A DNA stretch of 64,000 nt, taken from Paenibacillus sp. SYP-B4298 (GTDB taxonomy: Bacteria; Bacillota; Bacilli; Paenibacillales; Paenibacillaceae). The stretch lies in contig NZ_CP115484.1 of NCBI RefSeq assembly GCF_027627475.1, forward strand, positions 2,092,001 through 2,156,000. Reading direction: 5' to 3'. Below are positions 1 to 64,000 of this stretch, one piece after another. The translations under genes and the position numbers were made by a program. How positions within the stretch are numbered: position 1 is the first letter of the stretch; each line of letters opens with the position of its first letter. Below the pieces are notes generated by a model that saw nothing but the letters and a program-made list of their open reading frames with translations, searched no databases and had not been told where the DNA came from.

Positions 1-164
1 AGATCGTCTGGCTCTTCACGGCGCTGCTCCAGCTCAACGAGCAGCAGCAAGGCAGCCCGCTGGAACGACTCCAGTCCTCGGGCGTCGTCGCCGCAGCGCC
101 AGGCTTCGCAGCCTTGTGTGATCGCTGTGGCGATCGGGCGGCGTTCAGCTCTCATATCGGTCAT
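1..164 (-). CDS. hypothetical protein, partial (3' end beyond left edge)
   Basis: Only the first 54 codons are visible; the frame stays open to base 1. The start is ATG at 164-162, preceded by AAAGGAG three bases upstream; an alternative ATG lies at 155-153 in the same frame. The start lies about 20 bases inside the 3' end of the preceding minus-strand gene, so the two are probably translationally coupled. The visible peptide is hydrophilic and probably helical, with a Leu/Glu-rich stretch near the edge. I recognise no family. Its position downstream of two small genes in the same run suggests one transcript with the spore-appendage-like gene at 475-1206. Confidence 0.55.
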   Translation of the reverse strand, partial: MTDMRAERRPIATAITQGCEAWRCGDDARGLESFQRAALLLLVELEQRREEPDD

Positions 165-423
165 AGTCTCCTTTATCCAGTCTACGCCGAAGCAGCGGGA
201 TGCCGTTCTCCAGAAACCAGGCATGCTTGGCGTGAGCGCTCTCGCTCTGCCAGCGGGTCAACTGATCCAGCCGGGAGACCGGTGCCTGCATTCGCTGCTG
301 GTCTTGTGAATGAAACAGCACATGTGGAGTCGAGGACAGCCAGACATACCATGCCTCCACCGTCTGCCGCAGCTCTTGGCGTTCCTTGGAAAGGGCGCAT
401 AGCTGCTCATCTTGTTGTATCAT
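145..423 (-). CDS. hypothetical 92-aa protein
   Basis: Unrecognised small soluble protein. I chose ATG at 423 because GGAGG lies 8 bases upstream; the frame is open further to an ATG at 462, but that start has no ribosome-binding site. The sequence is rich in Gln, Glu, Arg and Leu with several Trp residues and is probably largely alpha-helical. No signal peptide or membrane segment is visible. It sits 51 bases after the stop of the 475-1206 gene, and its own end overlaps the start of the edge gene, so the three appear to be one operon. A role with the spore-appendage-like neighbour is possible from context only. Confidence 0.55.
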   Translation of the reverse strand: MIQQDEQLCALSKERQELRQTVEAWYVWLSSTPHVLFHSQDQQRMQAPVSRLDQLTRWQSESAHAKHAWFLENGIPLLRRRLDKGDYDRYES

Positions 424-474
424 GAACATCTCCTCCGAGGCTTTCCGTTTAATGTTCTCCATCGTCGGCTGTAG

Positions 475-1206
475 CTAGGTCGCCCGTCGCAGGCGGATGA
501 CGAATCGCCCCTTGCATATGCCGCCTTCGCCGGAGCCGACGATGGACAGCCGGCGAATTGGCGGTACATCAAAGCTGACCTGTTGCCCCTGCTCGATGAC
601 ACCTTCTACGGCCTCACCCTCTGTCACCTCAATAATGGCTCGCATCGTGCATTTGGTTTCATTGGTCACCCGCACGATACCGGAGGCTGGAGCCGAGGAT
701 AAGTAGTAGACATGCGGCGTACTGTTGCTCATTTGAAATATTCTCCCAGTAACCATCTCGCATGATGACTGCAGTGGCGCAGGCTGAGGGGCGGGGCCGG
801 GTGTCACAGGAGACAGAGGTGCAGGGGAAGGGGGATCGACAGTTTGCGGTACACGCCATGGCGTGGGAACGGCGGGGTCGGTTTGACGGAATAGTTCACC
901 GCCAGTGCGACTCTGTGATCCGTTTAGCCACGGCTGAGGCCGCTGCTGTGTCTGTTGTTGGCGCCGCTTGCGTGTGCACCTTCCCCGGTTGACACGATGA
1001 CATGTACAGCACAGTCGTTGCTCCCTGCGCTTGCTGCGCTTGTGCTGTGGCCGACCACGCTTGGAGCAGCGCCGTTTTTTGGTATTGCGTGGCTTAGCCA
1101 ACCGCTTCCTCAAGGCAAATGATGGTATCAGAAGAGAATTATAATGCATGTGGAACAATGTAAGCGGGCGGGTACACAGATAGCGAGGAGGGCAACGGCT
1201 TCTCAC
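475..1206 (-). CDS. cationic protein with C-terminal endospore-appendage-like (DUF3992-type) domain
   Basis: Product of about 243 aa if translated from GTG at 1206, which has GAAGGAGGA nine bases upstream; the frame continues upstream without a comparable site, and ATG at 1149 is a weaker alternative. Three parts can be seen: an N-terminal half very rich in Arg and Lys with several Cys, a Pro/Gln-rich linker, and a C-terminal beta-rich region of about 95 aa. That last region runs from a VRVTNET strand through a GQQVSFDVPPIRRLSIVG segment to a terminal GRFVIRLRR strand. It resembles the core of Bacillus Ena spore appendage subunits (a 'PG.S..FTFRRFTTIQI'-like block, then a final strand with Cys). 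The divergent gene at 1421 carries a similar domain. Assignment is by pattern only; the basic N-terminus is unlike an ordinary Ena subunit and could bind the spore coat or DNA. Confidence 0.5.
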   Translation of the reverse strand: MRSRCPPRYLCTRPLTLFHMHYNSLLIPSFALRKRLAKPRNTKKRRCSKRGRPQHKRSKRREQRLCCTCHRVNRGRCTRKRRQQQTQQRPQPWLNGSQSRTGGELFRQTDPAVPTPWRVPQTVDPPSPAPLSPVTPGPAPQPAPLQSSCEMVTGRIFQMSNSTPHVYYLSSAPASGIVRVTNETKCTMRAIIEVTEGEAVEGVIEQGQQVSFDVPPIRRLSIVGSGEGGICKGRFVIRLRRAT

Positions 1207-1420
1207 GTTTAAGAATCCTCCTTCTACAACACTTTTTACCATATATATGAGTCGTAGTGGGTTGTTGTCTCTGCCGGGCGGAAAATCATTACTATTTGGG
1301 CGTTTCACCAACATCGTAGAGAAGTTCGCGTGCCGATGCCCAATTGGAAGGAAATAGACGAAAAACTCGGTCATTCAGAAGGAGATTCAATATAATAAAA
1401 AGAGCAGAGGAGGGGATGTG

Positions 1421-1768
1421 ATGGAACGATGTCAGGATGACCAGAGTAGCCTTCGTGGAACAGACTCGCTGACCAGTCGGTGCATTAACTGCCCGTGGTA
1501 TGTATCGGAAACGGAAAGTGCTGTGCTGTATGTGACTAACGAAATTGTAAGAGTTACCGGAGTAGCGACCTCAAGTCCTGAACCGAATACGACAGCCATG
1601 CTTCGCTTTATGTACCGCCAAGCTGTGGTAGAGAGCTTAGTGCTGCAGGCTGGACAGACGCTGGGGTTTACAATGGTCGGAATGGACCGAATTGAAGTCA
1701 TAGGGATGGGAGCGGGAGATTCCATGGGGAATTTAATGATTGATTCGGTCAAGCTAGCTGTGGGTTAG
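1421..1768 (+). CDS. endospore-appendage-like (DUF3992-type) protein
   Basis: 115-aa protein starting at ATG 1421, with AGGAGG at 1408-1413 seven bases upstream; an in-frame GTG at 1418 is the alternative. After a polar N-terminus with a CINC motif (about residues 19-22), the protein is a beta-rich domain. It has a VLYVTNE strand near residue 35, then a 'LQAGQTLGFTMVGMDRIEVIG' type block and a final strand. This layout follows Ena/DUF3992 subunits, where N-terminal Cys residues cross-link neighbouring subunits. It is divergent from the 475-1206 gene, and the 214 bases between their starts should hold both promoters. Function in spore surface structure is inferred from the domain pattern. Confidence 0.5.
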   Translation: MERCQDDQSSLRGTDSLTSRCINCPWYVSETESAVLYVTNEIVRVTGVATSSPEPNTTAMLRFMYRQAVVESLVLQAGQTLGFTMVGMDRIEVIGMGAGDSMGNLMIDSVKLAVG

Positions 1769-1833
1769 GGGAAATCCGCCCCGCGCCATGGCGAGGCGAT
1801 CCCTGCTGGCTTCGCTTCAATAGAAAGCCATTG

Positions 1834-3768
1834 TCAGAGGGCGGTGGTGGAAAGAGAGGATTCGACAGGCAGTACCGGCGCAATACGCTCGCGGCGGACA
1901 AGCTCATCTGTCGAGATGCGGCCAAAGCTGCGGATATAGCTGTCATGCCATAAGGCGAGAATATAGAGCGTGTATAGCCTTCTGGAATAATCGCCTTGTC
2001 CTTGGCGATGACGCCGAAGCATCTCATGTACATAATCCGAGCGAATATAGCTTCCAATCCCGGAGCCGTCAATCTGTTCCAACAACTCCACTCCTCGCGG
2101 ACCAGCGAGCCACCTGCGGAGCGGGACGGGAAATCCAAGCTTAGGGCGATGGACAATAAACGGAGGTACGACGTCTTCGAGTGCTCTGCGCAGCGCATAT
2201 TTGGTCGTCCCCTTGGCCGTCTTGAGCTGACGAGGCAACTCGGCGGCCAGTGCAAACACTTCCGTATCCAAAAAGGGTACACGCAGCTCCAGCGAATGAG
2301 CCATCGACATTTTGTCCGCTTTCATGAGGATGTTGCCCGGAAGCCATAAGTTCAAGTCGATATGCTGCATTCTGGCGACGGCATCCAGATGGCGTGTGGA
2401 GGCATAGAGCCGCGCAACTAGCTTATCGGGAGTCGGTGGTTCCTCTGACCACCAGCTTGGCTGCAGAAGCTCATGTTTCATCTGCTCGGTGAAAATGCTG
2501 GCATTGCCCCGAAACCGTTGTTCCAGCGGCGTTGTCCCGCGCAGCAGGTAGCTGCGCCCCTTCATACCCTCCGGCAGCCGCCCTGCGAGTCGATGCAGCA
2601 CGCGACGCAGGTTATCCGGTAGCCATGCGATCGGAGCTAGTGAGGCAGGCTCACGATAAATACGATAGCCACCGAACAGCTCATCAGCCCCCTCACCTGA
2701 AAGCACGACCTTGACATGGTTGCTTGCCAGCTCCGCCAGATGGTAGACGGCGATGGCCGACGGATCGGCGACCGGCTCGTCCTGTTGCCATACAGCCTGG
2801 GGAATCGAGTCAAAATACTCTGCTTCACTGATCACCTTGCTGTAATGCTCGGTACCGAGCGCCTCCGCGGTGCGTGCGGCCCAGATTGTCTCATTGCTCT
2901 CGCCGTCAAACCCGACCGAGAAGGTCTTGACCATGCCGCGCTGGCGCATAAGTGCGGCAATGGCGGTCGAATCGATGCCGCTGGACAGGAAGCAGCCGGC
3001 TTCGACATCGCCGCTTAGATGGCGGCCCACGGAGCTATCGAGCGCAGCGCGAATCTGCTCGCTCCACTCGCTCAGCGGCCGCTGCTGCGGATTGAAGCCG
3101 CCTTCCCAATAGCGTTCCAGACGCACGGAGCCTCCTGGACGAGCGATCAGCAGATGAGCAGGGGGCAGCTTGCTGATGCCCTCGAACATCGTCATGGGAT
3201 CAGGTACATATTGAAAGGTCAGATAGTGTCTCAGGCTATCCAGATCCATTGCACCAGACTTGCTGGCAGCACTCAGGAGGCTCTTAATCTCGGAGGCGAA
3301 CAGCAGCGAGTGATCTCCAGCCGTATAATAGAAAGGTTTAATACCGAACGGGTCGCGGGCTCCGAGCAATTGCTGCTGTCCGCTGTCCCAGATCACGAAG
3401 GCGAACATTCCCTGCAATCGCTTCACACAATCCGCTCCATACTCTTCATACAGGTGGACGATGACCTCACTGTCGCTGCTTGTGCTGAATTGATGCCCTT
3501 TGGCCTGGAGCTGTGCGCGCAGTGTCTTGTAGTTGTAGATCTCGCCATTAAATACAAGCCAGACGGTTCCATCTTCATTACTTATTGGCTGTCTGCCTGC
3601 CTCCACATCGACAATAGACAGTCTGCAAAAGCCAAGCCCGATGTGAGGAGCGCTCCACATGTCCATATCGTCCGGCCCTCGATGCCTCATGATCTCGATC
3701 ATACGAAGCAATACTTCATCCCTTGGAGCTGCCGCATCGCTTGTCATTATTCCAGCTATTCCACACAT
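1834..3768 (-). CDS. asnB: asparagine synthetase (glutamine-hydrolysing), class II
   Basis: Makes asparagine from aspartate, ATP and glutamine in the cytoplasm. The start is fixed at ATG 3768 because the mature enzyme must begin Met-Cys-Gly-Ile-Ala-Gly, Cys2 being the glutaminase nucleophile. AAGGAGGGCGG lies just upstream, and the frame extends 58 codons further without reason. The 644-aa product has the N-terminal class II glutamine amidotransferase (residues 1 to about 210, with RHRGPDD) and the C-terminal synthetase domain with the PP-loop SSGIDST. The length fits the AsnB/AsnO/AsnH group of Bacillus. Convergent with the 1421 gene and divergent from hmp. It appears monocistronic. Which paralogue it matches cannot be told here. 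Confidence 0.93.
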   Translation of the reverse strand: MCGIAGIMTSDAAAPRDEVLLRMIEIMRHRGPDDMDMWSAPHIGLGFCRLSIVDVEAGRQPISNEDGTVWLVFNGEIYNYKTLRAQLQAKGHQFSTSSDSEVIVHLYEEYGADCVKRLQGMFAFVIWDSGQQQLLGARDPFGIKPFYYTAGDHSLLFASEIKSLLSAASKSGAMDLDSLRHYLTFQYVPDPMTMFEGISKLPPAHLLIARPGGSVRLERYWEGGFNPQQRPLSEWSEQIRAALDSSVGRHLSGDVEAGCFLSSGIDSTAIAALMRQRGMVKTFSVGFDGESNETIWAARTAEALGTEHYSKVISEAEYFDSIPQAVWQQDEPVADPSAIAVYHLAELASNHVKVVLSGEGADELFGGYRIYREPASLAPIAWLPDNLRRVLHRLAGRLPEGMKGRSYLLRGTTPLEQRFRGNASIFTEQMKHELLQPSWWSEEPPTPDKLVARLYASTRHLDAVARMQHIDLNLWLPGNILMKADKMSMAHSLELRVPFLDTEVFALAAELPRQLKTAKGTTKYALRRALEDVVPPFIVHRPKLGFPVPLRRWLAGPRGVELLEQIDGSGIGSYIRSDYVHEMLRRHRQGQGDYSRRLYTLYILALWHDSYIRSFGRISTDELVRRERIAPVLPVESSLSTTAL

Positions 3769-4187
3769 CGTAACCGCCCTCCTTATAGCAATTATCTCCC
3801 TGGCATATCTTTCCCCAGAGTGCATTGCCGAATTCGGGCCGTGAAAAATACCGCTAGTATAGGCACTCAGGCGAATGCTTGGAGGCTCTTTTTGTAAGCA
3901 TGCTAGGATTTGCGTCGGAACAATGTCACAGAACTGTGGCAATTGGTGTTATTTCGATCACACTGCGCAAGGGGATGATTTTTTTATAATAATGTCAAAC
4001 AGACCCAGCCGCCATCTGAAGAGATTGTGGAAGCATAGGCTTAATCGAAGCTCTAATCCACTGGCAAGGCTGAGGCTGCTGTGAACATGTGAAGGATACG
4101 GGCTGCGTCGGATCGCAAGCGACCGTGCCTCATGTCTGAAGCCGGTGCCAGCGCCTACGTAAATTACCGCTAAAGGAGAACTGTCCC
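3769..4187. promoter_or_regulatory. 419-base intergenic region between asnB and hmp
   Basis: Divergent promoter region. For hmp, a good -10 (TATAAT at 3985-3990) is visible without a clear -35 at the right distance, which suggests activator-dependent transcription. This would give a leader of roughly 190 bases before the hmp start. A short palindrome CACAG-AA-CTGTG lies at about 3926-3937. I find no convincing NsrR or Fnr box and no known riboswitch in the leader. Open frames across this stretch lack ribosome-binding sites and were not called. Confidence 0.35.
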
Positions 4188-5402
4188 ATGTTAAGTCAAG
4201 CGACAATCAACACGATCAAATCAACCGTTCCTGTGCTGGAGGAGCACGGACGGGAGATTACGACCCGATTCTACAAATCGATGTTTGCCAGTTATCCAGA
4301 GCTGCTGAACCTGTTCAATCACGCCAATCAAAAGCAGGGCAAGCAGCAGGCAGCATTGGCCAATGCGGTCTATGCAGCAGCAAAGCATATTGACCAATTG
4401 GGCACGATCCTGCCCGTAGTGAAGCAGATTGCACATAAGCACCGCAGTCTTGGCGTTCGTAAGGAGCATTATCCGATTGTGGGCGAGCAATTGCTGAAGG
4501 CGATCAAGGATGTGCTGGGGGATGCGGCAACGGATGAGATCATAGGCGCATGGGCAGAGGCTTATGGTGTAATCGCCCAGGTCTTCATCGATGTGGAGGA
4601 GGAAATGTACAAGGAGGCGGAGCAGCAGCAGGGGGGATGGGCTGACTTCCGGCCGTTTGTCGTGCAGCGCAAGGTCGTGGAGACGCCGCAGATTACTTCC
4701 TTCTACCTGGTTCCTCAGGATGGTGGTCCCTTGTCCACTTATCTTCCAGGACAATATGTTAGCATCAAGTATGAAAGCGCAGAGGAGGAGTACTCCCATA
4801 TTCGCCAATACTCGCTCTCGGATAGTCCGGGCAAGTCCTACTATCGCATTACAGTCAAGCGGGAGGATGCGCGCGGCAGCCAACCGGCAGGCAAGGTCTC
4901 CAATGTGCTGCACCAGCGCATTCAGGTAGGGGATGTGCTGCCGCTGTCTGCTCCGGCAGGCGATTTCTGTCTTGACCTGGAGGATACAAGACCGATTGTG
5001 TTGATTAGCGGCGGCGTGGGGCTGACACCGCTGGTCAGCATGCTGAATGCGCTGGTGGAGGCTGGCTCCAAGCGCCGCATCGTATTCATTCATTCGGCAG
5101 TCAGTCTGCAGCGGCATGCGCTGAAGGAGCATGTGGACGGTCTGGTCGACGTTCATCCGAATCTGTCCGCTTACTATTTCTACCGTGAGACAGAAGGCGG
5201 CGAGCTGGAAGTAAGACATGCTGTAGCTGATTCAGCCCTCCATGCAGCCTGGCTGCAGCAAGCTGTGCCTGAGCGTGATGCCGTCTATTATTTCTGCGGT
5301 TCCACGCCGTTCATGCGTGCGGTCAAGCAGGCGCTGGCGGCAAACGGAGTAGCCGATGCGGATATGCACTATGAATTTTTCGGGCCAGCCGGTACACTCT
5401 GA
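4188..5402 (+). CDS. hmp: flavohaemoglobin / nitric oxide dioxygenase
   Basis: Oxidises nitric oxide to nitrate with NAD(P)H and O2 in the cytoplasm, protecting the cell from nitrosative stress. The 404-aa product has the usual family length. The globin domain (1 to about 140) carries the distal Tyr29 and proximal His85. It is followed by a ferredoxin-reductase-type FAD domain (about 155-260, with the RQYSLSD flavin-binding motif) and an NAD domain (about 265-404, with GGVGLTPL and the C-terminal FFGPA). Start ATG 4188 follows AAAGGAG. Its last 34 bases overlap the 3' end of the oppositely oriented Crp/Fnr-type gene. The neighbouring nitrite reductase genes fit a nitrogen-oxide stress or anaerobic respiration region. 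Confidence 0.95.
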   Translation: MLSQATINTIKSTVPVLEEHGREITTRFYKSMFASYPELLNLFNHANQKQGKQQAALANAVYAAAKHIDQLGTILPVVKQIAHKHRSLGVRKEHYPIVGEQLLKAIKDVLGDAATDEIIGAWAEAYGVIAQVFIDVEEEMYKEAEQQQGGWADFRPFVVQRKVVETPQITSFYLVPQDGGPLSTYLPGQYVSIKYESAEEEYSHIRQYSLSDSPGKSYYRITVKREDARGSQPAGKVSNVLHQRIQVGDVLPLSAPAGDFCLDLEDTRPIVLISGGVGLTPLVSMLNALVEAGSKRRIVFIHSAVSLQRHALKEHVDGLVDVHPNLSAYYFYRETEGGELEVRHAVADSALHAAWLQQAVPERDAVYYFCGSTPFMRAVKQALAANGVADADMHYEFFGPAGTL

Positions 5403-5926
5403 GCATGCTTCTGCTCTACTGCATCAGCGGATGAGCGAAGCAGCCGGTTAACGGTCTCGCGGCGCAGGCCAATCAACTGACCAATCTCCTCCTGGGTGAG
5501 CAGATCGGTCAGTTGTCCGCTGGGCAGAGACAGATATTGCTCGAACCAGCCTTGCAGCTTCGCAAGCCGCTGGGCAGGCTCGGGATGGGTGAGCTGGTCA
5601 ATTCGCTGCTGCATCATCCGCAGCTTGTTCTGCAGCTTGAGTGCGATGTCCACGCTTTTGCCTGGCTCATCGAGCAGGGACTGGTACCATGCAGCGGCGG
5701 GGAGGAGTGTTACCTCGCAGGTTGTAAGGGCAACAGCCGTTCCATGGTAGGGCTGCTGGGTAATTAAGGAATGATGCGGGATGACTTCGCCGGGTGTGAT
5801 CAGGTTCATTAGCATTTGATGGCCATTCTCATGCAGTCTTACAATTTTGAGCATCCCGCTCTCGAGCTGGTAGAGCGGCCCGATGTCTCCTTGGCGAAAC
5901 AATACCTCGCCTTTGTGCAACAGCAT
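5369..5926 (-). CDS. Crp/Fnr-family transcriptional regulator
   Basis: 185-aa regulator, shorter than the usual 220-235 aa. The cyclic-nucleotide-binding-type beta barrel starts almost at once (HKGEVLFRQGD near residue 4), so the N-terminal extension is missing. The start at ATG 5926 is supported by GGAAGGAG eight bases upstream. A C-terminal winged helix-turn-helix is clear (TQEEIGQLIGLRRETVNRLL, about 143-162). Only one Cys is present, so there is no Fe-S cluster of the classical FNR kind; sensing may be by another ligand. The gene is divergent from nirB across a 317-base region that contains a near-consensus Crp/Fnr box, so it is the obvious candidate regulator of nirBD. Its coding end overlaps the hmp end on the other strand. 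Confidence 0.85.
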   Translation of the reverse strand: MLLHKGEVLFRQGDIGPLYQLESGMLKIVRLHENGHQMLMNLITPGEVIPHHSLITQQPYHGTAVALTTCEVTLLPAAAWYQSLLDEPGKSVDIALKLQNKLRMMQQRIDQLTHPEPAQRLAKLQGWFEQYLSLPSGQLTDLLTQEEIGQLIGLRRETVNRLLRSSADAVEQKHAQSVPAGPKNS

Positions 5927-6130
5927 CGCGCTTTCTCTCCTTCCTTCGGGGGCATGGTCCTATCCGGCTCGCCGCAGGCGGCCGGGTTTCAACTGAAATA
6001 TAGCCCATACGACGCGGAATGTAAAGACTGAAAACGCGTGATTTGCATTTCAGGAGAGCCACTGTGCTCGGGGGAGGTTTACGGTTGAAGTAAGTCAGCT
6101 AGCCAAATGAGAATGAAAGTATGAATGCTC

Positions 6131-6215
6131 CATAGTTTAGATGTCTGATAACCAGATAACTTTGTGGATTGTGAGATTTATCATAACGATTGCGCCGATA
6201 ACCAGCTAAACTATG
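6131..6215. repeat. 10-bp inverted repeat with nested 9-bp direct repeat upstream of nirB
   Basis: CATAGTTTAG at 6131-6140 and its exact reverse complement CTAAACTATG at 6206-6215 bracket the region. Inside them GATAACCAG occurs at 6147-6155 and again at 6197-6205 as a direct repeat exactly 50 bases apart. The Crp/Fnr-type box at 6170-6185 lies between. The arrangement could form an operator array, or a large stem in the nirB leader if transcription starts upstream of it. Confidence 0.6.
6170..6185. promoter_or_regulatory. Crp/Fnr-type binding site upstream of nirB
   Basis: The sequence reads TGTGA, six bases, TCATA. This differs by one base from the TGTGA-N6-TCACA consensus used by Bacillus Fnr and Crp-type regulators, and the flanking T and A keep the dyad. 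It is 59 bases before the nirB start codon and lies between nirB and the divergent Crp/Fnr-type gene, so it may serve one or both promoters. Confidence 0.55.
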
Positions 6216-6243
6216 AGGTAAGCAAGAAACGGAGGCGATTCAC

Positions 6244-8718
6244 ATGAAAGAAGATCAAGCCCTACGAAACGATACGATAGCAAGACGCGCTGCCAGCTCC
6301 GCTAAGGAAAGGCTCGTGCTGATCGGCAACGGTATGGCTGGAATGAATGCCATCGAGCAACTGCTCAAGCTGGCGCCTTCACGATATGAAATTACGGTAT
6401 TCGGCAATGAGCCGCATCCAAATTATAACCGCATCATGCTCTCCTATGTGCTGGAGGGCAGCAAGACGATGGAAGATATTATCCTGCATCCGCTGGCCTG
6501 GTATGAGGAGAACGGAATTACGCTCCATACTGGTACAGCGATTACGCGCATCGATACGAATGGGCATGTCGTGTACACAGAGGATGGAATGGCTCATTCC
6601 TACGACAAGTTAATCATCGCCACCGGCTCCAATCCGATTATTCTGCCGATCCCCGGTGCAGATAAGGAAGGGGTCATCGGATTCCGCGACATCGCTGATT
6701 GCCAAGCAATGCTGCAAGCTTCGGCGGTGTATCGCAAGGCGGCTGTTATCGGAGGCGGACTGCTCGGTTTGGAAGCAGCCAAGGGCTTGGTACAACTGGG
6801 CATGGAGACAACGGTGGTGCATCTGATGCCGCATCTCATGGAACGTCAGCTTGATCCACAAGCCTCGATCATGCTGAAGGCGGAGCTGGAGCGCCAGGGG
6901 ATACGTTTCCTGCTGGAGAAGCAGACGAATGAGCTGGTGGGCGATGCAAGGGTACAAGCGCTGCGCTTTGGCGATGGAACGGAGCTGGAGGCGGATCTGG
7001 TCGTCATGGCAGCGGGCATACGCCCTAACATCAAGGTCGCGGAGAATAGCGGAATTCATACCGGACGCGGCATTGTCGTCGATGATTATATGCAGACCTC
7101 GGCGCCGGATGTCTATGCCGTTGGCGAATGTACCGAGCACCGGGGTGTCTGCTATGGTCTGGTAGCCCCGCTGTTCGAGCAAGGACAGGTGCTTGCCAAA
7201 CGGCTGGGCGGCGTCGAGACGGCTCCCTATGAAGGCTCCTTCACCTCGACCAAGCTGAAAATATCCGGCGTCGATGTGTTCTCGGCGGGCATCTTCCAGG
7301 ATAGTCCTGAGCTGACTGTGCTGCGCAAGCAGGATGATTGGAAGGGGACGTACAAGAAGCTGCTGCTTCGCGATAAAACGATCGTTGGCGGCGTGCTGTT
7401 CGGAGACGTGAGCGATTCGGCGGTCATGAACCAATGGGTGCGGTCGCAAGCAGAGATGACGGAAGCACTGTATGAAGAATTCATGGGAACCGCCTCCGGC
7501 GGGAAGTCACCGATGGATCGGATCGCCGCTATGCCGGATGATGAAATCGTGTGCGGGTGCAACGGCGTATCTAAGGGACACATCGTTCAGGCCATTCATG
7601 AGCATGGACTGAGCACGCTGGATGAGATTAAGGCGTGCACCAAGGCAACGAATTCATGCGGCGGCTGCAAAGGAACGGTCGAGAATATATTGCAGTACAC
7701 GCTGGGCGACCAGTATCAGGCTGCCGGCGCGGCGGCAGGCATCTGCGATTGCACGAAGCTTGGCCGGGATGAGGTCGTTGAAGCCATCCGCAGCAAGCAG
7801 TTGACGACGGTGAAGGAGGTCATGCATGTCCTGGAATGGAGCCATCCTGAGGGCTGCTCCAAGTGCCGGCCGGCGATTAACTATTTCCTGCATATGGTAT
7901 GGCCTGGCATTCATGAGGAGGAGCCGGATTCGCGCTTCGTTAACGAGCGGCTGAACGCCAATATCCAGAAGGATGGAACGTATACAGTTATACCGCGGAT
8001 GTACGCAGGGGTGACCACGCCAGAGGAGCTGAAGCGGATCGCGGACGCTGCTGTCAAATATAATGTGGGCATGGTCAAGGTAACGGGCGGCTCGCGCATC
8101 GATCTGGTAGGCGTGAAGAAGGAGGATCTGCCGGACATCTGGGCCGATCTGGATATGCCTTCCGGCTATGGCTATGCGAAGGCGCTGCGTACCGTCAAGA
8201 CCTGTGTTGGCTCGCTATATTGCCGCTTCGGTACGCAGGATTCGGTCAACATGGGTGTACGGCTGGAGAAGATGTTCGAGCGGCTGGATATGCCTGCCAA
8301 GCTGAAAATGGCGGTCAACGGCTGCCCACGCAACTGTGCAGAGTCGTGTACGAAGGATGTCGGCATCGTTGGCAATGACGGGGGATGGGAGCTGTATGTG
8401 GGCGGCAACGGCGGCATTAAGCCTCGTCTGGCGGAGCTGCTATGCAAGGTGCAGTCGGATGATGAGCTGGTGGAGATTATCGCGGCCTTCGTTCAATACT
8501 ATCGCGAGCATGCCAGCTATCTGGAGAGAACCTCGGATTGGGTGGAGCGGACAGGAATCGAAGCGATCCGCGCAGCCGTGGTGGACGATATGGCGCAGCG
8601 GCTGGAGCTGAATGCGCGCATTCAAGCGGCGCTCGCCACGGTATCGGAGCCATGGAGCAAGGTCATTAACAACCCACAGACACGCCGGGAGCTATATGGC
8701 AATACGACAATTGGTTAA
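6244..8718 (+). CDS. nirB: nitrite reductase [NAD(P)H], large subunit
   Basis: Reduces nitrite to ammonium in the cytoplasm with NAD(P)H, for assimilation or for nitrite detoxification in anaerobic growth. The 824-aa protein has the family's domain order. An FAD/NAD-dependent oxidoreductase comes first (about 22-330, GNGMAGMNA and a second Rossmann GGGLLGLEAAKG). A BFD-type [2Fe-2S] domain follows (about 436-490, CGCNGVSKG with CGGCKG), then a second Cys cluster (about 500-555, CDCTK, CSKCRP). The sirohaem/[4Fe-4S] reductase domain is last, with Cys near 653 and 659 (CVGSLYC) and 693 and 697 (GCPRNCAESC). Start ATG 6244 follows GGAGG. The cofactor ligands look intact. nirD follows after a hairpin. 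The equivalent gene in B. subtilis is called nasD. Confidence 0.95.
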   Translation: MKEDQALRNDTIARRAASSAKERLVLIGNGMAGMNAIEQLLKLAPSRYEITVFGNEPHPNYNRIMLSYVLEGSKTMEDIILHPLAWYEENGITLHTGTAITRIDTNGHVVYTEDGMAHSYDKLIIATGSNPIILPIPGADKEGVIGFRDIADCQAMLQASAVYRKAAVIGGGLLGLEAAKGLVQLGMETTVVHLMPHLMERQLDPQASIMLKAELERQGIRFLLEKQTNELVGDARVQALRFGDGTELEADLVVMAAGIRPNIKVAENSGIHTGRGIVVDDYMQTSAPDVYAVGECTEHRGVCYGLVAPLFEQGQVLAKRLGGVETAPYEGSFTSTKLKISGVDVFSAGIFQDSPELTVLRKQDDWKGTYKKLLLRDKTIVGGVLFGDVSDSAVMNQWVRSQAEMTEALYEEFMGTASGGKSPMDRIAAMPDDEIVCGCNGVSKGHIVQAIHEHGLSTLDEIKACTKATNSCGGCKGTVENILQYTLGDQYQAAGAAAGICDCTKLGRDEVVEAIRSKQLTTVKEVMHVLEWSHPEGCSKCRPAINYFLHMVWPGIHEEEPDSRFVNERLNANIQKDGTYTVIPRMYAGVTTPEELKRIADAAVKYNVGMVKVTGGSRIDLVGVKKEDLPDIWADLDMPSGYGYAKALRTVKTCVGSLYCRFGTQDSVNMGVRLEKMFERLDMPAKLKMAVNGCPRNCAESCTKDVGIVGNDGGWELYVGGNGGIKPRLAELLCKVQSDDELVEIIAAFVQYYREHASYLERTSDWVERTGIEAIRAAVVDDMAQRLELNARIQAALATVSEPWSKVINNPQTRRELYGNTTIG

Positions 8719-8726
8719 ATGGAATT

Positions 8727-8759
8727 TGCACCGGGCGCTTCATGAGAGCGCTCGGTGCA
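8727..8759 (+). other. intercistronic hairpin between nirB and nirD
   Basis: A 13-base stem (8727-8739 with 8747-8759, one G-U pair) encloses a 7-base loop and has no T-run after it. It begins nine bases after the nirB stop codon. Such a structure would be expected to protect or process the nirB mRNA or to lower read-through into nirD rather than to act as a full terminator. Confidence 0.6.
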
Positions 8760-8785
8760 GCAGGCCAGGATAGGGGGAGAGGCAT

Positions 8786-9124
8786 ATGAAGCTGCAATCC
8801 GAAACTACCGAGTACACGTATCATACGCTAGGTTCGCTGAAGGAATTTCCACTGCGGATTGGCCGGAAGATCGTAATGGAGGGCATAGAGCTTGCTGTCT
8901 TCCGCACGACGGATGATCGTCTGTATGCGCTGGAGAACCGCAATCCGCACCCGAAGGGCGGAACGCTGGCAGAGGGGATCGTGTCCGGTCATGATCTGTA
9001 TGACCCACTGTACAATGTACGGATCGATCTACAGACCGGGAAGGCCTATGCGCCGGACGAAGGGGCAGCGCGAAGCTTTCCTGTCCGTGTTGAAGGCAAT
9101 CAGGTGCAGGTAGGCTTGCCTTAA
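8786..9124 (+). CDS. nirD: nitrite reductase [NAD(P)H], small subunit
   Basis: 112-aa partner of the large subunit, with a Rieske-like beta fold. Start ATG 8786 follows GGGGGAGAGG. The Rieske ligand positions are not conserved: the first Cys-x-His site reads Asn-Pro-His and the second Cys-x-x-His site reads Asp-Pro-Leu-Tyr-Asn. No 2Fe-2S cluster can be held there. Loss of ligands is known in NirD proteins, which are thought to be structural. It is co-transcribed with nirB unless the hairpin between them terminates. Confidence 0.88.
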   Translation: MKLQSETTEYTYHTLGSLKEFPLRIGRKIVMEGIELAVFRTTDDRLYALENRNPHPKGGTLAEGIVSGHDLYDPLYNVRIDLQTGKAYAPDEGAARSFPVRVEGNQVQVGLP

Positions 9125-9136
9125 TAGCAGAGCTGG

Positions 9137-9167
9137 CTATTCGTTACTAGTTACTAGCTATTCGTTA
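9137..9167. repeat. direct repeat CTATTCGTTA, two copies 21 bases apart
   Basis: CTATTCGTTA is at 9137-9146 and again at 9158-9167, two helical turns apart on the same face. A CTAGTTACTAG palindrome lies between them. It lies between nirD and the transporter gene, 52 bases before the start of the latter. It may be an operator for the transporter or a relic of duplication. Confidence 0.4.
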
Positions 9168-9218
9168 GATGTAAAGCGTGAATCAGGGATGCAGGGGACT
9201 TAGGGGAGGGGAAGCATC

Positions 9219-10001
9219 ATGTATCAGGAGACATTGGATAAGGTCGTGGAGTCTGCATTGGTTCGCAGGGCATTGCTTCGGGAGAGTAAGCTGAAATATA
9301 TGTTGTCCGCAGGGCTGGCGGGAGCTTATGTAGGAATAGGGATTATACTTATCTTTACATTGGGTGCTTCCTTGTCCGCTGTACAGTCGCCTGTCACATC
9401 GCTTGTAATGGGCACCTCATTTGGCATTGCACTGACGCTCGTCGTGTTCGCCGGTGCGGAGCTGTTCACAGGGAACAACATGTACTTCACGGCAGCGACC
9501 TTGTCCAAGAAGACGAGTTGGGCAGATACGCTGAGCGCTTGGTGCTGGTCATTCGGCGGCAACCTGATCGGTGCGATGGTTCTTAGCGGCATAATCGTCG
9601 GAACAGGGCTGTTCGCTCATATCGCGCCAGATCATCTGCTGTTTGCAGCCGCAGCCAAAAAGATGCATCTTGGCTTCAGTGAGGCCTTCTTCCGCGGCGT
9701 GATGTGTAACTGGCTCGTCTGTCTGGCGCTATGGACTTCGATGCGCGCCAAGGAGGACACCGCCAAGCTGATCCTGATCTTCTGGATGCTGTTCGCCTTC
9801 ATCGCATCCGGCTATGAACACAGTGTCGCCAATATGACGGTACTGGGTCTGGCGTTGCTCCTTCCCCATCCCGAGACCGTCTCGCTTGCTGGCTGGTTCA
9901 ATAATATGATTCCTGTTACCCTAGGCAATATTGTGGGTGGAGGATTATTCGTTGGCACGATCTACTTCCTGATCTCAAAGCCTGGCAAGAAGCGTCAATA
10001 A
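9219..10001 (+). CDS. formate/nitrite transporter family channel
   Basis: 260-aa integral membrane protein of the FocA/NirC family, which form pentameric channels for formate, nitrite or hydrosulfide. Six hydrophobic segments are visible from residue 28 to the C-terminus, and the family segments around GAELFTGNNMY (near 85) and GVMCNWLV (near 165) are present. Start ATG 9219 follows GGGGAGGGGAA. Downstream of nirBD, nitrite uptake or export is the natural role (NirC-like), but the substrate cannot be fixed from the sequence. A bidirectional terminator follows at 10015-10055. Confidence 0.88.
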   Translation: MYQETLDKVVESALVRRALLRESKLKYMLSAGLAGAYVGIGIILIFTLGASLSAVQSPVTSLVMGTSFGIALTLVVFAGAELFTGNNMYFTAATLSKKTSWADTLSAWCWSFGGNLIGAMVLSGIIVGTGLFAHIAPDHLLFAAAAKKMHLGFSEAFFRGVMCNWLVCLALWTSMRAKEDTAKLILIFWMLFAFIASGYEHSVANMTVLGLALLLPHPETVSLAGWFNNMIPVTLGNIVGGGLFVGTIYFLISKPGKKRQ

Positions 10002-10014
10002 GGAGTATAAAGCA

Positions 10015-10055
10015 AGCCCCCAAGCTCATCCGACCGCGGATGCCGCTTGGGGGCT
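10015..10055. terminator. bidirectional terminator between transporter and SCO genes
   Basis: Perfect 11-base stem (AGCCCCCAAGC at 10015-10025 with its complement at 10045-10055) and an inner CATCC/GGATG pairing. The genes on both sides are convergent and end within 15 bases of it. Confidence 0.8.
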
Positions 10056-10059
10056 ATTG

Positions 10060-10701
10060 TTATTCGTTCTTCGATAGATTATCTACCAGATAGGTGATGT
10101 CCTGCATCACTTGCTCATTGTCCATCTCCTCGCCCATCTTGTAGATCATCCGTACCTGCTGCTGGTCGTCGATGAGGAGCAGTGACGTCACAGAATGAAT
10201 GTACTGGTCATCATCCAGCTTCTGAATGGACAGACCATATTGCTCTGCAAGTCGGATCGTATCCTCCTGCTGAGGGCGAAGCAGCGTCCAGCCCGACGAA
10301 TCGATGCCCATCCGCTCGGCATAGCCACGCAGCACCTCTGGCGTATCGTTGTCTGGATCGAAGGTTGCCGAGAGGAAGGCTACCTTGCTGCCGAACCATC
10401 CCTTCTCCTGAAGCTTTCGCTGAAGCTCCACCATGTTCGCCGTAGTTACTGGACAAATATCCGGGCAACGTGTAAAGATAAAGGACATTAGCCTAATCTT
10501 GCCGTCATACTGCGTCTGGGTAATGGTATTCCCGTCCAGATCCGGCATGGAGAAGGCCGGAGAAGGCATCACTACTGGCAGCCGCCCCTTGCCACTTATT
10601 AGCGGCATAAGCAGATAGGCTCCAAACAGCAGGACAAGCACAAGCAGGGCGATCCAGTAGGGTCTGGATGAGCTGATCTTCGAATTGCCGTTGCTACTCA
10701 T
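10060..10701 (-). CDS. SCO1/SenC/PrrC-family copper chaperone
   Basis: 213-aa membrane-anchored thioredoxin-fold protein. An N-terminal membrane helix (about 12-35) is followed by an extracytoplasmic domain with the copper and redox motif CPDICP (near 78-83) and the distant conserved His in the QYIHS segment (near 167). SCO proteins deliver copper to the CuA site of cytochrome oxidase or, when linked to nos genes, probably to nitrous oxide reductase. Start ATG 10701 follows GAGGGGG. It is divergent from the nos-type operon across 265 bases, so a copper role for both is plausible. Confidence 0.9.
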   Translation of the reverse strand: MSSNGNSKISSSRPYWIALLVLVLLFGAYLLMPLISGKGRLPVVMPSPAFSMPDLDGNTITQTQYDGKIRLMSFIFTRCPDICPVTTANMVELQRKLQEKGWFGSKVAFLSATFDPDNDTPEVLRGYAERMGIDSSGWTLLRPQQEDTIRLAEQYGLSIQKLDDDQYIHSVTSLLLIDDQQQVRMIYKMGEEMDNEQVMQDITYLVDNLSKNE

Positions 10702-10966
10702 GTAATCCCCCTCTTCAATTAGATGGATACAGTTCTATGTATACAATTTTTTATTTTACCATTCAATCTTCCACGATAGCCATAACTACAAAGAGCTATA
10801 TACAGATATTTTCAATGCATCCACCACCAAAAGTGTCAAGGAATGTTCACTCCATTAGGACTGTCTTCGGCTATGGCCTATCCTGTACAATTACCTGCAG
10901 GCACCTTTATTGAAGCTGTATGTTAGCTGACAGGCTTGTCTATATTGTTACGAGGAGGGGATTGGG

Positions 10967-11293
10967 TTGCGATTCAATCAAAAATGGCGAATTGCCGCTA
11001 TAACTGGAGGTATCCTGGCTGTACTGTTCTTACTGGTTCCACTGCCCATGGCGCCTCCAGGGGGGACGCGAATGGTTCTGGATCATACTCAGCAGATATA
11101 CATAGCGCCTCCATGCTTTGAGCAGGCCAATGCGACGAATTACTTGACGGAGACGACCTGGAAGGAGGCGCGTCAGCGAGGCTATACCGCAGAGCCGTCA
11201 TGCACAGCAGAGCGAATGAAATCGGCCGCGGTACCCGGCTGGCAGCGTCTAGGGTCGCTTGTGGGTTATCTTCCGAAGGCGTGGGCGTGGTAG
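10967..11293 (+). CDS. small membrane-anchored protein, first gene of nos-type operon
   Basis: 108-aa protein starting at TTG 10967, chosen because GAGGAGGGG lies six bases upstream and no ATG is placed as well. One N-terminal membrane helix (about 9-28) precedes a short extracytoplasmic domain containing two Cys (near 50 and 79). I do not recognise a family. It leads a run of tightly packed genes for NosD, NosL, NosY and NosF, so it probably acts outside the membrane in the same copper or N2O pathway. The following frame begins directly at its stop codon. Confidence 0.6.
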   Translation: MRFNQKWRIAAITGGILAVLFLLVPLPMAPPGGTRMVLDHTQQIYIAPPCFEQANATNYLTETTWKEARQRGYTAEPSCTAERMKSAAVPGWQRLGSLVGYLPKAWAW

Positions 11294-11392
11294 ATGAGGA
11301 GCAGAAGCATCTTCGATCAGACGTATAGGTATCGCTCTGCGAATCGTTGTTGTCAGAGGCCTGTCACATTTGGGGCGCCGTCCCGACTTGAA

Positions 11393-11410
11393 ATGACTCT
11401 TTGTAGTCAT
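11393..11410. repeat. short perfect palindrome ATGACT-N6-AGTCAT
   Basis: Six-base arms at 11393-11398 and 11405-11410 with a six-base spacer. This lies in the roughly 180-base stretch between the 108-aa gene and the best start of the YtkA-like lipoprotein. The spacing matches dimeric Crp/Fnr-type sites although the sequence is not consensus, so it could be an internal operator. Confidence 0.35.
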
Positions 11411-11473
11411 AGGAGACTTGGGCAGTGGCGAGTATACTTAAAATCAGTGCTTGGCTTGGCAAGGCTTCAGCAG

Positions 11474-11902
11474 ATGTACCGCGTGTTCTGCGCTCAAGCA
11501 GGCAGAGCGGCACAGGTTGAATGGAGGTTGCTACAGCGCAGCCTGCTGCTTGTATGGCTGGGAGGGCTGATGTTGCTTCTAGCTGCCTGCTCGGCAGCTC
11601 CTGAGCCTGTCGACCCGGCGGACATCAGAGTGGCGCTATCCTCTGTCCCTGAAGCACCGACTGCCACTAGCGAGGCCACACTGCGTGCGACCGTGTCCGG
11701 GGTGAAGCTGTCTGACGACTACCGCATGATGTTCGATATAAGGATAGACGACAAGCCGGAGCTGCTAGAAGGCAGATGGGAGGGGGAAGACGTGTACACA
11801 GCAACGTATACCTTTCCGACAGAGGGGACCTACACCCTATATTTGCATCTGTATGCCGATGATCTTCATCTGACCAAGAAGGCAGAGCTGGAGGTGAAAT
11901 GA
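11474..11902 (+). CDS. YtkA/FixH-like lipoprotein
   Basis: Secreted lipoprotein with a YtkA-like beta-sandwich domain. The lipobox LLLAACSAA follows a hydrophobic signal (LLLVWLGGLMLLLAAC), and the domain runs from VALSSVP to the C-terminal ELEVK. The start is uncertain. The frame is open from ATG 11294, directly after the previous stop codon, but the extra N-terminal 60 residues are Arg/Cys-rich and do not look like protein. I use ATG 11474; TTG 11528 is another option. The end overlaps the nosD start by four bases (ATGA). YtkA-type proteins occur with copper delivery genes, in line with nosD, nosL and SCO nearby. Confidence 0.65.
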   Translation: MYRVFCAQAGRAAQVEWRLLQRSLLLVWLGGLMLLLAACSAAPEPVDPADIRVALSSVPEAPTATSEATLRATVSGVKLSDDYRMMFDIRIDDKPELLEGRWEGEDVYTATYTFPTEGTYTLYLHLYADDLHLTKKAELEVK

Positions 11903-13317
11903 TGAGTGCTTCACAAATCCCGGGGAAGGTCATGGCCTTGCTCTTGTTTGCTTGTCTGCTGCTTGCCGGGCTCATCGGCAGCACCTGGGCCGTGAGGGTG
12001 GCGGATGCGGCAGATACGGGCAATCTACAGCAGCTTGCCGCTCGCACGGCAGCAGGAGATACGCTCACACTGCCTCCGGGAAGCTATGAAGGGCCGCTGA
12101 TGCTAGACCGGGAAATGACGGTCAAGGCTGAGCAGCCTGGCACAGTGACGATCCGCCACACAGGCAGCGGTCCGGCAATTACGATTGCTGCCGATGGGGT
12201 GACTCTGGCTGGGCTAGTCGTGGATCAGCAAGCTGAGGAGCAGGCGGCCGCGATTTTGGTGCAGGGCAATCGATTTCTGCTGGAGAAGCTGACGGTGCGC
12301 TCCACGTCCTTTGGCATCCTGCTGCGTGATGCAAGTGACGGTGTTGTACGCCATAACTCCATAGAATGGCAAGGGACGGGCGCCGCTGTGGAGGCGGAGC
12401 AGGAGCTGCCGCTCACGGGCGACAGCATGGGAGTCACGCAAGGTGCGCTCGGTAGCGGCAAGAGCAATGGGATCGATCTGTACAATTCCCATCGCAACGA
12501 GTTATCCGGCAATCAGATTAAACAGGTCTATGATGGCATCTATATGGAGAATGCCGATGATAACCGCGTGTTGGACAATCGGATCGAGCAGTCACGTTAT
12601 GGAATTCACTGTATGTATACGAGACGCTCGCTTATTAGCGGAAATGTAGGCGACGGCAATGTGACAGGCGCGATGATTATGACCTCTAAGGAGGTCGAAT
12701 TGCGGCATAACCGGTTTGAGAAGCAGAGCGAGAACGTCCATTCGCAGGGCATCCTGCTGTTCGATGTCCAGCAGTCGACCTTTGCTAGCAATCGGGTGGA
12801 GGGCAACCGGGTGGGGATCTACATGGAGCAGTCCTCGGCTAACCGGATTGTCGATAACGATGTGGTGGCTAACTTTATCGGGCTTCAACTGCTGGATGCT
12901 GCCGATAATGAAATGACGGGCAATCTGTTCCAGAACAATACCTCGGATGCACAGTCCCGGAGCAGTGAGGGCAATCGGATACACGGGAACTACTGGGAGT
13001 CCTTTCGCGGGATTGATGCGGATGGAGACGGGGCGAGCGATATACGTTATGCGATTCATCCGCTCTTTCAGGGGCTGGTGAAGAAGCGTCCGGCCTTCCA
13101 GCTATTTTTTCAATCACCGGGTATGGTGTTTCTGGAGAGTCTGTATCAATCAGACAGCAGCAACTGGACAACGGATACAGCGCCATTGATGGCTCCTCCC
13201 GAGCGGGCTGCTACAGTAGGCGATGACGGGAGGACAGCCGCTCCGGGATGGCTCGGCCTGCTGATGCTGGGCGGTGCAGCAATTCTAATTCGATATGCTA
13301 GGAGACGAGAGGCATGA
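11899..13317 (+). CDS. nosD: NosD, extracytoplasmic copper-maturation protein with right-handed beta-helix
   Basis: 472-aa exported protein needed with NosF and NosY for copper-sulfur cluster assembly in nitrous oxide reductase. An N-terminal signal or membrane helix (about 10-30) is followed by parallel beta-helix (PbH1) repeats from about 40 to 350, with recurring 'N.I.. N.. .G' turns. A C-terminal membrane helix (GLLMLGGAAILIRYA, about 452-466) ends in Arg residues, which would tether it to the membrane, as expected in a Gram-positive cell. Start ATG 11899 follows GGAGGTGAA and overlaps the previous stop; ATG 11902 is the next codon. Its end overlaps the nosL start. Confidence 0.9.
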   Translation: MMSASQIPGKVMALLLFACLLLAGLIGSTWAVRVADAADTGNLQQLAARTAAGDTLTLPPGSYEGPLMLDREMTVKAEQPGTVTIRHTGSGPAITIAADGVTLAGLVVDQQAEEQAAAILVQGNRFLLEKLTVRSTSFGILLRDASDGVVRHNSIEWQGTGAAVEAEQELPLTGDSMGVTQGALGSGKSNGIDLYNSHRNELSGNQIKQVYDGIYMENADDNRVLDNRIEQSRYGIHCMYTRRSLISGNVGDGNVTGAMIMTSKEVELRHNRFEKQSENVHSQGILLFDVQQSTFASNRVEGNRVGIYMEQSSANRIVDNDVVANFIGLQLLDAADNEMTGNLFQNNTSDAQSRSSEGNRIHGNYWESFRGIDADGDGASDIRYAIHPLFQGLVKKRPAFQLFFQSPGMVFLESLYQSDSSNWTTDTAPLMAPPERAATVGDDGRTAAPGWLGLLMLGGAAILIRYARRREA

Positions 13318-13973
13318 GATTAAAAGGAATGGGTGTGGCAGCACTGCTGCTGATGCTTGTATGGGTGACAACAGCTTGCGGGGGAGCGAGCTATACGCCG
13401 CAGGAGATTAATGAGGAGACGGATGTTTGCGTCATCTGCAAGATGGCCGTCAAGGATAACGCCTATGCTACGCAGATCGTAACGAAGGATGGACAGTCGC
13501 TGAAATTTGACGATCTGGGCTGTATGAATGAGTGGAAGCAGCAGAACGGCACCGATACGATCGGCGCAGCCTTCGTGCGTGATTTCCATAGCAATCAGTG
13601 GATACCGTATGAGCAGGCGTATTACGCTTATGATCCGTCCTATGCGACACCGATGGCTTATGGCGTCGTTTCCTTCGAGAAGCAAGCGGACGCAGAAGCG
13701 TACATTCAGCAGCAGGGAGCAGGCACACTGATGACGTCAGAACAGTTAGCCAGTCATAGCTGGGCGGTGAACCGCGATATGATGAATATGGACGGTCATG
13801 GCCATGGGGATGCTCATGGAGATGGTCATGGCGATGACGGGATGAAGATGGAGGCGGAGTCCGGCCATGGTGGGGATTCATCGTCCCACGGGACGGAGGC
13901 TGACGGCCAGGCGGCGCATGGCGATATGGAAGGCAGCACGGATAAAGCTGCTGGAGAGGGGCACCACAAGTGA
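13314..13973 (+). CDS. nosL: NosL-type copper chaperone lipoprotein with His-rich tail
   Basis: 219-aa lipoprotein. The signal ends at the lipobox TTACGG (Cys22), followed by the NosL copper-binding motif CVICKM (Cys39, Cys42, Met44) and a NosL fold to about residue 150. NosL donates Cu(I) during nitrous oxide reductase assembly. The remaining 60-70 residues are unusual: a low-complexity tail of His, Gly, Asp and Met (repeats such as GHGHGDAHGDGHGDD and a final GEGHHK), probably a metal-storage or metal-scavenging segment. The gene overlaps nosD by four bases and nosY by four bases. Confidence 0.9.
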   Translation: MRLKGMGVAALLLMLVWVTTACGGASYTPQEINEETDVCVICKMAVKDNAYATQIVTKDGQSLKFDDLGCMNEWKQQNGTDTIGAAFVRDFHSNQWIPYEQAYYAYDPSYATPMAYGVVSFEKQADAEAYIQQQGAGTLMTSEQLASHSWAVNRDMMNMDGHGHGDAHGDGHGDDGMKMEAESGHGGDSSSHGTEADGQAAHGDMEGSTDKAAGEGHHK

Positions 13974-14791
13974 AGCATCTGCTTCAAGTGATGACCCGCG
14001 AAATACGAATGGGCCTGCGTAATCCGTGGGCCTATTCGTTCATGGGACTATTCGCGCTGTTCATGCTGAGCCTGCTGCTGATTAATTCCAAGGGCTATAT
14101 TCAAGGCTACTCGGGCGTCAGTGGAACGATGCTGAATCTGATCTTGTATCTGCTGCCGCTAATGACGCTCATGCTGGGCTCGTTCTCGCTGACTGGGGAG
14201 AAGGAGGATGGCAACTGGGAGCTGCTTAGCACGTATTCGCTGGGAACATTGGACTTCATCGGCGGCAAGTATATCGGGCTGGGTATCGTCTTGTTATCGA
14301 TCATTGCTGTGGGCTTCGGCTTTGCAGGGGTGCTCGGCTGGGCAGGCGGGGCAGGCTTCCAACTGGACACGTATGTGCTGCTTCTGGCTTTCTCTGCGAG
14401 TCTGGCGCTGATGTTTCTGGCGATCTCATTCCTGATCGGCAGCTTAGCCCGCAACCGCTGGCAGGCGCTGACGATCTGCATCGGTGTCTGGTTCTTCCTC
14501 ATCATCGCTTGGCAGCCGCTGTTGATTGCGCTGCTGGGCTCGCTGCCTTATATGTGGGTCAAGCCGATGCTCGCAATTCTCACGGCGCTAAATCCGGCGG
14601 AGCTGTCACGCCTTATGGCAGTGATCAAGCTGGGCGGCGGTTCGATTATCGGGCCGGAATATTATGACTGGGTGAAATGGCTGCGCCAGCCGTCCGGGAC
14701 GTGGAGCTATCTGCTGTTCGCTGCATTATGGATCTTCGGCACAGGCGGGATTGCCTGCTGGCTATGGGAACGGGGGAGAGGGCGTGGATAA
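13970..14791 (+). CDS. nosY: NosY-type ABC transporter permease
   Basis: 273-aa membrane protein with six hydrophobic segments, the permease partner of NosF. The NosDFY complex is thought to supply sulfur or another factor for the copper site of NosZ. Family features include the SLTGEKEDGNWELL segment (near 68-81) between helices 2 and 3. Start GTG 13970 overlaps the nosL stop (GTGA). Its 3' end overlaps the nosF start by eight bases, so translation of the pair is coupled. Confidence 0.88.
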   Translation: MKHLLQVMTREIRMGLRNPWAYSFMGLFALFMLSLLLINSKGYIQGYSGVSGTMLNLILYLLPLMTLMLGSFSLTGEKEDGNWELLSTYSLGTLDFIGGKYIGLGIVLLSIIAVGFGFAGVLGWAGGAGFQLDTYVLLLAFSASLALMFLAISFLIGSLARNRWQALTICIGVWFFLIIAWQPLLIALLGSLPYMWVKPMLAILTALNPAELSRLMAVIKLGGGSIIGPEYYDWVKWLRQPSGTWSYLLFAALWIFGTGGIACWLWERGRGRG

Positions 14792-15557
14792 GGTGACGGT
14801 ACAGGTGGCGAATATTCGCAAGCTGTTCAAGGGCGAAGCGGTCATCCATGATGTCAGCCTGCAGGCCGAGCCAGGGCAGATCATCGCACTCTGCGGCGGC
14901 AACGGTGCTGGCAAAAGCACAATCTTGCGTATGATTGCAGGTATTCTGCGGCCAGACAAGGGCGAGATTCGCGTATGCGGCCTAAGCTGGCAGGAGGATC
15001 GCAGACGTTACGCCCGGCAGATCGGCTATATGCCCGATGATTATCGGTTCAGCGCCGGGCTGACTGCCCGTGAGACGATGGCATTCTGGGCAGGGCTGAA
15101 GGATGTCCCCCGCAGCCATATAGATGAGGCGCTCGCCTCGGTCGGGCTGGAGGAGACGGGGAGCAAGCCTGTTGCTTCCTTCTCCAAGGGGATGCGTCAG
15201 CGCGTACTGTTCGCGCAGGCACTGCTCGCCCGCCCTCCGCTCATTATTATGGATGAGCCGACGAACGGACTGGACCCCTACTGGATGGAGAGCTTCATCC
15301 GTCTGGTACGCCAAGCGGGCGCCAGCGGTCAGACCGTGCTATTCTCCACACACCAGTTGCAGGTTGCCGAGGCGCTAGCGGATCGGATTCTGTTTTTGCG
15401 TGATGGCATGATCGAGCTGGAGGGCAGCAGCGCAGAGATTCGCCGTCAGCTTGGGGCAGGAGGATTTCAAGATGCATTCGCCAGCCTGTTCGGCATCCCG
15501 GCCGCTGCGGAGTCATCCAGAGCTGGTAGGGAACAAGGGGAGGACGACGAAGGATGA
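14784..15557 (+). CDS. nosF: NosF-type ABC transporter ATP-binding protein
   Basis: 257-aa ATPase with Walker A GGNGAGKST (near 38-46), signature SKGMRQR (near 137) and Walker B LIIMDEP (near 157-163) followed by a switch His (STHQ). I start it at GTG 14784, preceded by GGGGGAGAG; an ATG 33 bases upstream lies deep in nosY and has no ribosome-binding site. It pairs with NosY in the NosDFY complex. The end overlaps the next start (ATGA). Confidence 0.9.
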   Translation: MDKVTVQVANIRKLFKGEAVIHDVSLQAEPGQIIALCGGNGAGKSTILRMIAGILRPDKGEIRVCGLSWQEDRRRYARQIGYMPDDYRFSAGLTARETMAFWAGLKDVPRSHIDEALASVGLEETGSKPVASFSKGMRQRVLFAQALLARPPLIIMDEPTNGLDPYWMESFIRLVRQAGASGQTVLFSTHQLQVAEALADRILFLRDGMIELEGSSAEIRRQLGAGGFQDAFASLFGIPAAAESSRAGREQGEDDEG

Positions 15558-16117
15558 CATTGTTGCGTACACATCCGGTTCAGGCCGTGATTGCACTGCT
15601 AGTTCTGTGCGGGCTAGGCTATGTCGTGTGGACGGCCATGCCAGGGGCTTCCGAGGCGAAGGCGGAGGAGGGCGCTGTGGCGCCAGACATCACGCTCACG
15701 GGGCTGGATGGGGAGGCTCGTTCACTGACTGATTATCGGGGCAAGACGGTGCTGGTTAATTTCTGGGCTTCATGGTGTACGCCATGTGTGAATGAGCTGC
15801 CGCTGTTGAACGAGGCATACAAGCTGACCGCTGGTTCCGGCGAGCCGGTGGAGCTGTTGGCGGTCAATCTGGGGGAGCCGGCACATACCGTACAGCAGTT
15901 CGCGGATCGCTATGGGCTGCAATTTCCTATTCTGCTGGACGAGAGCGGCAGTCTCAAGAAGCCGTACCGGATTGCATCGCTGCCGGTGACGCTCGTTATT
16001 GCCCCGGATGGCAAGATCTCGAATATCCATGTTGGCGAGCTGGATGAGATGAGCGATATTCTGGGGCTCATGCAGCCTCAGCAGCAAAACGGCTCGATTT
16101 CAGGCGATAGAAGCTGA
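15554..16117 (+). CDS. TlpA/ResA-type membrane-anchored thiol-disulfide oxidoreductase
   Basis: 187-aa protein with an N-terminal membrane helix (about 10-28) and an extracytoplasmic thioredoxin domain with the active site WCTPC (near 75-79) and the cis-Pro loop SLPVT (near 147). It would reduce disulfides in apocytochromes or in copper-site proteins such as NosL, SCO or CuA domains, keeping Cys residues ready for metal. It overlaps nosF by four bases, which ties it to the operon and points to metal-site maturation. Confidence 0.88.
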   Translation: MTLLRTHPVQAVIALLVLCGLGYVVWTAMPGASEAKAEEGAVAPDITLTGLDGEARSLTDYRGKTVLVNFWASWCTPCVNELPLLNEAYKLTAGSGEPVELLAVNLGEPAHTVQQFADRYGLQFPILLDESGSLKKPYRIASLPVTLVIAPDGKISNIHVGELDEMSDILGLMQPQQQNGSISGDRS

Positions 16118-16172
16118 GCATTAAGCAAGTGGTGAGAAGGTGTGATCGAGAGGAATGGGAGGAGAATGCGGA

Positions 16173-16820
16173 ATGAATGCACCGTCTTTTCGCGTCTTGG
16201 TGGTGGATGATAGCGAGCATGCCCGGGAGGGGATTCGCACGATATTGAGCATGGACCCGGCATTCGAGATTGTTGCAGAGGGACGCAGCGGCCTGGAGGC
16301 GATCGCGTTGACCGAGCAATGGATGCCGGATCTGATCCTGATGGATATTCAAATGCCAGGCATGGATGGTCTGGAGGCGACCCGCCGGTTGAAGGAGCAG
16401 TATCCATATGTGAAGATCGTGATGGTGACGGTCTCTGACGATATTACGCATCTGTTCGATGCGCTGAAAAAAGGGGCGCAGGGCTATCTGCTCAAAAACT
16501 TGAAGCCGGAGGCGTGGCATGAGTATTTGCGGGCGATTGCCGTCGATGAGGCGCCGATGACGCGCGAGCTGGCTTTTCGGATTCTGAAGGAGTTCTCTTA
16601 CGCAGATAAGATGCTTGAGCCTTCGGCGATGCTGACCAGCCGTGAACGGGAGATTTTGACGGAGGTTGCCAAGGGCTTGTCCAATCGAGATATTTCGTCC
16701 ACGCTGAACATCTCCGAGCATACTGTGAAGAATCACCTGAAAAATATATTGCAAAAGCTCCACCTGGACAACCGAGTCCAGCTTGCACGCTACGTATATG
16801 AGCAAGGCTGGATGGGCTAG
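16173..16820 (+). CDS. NarL/FixJ-family response regulator
   Basis: 215-aa two-component regulator. The receiver domain (about 5-120) has the acidic pair VDDSEH, the phospho-acceptor Asp in ILMDIQMPG (near 57) and Lys in KKGAQGYLLK. The C-terminal LuxR-type helix-turn-helix contains LTSREREILTEVAKGLSNRDI (given here as family pattern) and NISEHTVKNHLKNIL. Start ATG 16173 follows GGGAGGAG; an ATG 18 bases upstream is in frame. No sensor kinase gene is adjacent. The 55 bases after the TlpA gene contain no obvious terminator, so it may be the last gene of the nos-type operon and respond to nitrogen oxides or oxygen. Confidence 0.9.
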   Translation: MNAPSFRVLVVDDSEHAREGIRTILSMDPAFEIVAEGRSGLEAIALTEQWMPDLILMDIQMPGMDGLEATRRLKEQYPYVKIVMVTVSDDITHLFDALKKGAQGYLLKNLKPEAWHEYLRAIAVDEAPMTRELAFRILKEFSYADKMLEPSAMLTSREREILTEVAKGLSNRDISSTLNISEHTVKNHLKNILQKLHLDNRVQLARYVYEQGWMG

Positions 16821-16848
16821 ACCTGTCAGAATAGGAGTGCGTTGTGCG

Positions 16849-16881
16849 ACAACCGGATGCTAGCTGTCCGGTTGTTTGTTG
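16849..16881 (+). terminator. terminator after response regulator
   Basis: ACAACCGGA at 16849-16857 pairs with its exact complement at 16867-16875, followed by TTGTTTGTT-like T-rich sequence. It ends the plus-strand nos-type unit. Confidence 0.65.
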
Positions 16882-17015
16882 TGTCCATTGGTGTCCAGCC
16901 TTAGTAAGCGAGCATGGATGAAGGATGAGATGTGCTCTTTGTCGAATAAGGATGGGAAGCGGTGTGCTTAGCATCAACCATAGAAAACCTGCATACAAGA
17001 GCCGAGGAGGTAGAG

Positions 17016-17465
17016 ATGAACGTTCATATTCGGGAAGCAGCTTCAAAGGATGTGCCTGCGCTGAGTTATCTCATGTCCCATCTGCTAGGAAGGGAGGTGC
17101 TCGAGTCCGATATGCACAATCGGCTTCAGTTCGTGGACAGCAGCCGTTATGATGAGCTGTACGTCTATGAGATGGAGGACAAGGTGGTAGGGGTGCTCGG
17201 GTTTCGAATTCGCGAGCAGATCGAGGAGGTAGCGCGGTATGGGGAAATCTCGGTGCTCGCGGTCGACCCGGAGTGCAAGCGTCAAGGTATCGGCAGACAG
17301 CTCGTTGCCTTTGCCGAGCAATTAGCTCTTCAACATGGCTGCAAAGGGACATGGCTTGTTTCGGGCTATAAGCGCGAACAGGAGGCGTATGTATTCTATG
17401 AGCAGCAGGGCTATCAACGGACGGGAACCCGCTTCGTGAAACCGTTGAGCGCATCGGAAGGATAG
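17016..17465 (+). CDS. GNAT-family N-acetyltransferase
   Basis: 149-aa single-domain GNAT protein. The acetyl-CoA loop is seen as VDPECKRQGIGRQL (near 86-99), and the C-terminal YVFYEQQGYQRTG segment closes the fold. Start ATG 17016 follows AGGAGG five bases upstream; the frame is open 54 bases further without a site. Substrate unknown. VanZ follows after three bases, so the two are probably co-transcribed. Confidence 0.85.
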   Translation: MNVHIREAASKDVPALSYLMSHLLGREVLESDMHNRLQFVDSSRYDELYVYEMEDKVVGVLGFRIREQIEEVARYGEISVLAVDPECKRQGIGRQLVAFAEQLALQHGCKGTWLVSGYKREQEAYVFYEQQGYQRTGTRFVKPLSASEG

Positions 17466-17468
17466 GCG

Positions 17469-18029
17469 ATGGGGTATCGCGTATTAGAGCAGGTACAGCT
17501 ACTGGGGGCAGCCCTCGTCTTGCAGTTGCTCGTGCTGGTTGTCTACCTTGCATTACGCAGGAGAAGGCTTCGGCTGGCACATGTACGGTGGATTGCCATC
17601 AGCTCCTGTACGTTGGTCACCATTCGACTTACATTAGTCCCCACGGTGATCATAGAGCTGCCTCCAGCTTGGTCGCAGCTACCCATCAATCTGGTTCCGC
17701 TACGAACACTGGCAGCGCAGCTACAGCATGGTTACTACATGGTGCCATTGCGCAATATTGGCGGCAATCTACTGCTGCTGTTGCCCCTTGGGGCACTTCT
17801 GCCTCTGGCAAGCTGGCGACAAGCGATTGCAACCGGAGCCGCTCTATCGCTGGCGATTGAGACGCTGCAACTGCTGATGACCAAGGTCGGCTGGGGCATG
17901 CGAACCTTCGATGTAGATGATGTGCTGCTGAATACGCTTGGCTGCTTCATAGGTTATCTCCTGCACCAAGCCGCTGTGCGCTCTGTTGCTGCTGGTGCAG
18001 AGCGTTGGCGTAGGCAGAAGGGGAGCTAA
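17469..18029 (+). CDS. VanZ-family membrane protein
   Basis: 186-aa membrane protein with four or five hydrophobic segments and the VanZ pattern: a polar INLVPLRT-type segment (near 75), GNLLLLLPLGALLPL (near 98-112) and FDVDDVLLNTLGCFIGY (near 142-158). VanZ-like proteins are linked to low-level glycopeptide tolerance and envelope processes, but most family members have unknown roles. It lies three bases after the GNAT gene and ends before a strong bidirectional hairpin. Confidence 0.85.
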   Translation: MGYRVLEQVQLLGAALVLQLLVLVVYLALRRRRLRLAHVRWIAISSCTLVTIRLTLVPTVIIELPPAWSQLPINLVPLRTLAAQLQHGYYMVPLRNIGGNLLLLLPLGALLPLASWRQAIATGAALSLAIETLQLLMTKVGWGMRTFDVDDVLLNTLGCFIGYLLHQAAVRSVAAGAERWRRQKGS

Positions 18030-18049
18030 CCGCCCGAGGTGATATAAAC

Positions 18050-18091
18050 GAAGAGCAAGCAAGGCTGAATGTTGGGCCCTGCTTGCTCTTC
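18050..18091. terminator. bidirectional terminator between vanZ-like gene and gluQRS
   Basis: Perfect 12-base arms, GAAGAGCAAGCA at 18050-18061 and its complement at 18080-18091, between two convergent genes. On the minus strand it is followed by GTTTATAT. Confidence 0.75.
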
Positions 18092-18145
18092 GCTGTGTAA
18101 GGCGTCCTACATGCCATGGCATAAATGCAATTCGATGGATGCGGT

Positions 18146-19129
18146 TCAACTCCCTCGTCGCTGGCCGCTGCCTCGGAGCCAATGTAGCTGGGTAGCCTTA
18201 ACAGGCAGAAGGTGCGTGTTCAATGATGTCGTGCGGAAGAGGGGAAGGAGCGTGCGCGCGGCAATCGGCTCTGGCTTATCGACCCAGCCTGCCAGATAAG
18301 CAAGCAAGCCTACGAGCCGCTCGGGCGACACGCCTTCGCTGCGCAAGGCGGCGAGTGTAAGGCTCTTGTCGCGCTTGGAGAAGCGGTGACCCGCAGCATC
18401 GGCGAGCAGCGGCACATGTGCAAATCGCGGCGACTCATAGCCCAAGGCGGCATACAGAGCAAGCTGCCTTGGGGTGGAGTCGAGCAGATCGCAGCCGCGC
18501 AGGACATCTGTGATGCCCATCGCATGATCATCCACGACAACAGCTAATTGGTAGCTGAACATGCCGTCCGCCCGTTTGACGACGAAGTCGCCAAGCATGC
18601 TGCTGTTATAAGCTTGCAGCCCAGCAATGGCATCGGTGAAGCATGTAGCGCCCTCAGGCATAATGAAACGAAGAGACGGTGACTTCTCAGCGGCACGGGC
18701 TTCTCGTTCTGCAACGCTCAGGTGACGGCATAGTCCGGGATATACGGCGCCTTCAGAGGCGAGTCCATGCGGCGCGCTCGCAATCTGAGCCAGATCAGCC
18801 CGGCTGCAATAGCAAGGGTAGAGGTGGCCGTCCTGTTGCAGCTTAGTGAGAGCTGCTTCATACAACTCGTCTCGATGACGCTGCTCATAGGGGGCATACG
18901 GGCCACCTAGATCGGGGCCTTCATCCCAGTCCAGCCCCAGCCAACGAAGATCATCCAGTTGCTGGGCTGCCAGCTCGGGGCGCGAGCGTTGCTTATCAAT
19001 GTCCTCAATACGTAATATGAATTGTCCTTCGGCCTGACGAATCTGCAGCCAGGCACATAATGCGGCAAATGCATTGCCGATATGAAGCTGTCCTGATGGG
19101 GTAGGGGCGAATCTTCCGCGGCGCGTCAT
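18146..19129 (-). CDS. gluQ: glutamyl-Q tRNA(Asp) synthetase
   Basis: 327-aa paralogue of glutamyl-tRNA synthetase that lacks the anticodon-binding domain and attaches glutamate to queuosine at position 34 of tRNA-Asp. Visible motifs: the class I signature HIGN (near 16-19), a Zn site made of CYC (near 106-108) with a later YPGLC, and the KMSKS-like loop FSKRDKS (near 250). The length fits the GluQRS group (about 300 aa) rather than full GltX (about 480 aa). The tRNA-Asp gene lies immediately upstream on the same strand, separated by a probable terminator. Convergent with the VanZ gene. Confidence 0.9.
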
Positions 19130-19220
19130 CGCGCATCACTCTCCCTGTATTGCTCCATCTACATGGAAGCCGCACGCGCCGGCTTTGCCATTGCCGATGG
19201 ATGGGTGTATGACAGAATGC

Positions 19221-19243
19221 AAAAAAGAGCAGCCTGGCCGCTC
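19221..19243 (-). terminator. terminator downstream of tRNA-Asp
   Basis: On the minus strand, a six-base-pair stem with a five-base loop (19243-19227) is followed by six T (19226-19221), 39 bases after the tRNA 3' end. It should limit read-through from the tRNA into gluQRS. Confidence 0.65.
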
Positions 19244-19281
19244 CTTGTCTGATGCTTTATGTACACGATTCAAATAAGAAA

Positions 19282-19358
19282 TGGCGGAGCCGACGGGATT
19301 CGAACCCGCGGTCTCCTGCGTGACAGGCAGGCATGTTAGGCCTCTACACCACGGCTCC
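19282..19358 (-). tRNA. tRNA-Asp (GUC), CCA encoded
   Basis: The minus strand reads a full cloverleaf of 77 bases with CCA. The acceptor stem GGAGCCG pairs with CGGCTCC, discriminator G. The anticodon arm is CCTGC-CTGTCAC-GCAGG with anticodon GTC, and the T arm contains GGTTCGAATCC. The anticodon arm is the same as in Bacillus tRNA-Asp. G34 is the base converted to queuosine, the target of the adjacent gluQRS product. Confidence 0.97.
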
Positions 19359-19481
19359 ACAATATGGTACTATTAAGCACAAGAGATATGATAGCATGTT
19401 CTATGTGGGAAGACAAGCATTTATTTTATGGCACTTGGAGGAGGGAGAGAGGAGCTGGAGCAGATGAATTAGGAATCACTG

Positions 19482-19658
19482 TCAGCTCACTTTTCTGAAA
19501 ATTCCCTTGATAGAATTGAACATTTTGATCATTGCTTTAGTAATACCCTGGTAGAAGTCGCTTAGATATTTTTGAACCAGGAACCTCACTAGAGAGAAGA
19601 AAAGTGAAATGATGAGAATTAACCCCAGTAGCTTCAGTCCTATTTCGATAAATTCCAT
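19482..19658 (-). CDS. 58-aa single-span membrane peptide
   Basis: Short gene with ATG 19658 and AGGAGG about ten bases upstream, ending at TGA 19484-19482. The peptide has a hydrophobic helix (about 8-28: LKLLGLILIISLFFSLVRFL) followed by a basic, amphipathic C-terminal half ending in GIFRKVS. This layout is seen in small membrane peptides, including some toxins of type I toxin-antitoxin pairs, but I cannot assign a family. A -10-like TAGAAT lies upstream. It stands alone between the tRNA and the IS remnant. Confidence 0.6.
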   Translation of the reverse strand: MEFIEIGLKLLGLILIISLFFSLVRFLVQKYLSDFYQGITKAMIKMFNSIKGIFRKVS

Positions 19659-19759
19659 GTACAGTAACGCCTCCTATTCTATCTCAATTCTAATGGAATT
19701 AAAAATAGAAGTCGAGGCTCGAATTCTGATGACGATTGCATTAGGAATGTACGAGCTCA

Positions 19760-19979
19760 CTCTTTCTATTCATCTCACATCGCTATGAGCAAGGCAGCCT
19801 CGTCATCACCTCCAACCTAGAGTTCTCTAGCTGGGTAGATGTATTTGGGAGATCCTGCACTGACCACAGCCTTGCTAGATCGGCTGACCCATCACTCACA
19901 CATCCTCCTCTTTGATGGCGATTCCTATCGATTCCGTCAAACGTTGGAAGGGCTCGGAAAGGAGAACCTTCGTGAATAA
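19760..19979 (+). pseudogene. istB: IS21-family IstB ATPase, 3' remnant with frameshift
   Basis: Translation from 19760 gives LFLFISHRYEQGSLVITSNL, then a segment FSSWVDVFG. After a one-base insertion at about 19847-19850 it gives [12 protein letters not shown] followed by [17 protein letters not shown], ending at TAA 19977-19979. This is the conserved C-terminal part of IstB, the AAA+ helper of IS21-family transposases. Everything upstream of about 19760, including istA and the ATPase core, is missing, and the frame is broken. So the element is dead, and this is a scar of an earlier insertion beside the tRNA. Confidence 0.8.
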
Positions 19980-20018
19980 CGAAACGAAAGCAGGCAATTG
20001 CTGACGGGAATCGCAGAG

Positions 20019-20135
20019 ATGGAAGCGGCCATCGAGCGTCTGCGCGATGAGATTCAGCACCTGCTGGCAGAACGCGATGCACTGAAACAGGGAAATCTGG
20101 AACTGTACCACAAGCTGATATCCGTTGATTTTTAA
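20019..20135 (+). other. 38-codon coiled-coil reading frame, probable mobile-element remnant
   Basis: Directly after the istB stop codon and in the same frame, ATG 20019 opens a 38-codon frame of heptad-like Leu/Glu/Arg residues (EAAIERLRDEIQHLL and on) ending at TAA 20133-20135. TTG 19998 would add seven residues. No ribosome-binding site is present. It resembles the coiled-coil ends of small transposon accessory proteins. I regard it as a remnant rather than an active gene. The following 80 bases up to the terminator may include the outer end of the old element. Confidence 0.35.
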
Positions 20136-20219
20136 TACAATATGACTGGCGCAACCGCCTCACACTACCGGCAATCTCGGGTGCCCATTTTTACCGCCAT
20201 GGTGTCGACTTTTCGGTTG

Positions 20220-20251
20220 CCGTGTGGACGAATATTCCACACGGCTTTTTT
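20220..20251 (+). terminator. rho-independent terminator
   Basis: CCGTGTGGA at 20220-20228 pairs with TCCACACGG at 20236-20244, followed by C and six T. It closes the IS-remnant stretch and isolates the AT-rich genes downstream from transcription on the left. Confidence 0.85.
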
Positions 20252-20463
20252 ATGTTAATGAGTATCTATTCACTTTCCACATGCAAGACTGCTTTACCCA
20301 GCCATCCTACTTGCCTACATCCCGAACTATGTTCGAAATTTGTTGAGGTATATTCTAATTTGGGCTAAAATCAGAGGATAATGTTACCATTTTTACAGAC
20401 GGGGTACACTAATTCAAAATGTTCGTTTGGATAGTTACAAAGTAGTGGAATTGAGGAATTGGT

Positions 20464-21648
20464 ATGGATGATTTAGAATTTTACGAGAAGAGTATTCAGA
20501 AGATTGCAGAAAGCCAGAGACTAGATTTAATTAATGCTGCAACATATCTTCAAAATCAATTGGTGAATGATCCCAATATTATAATGCGGTTAATCACAAT
20601 TAGAAGACAACTTCTAACTAAGGAAGAGGTTGGAACTGGTCTGGAGTATTATATAAGAGCATTTTTCCCACAGCAAACTGAGGAAGAGCAATCAACCTTA
20701 GTTAGAATATCGTTGGAGATTTCAGACGCAAGCAGAATCTTTTATCAGTATCTTTCCTTTAATGAGTATCATCCCTCCCAACCCATTTTCCAACATCATC
20801 CAGATTTGTTTGGGAAGTTACGTAGAAAATCAAGTGGAAATCCTGATCTAGAATTGCTCCGATTGGATGCAGTGGCTTTTGATCCTCCACTAAATTCTCC
20901 GAAGTACAGGACTTGTAAGTACAAAGGTTCCTTTCTCTTAACTGCTAGCTATCTTAATGCAATGGTTCCCTACTTTTTGATCCATAAATATGGAACCGAA
21001 CATTTGTATATTAGGCTCGATCCTTACTGTATCTCAAAAAATGAACCACCGCCCCTTGTTGAAGAAGAGTTTGTTCAACCGCCGAATCCACATTGGATTG
21101 AACGTTTATTGATTTACCCTAATCAACATGAGGGGAGTGAATTATTTTTGCCGTCCTATACTATTGAGGAGGCTGCGGGAGATGATTGGAAGTATCAGCA
21201 GTGGTTTGAGTATTGTAGGTATGGTATCCGAAAGTTACAAGTAGTAGCTACGATGAAGAATGAGGGCAGCAAGAAACACTTCAGCATGTCATTAGAGGAA
21301 CTATCCGAGGAAGAAATTGAAGACGGCAATTTAATTGGACGAATGATTCATTTGGACGCAATTGATTCATATGATATGCCGTTCGAGAAAGTACGACTTA
21401 ATCATCTGGATCTTGCAATAAATGTCTACCGAGGAAATAGCATTCAAGAGCGAATGAATTCGACATTAACATCAGGTAAGCGAATCACAGATGCAACTTA
21501 TCGAACCCACCTGATTCGAGCGGACAACATAATGTTCTCCGATCTTCTCGAAATTGCTCATATCTTCTTCAAATCTAAGACAATGGTTAAGGAATGGATA
21601 GATTATCAATTCCAGTTTTTTGCCAAAGGGGCTGAAAACGATTCCTAG
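20464..21648 (+). CDS. hypothetical 394-aa protein of the AT-rich island
   Basis: I recognise no family. ATG 20464 follows GAGGAA. The protein is soluble, acidic in its N-terminal third and probably mixed alpha/beta. It has a run of aromatic and Pro residues near 165-215 (YRTCKYKGSFLL, then NAMVPYFLIHKYG) and a helical C-terminal end. No nucleotide-binding loop, signal peptide or membrane helix is visible. Base composition is AT-rich like the two large genes that follow, and unlike the rest of the window. It is separated from them by 396 bases, so it probably has its own promoter. It may be an independent cargo gene or a third part of the same system. Confidence 0.7.
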   Translation: MDDLEFYEKSIQKIAESQRLDLINAATYLQNQLVNDPNIIMRLITIRRQLLTKEEVGTGLEYYIRAFFPQQTEEEQSTLVRISLEISDASRIFYQYLSFNEYHPSQPIFQHHPDLFGKLRRKSSGNPDLELLRLDAVAFDPPLNSPKYRTCKYKGSFLLTASYLNAMVPYFLIHKYGTEHLYIRLDPYCISKNEPPPLVEEEFVQPPNPHWIERLLIYPNQHEGSELFLPSYTIEEAAGDDWKYQQWFEYCRYGIRKLQVVATMKNEGSKKHFSMSLEELSEEEIEDGNLIGRMIHLDAIDSYDMPFEKVRLNHLDLAINVYRGNSIQERMNSTLTSGKRITDATYRTHLIRADNIMFSDLLEIAHIFFKSKTMVKEWIDYQFQFFAKGAENDS

Positions 21649-22044
21649 GGTGCTTAATCTTATTTATCTTACGTAGAAAACACGACCAAAAATTCTGCGA
21701 TTGATTTATCGAAAATAGATGGAGAGCACTTGAGAAATGAAAGAGTTTAAAACAGAGCAACCGAGATTCGGCATGACACATAATTACGATAGAACAATAC
21801 TGATCCTCAGACGGTTACGATACAAATATAAAAAATGCACAATTTCAGTTATGATGTAACTTGACCTGATGTGTGAGCGGCAGTGTAAAATCCCGTGTAA
21901 CAGTGCTTGAAAATCCCCATAAACGGCAGACAATCTCGCCTGGGGGAGAGCGAATAATCCATGGCACAACGCATGACGAGCCCATGCAGCGGCTGCTCTA
22001 AGTCTTTCGAAAATATTTAGACAGTTTAAATGGAGGTTAGTTAA
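21649..22044. other. 396-base intergenic region with a GC-richer patch
   Basis: No convincing gene. The first 200 bases are AT-rich. From about 21865 to 21995 the composition changes to GC-richer sequence that looks foreign to its surroundings and may be a degraded mobile-element end. The last 50 bases (AT-rich, then TGGAGG at 22031-22036) should hold the promoter and ribosome-binding site of the STAND gene. Short open frames here have no start signals. Confidence 0.4.
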
Positions 22045-25000
22045 GTGACGGAATATACAAGATCTGGTGCGAGAAGGTCTGGCGATTACCTACAGGACTT
22101 GGTAGCTTTAGAAAACATGATTGAAATGCTAGAGCATCCAAAAAGATTTTATTATATTAAAGTGGAAGCTGATGAAGCTGGATACCTAGATGATGTGGTT
22201 GCTCTAAAAACAGATGGAAGCTATGTTGTTAAACAAGTTAAATTTTCAACACATCCTGAACAAGATGATGAAGAATATACTTGGGATAAACTTTTAGAAG
22301 AAAGGGAAGGCAAAAGGAAATTGCTTCCCTCATTGCTGAAGAAATGGGCGTCGTCTGTCTTAGAAATAAAGCAAAGAGGTTTATTACACGAAGCCAGTCT
22401 AATTACCAATAGAAAGGCAGCACAAGAAATATTGGTGACATTATTACCGAACGGTCATATTAATTTTGACATGATATCGGAGGGGTACCGAGAAGAGATA
22501 ATTCGACAAATAGGTGAAGAAGCAGTTGCAAGGGAATTTTTTGATTCCTTTTTCTTTAGATTTGATTGTGCAGGACTCGAGGATTATGAAGAAGCGTTAA
22601 AGCGAAGATTTTATAAAATTGGTGGTTCGGATCACGGATGGTTAAACTTAAAGGATGAATTGTACTTCTGGGTGAGAAACAAAAATATTCCAGAACCAAA
22701 CGGCGAAATAACTTTGTCTCAAGTACGAGCGGCAGCAAGATGGTATCAATTACAGTCCTTGCCACAACAATTTGAGATTCCGGAAGATTATGTATTGCCT
22801 TCGGAAGAATTTCATACAGATTTTATAAGTGAAATTACTGCGAGTTCTGAGGGGTGTTATGTACTTACTGCCAGTCCTGGTATGGGTAAAAGTACGTATT
22901 TAAGCTATTTGTATGATTCTTTAGAATCAGACGGTTATCCAGTTATAAGGCATCATTATTTTTTGTCAACGACGGATCGAACTGTGGGACGTTTAGATTC
23001 ACTCAAAGTAGCAGAATCCTTAATGAATGATATTTTAACTAAATATCCACTTTCATTACAAGGACTTGAAACTAATAATCCTAATCCGAAGCACTTTTCT
23101 GAGTGGATTAATTCCGCCGCTAAATATTATTCAGATAAAAGTAAGGCGTTAATAGTTATCATTGACGGCCTCGATCATGTATGGAGAGATCAGGGGACAG
23201 CTGATGAATTAAACAAGCTGTTTGAAAACTTAATTCCGATTCCACATGGAATTATTATTATTTTGGGTACACAGCCTGTAGATGAAACTATGCTACCAAC
23301 TAGGCTAACCACAACTGTTCCGAGGGATAGATGGTTAGAAATCCCTTTGTTAGATATAACAGCAGTCATTGAGTGGCTTCAAAAACAAGAGATTAGTGAC
23401 GAACTCTTTGATTCCGATGACGATCGTATAAATGAATACAGATTAAATCAACTCGCCTCTGCATTTCATGAGAAAACAACAGGTAATCCTCTTCATTTGA
23501 GATATTCACTAAAGTCCTTGTTAGAACAAAATAAACAAATCAACACAGAAAATATTAGTTCTCTACCTGAGTGTTCACATGAAGGGATTATTGGTTATTA
23601 TAGAACATTGTGGCAAAGATTAAGTGAACAGAGTCGAAGTATACTCCATCTTTTTGCAGCATGTCCCTTTTTATGGCCAGATCAAGGGATTATAGATTGT
23701 CTTGATCCTCAAATGCAGAGAATTGCTGAGGTTAGAGAGGGCCTTAGGATGATCAGGCATCTGTTAATATTCGATACTTTAGGGATGAGGCCTTATCATA
23801 GCAGCTTAATAGTATTTGTCCAAGGTCAGGAAGGATTTGAAGATTATTCGATTAGGCTAAAACGCATGGCACTTGATTGGCTACAAGAATCTGCGCCGGA
23901 ATACTTGCGTTGGGCTTATACTTGGAGATTAGAAGCAGATTTAGGCAATGTGGAAAGCTTAATAAATGGTCCCGATAGAAAATGGGTTGTTGATTCTATA
24001 AGAAAGAAACGCCCGACCAAAGAAATATCGACTATTTTAGGAATGAGTGCATGGTATGCAATTCTTCAGGGGGATTTATCAAAGTTTATAGAATTAGGTT
24101 TATTACGTGATTATCATCATGCCATTCAAGATGAACGTCCTGAAACTTTTCACTCAGTCACAAGAACGCAACTGTTATTACAAGAAGATTCCTATTTAAG
24201 TCCGCTGCTAATACAAAATATCTCCGGCTTAAGCGAAACAGAAATTGAGGCTTTAGCTGAGGTTGAGTACATCAAAGGTAATATTAATGCAGTTGAAATA
24301 TGTTTTAACGAGTTAAACAATCGCCTTGCTAAAAAGCAGGATTCTTCGTCTTGGAATCGAGTAGCTAAGGTGAGCCTAAAATTGGCGGCGCTAAATGATA
24401 TAGAACCAAAAAAAGTATTAAAGTTTTGTGTGGAAACAAATTCTGAAGAGTTGATACCCGATTATGCGGAAGCATTAAGTGGTTTTAAGCTATTAAGTCC
24501 TCTCCGAGAACTGGTGGTGAAAATAAAAGATCATTCATCTATAAAAGAGATTGATCAAGTTTTACGATGCTTGTCTCTACTGGCAATCGAGGATGAAATA
24601 AATATAGGGCATATTCAACAGGATTTTAATCAAAACGCATACATTGCAATATATTCTGTCCTCAAAGATGGGATTATTGATTATACGGTAAAATTCCCAG
24701 AAACATCAATATTAAAATTAAAGGAATACGAATTATATCGGTATGAAAACGAATTAGTCTGGTTTTTTCAAACAACATTTTTCTGCTTGCTCGCAAATCA
24801 TCTGATGAATAAGAGTGAAAGTAATATTGCTTGGATGAGAAGTAATGTAAGTATAAATACTTGGCCGAAACAACTGCTTAGTATTTTCAATGATATTGCA
24901 AAGGATTTGGCTGTGGAATTAATTAAGAAAGATCCTCCTGTGTTTGGTTGGTTTTATGAAAGGATGTCTGATTTAGATTTACCGAATTGGCCGGAAGATA

Positions 25001-26427
25001 GGGATGTTTATGAATTTGGTAAGTACGCCAAAAAAGCAATAGATTTTATCGGTCTGGATTTGCAGAGAATATTTATGTCAATAAAACCACAGCAGTATAT
25101 ATCAATTGATGACTTTAATTTTGCCATAACTTCTGGTTATTTTTATGTGTGGAATTGGATTCCTGCGTATCTTAAAAACAATAGAGATATAGTTAGCCCA
25201 GAAGCCGCTCAATGGTTGATTAATAGAGAACAAGGAAATCTAAATTCTTCAATTGATACGTTCTCTGAGAGGGCAGACTGCTATGCAAAGTTGTCCAATC
25301 TCGCTAGTTTCCATAAGCTTCGTGATAAAACAATTCCCTTATTAGATTTATGCTGTGAGAATCTTTACGCTCATGGCGATCACAAGGATATGTTGTTATT
25401 TGGGGCATTAGAATTAATTCAGCTTTGTCACAAGCATAATATAGGTGAAGTTCGAAAGTGGTTAGAGAGCCTTATCATTCCAATAATTCAGATTAGTGAT
25501 TTTACGGATGGAGACGAGACACGACATTTACCAATAGAAATTGGAGAAGTTCTTTCCGAGGTTTGGCCTGAAGTACTTAAGGATTATTATTTAGAATTAT
25601 GCAATCGAGAGAAGTATTACGAAGCAGAGCAGGCCTTTAGAAACTACATTAAAATAATGGAATATGATAATAAAATAAATGTTGCAATTGCTAAAACAGC
25701 TATAGATAGTGAGAGTTTGCAAATATTGAATCAACTAGCCAATGATGGTAATGAGAGAGCTGAAATAGTCTTGAGTTTTAACAAGCAATATAAAATAGCT
25801 GGGCATTCAAAAGAAGTGGTGAATACAAAAGCACCTGTAGTCGAAAAGCCTACGGTATCATTCCCCAACCCTGAGAAATACCCTCCCTCTGATTTTGGAA
25901 TGTACCTACATACTGTAAGAGAATACAGTTCTTATAAGGAGGGAGCCATTGTTCATTGGTTTAATTATTGGCTTAGCAAAAATGCTGACGATGCCTATAG
26001 CATAATTAAAGAGGAGTTTGAAAGAGGAAGAAGGTTGGTTGACTATGATACCTTATTTAACTTAATCCGAAGTCATTTTGGAAGTGCAGAAGCCTACCAG
26101 TGGCTTGTAGAGGCGCATAAAGAAGGGTACGGATGGTTTAGGTATGTTAGTAGCAGATCTAATGAGGAAATAAGGTGGGCATACATTGTAAGATTTTACC
26201 CACAGCGGTGGTTAGAATTTATCATCGATACCTTCAAAGAGCGTGGTTCAGAGCCTTGGAGAAAAGTCGGGACCAGAAATACATTCGTAAGACTTACTCA
26301 ATATTGTGTAGTTACAGGACATCAGGATATTGCAGAGATAGTAGCTCATAAAACTATGGATACAATAAAGTCTTTTTTAAGTCCATTAAATTTCCCCAGA
26401 GTAGAATGGAGGTCCGACCTTGACTAA
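22045..26427 (+). CDS. Cap4-like nuclease / STAND NTPase fusion protein (Avs-like), putative phage defence
   Basis: 1460-aa protein starting at GTG 22045, nine bases after GGAGG. The N-terminal domain (1 to about 200) has the pattern of Cap4/DUF4297-type PD-(D/E)xK nucleases: an early RSGDYLQDLVAL helix, Glu41, the acidic pair Asp49-Asp50, then QVK at 64-66. A STAND/NACHT-type NTPase follows (about 255-560) with Walker A ASPGMGKST (276-284), Walker B LIVIIDGLDHV (369-379) and the NPLHL motif (481-485) typical of STAND proteins. The remaining 900 residues are predicted helical and repeat-like, the usual sensor position. Avs proteins have this plan: the C-terminus binds a phage protein and the nuclease is switched on. 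The AT-rich base composition and the overlap with a partner gene support transferred defence cargo. The subfamily is not assigned. Confidence 0.75.
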   Translation: MTEYTRSGARRSGDYLQDLVALENMIEMLEHPKRFYYIKVEADEAGYLDDVVALKTDGSYVVKQVKFSTHPEQDDEEYTWDKLLEEREGKRKLLPSLLKKWASSVLEIKQRGLLHEASLITNRKAAQEILVTLLPNGHINFDMISEGYREEIIRQIGEEAVAREFFDSFFFRFDCAGLEDYEEALKRRFYKIGGSDHGWLNLKDELYFWVRNKNIPEPNGEITLSQVRAAARWYQLQSLPQQFEIPEDYVLPSEEFHTDFISEITASSEGCYVLTASPGMGKSTYLSYLYDSLESDGYPVIRHHYFLSTTDRTVGRLDSLKVAESLMNDILTKYPLSLQGLETNNPNPKHFSEWINSAAKYYSDKSKALIVIIDGLDHVWRDQGTADELNKLFENLIPIPHGIIIILGTQPVDETMLPTRLTTTVPRDRWLEIPLLDITAVIEWLQKQEISDELFDSDDDRINEYRLNQLASAFHEKTTGNPLHLRYSLKSLLEQNKQINTENISSLPECSHEGIIGYYRTLWQRLSEQSRSILHLFAACPFLWPDQGIIDCLDPQMQRIAEVREGLRMIRHLLIFDTLGMRPYHSSLIVFVQGQEGFEDYSIRLKRMALDWLQESAPEYLRWAYTWRLEADLGNVESLINGPDRKWVVDSIRKKRPTKEISTILGMSAWYAILQGDLSKFIELGLLRDYHHAIQDERPETFHSVTRTQLLLQEDSYLSPLLIQNISGLSETEIEALAEVEYIKGNINAVEICFNELNNRLAKKQDSSSWNRVAKVSLKLAALNDIEPKKVLKFCVETNSEELIPDYAEALSGFKLLSPLRELVVKIKDHSSIKEIDQVLRCLSLLAIEDEINIGHIQQDFNQNAYIAIYSVLKDGIIDYTVKFPETSILKLKEYELYRYENELVWFFQTTFFCLLANHLMNKSESNIAWMRSNVSINTWPKQLLSIFNDIAKDLAVELIKKDPPVFGWFYERMSDLDLPNWPEDRDVYEFGKYAKKAIDFIGLDLQRIFMSIKPQQYISIDDFNFAITSGYFYVWNWIPAYLKNNRDIVSPEAAQWLINREQGNLNSSIDTFSERADCYAKLSNLASFHKLRDKTIPLLDLCCENLYAHGDHKDMLLFGALELIQLCHKHNIGEVRKWLESLIIPIIQISDFTDGDETRHLPIEIGEVLSEVWPEVLKDYYLELCNREKYYEAEQAFRNYIKIMEYDNKINVAIAKTAIDSESLQILNQLANDGNERAEIVLSFNKQYKIAGHSKEVVNTKAPVVEKPTVSFPNPEKYPPSDFGMYLHTVREYSSYKEGAIVHWFNYWLSKNADDAYSIIKEEFERGRRLVDYDTLFNLIRSHFGSAEAYQWLVEAHKEGYGWFRYVSSRSNEEIRWAYIVRFYPQRWLEFIIDTFKERGSEPWRKVGTRNTFVRLTQYCVVTGHQDIAEIVAHKTMDTIKSFLSPLNFPRVEWRSDLD

Positions 26428-27871
26428 TGAATTTGATTTATTGTTTGCAAGGTTGGAGTGGCCTTCTGGTCTTGTAAGGGAAAGGGCTTGCTTGGCAATT
26501 GCTGAACTTTTATGCGATCCAAGTGAATCAGAAATAACTTTCGCATATCTTAAGGATTGGATTAAAGCACAGAAGCTTGAGAGTATTTCCCTATATGGTT
26601 TGATAATACTTCACAAAGCTCGATCTATTAAACCAGATTTATGTTTTCCAGAAGACGTGACATCTAATATTTTCAAACCATCTATATTAACGAATTTATT
26701 ATTGATTGAACTAGGCATGCTACCACAGGATTTAAATCATTCGTTTTTTATCATGGAACGAGAAGAAGTGCCTAAGAGCCATGAAAAGTTTTTTGCAAGG
26801 AATTTGAAAGTTTATCCTGGTGCCTACATTGTTGAGAGAATAGATCAAAAAACTGGAAATAATTTTTCCGAACATTGGTTACACGAGTGGAGTAATATTG
26901 TTTCAGAATTAAACCTTAAACTTTCCAGAGAGTCCTTTAATTATTGGGGGAGAGAAGACTCAGAACATTATTCTGTTTTTGATGTGATGTTCAGTGAGAT
27001 ATATCGGTCAGCATTTTTAAGGTCGCTAGCTTGGGCCGTGAACCAACACGGCTTCAATCTCCATGAGGCAATTTTTTTGGCTTTAAGAAATTGCCCAGTG
27101 GATCTAGGTCTTTGGAATGTGAAGGTAGGCAATAAACCTGATGATTGGCCATTTGTAGAGAAACTTGAAAGTGAAATTGACACTACACCAAGTAAGATAT
27201 GGAATCAAGTTAATGAACTTTGGTCAAAGCAACAAACAAGTAAAAATAATTTAGTACATGCCAGTGGAATAGTTCATACATCTGATAATTTAGTTTATCA
27301 TCTTCAAATTATAGGAGTTTTACAAAAATGTATTGGTAAAGAGGAGCCAGACATCGAAGAGATCCATGATCACTTGGAAAGAGGATTTGGCTTCGGACCA
27401 TCAAAGCTAGTTTTCAATGGAAGGTTAAAAAAAGAGGAGATAGAAGGTATCCAGTCAGGTGATTGGCTTATTATGCCTCTAACTAAAAATATTTGGCCTG
27501 CAACTATTCCTCGTTGGCAATTTTGGAGGATGAACAGTATTTACCTTCCACATGGAGCTCTCACTGAGGAACCATTGGAGTATGAGTGTACTGAAGAGTC
27601 AATTCAAATATTAAAATATGGTGCTGTAATTGGCGAGTGGAAGGACTGGATGTATGGCTTCACTGAGAAGACAGAGGCCAATTTACCGCCGAATACCGGT
27701 AGCGTTCTCGATCTAAATAAAGAAATAATACAGTCCTTATGCGAGGAAATGGAAATGACCTTCAGTTGGCTTTGTAAAATATCATGTTTCTCTAGAGAGT
27801 ATAGTTATGAGAAATACAAAACAACTCATTTCTATGATAAATTCGGTGGAACAAACATTATCCTACCTTAA
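26420..27871 (+). CDS. hypothetical 483-aa partner of the STAND nuclease
   Basis: Starts at TTG 26420, inside the last codons of the STAND gene (eight-base overlap), with GGAGG upstream; coupling is therefore tight and the two products should be made together. The first 90 residues look like helical HEAT-type repeats (LVRERACLAIAELL, LYGLIILHKA). The middle (about 110-330) is mixed, and the C-terminal third contains several Trp-rich strands (GDWLIMPL, IWPATIPRWQFWRMN). I see no catalytic motif, signal or membrane helix and recognise no family. A terminator follows, so the operon has two genes. It could be an adaptor, a second sensor or a regulator of the nuclease. Confidence 0.75.
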   Translation: MTNEFDLLFARLEWPSGLVRERACLAIAELLCDPSESEITFAYLKDWIKAQKLESISLYGLIILHKARSIKPDLCFPEDVTSNIFKPSILTNLLLIELGMLPQDLNHSFFIMEREEVPKSHEKFFARNLKVYPGAYIVERIDQKTGNNFSEHWLHEWSNIVSELNLKLSRESFNYWGREDSEHYSVFDVMFSEIYRSAFLRSLAWAVNQHGFNLHEAIFLALRNCPVDLGLWNVKVGNKPDDWPFVEKLESEIDTTPSKIWNQVNELWSKQQTSKNNLVHASGIVHTSDNLVYHLQIIGVLQKCIGKEEPDIEEIHDHLERGFGFGPSKLVFNGRLKKEEIEGIQSGDWLIMPLTKNIWPATIPRWQFWRMNSIYLPHGALTEEPLEYECTEESIQILKYGAVIGEWKDWMYGFTEKTEANLPPNTGSVLDLNKEIIQSLCEEMEMTFSWLCKISCFSREYSYEKYKTTHFYDKFGGTNIILP

Positions 27872-27976
27872 ATTTTGAAGAGATTGGCAATTGCTAATTT
27901 ATTAGGTGATCCCAAAACTATTCCAACCAATTAGAGCTAACCACATTTGATACTTATTGAGACTGAATGGAATGAA

Positions 27977-28014
27977 AACCAGCACGCTTCAACTTGGGAG
28001 CAGCTGGTTTTTTT
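27977..28014 (+). terminator. terminator after the two-gene STAND operon
   Basis: AACCAGC at 27977-27983 pairs with GCTGGTT at 28003-28009, followed by a T-run to 28014. The loop is long (19 bases), but the position 105 bases after the last stop fits. Confidence 0.6.
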
Positions 28015-28100
28015 AATGAGAAAAATAATTCTTAGTCTATAAGGTTTAGTCGAGTTAATGACATATGTATAAAATACGGGTTTTGTGAAACAGTCTAACC

Positions 28101-28130
28101 AAAAAGCCAACGGGGAAGCTCCCCGTTGGC
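28101..28130 (-). terminator. terminator of the P450 gene
   Basis: On the minus strand an 11-base perfect stem (28130-28120 with 28116-28106) is followed by TTTTT (28105-28101), starting five bases after the P450 stop codon. Confidence 0.9.
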
Positions 28131-28134
28131 TTAG

Positions 28135-31100
28135 TTACCGATTGCTCTGGCCAGCCCATACATCCTTAGCATACTGTCCTTCTTCCTCCAGACGCTTGAG
28201 CCAGCTAGCCGATTCTTCGGCATCTTTGTTGTATATCCTGCAATACGCTTGTTGTAATGTGGCCTCGACATCAGGAGCCATTGTGCTTCCATCACCACAG
28301 ATGTACAGCTTGCCGCCTCTGGCCAGTATGTTCAACAGGGTTTCTGCATGCTCATCCATCCTATGCTGAACATAGCATGGCTTCTCTCCATAGCGGGAGA
28401 ATGCTGTATGCAGTGTAACAATGCCTTCCTCGGAATAGGCCTCCAGCTTTTCCCGATAGAGATAGTCAGAAGCGTTGCGGCAACCGAAGAACAGATGTGC
28501 TTCGCCAAGCGCTGCTCCATTATGCTTAAGGGCTTGACGTGCCTGCAGGAAGCCACGGAATGGAGCGACTCCCGTGCCAGGCCCAACCATGATGATTGGC
28601 ACAGATGGATCGTCTGGAAGCTGGAAGCCCGATGCCGGGGTCTGGACGAACACCTGCACCTCATCCTCAGCATGCAGTCCAGCAAGATAGCTGGACGCTA
28701 CACCTCGATATTGCCCTCTCCCGCTCCAGGCAGGTGCATCTACTACAGCTACCGTCAGACTCACTTCACTTGGATGCTGCTTGGGTGAACTGGAGATAGA
28801 GTAATATCTTGGCTTCAGCGGAGGCAGCAGCTCCAGGAAGCAACCCAACGGCAACTCGCATGCTTCATATTTCTCCAGCAAGTCCAGCATGGAAATCCGC
28901 TTGCCCAGAATCACGCTCCGGAATTTATCCTCAGTGAGCAACTTCTCCAACTCTCGCTTATGGGGCGGGCACACCGTCCATTGGGCAAGGGCCTGCAATT
29001 GTGCACGAGTGGCGGTCTCCTGCAGCTCCACACAGTGCTTCAGTAATTCCTGAACTTGAACAGGCTGCTCTAGCGGAAGATGGGCTAGCTTCGCTCCCTT
29101 GCCTTTCAGTACAAGTCTCTCTCCGCCGTGAAGACGGAATCTGCGAAGAACTCGATCGATATTCGCCTTGCTATGGTTAGGCAATACGCCAAGATGGTCT
29201 CCTTCAAGGTAGGAGAGCCCATCAGGCAGCCGAATCCCGATATGTCTTGTGCTACGGTCGCTATCTTGACCCTGCAGCTCCATATTAAACGTTATTCGCG
29301 CACTGACAGTATGATACATTCGGGCAATCGGGCTGATTGTTCCATCCGCTACGAATTCGATCTCTAAGCTATCAGGCTTGTGATTGAACTCGTCCATGCT
29401 TGGCATCTCCAGCCCAAAGGTATCCATTACGTTCTTCCATGTGTTCTCGCGCCAATCGTTAACTAGCTTCTCGAAATCCCCGCTAGCATCTGCTTCAGCG
29501 CGCGGAGACAGCCGGACAGCTCCCTTGCGTTCTAACTGCTCATCGATCCATCGCGGTACATTCTGGTACGTATTGAACCAGTTGCGGTCGCCGCAGCCCA
29601 GGACAGCATAACGAACACCGCTCAGGTCGCCCGCTTCTGTCCGTTCCAGCCAATGAACAAAATTAGCTGCATTGTGTGGAGGCTTACCGTTGTAGGTGGA
29701 CGTCACGATCAGCACAGCCCCGTCCGTCGGCAGCCTGCCCGCCCACTCATTCAATTCGGCCACTTGACTATTGAAGCCATACATTTGAGCAGTATCCGCC
29801 AGCTCTCTAGCAATCCCTTCTGCCGTACCCAGATTAGACCCATACAGGACAAGCAGCGATAATTGATCCGCACCAGCGATAGCTTGCGTTGAGCGTGGGT
29901 TGCCCTCTTTAGCTGAACGAGTCATATCCTCTGGTGAAACCATCGTTTTCGTACTCATGCTGGAGAAGGATAGTTGATGCTTGTCGGGGCGCTGCTTCAC
30001 GCGAATCTTCAAGTCCCCTGGCTTAAGCGTCAAGGTTTGCTTTACATCCAACTGGTAGTCCAGATAATCATCCAGCTCAAATCTCTGCAAGATCATTCCC
30101 AGAACCAGAGTTGCCTCATATAGTGCAAACTGCATCCCGATACACGCTCTTTCGCCATTCCCGAACGGCTTATACGCATGATAAGGAACCTTCGAGGGAT
30201 CAGCGAACCGCTCTGGACGGAACTCTTCTGCATCCTCGCCCCAGGCATCCTTGTCCCGGTGCAGTTGCGGCAGCACGATGCTTATACTCTCTCCTTTTTT
30301 GACCGGGTATTGACCGCCGATCACGGTATCCTCCTTCGCATACACATCAAAGCCTGGCGCAGTTGGCCATAGCCGCAACGATTCATCGAGAATGAGCCGG
30401 ATATACTTGAGCTGGAGTACCTGCTCATAAGACGGCAACGGATCCGTCAATATTTGATCCACTTCCTCATATGCCTTCCGCAGAACCTCCGGGTGATTCA
30501 GCAAGAAATAGATCGCAAAGGACAGCAACCCGCTCGTCGTCTCATGTCCAGCAATTAAGAACGTGATGATCTGATAACGAACATTCTCATCCGATAGTCC
30601 CTCTCCCGTCTCCGGGTCCTTCGAATTCAGCATGCGGGAGAGCAGATCGCTCTCTTCCCCCGTAGCGTTGGCTTTACGCTCCGCGATAATCTTGTCCACA
30701 AGCTTGAACATGGACTGAATATCTGCTTCAAATTGCCTTCTCGTATTAACCATCAGCCAATTCTGGATGCTAAGCCGTGAGCTCTTGAGCATCGCTTCAT
30801 TCAGGGAGCGTACCATGCTGAGGATGAAGGGATCATGTTGTTCTCTATAAAAGCTGTTGAAACGATAATTAAAGCCGCATAGTCCAATCGTATCCAGCGT
30901 TAAGCGTGTCATATCATCGGGAACATCAATGCTCTCGTTGGAATTGAGTCGCGCCCATTTCTGAACGAGCTGCTCAGCTATATCCAGCATCATATTGTGA
31001 TAGCCCTTCATCGCTTGCTTGCCAAAGGTGGGGAGAAGAATATTGTGAGCTTTGCGCCAGTTAGGCTCTGTCGTGTCGCTGGTAAACAGCCCGTCGCCGC

Positions 31101-31359
31101 CGAGAGCCCGCAAATTTTGAAGCTCGCTGTATACATACTTGTCAAACCGCTCTACATCACATGCTTCCTTCACCAACTGGTGACCAGAAATAAAAGTGCC
31201 GGTCTCCCCTAGTACAGAGAGCTGGAAGATTGGCCCATACTCCTGCGCGAGCTTGAGAATAGACAGAGATGGCTTGTCCTTATCGATTAGCGGCAAGTGC
31301 CCAAGCAGTCCAAATGCTTTGGGTTGAGGAATCTTGACCTGTGTAGTGTTCTTCATCAT
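28135..31359 (-). CDS. self-sufficient cytochrome P450 / NADPH-P450 reductase (CYP102A type)
   Basis: 1074-aa fusion that hydroxylates fatty acids near the omega end using its own reductase. The haem domain (1 to about 470) has the I-helix AGHETTSG, the ExxR ESLR, and the haem loop [10 protein letters not shown] with Cys406. A flavodoxin-like FMN domain (about 500-650, [13 protein letters not shown]) and an FAD/NADPH reductase domain (about 670-1074, RYYSISSSP and [12 protein letters not shown]) follow. Length and order match P450 BM3 and B. subtilis CypD/CypB. I start it at ATG 31359 (the next codon is also ATG) after AGAGGTGG; an ORF extension of 13 codons has no ribosome-binding site. A palindrome sits 47 bases upstream. 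Monocistronic. Confidence 0.95.
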
Positions 31360-31405
31360 TAACCACCTCTTGAATAGAATGATTGGGTATGAAGTCATTG
31401 TACCA

Positions 31406-31429
31406 ATATGATATAAATATCTATCATAT
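31406..31429. promoter_or_regulatory. palindromic operator candidate upstream of P450 gene
   Basis: Perfect eight-base arms ATATGATA (31406-31413) and TATCATAT (31422-31429) with an eight-base spacer, 47 bases before the P450 start. CYP102 genes in Bacillus are commonly controlled by TetR-type repressors that bind long palindromes and release on fatty acids. No such repressor gene is adjacent here. Confidence 0.5.
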
Positions 31430-31629
31430 AATACTATTTTATATCAACTACTGTTGTAAATCAAATCGATCCACAGCTAAAGGGCTCGCCAATGGAAAGG
31501 GGTGGAAAAACCCAAAGAATGAGTGTATACTATATAGAGATCATATGTTCTCATCCACTTGCGTTACAGGGTCACATATAAGTGAAATGATGTTTCTAGT
31601 TTATGACTTACATTGGAGGATGGTATATT

Positions 31630-32430
31630 ATGGGTACTCATTCAGGGAGAACAAACATTATCGGTGCCGGAGAGGTTGGAAGCGCTATCTCTGTTGATAT
31701 GAACAAGAGTGATATACATAAGACAAACAGCATCTTTTGGGATACCAAGGGAAATGAGATTCTAGGAGCAACCTCGCTGCCCCTCTATGGAGCATTTGTC
31801 TCGGAAGAGAACTGTCAGCTCTTTGGTGATGTTGCAGGAAAGCGAGTCCTGGAAATAGGCTGCGGAAGCGGGCATTCGTTGCAATATCTAGGCGAGCGTA
31901 ATGTAGCCGAGTTATGGGGAATGGATCTGTCGCAAAACCAACTCGACAAGACGGAGCAGCATTTGACGTCATGCGGCCTATCCGCACAATTAGTCTGCTC
32001 CCCTATGGAAGAGGCATGTGGTATTCCTGAGCAATATTTTGACTTCGTATATTCGATCTATGCTATCGGCTGGACGACTGATCTTGACGGTACCTTCTGT
32101 CGGATTGCCTCTTACCTTAGACAAGATGGGATATTTATATTCAGTTGGTCACACCCGATACACAAATGTGTTGTAGCTGAAAACGACCGGCTTGAATTCA
32201 AAAAGAGCTATTTTGATGAATCCTGGTACTCGGTATCGCTTGGTGACAGTACGCTGACCTTATCGGATCGCAAGCTATCAACCTATGTGAATGCGCTGGC
32301 CAAAGCAGGGTTTCTCATTGAACAGCTCATTGAGCACTCTGATGAAGAAATGACGAGGTCAGACAGCGATTTCGCTAAAAAAGCCCGGATGCTTCCCGTA
32401 ACCTTCGTGATCAAGGCACGTAAACTATAG
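31630..32430 (+). CDS. class I SAM-dependent methyltransferase
   Basis: About 266 aa from ATG 31630 (GGAGG ten bases upstream); ATG 31699 is an alternative, because the first 23 residues look unlike the family. Motif I is VLEIGCGSGHSLQYL, the acidic residue after beta 2 is in WGMDLSQNQL, and the later VYSIYAIGWTTD and FIFSWSHP segments fit the UbiE/BioC-like class. Substrate unknown. It is divergent from the P450 gene and stands alone, so it need not belong to the NRPS cluster. Confidence 0.8.
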   Translation: MGTHSGRTNIIGAGEVGSAISVDMNKSDIHKTNSIFWDTKGNEILGATSLPLYGAFVSEENCQLFGDVAGKRVLEIGCGSGHSLQYLGERNVAELWGMDLSQNQLDKTEQHLTSCGLSAQLVCSPMEEACGIPEQYFDFVYSIYAIGWTTDLDGTFCRIASYLRQDGIFIFSWSHPIHKCVVAENDRLEFKKSYFDESWYSVSLGDSTLTLSDRKLSTYVNALAKAGFLIEQLIEHSDEEMTRSDSDFAKKARMLPVTFVIKARKL

Positions 32431-32601
32431 CCTGTTAGCCCTTCTTCTACGCACTCTCTTGATGTAGCTCGCTGTAGTATGCTGTTCGGAAATAATGGAG
32501 CTATAGACAATTCGTATGGGCATGGCCGCCGCTCGCTCGTTATGAACCGCCCAATGAATCCATGTGGTGCTGTCTACAGTTTGATTGCTATGTAAGCTTT
32601 A

Positions 32602-33060
32602 TTAGCTGTCATGTTGTAGAGCACCTCTCAATCGGGAGCAGAGCGCCTCCACTTCCTCTGCTGTACCCCGAACCCCGCTATAATCGCGAATAAGAGTCGG
32701 GTGCCAATAGGATGCGGGTGTGCCTGGATATCTCGGGATGAGGTGGATATGAAAATGGGGAAAGGCATCCCCATGTACAAAGCTGTACAGATGCTCAGCG
32801 CCTTCTGTGCTTTTTAATGCGCGGCCCAGCTTATTGGCTATAGCTCCTATAGCGCGCGCCTCCTCATCACTTAAATCGCCGTAGCCGGCGACATGCCGCT
32901 TCACATCTACTATCAAGTAGCCCAAATAAACCAAAGGATCATTAGCCCCAATATGTCCTGCATATACCCATTCATCCTCATAGATACATCCGCCATGAAC
33001 GTAAAACTCGCCCTTATGCTTGCGACAGATGAAGCAATCCTGTGAAGTCATCCTATTCAT
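32602..33060 (-). CDS. HIT-family protein
   Basis: About 152 aa. HIT proteins hydrolyse or transfer nucleotides from substrates such as AppppA. The His triad is HFHIHL (near 101-106 of this start), and the N-terminal Zn-type CFIC pair (near 9-12) is present. The start is ATG 33060 with GGGGAGGGG directly upstream; ATG 33051 gives better spacing. The gene lies 18 bases after the upstream hydrolase gene and is probably co-transcribed with it. Confidence 0.85.
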   Translation of the reverse strand: MNRMTSQDCFICRKHKGEFYVHGGCIYEDEWVYAGHIGANDPLVYLGYLIVDVKRHVAGYGDLSDEEARAIGAIANKLGRALKSTEGAEHLYSFVHGDAFPHFHIHLIPRYPGTPASYWHPTLIRDYSGVRGTAEEVEALCSRLRGALQHDS

Positions 33061-33078
33061 TCCCCTCCCCAATCAGAT

Positions 33079-33717
33079 TTATTGCATTTTACGCATTGAA
33101 TTGGGATAGAGGAGAGCCGCCTGCTTCATGTTCAGCACGCCTAGCTCAATGGAGGTTTCGATGTATCCAATAATCTGCTCCAACGTGAAGACTTGAAGTG
33201 TTTCATGTATAGCGTGCTCATCGTATTCCATATCTCCTAATACATCCGGGAGCATAGCTTCCACATCGCTGGGCGCAACCTCTGTTATAACAGTTAATGG
33301 AGAGCGACCGTTCAGTGTAGCTCTCAAGTCGTCTGTGATGCCATAGTATTCTAATAATTTTCCATTCAATAAGCGAAAATCATTATGATATAAATTATAA
33401 AATTCCTGATTTGCATCCATTCTATTTCTCAACCACGATAGATAGAATCCCTTTAACCATAGATCGTCAGCGATCAAATGAGTAAAATAACCCCATATAT
33501 ACGGGTGCTCTGTTAGTCGACTATATTTATATAAAAATCCTCTGTAATCAATGCTCCGGGACCCGTCTTGGTGATCGCCTGTGAAGAAATGGGATTCGTT
33601 CTTCGTCGTAACCGCGTCGGGTGCAATACTTCCAAACAAAAATGCAGACCGATCCTCCAATGATAGCTGCTCTGCAATGTGATGCGCAATAATGACATGC
33701 ATAATTCTTGATCCCAT
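33079..33717 (-). CDS. zinc-dependent phospholipase C-like hydrolase
   Basis: About 212 aa starting at ATG 33717 with GGGGAGAG upstream; the frame is open far beyond this without a start signal. The pattern fits the zinc-dependent phospholipase C fold: HVIIAHHIAEQ at the N-terminus, FGSIAPDA (near 28-35), a GDHQDGSRS loop, and WGYFTHLIADDLW (near 72-84), which together supply His and Asp metal ligands. No signal peptide, so probably cytoplasmic. The natural substrate of these proteins is unknown. It is followed closely by the HIT gene. Confidence 0.7.
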   Translation of the reverse strand: MGSRIMHVIIAHHIAEQLSLEDRSAFLFGSIAPDAVTTKNESHFFTGDHQDGSRSIDYRGFLYKYSRLTEHPYIWGYFTHLIADDLWLKGFYLSWLRNRMDANQEFYNLYHNDFRLLNGKLLEYYGITDDLRATLNGRSPLTVITEVAPSDVEAMLPDVLGDMEYDEHAIHETLQVFTLEQIIGYIETSIELGVLNMKQAALLYPNSMRKMQ

Positions 33718-33887
33718 TTCTCTCCCCACCTTCTGATTATAGCAACTCTTAATTTTAACCTTTACTAGAAGATATACCCATCCATAATAATACCCCAACG
33801 AGTAAGAAATTAAAACTCTTTCTTCGCTTTGCCTATGCTTCTCGTTTGAAGCTCCCGCTGGGAAATGAATCAAAAAAACCGCCCCAT

Positions 33888-33938
33888 ATGAACGGTACCC
33901 TCCAAGGTTAGATAAGTCTATACTTGGGGGCCGTTCAT
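33888..33938. repeat. 51-base imperfect inverted repeat
   Basis: Eight-base perfect outer arms (ATGAACGG at 33888-33895, CCGTTCAT at 33931-33938) and an inner near-perfect pairing (CCCTCCAAG with CTTGGGGG). On the minus strand a run of seven T follows ten bases later (33877-33871). It may terminate the NRPS operon, or it may be the joined ends of an insertion sequence, since the arms resemble IS ends in composition. Confidence 0.55.
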
Positions 33939-33990
33939 TAATGTGCGGTCGTCAGGCCATGAGAAATCGCCCTAGCGCGGGCTTGTTATT

Positions 33991-34686
33991 TCAGTAAAAC
34001 ACCATCGCTGCTGGTTGCTTCTCCCTCATTCGGAATTGTACGAAGGTGTCTTTCATTTGAATGGCGAAGTAAATATTGTTCTGCTGCAGGTAGTCCAGTG
34101 TCTGTCCGGGCGGAGCGCCGAATGAATGACCCGGATAGATGACCGTTTCTGCTGGATAGGCCTTTATTCGTTGAACCGAATCATACATCTGGCTCGCAGA
34201 GCCTCCCCACGGACTGCATTTGCCGCAGCCTTCCGTAAATATCGTATCGCCTGTAAACATGACACCCTCGGTATAAAAACACATGCTTCCTGCCGTATGT
34301 CCAGGTGTTAATATGCTGCTCAGCAGTGTCTCCCCCACTTGAATCGGGTCTCCATCGGTCAACGGATGTAGATTGCGGCAGTGGAAGGCATACATCTCGA
34401 TCTCCACTCGGGACATATACACCTGCGCGGAGCGATGGCGCTGTACCATCGCCGCTGCAAGATTGGTATGGTCAAAATGAGAGTGGGTAAGCAATATCGA
34501 GGTTAGCTCCACCTCAAGCCCGTTAAGGCGCTGAAGGATCGTATCCACCTCCCAGGACGGATCAACAAGCGCCCCCTGCCGCGTGGCCTTGTCTACTAAG
34601 AGGTAGCAGTAATTAATACTATGCACGGACTCGGTTCGTATCGGATACACCGTATAGCGGCTCGTCTCCAGCGCCTCCATGTGCAT
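33991..34686 (-). CDS. metallo-beta-lactamase-fold hydrolase (PksB/BaeB-like)
   Basis: 231-aa enzyme of the glyoxalase II type with the metal motif THSHFDH (near 67-73), a later GHTAGS (near 128) and GDTIF (near 145). PksB/BaeB proteins in polyketide clusters hydrolyse wrongly primed acyl groups from carrier proteins. Start ATG 34686 follows GGAGGGGGGAGATC. It is the last gene of the operon, 33 bases after the exporter. Proofreading of the assembly line is therefore the likely role, although a general hydrolase role cannot be excluded. Confidence 0.85.
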   Translation of the reverse strand: MHMEALETSRYTVYPIRTESVHSINYCYLLVDKATRQGALVDPSWEVDTILQRLNGLEVELTSILLTHSHFDHTNLAAAMVQRHRSAQVYMSRVEIEMYAFHCRNLHPLTDGDPIQVGETLLSSILTPGHTAGSMCFYTEGVMFTGDTIFTEGCGKCSPWGGSASQMYDSVQRIKAYPAETVIYPGHSFGAPPGQTLDYLQQNNIYFAIQMKDTFVQFRMREKQPAAMVFY

Positions 34687-34719
34687 GATCTCCCCCCTCC
34701 TTCCCCAATCGATGTGCGG

Positions 34720-36006
34720 TCATGTGATCCTGCGTACAGGCGAGAGCATCACCCATAAGAATGACAGCGTCAAGCCAAAAGCCGAGATGACGATGGTCGC
34801 ATACAGCCCGAGCAGGTTGCCGAGCAGACCGCCTACCAGCGCCCCGAACGGAATGACGCCCCAGACGATCGTTCTCATCGTAGCATTCATCCGCCCGAGC
34901 AGCTCGGGTGAGGTAATCATCTGCCGATAGCTGACCTGCGCAATGTTGTATACCGTGGTGCAGAAGGTGACCACAAGGAGTGACGAGAGCATGAACAGAA
35001 ACGCGAGCTCCTGGCTCCCCTTCGCTCCGATCATGAGCAACGCCCCGAGACCTTGGCCCAAGGACGCTGCGACAATGACTTTCCCCATACCAAAGCGACG
35101 AATAATCCGATCACTGAACAAGGAACCAACCAATGCGCCGATCGTTCCGAGAGTAATCAACAGGCCAATCACCGACGGACGCAGCCCAATATCCTGTGTT
35201 ACATACAGAACGAGAATCGCCTGCATCATATTGAAGAAAAAATTACTGGTGGAGGAGCATGCCGCAATCGAGCGGAGATGCCGATTACGGAACACGAAGG
35301 TGAAGCCCTCCCCCATCTCCCGCCAGATCGTGGCGCCGCTTCCCTTAACCCGCCTCCGAGCGGTCTCCTCGAATCTTGTCGTACATAGGAGCAGGCCCGA
35401 AGCAATGAACGAGAGCACGTACAAGAAGATAGCGGTCGCCCCCGATAGGAGCTGGGCGAGCACACCTGCGATGCTCGGCCCTGTCATTTCCGATAGCGAA
35501 CGACTCAGCTCCAGCTTGGAATTGCCGCCCACAAACTGTTCCTTGGTGAGCACATGCGGCAGCACAGATTGGCTGATAATAGCATAGAACGTGCTTAATA
35601 CCCCTGCCGTGAAGCCAATTATCCAGACGTGACCCATCCTCATGGAGCCAGCCAGAAACAGGATGGGGATACTCAACAGGACGGCTGCGCGCAGAAAATC
35701 CAGGATAATGAGCAATTTTCGCTTGGGCCAATAGTCGGCCCATACGCCTGCGAATAATCCGAATAACAGGAAGGGGGCATATTCCAGCGACCGCAGAATC
35801 CCCATCTGAAGCGGTGTCGCCTGCAGGAACATGACCGCCAGAAGCGGGAGAGCCATCATCGTGTTTTGCAACCCAAGATGAGAGATCGTCTGTGAAGACC
35901 AGAAGCGCAAGAAGCGGCTGTCTCTCCAGATGGATGATGCAGCAGGTGAAGGTGGTGCTGATGGCTGGTTCAACTGAAGCTCTGCTTCATTCATACGATC
36001 CCTCAT
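34720..36006 (-). CDS. MFS transporter, probable exporter of the NRPS/PKS product
   Basis: 428-aa permease with 12 hydrophobic segments and the cytoplasmic loop GVWADYWPKRKLL between helices 2 and 3 (family motif A). It resembles the MFS_3/EntS group of exporters often placed in siderophore and peptide clusters. Start ATG 36006 follows GGGGAGTAGAG, 14 bases after the monooxygenase gene. Export of the product, and so self-protection, is inferred from position. Confidence 0.88.
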   Translation of the reverse strand: MRDRMNEAELQLNQPSAPPSPAASSIWRDSRFLRFWSSQTISHLGLQNTMMALPLLAVMFLQATPLQMGILRSLEYAPFLLFGLFAGVWADYWPKRKLLIILDFLRAAVLLSIPILFLAGSMRMGHVWIIGFTAGVLSTFYAIISQSVLPHVLTKEQFVGGNSKLELSRSLSEMTGPSIAGVLAQLLSGATAIFLYVLSFIASGLLLCTTRFEETARRRVKGSGATIWREMGEGFTFVFRNRHLRSIAACSSTSNFFFNMMQAILVLYVTQDIGLRPSVIGLLITLGTIGALVGSLFSDRIIRRFGMGKVIVAASLGQGLGALLMIGAKGSQELAFLFMLSSLLVVTFCTTVYNIAQVSYRQMITSPELLGRMNATMRTIVWGVIPFGALVGGLLGNLLGLYATIVISAFGLTLSFLWVMLSPVRRIT

Positions 36007-36020
36007 CTCTACTCCCCAGG

Positions 36021-37211
36021 CTAAACACTGTGCTCCACTTCCACAGGAACATATTCATCCTTCAATTCCGCGAGCGCCTGCAGACCATGCAGGATCGTAT
36101 CGGTCTCCAACCCGTAATCGAGCAGACAGGCAACCTCATTCACTCCCTGCTCATGGAGACGCTCCACCATCTTCCGGCATTTCCCCTTCGAGCCCATCAA
36201 TGAGCTCATCTGAAAATATTTCTCAAATGCGAAGTTAATAAGCGACTCGCGATCATTGCTCAGGATGCTCATGACCTTCTCGTCCTGGTACGGATTCATA
36301 GGGGTATCATATTGTCCCAAAAACGTATTCAAATAGTCCTTGAGCGGCTCCCGCACCAGCTCCTTCACCGCTTGGTCGTTCTCGCCGACATACGTATGCA
36401 GCATGACCGACACAATGCCGTCTTCCGGAGCATGCCCCGCCCGTGCTCTCGCCTCGCGATACAATTGAATGCGCTCCTTGAGCGCCTCGGCCGGGTGATT
36501 CGCCAGCGAGCATAAGATATGGAAGCCTAGCTCGCCCGCCTTCTCCCAGGTTGCCGGGTTGCCGGAGGCCGTCAGGAAGATCGGCAGCTCGGGCTGAATC
36601 GGACGCGGCAGCGTGCGCACCTCGATCGGTTCTCCCGCAATATCCTCATAGGTGACCGCCTCACCGCGCCATAGCCTGCGGATCTGGTCGAGATTGCGGA
36701 ACATGATCTCCTTGCGTTGCTCGTAGTGCTCGGGATGGAGGACGAAGTCAGCCGGATGCCAGCCGGTCGCAACCGAGATAGCGACACGGCCACCGGATAG
36801 ATTATCCACGACTGCCCAATCCTCAGCGACGCGAATCGGATGATGAAGCGGCAGGACGACGCTGCCTGCCCGCAACTGAATGTTGCTTGTCGTAGCTGCG
36901 ATCGCTGCGCTTAATACGGAAGGGTTCGGGTACAGCCCTCCGATAGCCTGGAAGTGCCGTTCCGGTGTCCATACGGCGGCGAAGCCGTTTCGGTCGGCGA
37001 ATGCCGCGCTCTCCAGCAGCAATCGGTATTTATCCGGCTGATCACTTGACCCGTCCCCCGAAAAGAAGATCAATGAAAACTTCATGCCGCGCGCGGAGTG
37101 CGGAGTGGGGCTTCCTGCCTCCTGCACTGATTTTTTCTGCTTTATTTTCTGCTCCAGAGCCGCCCGCTGCTCCGGCGACAAGCTGGCCAGCTTATGCTTC
37201 CAATCGTTCAA
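36021..37211 (-). CDS. LLM-class flavin-dependent monooxygenase (MupA/Atu3640 family)
   Basis: 396-aa FMN-dependent luciferase-like enzyme of the type found inside NRPS/PKS operons, where it hydroxylates carrier-bound intermediates. Domain signs include FSLIFFSGDG (near 46), AAVWTPERHF (near 79) and GGRVAISVATGWHP (near 145). The first 30 residues form a basic helix containing LSPEQRAALEQKIKQKK. This matches the N-terminal docking helix of the C-A-T protein encoded at 53598-57152 and suggests direct binding to the assembly line. Start TTG 37211 overlaps the hydroxylase stop (TTGA) and follows GGAGG. Confidence 0.9.
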   Translation of the reverse strand: MNDWKHKLASLSPEQRAALEQKIKQKKSVQEAGSPTPHSARGMKFSLIFFSGDGSSDQPDKYRLLLESAAFADRNGFAAVWTPERHFQAIGGLYPNPSVLSAAIAATTSNIQLRAGSVVLPLHHPIRVAEDWAVVDNLSGGRVAISVATGWHPADFVLHPEHYEQRKEIMFRNLDQIRRLWRGEAVTYEDIAGEPIEVRTLPRPIQPELPIFLTASGNPATWEKAGELGFHILCSLANHPAEALKERIQLYREARARAGHAPEDGIVSVMLHTYVGENDQAVKELVREPLKDYLNTFLGQYDTPMNPYQDEKVMSILSNDRESLINFAFEKYFQMSSLMGSKGKCRKMVERLHEQGVNEVACLLDYGLETDTILHGLQALAELKDEYVPVEVEHSV

Positions 37212-37747
37212 TGAACTCCCTCCTCTGCTGCTGCCCGTTCGCGTTCCGTCTTCCTCGCTCGTCTAGCCTTGAACACATGGCTGTCATTCGTCCGGAACAG
37301 ATAATCCCAGATTGAGATAAAAAACGAATAATTGCACTTATAAAACTTGTGATGCTTCAGGTGAAATTGGCCGACAGGTATAACATTCGTGTACGCCCCG
37401 GTAAGCCTCGGATTGTGATCCAGCACATTACGGGACAGAAATATCTCATAGATATAATGAAATCCGAACAAGCAGATGCCGTATACCGGATCAAACCAGA
37501 TCAGGACAAGAATCGGCAGCGTGAATGTAATCCATACATCCAGCGACTCCTTCCATCCGCCGAACCAGAAGAAAAAGTCATGCCATGGCGGCCATTTGGA
37601 ATCTCCATAATCGTACCGGTGATGAGCCAGGTGAATCTTGTGCAGCACATTTCGCTTATGCGGTATATGGGCGATAACATGCATCATATAGGAGTACAGC
37701 GTCCAGAGAAGAAAATACAGCGCCATTTTTACGATAAATTCGATCAT
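37208..37747 (-). CDS. fatty acid hydroxylase / sterol desaturase superfamily protein
   Basis: 179-aa membrane di-iron oxygenase-type protein. His clusters fit the superfamily: MMHVIAH (near 21-27), HKIHLAHH (near 36-43), a lone His in FHYIYE, and FHLKHHKF (near 128-135). Three or four hydrophobic segments surround them. Start ATG 37747 overlaps the NRPS stop (ATGA) and follows GGAGG. In this operon it may hydroxylate the fatty acyl chain or a peptide-bound residue; the substrate is unknown. Confidence 0.85.
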   Translation of the reverse strand: MIEFIVKMALYFLLWTLYSYMMHVIAHIPHKRNVLHKIHLAHHRYDYGDSKWPPWHDFFFWFGGWKESLDVWITFTLPILVLIWFDPVYGICLFGFHYIYEIFLSRNVLDHNPRLTGAYTNVIPVGQFHLKHHKFYKCNYSFFISIWDYLFRTNDSHVFKARRARKTERERAAAEEGVH

Positions 37748-40700
37748 CGAAGCCCCTCCAACATCGACTCGCCCGTTGCTTGCCCCGCCAGGCGGTCGCT
37801 GCTTCTGTGAATTTGCCGCCCAACCTCTTCATGCTGCACAATGGAGAAATGATCCGCCTGCACGGGATAGACCGTGAAGGACTCAACCAGTCTTCCCCAC
37901 ACCCTCTCTTCCTGCGGGAAATCCTCACCACGGAACAGTTGCACTTCCTGAATCGGCAGCTTCGCGCCAGCCGCAGGTCGATAGTCGTTGAAGGCTCGGG
38001 CCGTATCGGCATAGACGCTAAAGATCCGCCTCAGCTCATCATCTTCCATCGAGCCGGGGATCAATCCCGCCGCCTTCAACTGACGGCAGATCGCCGCATC
38101 GCTGTGCTCCTTGAAGCGATCCCAGCTAAGCCAGGCATACTCCTCTACGCTCTGATTCACACCAACAGCCAACTGACGAATGAAGTTGTAGAAGATGACC
38201 TCATCATTGATCTCCGTCTGACGGTTCAGATAGCTGTCAATCAAGATAAGCTGATATACCTCATGCCCAGATGCCAGCAGTTGCCTAGCCATCTCATAGG
38301 CAATAAAGCCTCCCAAGGACCAGCCGCCTAGCCGATAAGGCCCTGCAGGCTGGATCGCCAGCAGCTCTCTCACATAAGCCTCGGCCATCTGCTCCACGGT
38401 CATCGTCCCCGCCATGCTCGTCCCTGCCAGGCCGGGCGCTTGCATGGCATACAATGGCTGGCTGGCGCCGAGCTGCCTGGCTAGCGCGAAGTAGCATGAG
38501 ATGCTGCCGCCTACCGGATGAATCAGGCAGATCGGGAGCTGACTGCCTGTCCTGTTGATCTGAACGAGGCAGCTCTCCGATGCATGCAGCGCAGACTGCG
38601 TGACTGTGTCCGCGAGCTGCTGCTCTGTCAGTTGCTCCACCTGCATAGCCCAGTCCTCCAGCGTCGGGTATTCGAAGAGCCACTTGAGCGGAACACGGCT
38701 TCCGAACCGTTGCTGCGCCTTGGCTGCGAGCTGAGTTGCGAGCAACGAATTGCCGCCAATGTCAAAATAGTTGTCTAAAACGCTAAGGCTTGCGAGCCCG
38801 AGCACCTCGCTCCACAGCTCCACTGCCGCTTGCTCGGTGCTTGTTCGCGGCGCTATATATTCCTTGGCGGTGAGCGCGGGGAGCTCAGGCTTGGGCAGCA
38901 GCGCCGTATTGACCTTCCCGTTCTCCGTAAGCGGGATGCGATCGATTACAACGAAGTTCCCCGGAATCATATAATCCGGCAAGCTATGCTTCAGATGCTC
39001 CCGGATCTCACGAAGGTCTACCTGCGGGTTAGCCGGCACGACATAAGCGACGAGCATCGTATCTCCGCTATTCAACCTGTTAGGCACGACGACAGATTGC
39101 GCGAGTGCCGGGCATTGCTCCAGAGCCGCCTCGATCTCTCCCAGCTCGATCCGGTACCCTCTTATCTTGATCTGGCTATCCAGTCGACCTACAAACTCGA
39201 TGTTGCCATCCGGCAGGAAGCGCGCCATATCTCCTGTGCGAAAGAGTCGCGCGCCCTCATCGTCCCGGAATGGATGGCTGACGAATCTCTCCGCCGTCAG
39301 CTCGGGCCGATTCAGGTACCCGTGCGCAACCCCCGCGCCGCCTACACATAATTCACCGTAGACGCCGACCGGCACAGGCTGCAGCGAGCTGTCCAGAATG
39401 TAGACCTCTACATTGGGCAGCGGCGTACCGATCGGAACTGCCTTGACTGCCTGCCAATCTCCATCCGGGCAGAACATCGTAGCTGTAATCGTCGTCTCTG
39501 TCAGCCCATAGTCATTGATCCACTTCACTCGTCCCTTGGCTATGCTTCTCCAACTGGCATAGGTTTCACGAGATACCGCCTCACCTCCGACGATTACAAG
39601 ACGCAACTGCTCCGGCAGCGAAGCGAGATTCTGCTTCACATCATGGACCAACTGATTCCAGTGCGCGGTTGTCGCATTGACCACAGTGACCTGCTCCTGT
39701 CCGATCCATTGCAGAAACTCGCTGCTCGAGGTCAGAAATCTATCCTTCCATAGGACAAGCGTAGCGCCTGCCAGCAAGGCGGGGAATATCTCCTGAACCG
39801 CAACGTCAAAGCTGATGGAGGTGAACTGAAGCACCCGATCGGATGGGCGCAGCTCGAATCGCTCCATGACGCCCAAGCAATGATTAACAACGGCCTGATG
39901 AGGCACCATGACCCCTTTAGGCTTGCCTGTCGAGCCTGACGTATAGATGACATACATGAGTTGTTCCGGGTTAACGACCGGCAAGGGCGCGCCAGCTCCG
40001 TCACGTGCGGCTGCTGCTTCGGCCTCTGCCAGCAGCAGCGGCGAGGCGGTAGAGGCGGCTCGAACCAGAGGCTTCGTATCCGGTGAGACAATCACGGTAT
40101 GGACGCCGGAATCCTCCAGCAGATAGGCAATGCGTTCCTCCGGGTAATTCGGATCAATCGGAACATAGGCGCTGCCCGATTTCATTACGGCGAGCAGTGC
40201 AACGATTAATTCGATCGAGCGTTCCAGGCAGACGCCGATGAACCGATTGGCGCTGCCCCCGGACGCTCTTAGCTGCTGCGCCAGCCACTGTGAGCGCTCG
40301 TCCAGCTCCTGGTACGTCAGTGCCACTCCGTTATGCAGGATCGCCACCGCGTGCGGCGTGCGTGCGGCCTGGTCGGCAACCATTTGATGCACGCTTGACT
40401 GCGGAAGAGGCCACACCTGATGCTTCCCGCTCATCGTCTCCAGCATATGCGCCTTCTCGGTCTCAGGCATGAGCGGAATCTGCTGGATCGGCTGGCCGGG
40501 CTGCTCGACTACCGATTGCAGCACATGCTGGAAGTGCCGCAGCAGCCGATCGATCGTGTCTTTATCATACAAGTCGCTATTATAGTCCATCGTTCCGAGC
40601 AGCACGCCGCCTTGCTCCGTCATGGTGAAGGATAATTCCAGCGCACTGGCCTTCTCCTTGAATTCAAAGGGCACAAGCTGAAGACCTGGCAGCGAAGTGC

Positions 40701-41838
40701 CTTCCTCGGCATGATCCGCGGCGCTAAGGAGAGTGAACATCGTCTGGAAGAACGGATTATGGCTGGCTTCGCGCTCTGCATTCAGCTCCTCAATCAGCTT
40801 CTCGAAGGGAATATCCTGATGCGCGAACGCTCCGAAGGCTGTCTTGCGCATACGCTTGAGCACCTCAGAGAATGTCGGATTGCCGTCCAGCTTCGTCCGC
40901 AGTACGAGTGTATTGACGAACATCCCGATCAGAGGCTGCAGCTCCGGGCGGCTGCGGCTGCTGACCGAGGTGCCGATGCACAGATCCTCTTGCAGCGTGT
41001 ACCGATAGAGGACCGTTTGATAGGCGGCCAGCAGAGCCATGAACAGCGTGACTCCATTTTTTCGGCTAAACTGCTTGATTTTACTCGTCCATTCCTCTGA
41101 GAAGGCAAACTTTGTCCGTTGACCCTGGTGTGTCATTACCGGAGGCCGGGGACGATCTAGCGGCATCCGCAATACGGGCAGCTCTCCGCCCAGCTTTTCC
41201 TTCCAGTAGGCTAACTGCTTGTGATACGATTCGCCTTGCAGCCGTTGCTTCTGCCAGACCGCATAATCTGCGAACTGAACCGGCAGCGGCGGCAATTCCC
41301 GCTCCGCCTCCGTCTTACCTGTAGCATACGCATAATAGTAATGAATCAGCTCCTGGATCATCTTCTCCAGAGAGACGAAGTCGCAGACAATATGATGAAT
41401 GGTGATGAGCATGATGTGATATTCCGTATCGATCCGATACAAGCTCATCCGCAGCAGCGGGCCTGTATCCAGCAGGATCGGCTCGGCAATGCTCTGATGC
41501 ATAAGCGCGATCGCATGCTGCTCCCGGCCTTCCTCCGGGAGCGAGCTCAGATGAAAGGTTTGAATATCGATCTCAAGCTTATCCAGAATGACTTGCTCCG
41601 GCTCTGCGCCATGTTGCCGGAACACGGTGCGCAGTGATTCATGTCTGCGAATCAATTGATTAAGACTTTGGGCGAACAGGGCCTCGTCTAGCGCGCCATG
41701 TGCATAAAAGGCCCAGTTAATGTTGAATTGCACGCTGTCCGGCTCAAGCTGCTGGAGAAACCATAATCGGTATTGCTCGATGGTCAGCGGGATCGACTGC
41801 TGTCTTGACACGCGCTGTAGCTGGATATCCTGGCTCAT
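37744..41838 (-). CDS. NRPS terminal module C-A-T-TE
   Basis: 1364-aa last module. The condensation domain (about 10-450, core IHHIVCDF near 150), adenylation domain (about 475-1000, YTSGSTGKPKG near 636), carrier protein (GGNSLLA, Ser near 1030) and type I thioesterase (about 1095-1350, GWSLGG near 1172, final His in ADHFS) are all intact. By hand alignment with GrsA the A-domain pocket reads D-V-Q-N-I-G-D-I-T-K, which I cannot assign to an amino acid. It adds the last residue and releases the product as acid or macrocycle. Start ATG 41838 follows GGAAGGTGG, 21 bases after the acetyltransferase gene. Confidence 0.95.
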   Translation of the reverse strand: MSQDIQLQRVSRQQSIPLTIEQYRLWFLQQLEPDSVQFNINWAFYAHGALDEALFAQSLNQLIRRHESLRTVFRQHGAEPEQVILDKLEIDIQTFHLSSLPEEGREQHAIALMHQSIAEPILLDTGPLLRMSLYRIDTEYHIMLITIHHIVCDFVSLEKMIQELIHYYYAYATGKTEAERELPPLPVQFADYAVWQKQRLQGESYHKQLAYWKEKLGGELPVLRMPLDRPRPPVMTHQGQRTKFAFSEEWTSKIKQFSRKNGVTLFMALLAAYQTVLYRYTLQEDLCIGTSVSSRSRPELQPLIGMFVNTLVLRTKLDGNPTFSEVLKRMRKTAFGAFAHQDIPFEKLIEELNAEREASHNPFFQTMFTLLSAADHAEEGTSLPGLQLVPFEFKEKASALELSFTMTEQGGVLLGTMDYNSDLYDKDTIDRLLRHFQHVLQSVVEQPGQPIQQIPLMPETEKAHMLETMSGKHQVWPLPQSSVHQMVADQAARTPHAVAILHNGVALTYQELDERSQWLAQQLRASGGSANRFIGVCLERSIELIVALLAVMKSGSAYVPIDPNYPEERIAYLLEDSGVHTVIVSPDTKPLVRAASTASPLLLAEAEAAAARDGAGAPLPVVNPEQLMYVIYTSGSTGKPKGVMVPHQAVVNHCLGVMERFELRPSDRVLQFTSISFDVAVQEIFPALLAGATLVLWKDRFLTSSSEFLQWIGQEQVTVVNATTAHWNQLVHDVKQNLASLPEQLRLVIVGGEAVSRETYASWRSIAKGRVKWINDYGLTETTITATMFCPDGDWQAVKAVPIGTPLPNVEVYILDSSLQPVPVGVYGELCVGGAGVAHGYLNRPELTAERFVSHPFRDDEGARLFRTGDMARFLPDGNIEFVGRLDSQIKIRGYRIELGEIEAALEQCPALAQSVVVPNRLNSGDTMLVAYVVPANPQVDLREIREHLKHSLPDYMIPGNFVVIDRIPLTENGKVNTALLPKPELPALTAKEYIAPRTSTEQAAVELWSEVLGLASLSVLDNYFDIGGNSLLATQLAAKAQQRFGSRVPLKWLFEYPTLEDWAMQVEQLTEQQLADTVTQSALHASESCLVQINRTGSQLPICLIHPVGGSISCYFALARQLGASQPLYAMQAPGLAGTSMAGTMTVEQMAEAYVRELLAIQPAGPYRLGGWSLGGFIAYEMARQLLASGHEVYQLILIDSYLNRQTEINDEVIFYNFIRQLAVGVNQSVEEYAWLSWDRFKEHSDAAICRQLKAAGLIPGSMEDDELRRIFSVYADTARAFNDYRPAAGAKLPIQEVQLFRGEDFPQEERVWGRLVESFTVYPVQADHFSIVQHEEVGRQIHRSSDRLAGQATGESMLEGLR

Positions 41839-41859
41839 GCGCCACCTTCCTCTCGTGGA

Positions 41860-42375
41860 TTAGACATGAAGTTCCTTATAGTAGATCGTCGTCGCATCTT
41901 TGTCTCCGCTAGCGGATAAGGCATAGCCAGGAATCGTCCCGACGACTTGATACCCCAGAGAAAGATACAACTGATTCGAGGGATCGCCCGTGCGTGTATC
42001 CAGCACAAGCAAGCGCCGCTGCTCCTGCTCTGCCCTTGCTTCCAGCCGGCTCATCAGTGCTCTGGCGATACCTTGATTCCGCTCCGCGGGATGAACCATC
42101 AGCTTGGCGACCTCGGCGCGATGCCTGCCATTGGCCTTCGTGCATAGCTGCAGTTGAACCGTCCCGCATAGCTTCTCTCCCTTCCAGGCCGTCCACAGCA
42201 GGACACCCGGCTGGGTAGCGCCCCTCCAATATTCCAATGCCTCTTCCGCAGACAACGGCGGCAAAAAGCCAATTGAAGCCCCATCCTCAACGACAGAGAT
42301 GAGCAGTTGTGCAAGCTGTTGAAGTGATGGTTCATCCAGCTCTTGATGCTCCATAAAATGCAGTGTGCCGTTCAT
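41860..42375 (-). CDS. GNAT acetyltransferase, tabtoxin-resistance-like; candidate self-resistance gene
   Basis: 171-aa single GNAT domain with the acetyl-CoA segment VHPAERNQGIARALM (near 93-107) preceded by AEVAKLM, and LVLDTRTGDPSNQLYLSLGY (near 122-141). This combination is that of the tabtoxin-resistance (TTR) type group. Peptide producers such as those of zwittermicin, edeine and paenilamicin carry N-acetyltransferases for self-protection. Here the gene is embedded between the PKS and the last NRPS with gaps of 12 and 21 bases, which suggests self-resistance or tailoring on a free amine. Start ATG 42375 follows AAAGGAGG. Confidence 0.85.
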   Translation of the reverse strand: MNGTLHFMEHQELDEPSLQQLAQLLISVVEDGASIGFLPPLSAEEALEYWRGATQPGVLLWTAWKGEKLCGTVQLQLCTKANGRHRAEVAKLMVHPAERNQGIARALMSRLEARAEQEQRRLLVLDTRTGDPSNQLYLSLGYQVVGTIPGYALSASGDKDATTIYYKELHV

Positions 42376-42387
42376 AAGCGTCCTCCT

Positions 42388-45300
42388 TTAAGATGTTTTC
42401 CGTTCATTTTGTTCATTTCGTTCATTTTGTTGATACAACTGATCCAGCTCGCGTTCCAGATCATCAAGCGAAGAGGCATCCAGTCCACGCAGCAGCTCTT
42501 CCAGCTCATCCTGCCCATCTGCTTCGCCACTGCCCAGCGCGGCCTGCACTTGCTTGGTTACACCGCTGACGGTGGGCTCATCGAACATGCTCTCTATATC
42601 CAGTTCAATGCTGAAATGCTCCCGAATACGGGACACCAACTGGATGGCAAGCAGCGAATGGCCGCCTAATTCAAAGAAATCGTCATCGGGTTGAATCGTC
42701 TCAATCCCGAACAGCTCACGCCATATGATGGCCACCTGCTCTTCTGTGCTGCGCCCATCCGTCTTCACCACGCTGCCCATGGACAGCTCTTCAGGCATTT
42801 CCTGTGGTTCAGCCTGCCCATCCACGGCTTGAGCGGCGAGGATAATATGGGGCAAGGGGCGCTCCAGCACCATTCCGATGCTAGCTGAGATGTCTTCCTG
42901 TGAACGGATCTTTCGATCTGCCACAATGTTCAACACCAGATTGCCTGTCGTCCTGGAGAGTGCACGGCCTGCGCGAATCAACCTGTCTTCCCACAAGCTC
43001 CGGGACAGGGACGAATCATCCTGTGCGCTCTGATCCGACAGACAGAGGACGAATTCGGGCGTGTTGTCCGCTAGCCATGGCCTAATGGATTCCAGTTGCC
43101 GACACGTGTCACTCGCCGCACCGAAGCCAAGGATGATGCCTCTTACTTCCTGCGAGACAGACTGCAGCGCCTTGGCGATGGGAATCTCGCCATTACCGAC
43201 TTCTACGGTCTCGATAGCAATCGTCCATTCCTGTGAGACGAGCTTGTCAGCCAGGAAGGGGTCCTCAGCAAGCCATAGCGCGTAATCCCGGCCTGGCTGG
43301 CTAATGAAGGTGAAATGCCGCAAGCCGTGGTTCGACAGCTCGGCCATGACAGACTTGTTCCATTCGTCTGGCTGACTGCCGAAGATTACTGTACCTGGTC
43401 TGGCGACAGAGACGGCGACAGAGCTGGTGGCGGATATGGTGGCGGAGCTGCCAGGCGAGACGCTGAGCGGCAGCGGATGCGCCTCCATCTCCAGCACATA
43501 GCGGTGCATGCCTCTGTAGGCAGCATCGGACTCGGCGATTTCCTGACGAAGCAGCTCATCTATCCAGCGATCGATCATCGCCGTGCGCCGTGCTCCATGT
43601 CCAGAGATAACGGCTATATCCAGCCGATTCAGGCCACAGTGTGGAGTCAGCTCAGCCATGTCGCGAATCGCCGCGATAAATTGCGCACGCTCCTCGCGCT
43701 CCTCCTCTTGATGCGAGATGGCAACCGCACCGCTCGTGACCACCCGGACAAGCGGCGCAGCGGCGTGCTCCTCCAGTAACAGCTCGCGCACCAGTTCCCC
43801 CACGATGGAGGCTGAATAGCTGCCGTCAGCCAGGAAGATGATGGCTTCTGGAGTCTCCCCCGTCTCGTCACGGTAATGCTGAAGCGCTGACCGGGCATCG
43901 GCCGCGGCAGCGTGTACGACTACGGGCAGCCGGGAGCGCAGTCCTTGCAGAAGCAGATGGGCCAGCTCACCGCTCTCCTCCACGGCATCCCCCAGTACAA
44001 GCACCCCCTTGCTTATCTGTACGGCAGGAGATAACGGGCGAGTAAGCCGCCACACAGGGGAATGGAACAGCTCCCTGATCGGTCGAACGGCATCCCCTCC
44101 AGTAGCTGGAGCACTCGGCAGTGGGGCAGCTACCGCCCGATGTCCCGGTGTCACCCAGTACGACTTGCGTTCAAATGGATATGTTGGCAAGGGCAGTCGG
44201 GTGAGCCGCTGGCGATTCGCCATAGCATGAGACGGCCAACGGATCGCGACACCCTTCAGATACAGGCGGCCGATCGCCTGCAGCCAGATGCGACGGTCAG
44301 ACTGGCGATCCTTCGGATGACGCAGCACAGAGCCGATCAGCAGTGACTCATCCATCCCGCTGCATCGCTTGATCAGAGAGGTTAGCGATTGCCCGGGCCC
44401 GACCTCCAGCCATACTGTATGCTCATCCGCCAATGCTTGGACGCCGCTCATGAAGCGGACAGTGCTGCGTAGCTGCTCGCCCCAGTAGCGGGCGCTAACG
44501 GCCTGCTCCGGCTCGATGAGTGCTCCGGTTACATTGGAGATGTAGGGGATTTGGGGTGCCCGTTTCGTTATGGCCTCCACTTCCTTGATGAAGGGTTCGA
44601 TGATCGGGTCCATCATCTCCGAATGAAACGCATGCGAGGTGACCAGCAGCCGATTCTCGATCCTGTGCGTGTCCAACTGTGCTTTTGCATGTTGAATCTG
44701 CTCCTTCGCTCCAGCAAGGACACACATCCCCGGCGCATTGACAGCAGCCAGAGACAAGGGGCTTAACGCTTCGCCGAGATAGCGCTCCAGCTCCTCCTCC
44801 GCGAGCGCGACAGAGAGCATCGCCCCTGCCGGCATGCTCTGCATCAGCTTGCCGCGAGTGGTTACGAGCCGCAAAGCCTCCTCTAGTGTGAACACCTCTG
44901 CGATGCAGGCGGCTACATACTCGCCTATGCTGTGGCCGATCATCACATCGGGCCAGATGCCCCAGGCCTGCAGCAGCCTGGCGAGGGAGTATTCGACGGC
45001 GAAGATGGCTGGCTGCGCAAGCGCCGTCTGCTGGAGCTCGGCGGAAGCTGCGTCATGGCTGCTGTCCGAAGCCCATAGCAGCTCTTGGAGGTCGGCGCCG
45101 ATGAGAGGCCGCAGCAGGCGGCAGCACTGATCGAACGCTTCGCGGAAAGCCGCCTCCGACGCATACAGCTCCTTCGCCATCCCGACATACTGTGTGCCCT
45201 GACCAGGGAACACGAAGGCAATGCGAGGAGGAGCGGGCGCTGCGACACCGCGCTGATAGGTCGCGCGTGAAGCGCTGCTTGCCTGCTCTGCCAACGCATC

Positions 45301-46830
45301 GGCGGAGTCGGCAATGAAGAAGCTGCGGTGTGCGAATGCCTTCCGCCCCTCCTGTAGCGTATAGGCGACGCTGTCCAGGCAAACCTCGGGGCGAGACTGC
45401 ACATAGGAGGCCAGCCGCCGTTCCATCTCCTCCAGAGCCGACCCGGTTTTGGCCGATAGTACGAACAGCCGCTCCCGCCGGGCGGTCACCGCTGACACGG
45501 GTTCACAGGCAGGAGCTGCATACTCCTCCAGCACCACATGAGCGTTCGTACCGCCCATCCCGAAGCTGCTGACAGCAGCGCGGCGTGGATGCTGGCGATC
45601 AGCCGGCCAATCCCGATGCTGCGTATTCACATAGAACGGACTATCTGTAAAAGGTATATTCGGATTCGGTGTATGAAAATGCAGGCTTGCCGGAATCTGC
45701 CTGTGGTACAGGGATAACACCGCCTTGATAAAGCCCGCCACACCGGATGCTGCTCCCAGATGTCCGATGTTCGACTTGACCGAGCCGATCGCGCAATAAT
45801 TGCTGTCAGACAACGAGCCGCCGGACATGGCGCGATACGCCTGAGTCAAAGCCGCTATCTCGATCGGGTCACCCAGCGGGGTGCCTGTCCCATGCGCTTC
45901 CACCATCCGAATGGTAGACGGATCGATCTCTGCGACCGCCAGCGCGTCCACAATCACCTGAGACTGCCCGGTCACACTGGGAGCGGTGTAGCCGACCTTG
46001 TCGGAGCCGTCATTGTTGATTGCACTGCCTTTGATGACTGCATAGATGGTGTTGCCATCCGCTTCGGCCTCCTCCAGCCGCTTCAGCGCTACGACGCCGG
46101 CGCCATTGCCGAAGATCGTTCCGCTTGCAGCCGCATCAAATGGTCGGCATTTGCCATCGGGGGAGAGGATGCCTCCCTCCTGATACATATAGCCGGCAAT
46201 CTGCTGAGAGCCGATCGATACCCCGCCTGCCAGCGCCAGGTCACATTCCCCGCTAAGCAGGCTCTGGACGGCCAGATGAATGGCGACCAGCGAGGTCGAG
46301 CAGGAGGTTTGCAGCGTGACGCTCGGTCCAGTCAGATTCAGCTTGTAGGACGCGCGGGTCGCCAGGTAATCCTTATCATTGCCGTGACGCAGACTCATCT
46401 CGCCGACGGTCTCGGCTAGCTGCGGATTGTCGAACAACTGCAGCATATAGGTGCTCAGGAACGCTCCGGCATAGACCCCGATGCGTCCATTGAAGGTGTC
46501 CGGCACCGTCCCGGACAGCTCCAGTGTTTCCCAGACCAGCTCCAGAAAGATACGATGCTGCGGGTCCATAATCTCTGCCTCTTTCGGTGTCAGCCCGAAA
46601 AATCCGGCATCGAACGCATCGATATGGTTTAGCACCGCGCCCGCCTTGACATAGCCCGGCTTGTTCAGAAGCGCCGAATCGATGCCAGCTCCCAATAATT
46701 CCTCATCTGTAAAGCTTCTGACGCTTTCCTTGCTGCCAGATAGGTTCATCCAGAATTCCTCTACATGCTCTGCCCCTGGAAAGCGACAGTTCATTCCGAC
46801 AATCGCAATCGACTCGTTAATTGTATTCAT
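42388..46830 (-). CDS. type I PKS module KS-AT-(degenerate KR-like)-ACP
   Basis: 1480-aa protein. Start ATG 46830 follows AGGTGG and overlaps the end of the preceding NRPS gene by 14 bases; the frame is open 41 codons further without a signal. The ketosynthase (about 5-430) has Cys in TSCSTS near 179 and the two catalytic His (EAHGTGT, SNIGHLG). The acyltransferase (about 545-850) has GHSIGEY near 632 and HAFHS near 733, the malonyl-CoA pattern. Between about 870 and 1330 is a KR-like region without a recognisable nucleotide-binding glycine motif or catalytic Tyr, so it is probably inactive. The carrier domain has GGHSLLA near 1390. The tail is Glu/Asp/Leu-rich and ends in an NERNEQNER repeat. 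It extends the peptide by one malonyl unit, likely leaving a beta-keto group. Confidence 0.93.
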   Translation of the reverse strand: MNTINESIAIVGMNCRFPGAEHVEEFWMNLSGSKESVRSFTDEELLGAGIDSALLNKPGYVKAGAVLNHIDAFDAGFFGLTPKEAEIMDPQHRIFLELVWETLELSGTVPDTFNGRIGVYAGAFLSTYMLQLFDNPQLAETVGEMSLRHGNDKDYLATRASYKLNLTGPSVTLQTSCSTSLVAIHLAVQSLLSGECDLALAGGVSIGSQQIAGYMYQEGGILSPDGKCRPFDAAASGTIFGNGAGVVALKRLEEAEADGNTIYAVIKGSAINNDGSDKVGYTAPSVTGQSQVIVDALAVAEIDPSTIRMVEAHGTGTPLGDPIEIAALTQAYRAMSGGSLSDSNYCAIGSVKSNIGHLGAASGVAGFIKAVLSLYHRQIPASLHFHTPNPNIPFTDSPFYVNTQHRDWPADRQHPRRAAVSSFGMGGTNAHVVLEEYAAPACEPVSAVTARRERLFVLSAKTGSALEEMERRLASYVQSRPEVCLDSVAYTLQEGRKAFAHRSFFIADSADALAEQASSASRATYQRGVAAPAPPRIAFVFPGQGTQYVGMAKELYASEAAFREAFDQCCRLLRPLIGADLQELLWASDSSHDAASAELQQTALAQPAIFAVEYSLARLLQAWGIWPDVMIGHSIGEYVAACIAEVFTLEEALRLVTTRGKLMQSMPAGAMLSVALAEEELERYLGEALSPLSLAAVNAPGMCVLAGAKEQIQHAKAQLDTHRIENRLLVTSHAFHSEMMDPIIEPFIKEVEAITKRAPQIPYISNVTGALIEPEQAVSARYWGEQLRSTVRFMSGVQALADEHTVWLEVGPGQSLTSLIKRCSGMDESLLIGSVLRHPKDRQSDRRIWLQAIGRLYLKGVAIRWPSHAMANRQRLTRLPLPTYPFERKSYWVTPGHRAVAAPLPSAPATGGDAVRPIRELFHSPVWRLTRPLSPAVQISKGVLVLGDAVEESGELAHLLLQGLRSRLPVVVHAAAADARSALQHYRDETGETPEAIIFLADGSYSASIVGELVRELLLEEHAAAPLVRVVTSGAVAISHQEEEREERAQFIAAIRDMAELTPHCGLNRLDIAVISGHGARRTAMIDRWIDELLRQEIAESDAAYRGMHRYVLEMEAHPLPLSVSPGSSATISATSSVAVSVARPGTVIFGSQPDEWNKSVMAELSNHGLRHFTFISQPGRDYALWLAEDPFLADKLVSQEWTIAIETVEVGNGEIPIAKALQSVSQEVRGIILGFGAASDTCRQLESIRPWLADNTPEFVLCLSDQSAQDDSSLSRSLWEDRLIRAGRALSRTTGNLVLNIVADRKIRSQEDISASIGMVLERPLPHIILAAQAVDGQAEPQEMPEELSMGSVVKTDGRSTEEQVAIIWRELFGIETIQPDDDFFELGGHSLLAIQLVSRIREHFSIELDIESMFDEPTVSGVTKQVQAALGSGEADGQDELEELLRGLDASSLDDLERELDQLYQQNERNEQNERKTS
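42402..42428. repeat. 9-bp tandem repeat, three copies, at the 3' end of the PKS gene
   Basis: GTTCATTTT, GTTCATTTC and GTTCATTTT follow each other at 42402-42428 and encode the NERNEQNER tail. Because the unit is a multiple of three, copy-number change would lengthen the tail without frameshift. Confidence 0.8.
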
Positions 46831-49800
46831 TGTTATTCCACCTATCTGTTTGTTGATGATTGACCTGCAGCCTCTCGCGCCGCTGGCGCAGGGCATGCTG
46901 CCTTTTATGTGCTCGTTCCGCAGAAGCGGATATATCGATGCTCGGCGCTTCAATGCGGGCCAGATGGGCAGCTAGCGATTGTATGGTCGGATACTGGAAC
47001 AGATCAACGACCGGGATGTCCCGCTCCAATCGTTCAGCCAATCGACTCTTCACAGCGAGCAGCAGCAAGGAATGCCCCCCGATCTCGAAGAAATGATCGT
47101 AGATGCCCACCTGCTGCCTGCCGAGCAGGCTGCACCACACCTCACTAATGGTCCGCTCCAGCTCCGTCTGCGGCAATACGGCTGCTGTATCCTGCAGGCT
47201 CAAGCAGGCGGCGGGGTCAGGGAGCCGCTTGCGATCGACCTTGCCATTGGGTGTCAGAGGCAGACTCTCCACCGCGATGAACACAGCCGGCATCATATAG
47301 GATGGGAGCTTGCCCCGCACATAAGCACGCAACTGCTGCGGACGGAGATCGCCGCGGGTCATATAGTAGGCTACCGGCTGGACATCGCCTGCCGATGTCC
47401 AGGGAAGCACCACATTGGCTTGTATGTCGGGATGTGAGGCGATGACAGCTTGAATCTCGCTCAAGTCCACCCGCATGCCGCGGATTTTCACCTGATCATC
47501 GAGACGCCCACTGATCGCTATCGATCCGTCAGGCAAGTATTCACCGAGATCGCCTGTGAAGTACAGGATGTCATCGGGGTCCTTCGTGAAGGGATTGGGA
47601 ACGAATGCTGCACGCTGCTCTGCATTAGCCTCCAGATAACCGAGACTTCTGTACGGCGTGCGGATGACAATCTCTCCTGTCTCGCCTATGCCGCATAACT
47701 GGCGCTCCGGGTTCAGAATGATCAGTTGGGTCTCCGGCAGCGGCTTGCCGATCGGTTGAATGCCCTGCTGCAGCTCATGACCAGGCACAATATAGCAGCA
47801 TTTGGCGAGCGTGGTTTCGGTCGGGCCATACAGGTTGATGAAGGTGGTGTGTTCTCCCCACCGTTCACGCCAGGTGCGGATGAGTGCGCCGGTCAGCGGT
47901 TCCCCCGCAAAGAATACGTATCGCAGCGTTGGAGCGCCTGCCCCCGATGTCGCTGTGCTCAGCCACGATTGAGCGAGCGCAGGCACCGTATGCAGATACG
48001 TAATGCCCTCCTGCTGCATCCAGGGAAGAATGGACACAGCAGATACATCCTCCTCCTGATCAGGAAGGATCAGCGCCGCTCCGCTCGTTAGTGGAAGGAA
48101 CAGATCCCGCAGCACGACATCGAACGACAGGCTGGTCAACTGTGCCCCCCTGTCTCCTGGTCCGATCCCGAATCGCATTCGCTGCCAGTCCAGAAAGTGC
48201 GACAGTCCGCTATGCCTGCCCACGATGCCCTTAGGCTTGCCTGTGGTGCCGGAAGTGAAAAAGATATAGGCCGCATCGTCTGCCTGTATCGGAGAAGCAG
48301 TCCCATCGCCCACGTCTGGCAATGTGAGGGTCATCTGATCCTCCAAACCCTCCAGCCCTTCGTCCACCAGCAGCAGCGCAGAGCCAGCGAATCGCTGCAG
48401 CAGAAGCTCATCTCCAGAACGCGGCTGGCCGATATATAGGAGCCAGCTTGCGCCTGAAGCCCCGAGCCATTCCTCCCTCCGTTCTGGAGGCGTATGCGCC
48501 GGAATCATCAGTATCGTCCCGCCTGCGGCCAGCGCGCCAAGCGTGCTCGCAACCAGGCCGAAGCTCCGTAGTCCGGCAATGGCGACAACGTCGCCGCTCT
48601 TCAGCCCCCTGGCGGTTAGATCACCGCCTATCGCTTGCGTAGCACGAAGCAACTGTCCATAGGTCAGCTCACGCCCCCGTTGCTTCACGGCAACCATCGC
48701 ATGAAGTTGTCTGGCAACTGCTGCGAAGGTGTCAGGAACAGAGCGGAAGGGTCGGGTCGCGATCGGAGCGCCAACATCTGGCAAGCGTGTCACGCTGGAG
48801 GCTGTTACGAGCGAATACGAACGAATGGGACGATTGTCCTCCTCGATGATCCGGGCAACCAGCCCGCCGAATTGCCTGAGCAGCTCCTCCATTCTTGCTG
48901 CGCTGAACAGGTCTGCCCGATAAGACAGCTCCAGCGCCAGACCATCCTCCTCCTCCTTCACGTAGAGCGTCAAGGCGAACTTGGCCTGAGGCTCCTCCTG
49001 TTCGAGCGTCGTCCATGATAGCGTGTCTACGGTCTCCCCCGGCTCTGCTGCCTCCGACGCATGGATATAGTTCAGCATTACATCATAGATCGGGTTGCCG
49101 CTGAGCATCCGCTCGGGCTGGAGCAGCTCGACCAGCTTTTCAAATGGCATTGATTGATGCTCATAGGCTCCCAGACAGACGGTGCGCACTTGAGCGAGCA
49201 GCTCCAGAAATCGAGGATTGCCGGACAAATCGACACGCAGTGCGACCGAGTTGATGAAGCAGCCAATCAAGCGCTCCAGCTCTGGCCGCTCACGCCCCGC
49301 GACCGGGGCGCCGATCACCACATCCTCCTGTGAGCCGATCCGTCCGAGCAGCACGCTGAACACGGCGAGCAGAAACATGAACGGCGTCGCACGCTCACGG
49401 CGGCAGATGTCAAGCATGGCCTGCGATGCAGGCTGCTCGATCCGTCCATAGGCGATCCGACCGCGCGGGAGGGGGTGCTGCGATCGCTCATAGTCCCGCG
49501 GCAATTCAAGCACAGGAAGCTCCCCACCCAGTTGCTCTAGCCAATAGTCGGTTAGCCTCTTGCTCTCAGTCTCCCAACTGCTCTGCTGCCAGGCTGCATA
49601 GTCTCCGAATTGCAGGGCGAGCTGCGGGAGGTTGGCCGCAACTCCGAGCGTAGCGGCATGGTAGAAGTGATTTAATTCCCGGATCAGAATTCCAATCGAC
49701 CAGCCGTCAGACAGAATATGATGCTGGCAGATCAGCAGCAGGTATTCTTGCTCCTGAAGCCTTAGCAGGCTTGCCCGCAGCAGCGGGCCATGAGCCAGCT

Positions 49801-52800
49801 CGAACGGCTGCTCGGCTTCGCGCCTGCTGCGCTCACGAACCTCTACCGCTTGTTGATCTGCGCTCAACTGGCGCAAATCATCCATAGGCAGGTGCATGGA
49901 AAGGAACGGAAGCACGTATTGCATCGGTTCGGTATCGCCCCGGATGACGGTTCGCAGCGCTTCATGCCGCTCCAATACAGCATTGAAGCTATGGCGCAAT
50001 CGTTCTACATCTAATGGACCAGTAATCTGAATGGAAGCAAAAATATGATAGGCTGTACTGTCCGGGTCCATCTGATTCAGCAGCCATAGTCGCTTTTGCG
50101 TATAGGATAGCGGAAGTCCCCCGGCTCGCGCTGCCAGCGGAAGCGGTGTAATCACGGTGCGGCTGTCATAGGCCGGCTCAGCCACACCCATCGCTTCTGA
50201 CAGCTCCGATATAGTCGGATACTCGAACAGCAGCCGCAAGGATAGCGATGTGCCCAGCTCTCTGCGCATCCGGGAGACGGCCTGCATCGCCAGCAGCGAA
50301 TGACCGCCTCGCTCGAAGAAGTGGTCATATATGCCCACCCTCTCCACCTGCAGCACCTCTGCCCAGATCGCCGCCATCGCCGCCTCCACTGCATTGCGGG
50401 GAGCCACATAGCTCTCCTCCCTCCCGTCGCCAGCCCTCTCCTCCGGCTTCGGCAGCGCCTTCCGGTCGACCTTGCCATTAGGCGACAGGGGCAACTGCTC
50501 CAGCCGCAGCAGCGTCTCCGGCATCATGTACTCCGGCAGCCGTTCCTTCAACTCCTGCCGTAGTGCCCGCAGACGCTCCTCGTGCAGGTGGCGTGCCCAA
50601 TCCGAATCGCCTTCTGCACCATGCGAGTCATGGGCCCGGACTAGCTGCTGCTGATCCTGCTGCCGATCCGTGTCGCGCCCTCCTCTGCTCTCCGCGGCTT
50701 GTCCCGCGCCGCCGAGAGCCACTTCCGCTGGTGCCGCAGCCTCCATCGTCTCCAACACAACATAGGCGACCAGACGTTTCTCGCCCGGACGATCTTCCCT
50801 TGCCACCACTGCGGCATCCTTGACACCTTCGCACAGCCGCAACGCTGCTTCGACCTCTCCCGGCTCGATCCGGTATCCCCGAATCTTCACCTGATGATCT
50901 CTCCGACCCAGGTACGCGATCGTTCCATCCGCCAGATACCGCGCCAGATCGCCGGTCCGGTACAGCTTCCCTGTCCCATACGGATTCGGCACGAACTGCG
51001 TAGCCGTCTTCTCCTCATCGCCAACATACCCGCCGCCTACCTGCACCCCTGCAAGGCACAGCTCTCCGATTGCCCCACTCGGCAGCAGCCCCAGCCCTTC
51101 ATTCAGGATGTAGGCCTGCGTGCCCGGCACGGGGCGTCCGATCGGCACCGCCTTCCCGGCCAGCTCGTCCAGCCGTTCCACGATGCCGTATACCGTCACA
51201 TCGGTGCATTCTGTCGGCCCGTAGGTGTTCACGATGCCAGCTCTGCACGACTCCGATGCTGTCCATGGCAGCAGCCGTTCCGCTGCGATCGCCTCCCCTC
51301 CGAGAAATACATAGCGCAGCGTCCTCAGCTCGCTGTACCCGCTCGGCTCACTCTCCTCCAGCAGCGGGTAGAAGGCGCTCGGCGTGCCGTTCCATAACGT
51401 AATGCCATGCGTATCGATCAGCGACGACACCTCGGCCGGGTCATATACACCTGATGGCAGCAGCACCAGCTCTCCCCCTGTCATTAGCGGGGCGAAGATA
51501 TTCTTCTGCGTCAGGTCGAAGCTCGGCGACGAGACGAGCAGCACCTTATCCTGCTCGTCCATTCCGAAGGCCTCTGTGTACCACTTCAGCAGGTTCGCGA
51601 ATCCCTTGCGGTATACGATCGCTCCCTTCGGCAGCCCTGTCGAGCCGGAGGTGAAGATCACATACATCGTATGCGCTGCACTCGCTGACGCTGCCGGGTT
51701 CGTCTCCGCCTCCTGGCTGAGCAGCGCAGCATCCCGGTCCAGCAGCACCAGCTCCGCTCCCTGTTCCGCAGCGGCCTGCGCCAGCCTCTCGCCCCCCTCC
51801 GCCTCGTCCAGCTCCGCCTGCCTGCTCACCAGCGCCTGCACCTTTGCATTGCGGAGCATATACGCCAGCCGTTCGGCGGGCAGCGACGGGGCGAGCGGCA
51901 CATAGGCGCCGCCTGCCTTGGCCACACCCAGCAGCGCCACGACCAGCTCCACGCTGCGCTCCAGGCAGATGCCTACCCGCGCGTCCGGGCCGATCCCGAT
52001 CGCTTGCAGCCGATGCGCCAGCTTGTTCGCCCTTCGATTCAGCTCGCTGTAGCTGAGCCGTTGCTCTTCGCATCTGATCGCTGTCCGCTGCCCATGACGC
52101 GCTGCCATCGCCTCGATGCGCGACAGGAAGCTCGGCTCCTCCGCCAAGGCGCTGCCTCCTTCGGGCGAGAAGTTCCATTCCTGCAACTGCTGAGCTGTCT
52201 CTGCCTCTGTCAGCATCGCCAGACGGGAAATAGCAGCGTCGGGGTTGACCGCAATGCTGGCAAGCAGCTCTGTGAAATGACGCACCATCCGCTGGGCAGC
52301 CTCGCGCTCGAATGCATCGGCTCGATATTCCAGCAGACCGGACAAGCCGTCTTGCGACTCCTCCAGATCAAGCGACAGATCGAACTTGGCCGAGTCTCTC
52401 TCCACAGGCCACAGCTCGATAGCAAGCCCTGCCGCATCACTGGAAATATGGCGCTGGTGTACGGTAAACATCGTCTGGAAGATCGGCGTGCGCCCGAGCT
52501 GCCGATCTGGCTGCACCATCTCGACGACCTTGTCAAATGGCACCTCCTGATGGGCAAAGGCTTCAACAACGGTCGTTTTTACATCCTCCAGCAGTTGTCG
52601 AAAGGTGTGCTCGGGACGTATCTGGATGCGAATCGCAACACTATTGACAAAGAAGCCGACGATGCCTTCAAGCTCCTCCGCCTCTCTCCCCGCGACCGGG
52701 GTACCTACGAGCAGGTCTGTCTGGTTCGAGTAGCGGTATAGCCATACATAGTAAGCCGCCAGCAGCGTCATGAAGAAGGTGGCGCCCTCCGCCTGACCGA

Positions 52801-53584
52801 GCCGTCTCAGCGGCTCGCTCATCTCGCAGGGGATCTGAAAGGCAAGCGTATGCCCCCTATCGCTGACCTGTCCTGTGTAAGGCGATTGACCCGCCAACTG
52901 GAGCACCGGCAGCTCGCCCCCAAGCTTATGCCTCCAGTAATCCAGCAGGGGAGCCGCGTCCTCACTGCTCATCCGATCGCGCTGATAATGGGCAAAATCG
53001 GCATACTGGATCGGCAGCTCCGGCAAGCCTGCTGCCCTGCCTGAGAGGAAGGAAGGATAGAGCTCAGACAGCTCCCGGATAATAATGCCGGTCGACCAGC
53101 CATCTGAAATAATATGATGCATCGTCACCAGGAGCAGATAGTCCGTTGCTTCTAGCCGCAGCAGGCGAAAGCGGAATAATGGCCCTGCCTCCAGGTCGAA
53201 GGGCGTGCGAGCCTCTGCAAGCGCAAGCTGTGCAGCATGGGCCTGACGTTCGTCAGCGTTGCTCCCTTCCACCTCTTCTTCCACAAGTGTCCAGCCGTGA
53301 GATGGTCTGATGATTTGCGATACGATACCGTCTGTCTCGCTAAAGGTGGTGCGCAGCGAATCATGACGCTCAATGATGGATCGCAACGCATAGTCCAGCG
53401 CATCCAGACGAAGCGGCTCGCGAATGCGAAGCGCGGCTGACAGATTGTATGCGGCACGATCCTCAAGAAGTTGATCGATGACCCATAGCCTCTGCTGGGC
53501 ATAAGAGGCCGCGAAGCAATAGACCGCGGAAGCATCGTCTGCTTCCATGTCGATAAGAGGCTGATCCTGAGTCAGATTGTTCAT
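46817..53584 (-). CDS. NRPS, two modules C-A-T-C-A-T
   Basis: About 2255 aa from ATG 53584 (AAAGGAG upstream, 13 bases after the previous gene). Module 1: C (about 20-460, HHIISDG near 160), A (about 485-1000, FTSGSTGLPKG near 648), T (GGHSLLA near 1096). Module 2: C (about 1130-1560, HHILSDG near 1290), A (about 1600-2100, FTSGTTGKPKG near 1781), T (GGHSLLL near 2170) and a basic tail. The first A pocket reads D-L-K-N-F-G-T-D-V-K by hand alignment, identical to the A domain encoded at 53598-57152. The second reads D-V-R-H-F-A-L-L-A-K. Neither is assigned. The first A domain also holds a Gln/Gly/Arg-rich insertion of about 50 residues in its C-terminal part. No epimerase or methyltransferase domain. 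Confidence 0.95.
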   Translation of the reverse strand: MNNLTQDQPLIDMEADDASAVYCFAASYAQQRLWVIDQLLEDRAAYNLSAALRIREPLRLDALDYALRSIIERHDSLRTTFSETDGIVSQIIRPSHGWTLVEEEVEGSNADERQAHAAQLALAEARTPFDLEAGPLFRFRLLRLEATDYLLLVTMHHIISDGWSTGIIIRELSELYPSFLSGRAAGLPELPIQYADFAHYQRDRMSSEDAAPLLDYWRHKLGGELPVLQLAGQSPYTGQVSDRGHTLAFQIPCEMSEPLRRLGQAEGATFFMTLLAAYYVWLYRYSNQTDLLVGTPVAGREAEELEGIVGFFVNSVAIRIQIRPEHTFRQLLEDVKTTVVEAFAHQEVPFDKVVEMVQPDRQLGRTPIFQTMFTVHQRHISSDAAGLAIELWPVERDSAKFDLSLDLEESQDGLSGLLEYRADAFEREAAQRMVRHFTELLASIAVNPDAAISRLAMLTEAETAQQLQEWNFSPEGGSALAEEPSFLSRIEAMAARHGQRTAIRCEEQRLSYSELNRRANKLAHRLQAIGIGPDARVGICLERSVELVVALLGVAKAGGAYVPLAPSLPAERLAYMLRNAKVQALVSRQAELDEAEGGERLAQAAAEQGAELVLLDRDAALLSQEAETNPAASASAAHTMYVIFTSGSTGLPKGAIVYRKGFANLLKWYTEAFGMDEQDKVLLVSSPSFDLTQKNIFAPLMTGGELVLLPSGVYDPAEVSSLIDTHGITLWNGTPSAFYPLLEESEPSGYSELRTLRYVFLGGEAIAAERLLPWTASESCRAGIVNTYGPTECTDVTVYGIVERLDELAGKAVPIGRPVPGTQAYILNEGLGLLPSGAIGELCLAGVQVGGGYVGDEEKTATQFVPNPYGTGKLYRTGDLARYLADGTIAYLGRRDHQVKIRGYRIEPGEVEAALRLCEGVKDAAVVAREDRPGEKRLVAYVVLETMEAAAPAEVALGGAGQAAESRGGRDTDRQQDQQQLVRAHDSHGAEGDSDWARHLHEERLRALRQELKERLPEYMMPETLLRLEQLPLSPNGKVDRKALPKPEERAGDGREESYVAPRNAVEAAMAAIWAEVLQVERVGIYDHFFERGGHSLLAMQAVSRMRRELGTSLSLRLLFEYPTISELSEAMGVAEPAYDSRTVITPLPLAARAGGLPLSYTQKRLWLLNQMDPDSTAYHIFASIQITGPLDVERLRHSFNAVLERHEALRTVIRGDTEPMQYVLPFLSMHLPMDDLRQLSADQQAVEVRERSRREAEQPFELAHGPLLRASLLRLQEQEYLLLICQHHILSDGWSIGILIRELNHFYHAATLGVAANLPQLALQFGDYAAWQQSSWETESKRLTDYWLEQLGGELPVLELPRDYERSQHPLPRGRIAYGRIEQPASQAMLDICRRERATPFMFLLAVFSVLLGRIGSQEDVVIGAPVAGRERPELERLIGCFINSVALRVDLSGNPRFLELLAQVRTVCLGAYEHQSMPFEKLVELLQPERMLSGNPIYDVMLNYIHASEAAEPGETVDTLSWTTLEQEEPQAKFALTLYVKEEEDGLALELSYRADLFSAARMEELLRQFGGLVARIIEEDNRPIRSYSLVTASSVTRLPDVGAPIATRPFRSVPDTFAAVARQLHAMVAVKQRGRELTYGQLLRATQAIGGDLTARGLKSGDVVAIAGLRSFGLVASTLGALAAGGTILMIPAHTPPERREEWLGASGASWLLYIGQPRSGDELLLQRFAGSALLLVDEGLEGLEDQMTLTLPDVGDGTASPIQADDAAYIFFTSGTTGKPKGIVGRHSGLSHFLDWQRMRFGIGPGDRGAQLTSLSFDVVLRDLFLPLTSGAALILPDQEEDVSAVSILPWMQQEGITYLHTVPALAQSWLSTATSGAGAPTLRYVFFAGEPLTGALIRTWRERWGEHTTFINLYGPTETTLAKCCYIVPGHELQQGIQPIGKPLPETQLIILNPERQLCGIGETGEIVIRTPYRSLGYLEANAEQRAAFVPNPFTKDPDDILYFTGDLGEYLPDGSIAISGRLDDQVKIRGMRVDLSEIQAVIASHPDIQANVVLPWTSAGDVQPVAYYMTRGDLRPQQLRAYVRGKLPSYMMPAVFIAVESLPLTPNGKVDRKRLPDPAACLSLQDTAAVLPQTELERTISEVWCSLLGRQQVGIYDHFFEIGGHSLLLLAVKSRLAERLERDIPVVDLFQYPTIQSLAAHLARIEAPSIDISASAERAHKRQHALRQRRERLQVNHQQTDRWNNNEYN
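50271..52216. repeat. approximately 1.9-kb direct repeat, copy 1 (A-T region)
   Basis: Nearly identical in DNA to 53764-55702, in the same orientation, with an offset of 3.49 kb. A six-base length difference lies in the Gln-rich insertion (QQDQQQ against QQQQ). It covers the adenylation domain and the start of the carrier protein. The flanking C domains are not repeated at this level. Confidence 0.9.
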
Positions 53585-53597
53585 TGTCTCGCTCCTT

Positions 53598-56500
53598 TCA
53601 CCCTTGAGGCCGCAGCCGGTATTGTTCTCGGGATAGCTTGGGTATGCGCGGTGCCGGCGCTGCCTGAACGGAAGCGGGGTCGATGCTTGCACTCAGTTGA
53701 GCAATGGTAGGGGCATGGAATAAGCGATGTACCGATAATTCCGTGCGGAACCGGGTTCGCATCCGGGAGACAGCCTGCATCGCCAGCAGAGAATGACCGC
53801 CTCGCTCGAAAAAATGGTCATGGATGCCCACCCTCTCCACCTGTAGCACCTCTGCCCAGATCGCCGCCATCGCTTCCTCCACTGCATTGCGGGGAGCCGC
53901 ATAGCTCTCCTCTCTCCCGCCGCCAGCCCTCTCCTCCGGCTCCGGCAGCGCCTTCCGGTCGACCTTGCCATTAGGCGACAGGGGCAACTGCTCCAGCCGC
54001 AGCAGCGTCTCCGGCACCATGTACTCCGGCAGCCGTTCCTTCAGCTCCTGGCGCAGCGCCCGCAGACGCTCCTCGTGCAGGTGGCGTGCCCAATCCGAAT
54101 CGCCTTCTGCACCATGCGAGTCATGGGCCCGGACTAGCTGCTGCTGCTGCTGATCCGTGTCGCGCCCTCCTCTGCTCTCCGCGGCTTGTCCCGCGCCGCC
54201 GAGAGCCACTTCCGCTGGTGCCGCAGCCTCCATCGTCTCCAACACAACATAGGCGACCAGACGTTTCTCGCCTGGACGATCTTCCCTTGCCACCACTGCG
54301 GCATCCTTGACACCTTCGCACAGCCGCAACGCTGCTTCGACCTCTCCCGGCTCGATCCGGTATCCCCGAATCTTCACCTGATGATCTCTCCGACCCAGGT
54401 ACGCGATCGTTCCATCCGCCAGATACCGCGCCAGATCGCCGGTCCGGTACAGCTTCCCTGTCCCATACGGATTCGGCACGAACTGCGTGGCCGTCTTCTC
54501 CTCATCGCCGACATACCCGCCGCCTACCTGCACCCCTGCAAGGCACAGCTCTCCGATTGCCCCGACAGGCAGCAGCCCCAGCCCTTCATTCAGGATGTAG
54601 GCCTGCGTGCCCGGCACGGGGCGTCCGATCGGCACCGCCTTCCCGGCCAGCTCGTCCAGCCGTTCCACGATGCCGTATACCGTCACATCGGTGCATTCTG
54701 TCGGCCCGTAGGTGTTCACGATGCCAGCTCTGCACGACTCCGATGACGTCCATGCCATTAGCCGTTCCGCTGCGATCGCCTCCCCACCGAGAAATACATA
54801 ACGCAGCGTCTGCAGCTCGCTGTACCCGCTCGGCTCGCTCTCCTCCAGCAGCGGGTAGAAGGCGCTCGGCGTGCCGTTCCATAACGTAATGCCATGCGTA
54901 TCGATCAGCGAAGACACCTCGGCCGGATCGTATATACCTGATGGCAGCAGTACCAGCTCGCCCCCTGTCATCAGCGGGGCGAAGATATTCTTCTGCGTCA
55001 GGTCGAAGCTTGGCGACGAGACGAGCAGCACCTTATCCTGCTCGTTCATTCCGAAGGCCTCCGTGTACCACTTCAGCAGGTTCGCGAACCCCTTGCGGTA
55101 TACGATCGCTCCCTTCGGCAGCCCTGTCGAGCCGGAGGTGAAGATCACATACATCGTATGCGCTGCACTTGCTGCCGCTGCCGGGTTCGTCTCCGCCTCC
55201 CGGCTGAGCAGTGCAGCATCCCGGTCCAGCAGCACCAGCTCCGCTCCCTGCTCCGCAGCAGCCTGCGCCAGCCTCTCGCCCCCATCCGCCTCGTCCAGCT
55301 CTGCCTGACAGCTCACCAGCGCCTGCACCTTTGCACTGCGGAGCATATACGCCAGGCGCTCTGCGGGCAGCGACGGGGCGAGCGGCACATAGGCGCCGCC
55401 TGCCTTGGCTACCCCCAACAGCGCCACGACCAGCTCCACGCTGCGCTCCAGGCAGATGCCTACCCGCGCTTCCGGGCCGATCCCGATCGCTTGCAGCCGA
55501 TGCGCCAGCTTGTTCGCCCTTCGATTCAGCTCGCTGTAGCTGAGCCGTTGCTCTCCGCATCTGACCGCTGTCCGCTGCCCATGACGCACTGCCATCGCTT
55601 CGATACGTGACAGGAAGCTCGGCTCCTCCGTCAAGGCGCTGCCTCCTTCAGGCGAGAAGTTCCATTCCTGCAACTGCTGAGCTGTCTCTGCCGATGTCAG
55701 CATACGGAGGCTGGCTATCGAGGTATGCTGCTGCTCAGTGACCTCATTTAATAATTGGTGGAAATGATCGTTCATGTGATGAATGGTCGAAGCGTCGAAC
55801 AGGTCTGAACGGTATTCGATGAAGCCCGAAAGCCCATGCTCTGTCTCCATGATGGAGAAAAACAGGTCGAACTTGGCGGTGTCCGTATCCGCCTCCTCCA
55901 TCTTGACCTCAATATCGCCAATACGCCCCTCGCCATGCTCCACCTTTTGCAGCTCGAACAGCACCTGATAGATCGGATTAGCACTCAACGAGCGATGGGG
56001 GCGCAGCTCTTCTATGAGCTTCTCAAACGGAATGCTCTGGTGTCGGTATGCGTCCATACAGCGCTGCTTGACTCTATCCAGCAGTCGCGAGAACGTCGGC
56101 TGGCCTGACAGGTCGGTTCGCAATACAATACTGTTCAAAAAACAGCCGATCAACTGCTCCGTTTCCGGCCATACGCGATTGGAGGTCAATGAGCCAATGA
56201 CAATATCCTCCTGTCCCGTATAGCGATACAACAGGACATTGAAGGCGGCAAGCATCGTCATGAACAAGGTGGCGTCATGCTGCCTGCCGAGCTCCTTCAA
56301 GCGCTCCAGCAGCTCCTTCGGATAGTGAAACCGATGAACGCCGCCCCGCGCAGACAGCACGCCCGGTCGCGGTCGATCTAGCGGCAGTGGCGTAATCTGG
56401 GGCGCCCCGTCCAGCGCCTGCCTCCAATACGAGAGCTCGGCTTCGAAGCCGCCTGTCTCGGCAGTCGTCCTCTGCCAGCAAGCGAAATCCACATACTGGA

Positions 56501-57152
56501 CAGGCATATCCTGCAACGCACAGGGACGACCCGTTCGCTGGGCATCGTACAGCTCGGACAGCTCACGGAAGATGATGCCGAACGACAATCCATCTGCCAC
56601 AATATGGTGCATCGTCAGCAGCAGTTGGAAGCTGCGCTCCCTCTTCTTCAGCAGCACTGCCCTCAGCAGGGGCGCCTCCGACAGCTTGAGCGGCATCGAC
56701 CGTTCCTCTTCATGGATGCGGGCAATCTCTGCCGCCTGCTCCTCACCGCTTAGCGCGCTGAGGTCCAATCGGGTCACGACTCGCTGGCCGGGGGGCAAGA
56801 TTTGTTGATACGGCACTCCGCCTTGCTCGACATAGACGGTTCTCAGAACCTCATGGCGCTCCACGATCTGATGGAGACACGTCTCGAACCAGTCAGTCTG
56901 AAGCTCGCCGTTCAGTTCACAAGACCATGTCGAGTTGTACGTCACCTGCCCCGGCTGAAGCTGCTCCAGAAACCAGATCTGCTCTTGTGCATAAGACAGT
57001 GGAAAGAGTCGATCTCCTGGCGCACGCTCCACGCGTTCCAATCGTGGTCGTTCCTGACCTCTGCTCTTGGCCTTCAACTTCAGCATCAGAAGCTGTCTCT
57101 GCTCCTCGGATAATTGGTTTAGAATCTCCTCGCGCGAATCGAGCCTGCTCAT
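53598..57152 (-). CDS. NRPS, single module C-A-T
   Basis: 1184 aa from ATG 57152, with GGAGG eight bases upstream; an ATG 15 bases earlier lacks a site. The N-terminus starts with a docking-type helix LSEEQRQLLMLKLKAKSR (about 13-30). C domain about 45-480 (MHHIVADGLS near 184), A domain about 500-1020 (FTSGSTGLPKG near 675, pocket D-L-K-N-F-G-T-D-V-K), T domain GGHSLLA near 1122. From about 53764 to 55702 the DNA is nearly identical to 50271-52216 in the next gene, so this A-T block is a recent duplicate and should load the same residue. It acts directly after the FAAL/FkbH protein. Confidence 0.95.
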   Translation of the reverse strand: MSRLDSREEILNQLSEEQRQLLMLKLKAKSRGQERPRLERVERAPGDRLFPLSYAQEQIWFLEQLQPGQVTYNSTWSCELNGELQTDWFETCLHQIVERHEVLRTVYVEQGGVPYQQILPPGQRVVTRLDLSALSGEEQAAEIARIHEEERSMPLKLSEAPLLRAVLLKKRERSFQLLLTMHHIVADGLSFGIIFRELSELYDAQRTGRPCALQDMPVQYVDFACWQRTTAETGGFEAELSYWRQALDGAPQITPLPLDRPRPGVLSARGGVHRFHYPKELLERLKELGRQHDATLFMTMLAAFNVLLYRYTGQEDIVIGSLTSNRVWPETEQLIGCFLNSIVLRTDLSGQPTFSRLLDRVKQRCMDAYRHQSIPFEKLIEELRPHRSLSANPIYQVLFELQKVEHGEGRIGDIEVKMEEADTDTAKFDLFFSIMETEHGLSGFIEYRSDLFDASTIHHMNDHFHQLLNEVTEQQHTSIASLRMLTSAETAQQLQEWNFSPEGGSALTEEPSFLSRIEAMAVRHGQRTAVRCGEQRLSYSELNRRANKLAHRLQAIGIGPEARVGICLERSVELVVALLGVAKAGGAYVPLAPSLPAERLAYMLRSAKVQALVSCQAELDEADGGERLAQAAAEQGAELVLLDRDAALLSREAETNPAAAASAAHTMYVIFTSGSTGLPKGAIVYRKGFANLLKWYTEAFGMNEQDKVLLVSSPSFDLTQKNIFAPLMTGGELVLLPSGIYDPAEVSSLIDTHGITLWNGTPSAFYPLLEESEPSGYSELQTLRYVFLGGEAIAAERLMAWTSSESCRAGIVNTYGPTECTDVTVYGIVERLDELAGKAVPIGRPVPGTQAYILNEGLGLLPVGAIGELCLAGVQVGGGYVGDEEKTATQFVPNPYGTGKLYRTGDLARYLADGTIAYLGRRDHQVKIRGYRIEPGEVEAALRLCEGVKDAAVVAREDRPGEKRLVAYVVLETMEAAAPAEVALGGAGQAAESRGGRDTDQQQQQLVRAHDSHGAEGDSDWARHLHEERLRALRQELKERLPEYMVPETLLRLEQLPLSPNGKVDRKALPEPEERAGGGREESYAAPRNAVEEAMAAIWAEVLQVERVGIHDHFFERGGHSLLAMQAVSRMRTRFRTELSVHRLFHAPTIAQLSASIDPASVQAAPAPRIPKLSREQYRLRPQG
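53764..55702. repeat. approximately 1.9-kb direct repeat, copy 2 (A-T region)
   Basis: Partner of 50271-52216. Differences are scattered single bases, many silent or conservative. Such similarity indicates recent duplication or ongoing gene conversion, and it would allow recombination that deletes one C domain together with one A-T block. Confidence 0.9.
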
Positions 57153-57274
57153 GGCATTTCCCTCCATGTCCTTATATGCATCTGCATTCTATTCTATTTA
57201 ACGATTGTTGATCTCCCCATGCTCTGCAGTGACCAAGGTGATCAAGGTAACCAGTCCTTCCGGCTACTTCGCCC

Positions 57275-58588
57275 TTATGCCTTGGCCTTGCGCGCCACGA
57301 GCTTCGCCATGAGCTGCCGTCTGTGCTCCGGGGTCAAGCCTTGCAGGAGCTCGATCGTCTCATGCAGGCTGTCCGTTGTCTGCTGCGGTTCTCCATACTG
57401 AAGCTCACCGGATCGTGTCGGTGTCCCTTCCAGTGCCCGGGCCACGATGTCCACCACCAGCTTGTCCGGGTCGCTGTCTCGCATGCGGCAGGAGGCGACT
57501 TGGCACGCTTCCTGCACTTGGGGCTGATCGAGCAGTTGCTGTATGGCAGCGGACACATCATCCTTGTTCCAGCGCGAGATGGGCAGGTACCCGCCCGCTC
57601 CCAGACCCGATACATAGCCAGCATTGCGTGGCCGGTCGAAGCCGTTGCCGAGAATGAGTTGCGGTATGCCCGCCTGCAACGCTTGCCCGAGTGTTCCGAT
57701 CCCGCCGTGATGGATAAGCAGCCTCACGCTGGGCATGATCTTGGAGAACGGCAGCCGATCCACATGCAGGATACCCGCAGGCAGGCGCTGTGGAACAACA
57801 TCGACATGCCGGGTAACGACGATAGCTGGCAACCCCAACGTCTCGCATGCCTCGATGCTAGCTTGGAAGAAGGCAGGCGAGATGGGCGGCGTAGTCGCAT
57901 GCGTAATTAAGACGGGACGTTCCTCGACGATTTGACTGCGGTAGGCAGCGGGAATTTCTTCCTCATTCTCATGGAGCAGAAAGCCTGCTTTAGTGATGCG
58001 CTCACGTTCCGCTGTGTCGCCAAACCAATGGGGCCAGAAGGCCACTCCATGGCTGTAATCCTCCATCAAGCGCTCCCAGTTGCGCACCGGGGCAAGCTCG
58101 AATCGCTGCCGAATGCCATTGATCTCCTGTCCAAAATAGCGGCTCATCGTCGATGAGGTCTGTGCCCCTTCCAGAAAGCTTGGCGCGAGAAACACGGTCA
58201 CATAAGGAATGCGCAGGCGCTCAGCGATCATCTGGGCAAGCACATGGATCATGTAATGGCCGATGAGCAGCGTCTCAGCGCCATCATAGAGCTCCGCTAT
58301 CCTCCTCGCATTGTCTTCCATTCTGGGGAGCAGATACTTTCGCGTGAAATCAATCCCCGATGCAGGATTCTGTACCTGCACCTGAATGTCCGCGTTCATC
58401 ATGAGCTGATATTGTGCAGTAGTATCAAATGGCATAAAGGCAAACCCACGCTTCATCGATTCCTGCTCATAGATGCAATGGGTCACCAAGGTGACCCGAT
58501 GCCCGTGCTGCTGCAGGACGCTGCCCATACGAAAGAACGGGTACAGATCACCGCCGGAGCCGATCGTTAACATTATGATATGTGCCAT
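57275..58588 (-). CDS. UGT/MGT-type glycosyltransferase with C-terminal docking-like helix
   Basis: 437-aa GT-B fold enzyme of family GT1. The N-terminal domain begins HIIMLTIGSGGDLYP, and the donor-binding signature HHGGIGTLGQALQAGIPQL lies near 292-310 with GNGFDRPRNA after it. The last 25 residues, LQGLTPEHRRQLMAKLVARK and a short end, match the LSPEQR-type docking helices of the operon's NRPS and monooxygenase. This suggests glycosylation of a carrier-bound intermediate. It lies ten bases after the FAAL gene, with 107 bases or more before the next gene. A hydroxyl of the glyceryl unit or lipid is a plausible acceptor. The sugar is unknown. Confidence 0.9.
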   Translation of the reverse strand: MAHIIMLTIGSGGDLYPFFRMGSVLQQHGHRVTLVTHCIYEQESMKRGFAFMPFDTTAQYQLMMNADIQVQVQNPASGIDFTRKYLLPRMEDNARRIAELYDGAETLLIGHYMIHVLAQMIAERLRIPYVTVFLAPSFLEGAQTSSTMSRYFGQEINGIRQRFELAPVRNWERLMEDYSHGVAFWPHWFGDTAERERITKAGFLLHENEEEIPAAYRSQIVEERPVLITHATTPPISPAFFQASIEACETLGLPAIVVTRHVDVVPQRLPAGILHVDRLPFSKIMPSVRLLIHHGGIGTLGQALQAGIPQLILGNGFDRPRNAGYVSGLGAGGYLPISRWNKDDVSAAIQQLLDQPQVQEACQVASCRMRDSDPDKLVVDIVARALEGTPTRSGELQYGEPQQTTDSLHETIELLQGLTPEHRRQLMAKLVARKAKA

Positions 58589-58598
58589 AACCTATCTC

Positions 58599-61500
58599 CT
58601 AATGGTCGGAATGTTCGTGGAGCAACTGCAATAGCTCCTCCTCGCTTAACCCTTCAAGCTCCTTGGCCATCATCCTCAATTCCTCAAGATCCGTCTGCTC
58701 CAGCAGATGCTGGTCAATGACCGACGATACATAGGCCACCGTGAAATCTTGCTGGAACAATACATCCAAGGACAGCTCTATGCCGAACGCATCGCGTATT
58801 CTGTACAACACCTGATGCGCCAGCAAGGAGTGACCCCCGATGAAAAAGAACGAGTCATGGACGCTGATCCGTTCGAGCTGCAGCAACTCTCTCCATATCG
58901 CCGCAACAATTTCCTCCGTCTGGTTCCTCGGGCCGACGTACTCACCCTCAGAGGCGGCGAACGGCCTTATCGAGTGGGAGCGCTGGATGGCCATGACCAG
59001 CTCCTCAGCACTCTCCAGCCTTGAGAGGAGGGAGCTCGCCCTGTTCGAGCTGACCGCCGCCCGGCGTGCAGCTCTGACCTGTGGTAGTAGTATGGGCGCT
59101 TGCTTGTGCTTGTCCGAAGACGCAGCGTAATCCGCCTTGCTATAATGGGGTGGCGCTGATAGGGGCACATGATAGAGAATTGCTCCATCTCCTTGAGCTT
59201 CGGTTACCCCAGGCAGCGCACGGACAAATTGATGGAACGGCGTATTGCGATCTGTGGGGATATAATGGATGATCATCTCCTGCGTGCCCTCCGTTGCCAA
59301 TTGTCGAAGCTGTTCAAGTATTCGTGCCTCAACGCCCTTGCCCAGCACACGACAACTGAGCATCCAGCCATGCACGATCATCGCAGCGTCCTGCTGCTGA
59401 TAGAATACAGCGCCTACCCATCCATAATCACCGAAGCGATCACGGACATGAACTGCCAGGCAATGCTCCTCATGGTGCTGCAGAAGCTGGAGCAGGTCCT
59501 CCTCCCTTTGACGAAGGCCGGTCGAGTTGAACTGGTTCGTCCGGTAAGTTAGCTGCGATATGCGTGGAATCTGCTCGGGCTCAAGCCTCGTACAGTTGAC
59601 CTCCAGTTGCAGTTGGGACATAAAGCTCTCATAGCTCATGTGCTCCTGTTGAAGCGACTGAATGAACTCCTGCCGCAGGGCATTCTCCCGATACATCTGG
59701 TTGCGTCTTCGGTCCTCCTCGCTAAGCTGAGCCTGGTCAAACACCCATAGCCGCTCCAGCTTCGACCGAAAGCCTGGCCATCGCTCCTGCACATGAATGA
59801 CGAACACATCAGGGCAATTCGCTTCGATCTCGGCGCATTCGACCGGGTTATCATCGAGCATGATGAAGCTGTCAAGACTGAGGCCAAGCTCCTCGGCCAG
59901 GCTTGCAAGGTTGCTCGACTTGGCCTCCCAATTCATGCGATAGGCCGCCACATGCTCCTTGCGCAGCAGCATGTCCTCACGCGACTCCAATACGCGCCAT
60001 ACATCATGCTCGGCATTTTTGCTGCACAGACAGATGAGCATTCCATGCCTGTGCTGCTCCAGAACGAAATGCTGCAGATAGAGGCTTCTATCATCCAGCA
60101 CCACCCCCTCTGCCCCGTCTTCCGCACAGACCCCAGACCACAGTGTGTAGTCGCAATCCAGTACCATTACTTTTTTGGGGGCAGTGAGCACGCTGCTGAT
60201 GGTGCGGGCGAGTGCCGTCCCGATACACGCGAAGTAAGGATACGTATATGGCGTATGGCTCATCTTCTCCGCATACTCATCGTAGTAGTCCGCGTGCGTG
60301 AGGCCTGCGGATAGCTGATGGGAGTGCAGCAGGTATACACCCGGCAGTGAGGCGATGCGCTCGACAATGACCCCCTCAAGCGTCGACCAGAGTGAAGCCT
60401 TCCGTTCCTGGCTCTCTGGCGGCTCTGGACAGATGGCTACGATGCACGTACCGGGAGCTTGGCGATTGTGCTGCTCCAGAGCAGCAGCAAGCTGATGCAC
60501 ATTGGTTAGCAGGCACTCATCAGCCTCTGCCCCCTCACCCAGTGATGAGTCCTCATTTGAACGAAAGTCGGACAGCCGGACAAGAACAATACGGATACCC
60601 TCCTTGCTCCGTGCCAGCTCACTGTCAGGCTGCAAGAGCTGCTGGAACACCTGATTATATGGTGCGAAGCCAATCGTTGTCCGCATCCCCAGCTCCTTCA
60701 GCCAGAAGGCCAAGGCATCCTCTACAAACTGAGAGGTGAATGTGGAGACGATCTGGATGGGAACGGGCTCCTGCTTCTGCTGGTGGCGAAGCCAGGCCAT
60801 ACGGGGGAGCTCCCATTCCCTGACCGACTTCTCCGGGCTCGCGATGCTTGCTTGTATGATCTCCATATATAGGTCGGCGAAGGCTTCCACGCGACTCAGC
60901 TCGAACAGCTCGGTATTGAAAGCAATAGCAGCCGACATCCTATCGCCGTGGTCAATCAGCGTAAGAAAGAAGTCAAACTCGGTAACGCCTGTATGAAGCG
61001 GTTGAGGGTGAAGCTTCCACTCCGCTGGCAGTCCTGCCGGACGCCCCAGCGCGAGATAACTGAACATGACTTGAATGACAGGATTATAGCTCATCGTCCG
61101 CTCGGGATTGACCATCTCAACGATCTTGGAGAACGAAATGTCCTGGTTCTCCAATGTCTGCAGCACAGACTGTCTGGCGATGGCTAGGAGCTGCAAGAAA
61201 GGCACCGGCTCGGACTCCAGGCGAATGCGCAACGGCAGCGGTTGGGCATAGAAGCCGATCGCCTCCTCCAGCTCGCGAATTCTCCGGCCATCGACCGGGG
61301 TGCCGATGATGAAATCCCTGGACTCGGTGAGCAGGTTGACGAATGCAATATAGGCGCTGAGCAGCGTTACATATGGAGTCACACCCTGCTGCTGACTGAA
61401 CATGCGTATGCGTTCACTTAATTGGCTGGACAGATGAAAGGTATATTGTCCACCCATATGACGAGACACTGCCGGACGTTCGTAATCCGGCGGCAGCTCC

Positions 61501-64000
61501 AGCAACAGTGGAGCGTCCTTCAACTGGTCCTCCCAGTAATGAAGCTGCCTGGTATACTCTGCTTCAGCTTGCTTGTGCTGCCGCCACTGCAAGAAATCCA
61601 TGTAACGAACCGAAGAATCCTTAGAGGCTCCCGTTGTGGAAGGATGATAATGAGAGAGAATTCCGTACAGTGCCAGAAAGGCGGATTTGAGATCCGAGAT
61701 GAGATGATGAATGACGAATAGTAAGATATGCTCCTGACTGCTGAGTCGAAGGACTGCACAGCGGAACAACGGGCCATTGGCCAGATCGAACGGGCGTCCG
61801 ATGATGTCCTGGCTAACCTTCTCATAGGATATGCCATCATGAGCTTCATGAGCTTCAAGGTCTTCATATAGCCAGGCATTCTCCAGACAGCAGCCCTCAG
61901 TAAGATATTGCCGCATGCCTCCATCACTCGTGTCGATGGCCGTCCGCAGCGTCTCGTGAAGCTGGACATATTCGAGCATGCCCTCATAGAGGCGCTGCGG
62001 ATCTAACGAACCGATGATGCGAACACCTACCGGAATATGCAATGTAGCTTGCCCTGGACGGAGCTGCTCGACAAACCATAGTCGCTGCTGATCCTCTGAG
62101 AGAGGAAAGGCGTTGCCATCCATGCGTTCTACAACTTGCCTCTTGAGTGGACTGCTGGTCTCTCCCAGTCGCTGAACAATGGCAGCGGCAACTGACTCAA
62201 CCGTTGCTTCCGCAGAGAGCAACAGCTCCAGGGAAAGCTTGATACCCAGGTCTACCTCTACTTGGTATTGGAATTCCACTGCGCTGATGGAGTCGAATCC
62301 CATCTCCAGGAGAGAGGATTGAAGCTGGATGAGAGAAGGGGAGAGACGGAAGCGATGGGCAGCATGCGTGCGCACGTAATCGATGCACCCTTCCAACTGT
62401 TCGGCTTGTGACATACCCGCGAGCTCAGCCACCTCCACCCGTTGTCGATCCGAGTGAACAGAGTGGATAGAGCTATCGGGGACATCTAGCGTATCCTCTG
62501 CTCGTCTGTGACCGGCAATAATGCGCAGAAGTCCGGATTGGTAGTGCTCCTTGCATGCATTTCGCATTTTTTTGCCACTGGATGTTTTTTGCAGTCCGCC
62601 CTGCTTGACGAAGACTATCTCATAGGGCTGGATGCCGAATTGGCTGGCAAGCACGCTGCGGATCGTATTCGCCAGTGGAGCAGTATCCGCCAAGCGATAG
62701 TGCCGACTCAGCTCCTGGACAATGACGAGCTGCTCATTGCCTTGCTGTGACACCGAGAACGCTGCACAGCCGTCCGGGATGAAGTGCTCATTAGCTTGCT
62801 CGATGTGCCATTCCATATCGGCCGGGAAGTAATTCTTCCCGCGAATAATGATCATTTCCTTCACTCGGCCAGTAATGAACAGTCGGCCTTGCATCAGGAA
62901 ACCCAAGTCGCCTGTGCGCACATATTCACCGGGGCTTCCATCTCCTAATGTTGCGTGGAAGGTCTCTGCCGTCTGCTCTGGCTGGTTCAGGTAGCCGAGC
63001 GCCTTGCTGGCGCTGCTCACCCATACCTCCCCGATAACGCCATCCTCTAGCGGCATGCCCGTCTGCGGATGCACGATATGCAGTTGTTGGCCCTGATAGG
63101 AGCTGCCGCAGGCCACATATTCCGCAGTGGACGCTAAGGGAGTCTGTTCTACCTCGGCGAAGCCTTCGATTAATTTCTCCCGGTTGACAGGGAGTGTCAT
63201 CATCCCTTCTCCCGGTATGCCACCCGTGACGAAGAGTGTGGATTCAGCCAGTCCGTAGCACGAATAGAAGGCTTGCTCTCGAAAGCCGCAAGCGGTAAAC
63301 TTGGCATGAAAGTCGCGCATGACCTGTGCTTGAATCTGCTCTGCGCCGGTAAAGGCCACGTCCCATGTGCTCAGATCAAGTGTGTGCAGCTCATGCGGGG
63401 GAATCTTCTGAATACATAAATCATAGGCGAAATTCGGCCCCCCGCTCACCGTTGCACGATACTTGGAGACTGCGGATAACCAGCGCATAGGCTGCTGTAC
63501 AAAATCATTCGGCGCGAGCAGCACCATATGGAAGCCGGTGAAGATCGGCTGCAGAATACCGCCAATCAGTCCCATATCATGATATGGAGGCAGCCACAGC
63601 ACTCCTGTGCTTTCCTCCGAAAGCTGAAAGCCTTGCCGAATTGCCTCGGAGTTATGAATCAGGTTCTGATGGCTAACCATAACGCCCTTGGGCTTGGAGG
63701 TGGAGCCTGAGGTATATTGAATGAAGGCGAGCTCAGAGCCATCCTGCCTCGCAAGCTCTGATTCTTCTATAGCACCGTTAATATAGGGATCGGTATTCAA
63801 ATATAGTAGCGACTCCTCGCAAAACGTCTGGTTCATGCGCTGGCTCCAGCGCTCCGACACGAGCGCAACACGGGCATGACAGTCCGCTGCGATCAACCGG
63901 ACTCTCTCTGCATACCGCTTCGTTAATGGCGGATAAGCAGGAACGGCTGTACAGCCTGCATACAGGCATCCGAAAAAGCTGTACACATAATCTGCACCAG
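58599..64000 (-). CDS. FAAL-ACP-C-FkbH-PCP assembly-line protein, partial (5' end beyond right edge)
   Basis: First visible gene of the operon; the frame runs off the right edge, and the sequence there (GADYVYSFFGCLYAG) is internal to the AMP ligase. About 1800 residues are seen. A fatty acyl-AMP ligase (to about 490, YTSGSTSKPKG near 85) loads a fatty acid on an ACP (GFDSISA, Ser near 565). A C domain (about 640-1070, HHLISD near 760) follows, then an FkbH-like HAD domain (about 1085-1600, DCDYTLWSG near 1277) and a PCP (GGHSLLA near 1720). FkbH domains take glycerate from 1,3-bisphosphoglycerate and place it on a carrier. The C domain could then join the fatty acid to a glyceryl hydroxyl, giving an ester start unit. 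The Asp nucleophile motif and carrier Ser residues are intact. Confidence 0.93.
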   Translation of the reverse strand, partial: GADYVYSFFGCLYAGCTAVPAYPPLTKRYAERVRLIAADCHARVALVSERWSQRMNQTFCEESLLYLNTDPYINGAIEESELARQDGSELAFIQYTSGSTSKPKGVMVSHQNLIHNSEAIRQGFQLSEESTGVLWLPPYHDMGLIGGILQPIFTGFHMVLLAPNDFVQQPMRWLSAVSKYRATVSGGPNFAYDLCIQKIPPHELHTLDLSTWDVAFTGAEQIQAQVMRDFHAKFTACGFREQAFYSCYGLAESTLFVTGGIPGEGMMTLPVNREKLIEGFAEVEQTPLASTAEYVACGSSYQGQQLHIVHPQTGMPLEDGVIGEVWVSSASKALGYLNQPEQTAETFHATLGDGSPGEYVRTGDLGFLMQGRLFITGRVKEMIIIRGKNYFPADMEWHIEQANEHFIPDGCAAFSVSQQGNEQLVIVQELSRHYRLADTAPLANTIRSVLASQFGIQPYEIVFVKQGGLQKTSSGKKMRNACKEHYQSGLLRIIAGHRRAEDTLDVPDSSIHSVHSDRQRVEVAELAGMSQAEQLEGCIDYVRTHAAHRFRLSPSLIQLQSSLLEMGFDSISAVEFQYQVEVDLGIKLSLELLLSAEATVESVAAAIVQRLGETSSPLKRQVVERMDGNAFPLSEDQQRLWFVEQLRPGQATLHIPVGVRIIGSLDPQRLYEGMLEYVQLHETLRTAIDTSDGGMRQYLTEGCCLENAWLYEDLEAHEAHDGISYEKVSQDIIGRPFDLANGPLFRCAVLRLSSQEHILLFVIHHLISDLKSAFLALYGILSHYHPSTTGASKDSSVRYMDFLQWRQHKQAEAEYTRQLHYWEDQLKDAPLLLELPPDYERPAVSRHMGGQYTFHLSSQLSERIRMFSQQQGVTPYVTLLSAYIAFVNLLTESRDFIIGTPVDGRRIRELEEAIGFYAQPLPLRIRLESEPVPFLQLLAIARQSVLQTLENQDISFSKIVEMVNPERTMSYNPVIQVMFSYLALGRPAGLPAEWKLHPQPLHTGVTEFDFFLTLIDHGDRMSAAIAFNTELFELSRVEAFADLYMEIIQASIASPEKSVREWELPRMAWLRHQQKQEPVPIQIVSTFTSQFVEDALAFWLKELGMRTTIGFAPYNQVFQQLLQPDSELARSKEGIRIVLVRLSDFRSNEDSSLGEGAEADECLLTNVHQLAAALEQHNRQAPGTCIVAICPEPPESQERKASLWSTLEGVIVERIASLPGVYLLHSHQLSAGLTHADYYDEYAEKMSHTPYTYPYFACIGTALARTISSVLTAPKKVMVLDCDYTLWSGVCAEDGAEGVVLDDRSLYLQHFVLEQHRHGMLICLCSKNAEHDVWRVLESREDMLLRKEHVAAYRMNWEAKSSNLASLAEELGLSLDSFIMLDDNPVECAEIEANCPDVFVIHVQERWPGFRSKLERLWVFDQAQLSEEDRRRNQMYRENALRQEFIQSLQQEHMSYESFMSQLQLEVNCTRLEPEQIPRISQLTYRTNQFNSTGLRQREEDLLQLLQHHEEHCLAVHVRDRFGDYGWVGAVFYQQQDAAMIVHGWMLSCRVLGKGVEARILEQLRQLATEGTQEMIIHYIPTDRNTPFHQFVRALPGVTEAQGDGAILYHVPLSAPPHYSKADYAASSDKHKQAPILLPQVRAARRAAVSSNRASSLLSRLESAEELVMAIQRSHSIRPFAASEGEYVGPRNQTEEIVAAIWRELLQLERISVHDSFFFIGGHSLLAHQVLYRIRDAFGIELSLDVLFQQDFTVAYVSSVIDQHLLEQTDLEELRMMAKELEGLSEEELLQLLHEHSDH

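Follow-up and report, generated by a model that had tools for sequence, protein, structure and literature searches.

A nuclease-STAND gene and its overlapping partner

The locus lies in a window of 64,000 nt, the whole stretch of DNA that was analysed, and all coordinates given here are positions within that window. Two genes on the forward strand form the operon, with the following features.

22032..22036, + strand: Shine-Dalgarno GGAGG of ORF1, 8 nt 5' of the GTG, read from the sequence
22045..26427, + strand: ORF1, GTG start, 1460 aa; nuclease, STAND NTPase and C-terminal region; proposed receptor subunit A
22057..22422, + strand: predicted Cap4-type PD-(D/E)xK nuclease core, residues 5-126, with E41, D49, D50, Q64 and K66
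22765..23859, + strand: STAND/NACHT-like NTPase region, residues 241-605, from Avs1b and NPHP3_N matches and conserved motifs
about 22870-22896, + strand: Walker A, within the ORF1 NTPase region
about 23149-23181, + strand: Walker B, within the ORF1 NTPase region
near residue 482 of ORF1: NPLHL motif, NTPase region
24262..26424, + strand: ORF1 C-terminal region, residues 740-1460, from alignments and the model of a fused relative
26408..26412, + strand: Shine-Dalgarno GGAGG of ORF2, within ORF1, 7 nt 5' of the TTG, read from the sequence
26420..27871, + strand: ORF2, TTG start, 483 aa; proposed C-terminal sensor part acting in trans, receptor subunit B
26420..27244, + strand: helical part of ORF2, residues 1-275, the first 108 or so HEAT-like, from an AlphaFold2 model and its SeAvs3 match
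27245..27868, + strand: beta-rich part of ORF2, residues 276-483, from the AlphaFold2 model; highly divergent

The overlap of the two genes is exactly eight bases (26420-26427); the ORF coordinates confirm what the preliminary description had claimed. Given this overlap and the Shine-Dalgarno sequence of ORF2 within ORF1, translation of the two genes is probably coupled. The operon had also been called AT-rich, and its GC content is indeed 0.35-0.37, compared with about 0.55 over the window's first 18 kb.

Cap4-type PD-(D/E)xK models of PADLOC match ORF1 residues 5-126 (PDLC02005, 1.2e-16; PDLC00741, 1.5e-15), and the Avs1b model of the same library matches residues 241-605 (9.1e-18). In Pfam, NPHP3_N passes its gathering threshold (1.1e-8), and NACHT/AAA models match less well. 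According to these sequence models ORF1 carries an N-terminal effector on a STAND NTPase, a feature of Avs/AVAST systems. Conservation was followed in 60 ORF1 sequences, the window's included, left from 77 after dereplication at 80% identity. Glutamate stands at position 41 in 54 sequences and aspartate in the other six; D49 is kept in 59 and replaced by E in one, and D50, Q64 and K66 are invariant. Equally invariant are G279, K282 and S283 of Walker A, D374, D377 and H378 of Walker B and P482 of the NPLHL motif, of which H484 is found in just 48. The motifs proposed earlier are therefore real, the N-terminal residues as a conserved pattern within a predicted nuclease, and the proposal of a Cap4-like nuclease and an Avs-type STAND NTPase encoded by two coupled genes is supported. 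The C-terminal region of ORF1 stops just past a conserved tryptophan, W1455; in the model of a fused relative its last part alone is shown to be helical.

Split and fused forms meet at one joint

Relatives were sought in genome contigs with the ORF1 alignment A1, and 80 of the 136 found were analysed. By profile searches 47 loci are split and 26 fused; the remaining seven have no downstream DNA, as the contig ends within ORF1 (the frames of L085 and L092 close shortly before the contig end). Nine of the 80 matched in several stretches and are kept within the 47 and 26: five split and three fused genes in pieces, and L099, an intact fused gene followed 7.8 kb further on by an ORF of 60 aa (23619-23798) similar to the last part of the partner profile (2.3e-12), which points to the remains of a second sensor end at this locus. 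The sensor, on a separate gene in the window, is thus fused in 26 of 73 relatives, and the partner domain adjoins ORF1 in every one of the 73 loci reaching past ORF1. That partner homologues always adjoin a STAND nuclease is borne out by this count, a one-sided one since the loci were found through ORF1.

Does the partner also occur on its own? In 29 genomes bearing the system (that of L099 left out) the partner profile shows no further copy, the extra matches in three of them being pieces of the same broken gene. Among 98 relatives of the window the partner is found in the window alone. Across the window's phylum (398 genomes) there is one other partner, inside a single frame of 1981 aa, which was the first clue to a fused form. 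ORF1 matches in this phylum are the window's own, the fused gene and two partial ones, G124 and G147, single chains of 2022 and 2021 aa in which the ORF1 profile matched from the NTPase to about position 1172 and no match to the nuclease part or to the partner domain reached E<=1; by sequence, these two are a neighbouring family. In the phylum of genome G492 the partner occurs in three of 398 genomes, the centre included: one within a frame of 1942 aa, one adjoining ORF1 and one at the split locus L038.

The splits share one joint. Of the 43 splits analysed for it, 39 have their closest partner start between -25 and +3 nt from the ORF1 stop; the others are L021 (ATG at -22), L023 (ATG at -19), L055 (at -37) and L060 (broken). 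A Shine-Dalgarno-like 4-mer precedes the nearest partner start in 23 of the 43. We built a tree (IQ-TREE quick mode, LG+G4) of 77 one-piece, nearly full-length ORF1 sequences, including eight plasmid copies and one copy on a viral contig; L060, L062 and L046, whose partners are broken, are in the tree and were excluded from alignment A3. It requires nine changes between split and fused, at least seven of them forced by starred branches, against an average of 23 with shuffled labels. IQ-TREE issued a long-branch warning, so deep placements are unsure. Record titles in the tree bear 15 phylum-level labels, many from metagenome bins and possibly mislabelled. The nearest relatives of the window, P. 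rigui (99%) and two Chloroflexi bins, are all split. The clearest recent event separates L035 and L040, which are split, from L100, which is fused, by a difference of a few bases at the joint.

We read the two genes, with a probability of roughly 0.75, as encoding a single Avs-like STAND-nuclease immune receptor whose two subunits are divided at a fixed joint. Could the window instead hold the debris of a single gene, one fused Avs-like frame, some 1945 aa long, broken by a frameshift, real or a sequencing error? The 26 fused loci and the few bases by which L100 differs from L035 and L040 speak for such decay, but a GGAGG and a start codon stand at the joint, both frames are intact with their active-site residues conserved, and 47 loci are split at a common joint with mostly short overlaps. 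Moreover, P. rigui has the same split at 98.7% identity, which already makes a sequencing error unlikely. We consider decay extremely improbable. Programmed frameshifting would make part of ORF2 as a fusion and so yield a long and a short receptor; it would account for the overlapping frames and for a partner in relative frame +2 in 41 of the 47 splits. Yet the other six are in frame +1, among them L020, the near-identical copy of the window's type, overlap lengths and start codons vary, and the window has a Shine-Dalgarno sequence and a start codon for ORF2, so that this explanation too is very unlikely.

Both forms are found on plasmids. ORF1 matched 24 plasmid records by tblastn, 12 of them covering at least 80% of the query, and in the 12 regions examined eight copies are intact and four broken (two Moraxella, Cupriavidus campinensis and one Klebsiella). 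Three intact copies are fused, with 1907-1922 aa (Klebsiella, Pseudoalteromonas and Serratia), and five are split with overlapping genes (Roseibium, Cupriavidus metallidurans, Azonexus, Klebsiella and Pseudomonas). In both Cupriavidus and in P. aeruginosa the annotated partner begins 66 nt late, and an in-frame start overlaps the ORF1 stop. The fused form is present at >=95% identity in four of 5426 E. coli genomes, annotated as ATPase or ATP-binding protein; of the two contexts examined, L120 lies with integrases and transposase remnants and L121 with transposase remnants. Megablast found nothing in E. coli that matches the split Klebsiella copy. Viral contigs hold one full relative, the fused L100, and one NTPase fragment, and phages gave no match to the system.

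Fold of the partner and likeness to known receptors

Is the 483-aa protein a partner of an unrecognised kind, as had been suggested? Its AlphaFold2 model aligns over residues 1-478, beta-rich part included, with residues 1548-2073 of SeAvs3 in 8DGC, a structure solved with terminase, at about 12% identity over the aligned part. This Avs-type C-terminal fold is found in the ORF2 model and also in the C-terminal half of one fused relative. The suggestion is therefore not supported, on the one hand because ORF2 folds like the C-terminal end of SeAvs3 and on the other because the same domain is the C-terminus of a single chain in 26 of 73 loci. The HEAT-like helices described for its first part are borne out by the model. 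The system is accordingly best seen as an Avs-like receptor in two pieces, and not as one with a novel accessory protein.

By sequence the partner belongs to no named family of PADLOC 2023, NCBIfam 2026, Pfam or PHROGs. ORF2 has no match at E<=0.1 in these libraries, and the single NCBIfam match among the 61 partners of alignment A3 appears unrelated. Sequence and profile searches of the PDB yielded no helpful match (Cap4, 7yib, just at E 1.8), and profiles A3 and A4 have no match at E<=10 to the 8dgc sequence. Since the window partner is just 15-32% identical to its homologues, single-sequence partner searches of plasmids, phages and viral contigs came back empty, which is not evidence of absence. 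In BFVD one viral protein, A0A2H4PQT3, matches the partner fold (3.1e-5); the fold is thus not purely cellular. Four partners on GenBank plasmids are misnamed 'multidrug DMT transporter permease'. A 29-nt repeat of the partner start, 3' of its stop, was considered as a remnant of a second sensor and set aside as weak (10 aa, E 0.063).

Divergence, taken as mean pairwise identity across the 60 sequences, is uneven along the receptor. In ORF1 identity is 0.34 in the nuclease, 0.37 in the NTPase, 0.32 in residues 501-740, 0.17 in 741-1100, 0.24 in 1101-1280 and 0.26 in 1281-1460; in the partner it is 0.26 in residues 1-110, 0.25 in 111-250, 0.14 in 251-330, 0.19 in 331-430 and 0.15 in 431-483. 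The most divergent parts, the beta-rich end of the partner and the middle of ORF1, might be places where a ligand binds. These values also bear on another reading of ORF2, that it is an accessory regulator of ORF1 (an inhibitor, chaperone or safety catch) whose resemblance to the Avs3 C-terminus reflects docking alone. PMC12931631 speaks for it, describing the C-terminal repeat domain of PaAvs5 as likely both sensor and keeper of the inactive state. However, almost the entire ORF2 has its counterpart in the SeAvs3 end of a structure that contains terminase, fused forms carry ORF2 as the C-terminal end of one chain, and its beta-rich part is divergent (0.14-0.19 against 0.37 in the NTPase) as expected of a ligand-facing part, although the middle of ORF1 (0.17) is equally so. 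We regard a regulator as rather unlikely and return to the receptor split into two subunits.

How does this receptor compare with described systems? Avs receptors are bacterial counterparts of NLR immune receptors and, to our knowledge, are single large chains. SeAvs3 (AVAST type 3, PDB 8DGC) shares with the window an N-terminal PD-(D/E)xK nuclease, a STAND NTPase and a C-terminal sensor, whereas the window's sensor end is on a separate gene; the structural match covers the C-terminal part alone. Two-gene AVAST type 3 consists of Avs3A plus Avs3B, and PADLOC, which we take to include an Avs3B model, gave no match at E<=0.01 to any of the 61 partners, nor did Pfam. No Avs3-named model is among the matches of 27 receptors or the 61 partners. 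The nuclease class and tetramer mechanism of SeAvs3 are taken from PMC11291478.

The NTPase resembles that of Avs1b (PDLC02159, NF041810), which matches 15 of 27 members in PADLOC and 17 of 27 in NCBIfam and whose model length of 1924-1931 is near that of the fused forms; NCBIfam names Avs1b a protease, however, whereas the N-terminus here is of Cap4 nuclease type. No Avs1-Avs5 model matches at its curated cut-off or over full length: Avs1b alone matches, in the NTPase part, at 46.5 bits against an NCBIfam cut-off of 1500, and no Avs2-Avs5 model is among the matches of the 27 receptors in libraries whose models are confirmed for Avs1b, Avs2 and Avs5. Avs2 (PDLC02162) likewise has a STAND NTPase, but the ORF1 profile aligns with Avs2-model matches from two genomes over just 98 NTPase columns, and the partner profile gives no meaningful match (hhalign; three of eight loci with a frame >1200 aa were used, two being the same gene). 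Like CBASS Cap4 (SAVED-PDDEXK), the receptors have the N-terminal nuclease, and a Cap4-type endonuclease model is hit in 25 of 27 members; unlike it, they have no SAVED domain: in the window protein and the scanned plasmid relatives the match stops at residue 126-130, at position 123-130 of the 483-489 in the model. The nuclease domain of Lamassu LmuA (DUF4297) matches 17 of 27 members, but the window protein is a long STAND chain. Among the matches listed in a limited literature search we found no description of a two-gene form with the sensor in trans; an earlier description is possible.

Proposed working of a probable split receptor, and movement of the cassette

Subunit A would be a Cap4-type DNA nuclease with an NTPase switch and a C-terminal region, helical in its last part in the modelled relative, and subunit B the sensor end of the receptor, its C-terminal part, which corresponds to SeAvs3 1548-2073. 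Made side by side, the two would dock non-covalently at the joint, where subunit B would continue the helices of subunit A, as seen in the fused relative, and end in the divergent beta-rich domain. By analogy with SeAvs3, A and B may jointly hold a conserved phage protein, most likely the large terminase. The NTPase would then drive oligomerisation, the nuclease domains would pair, and their cutting of DNA would stop the phage and probably kill the cell. PMC12931631 describes Avs1-Avs4 as sensing a phage protein (terminase, portal or another) and causing cell death by cleavage of both phage and host DNA, and reports that PaAvs5 needs its C-terminal region for immunity.

More speculatively, the system could be a natural two-subunit NLR with an exchangeable sensor subunit, in which sensing is gated by both the phage protein and assembly; we hold this to be possible, if somewhat doubtful. 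If so, the recurrent splitting and joining at a single joint would be a working design with sensors swappable between receptors, a bacterial analogue of the paired plant NLRs. The frequently separate sensor gene offers a natural cut point: the halves can be expressed, exchanged and purified separately, making ligand recognition and activation separately testable. The analysis also identifies a protein nameless in the libraries searched and misannotated as a transporter on several GenBank plasmids. Finders of defence genes should include this two-gene form.

The operon lies within a segment shared with P. rigui.

19759..28026, no strand assigned: mobile cassette, sharing 98.7% identity with P. 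rigui L020:1540-9782, with differing flanks
20464-21648: ORF of 394 aa in the cassette, probably a passenger

Such identity within differing flanks indicates recent movement of the cassette between Paenibacillus lineages, and the transferred cargo supposed in the preliminary description is upheld. No inverted repeats of at least 16 nt were found at the cassette ends. The 394-aa ORF was dropped as a member of the system, P. rigui alone giving a significant match among the loci analysed. The evidence for the IS scar reported nearby is weak: it is an ORF, read by eye as an IstB-like fragment (the IS21 helper), that straddles the left cassette end in the P. rigui copy.

The mobile cassette and its flanks

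The cassette that carries the two receptor genes, ORF1 (nuclease and STAND NTPase) and its partner ORF2 (sensor part), has the following features in and around it:

19282-19358, minus strand, tRNA-Asp gene, some 400 bp from the cassette on its left side
20464-21648, 394-aa ORF within the cassette, upstream of the receptor genes
28135-31398, minus strand, 1087-aa ORF directly right of the cassette

The tRNA gene is a possible insertion hotspot. By eye, we take the 1087-aa product to resemble a cytochrome P450 joined to its own reductase in one chain, as in BM3. Searches of Pfam, PADLOC, NCBIfam and PHROGs with the 394-aa ORF yielded no match at E <=0.1; among the loci compared, its only significant match is in P. 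rigui.

Possible remnants of sensor ends

26492-26520 and 27884-27912, copies of a direct repeat of 29 nt, 79% identical to each other
L099 23619-23798 (Acinetobacter courvalinii), 60-aa ORF with a match to the final part of the partner profile (2.3e-12)

Just past the partner's stop, 10 aa from the partner's beginning appear again, and this second repeat copy may be a remnant or may be due to chance. The Acinetobacter ORF lies 7.8 kb past an intact gene for the fused receptor, in which both parts form one polypeptide; the ORF is what is left of a second sensor end.

Plasmid and chromosomal relatives

On four plasmids (L005, L012, L015 and L018) the partner gene is labelled 'multidrug DMT transporter permease', which is a misannotation, and in three of them (L005, L015 and L018) the annotated start is 66 nt late. 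In a Klebsiella plasmid (L019, CP052288) the ORF1 copy is shortened near IS26 elements, beside dfrA14. On two E. coli chromosomes (L120 and L121) the fused form adjoins ydeP and genes for fimbriae. Remnants of transposases lie nearby in both, and in L120 the other side holds integrases and an autotransporter gene.

Proteins sharing part of the receptor

Two STAND proteins, each a single chain, of 2022 and 2021 aa (L136 and L137, genomes G124 and G147), have the NTPase part in common with ORF1, and neither a nuclease nor a partner domain is detectable in them. The partner's fold recurs in an unnamed viral protein of 670 aa (BFVD A0A2H4PQT3; Foldseek 3.1e-5, probability 1.00), which is perhaps a sensor half carried by a virus, or a decoy.
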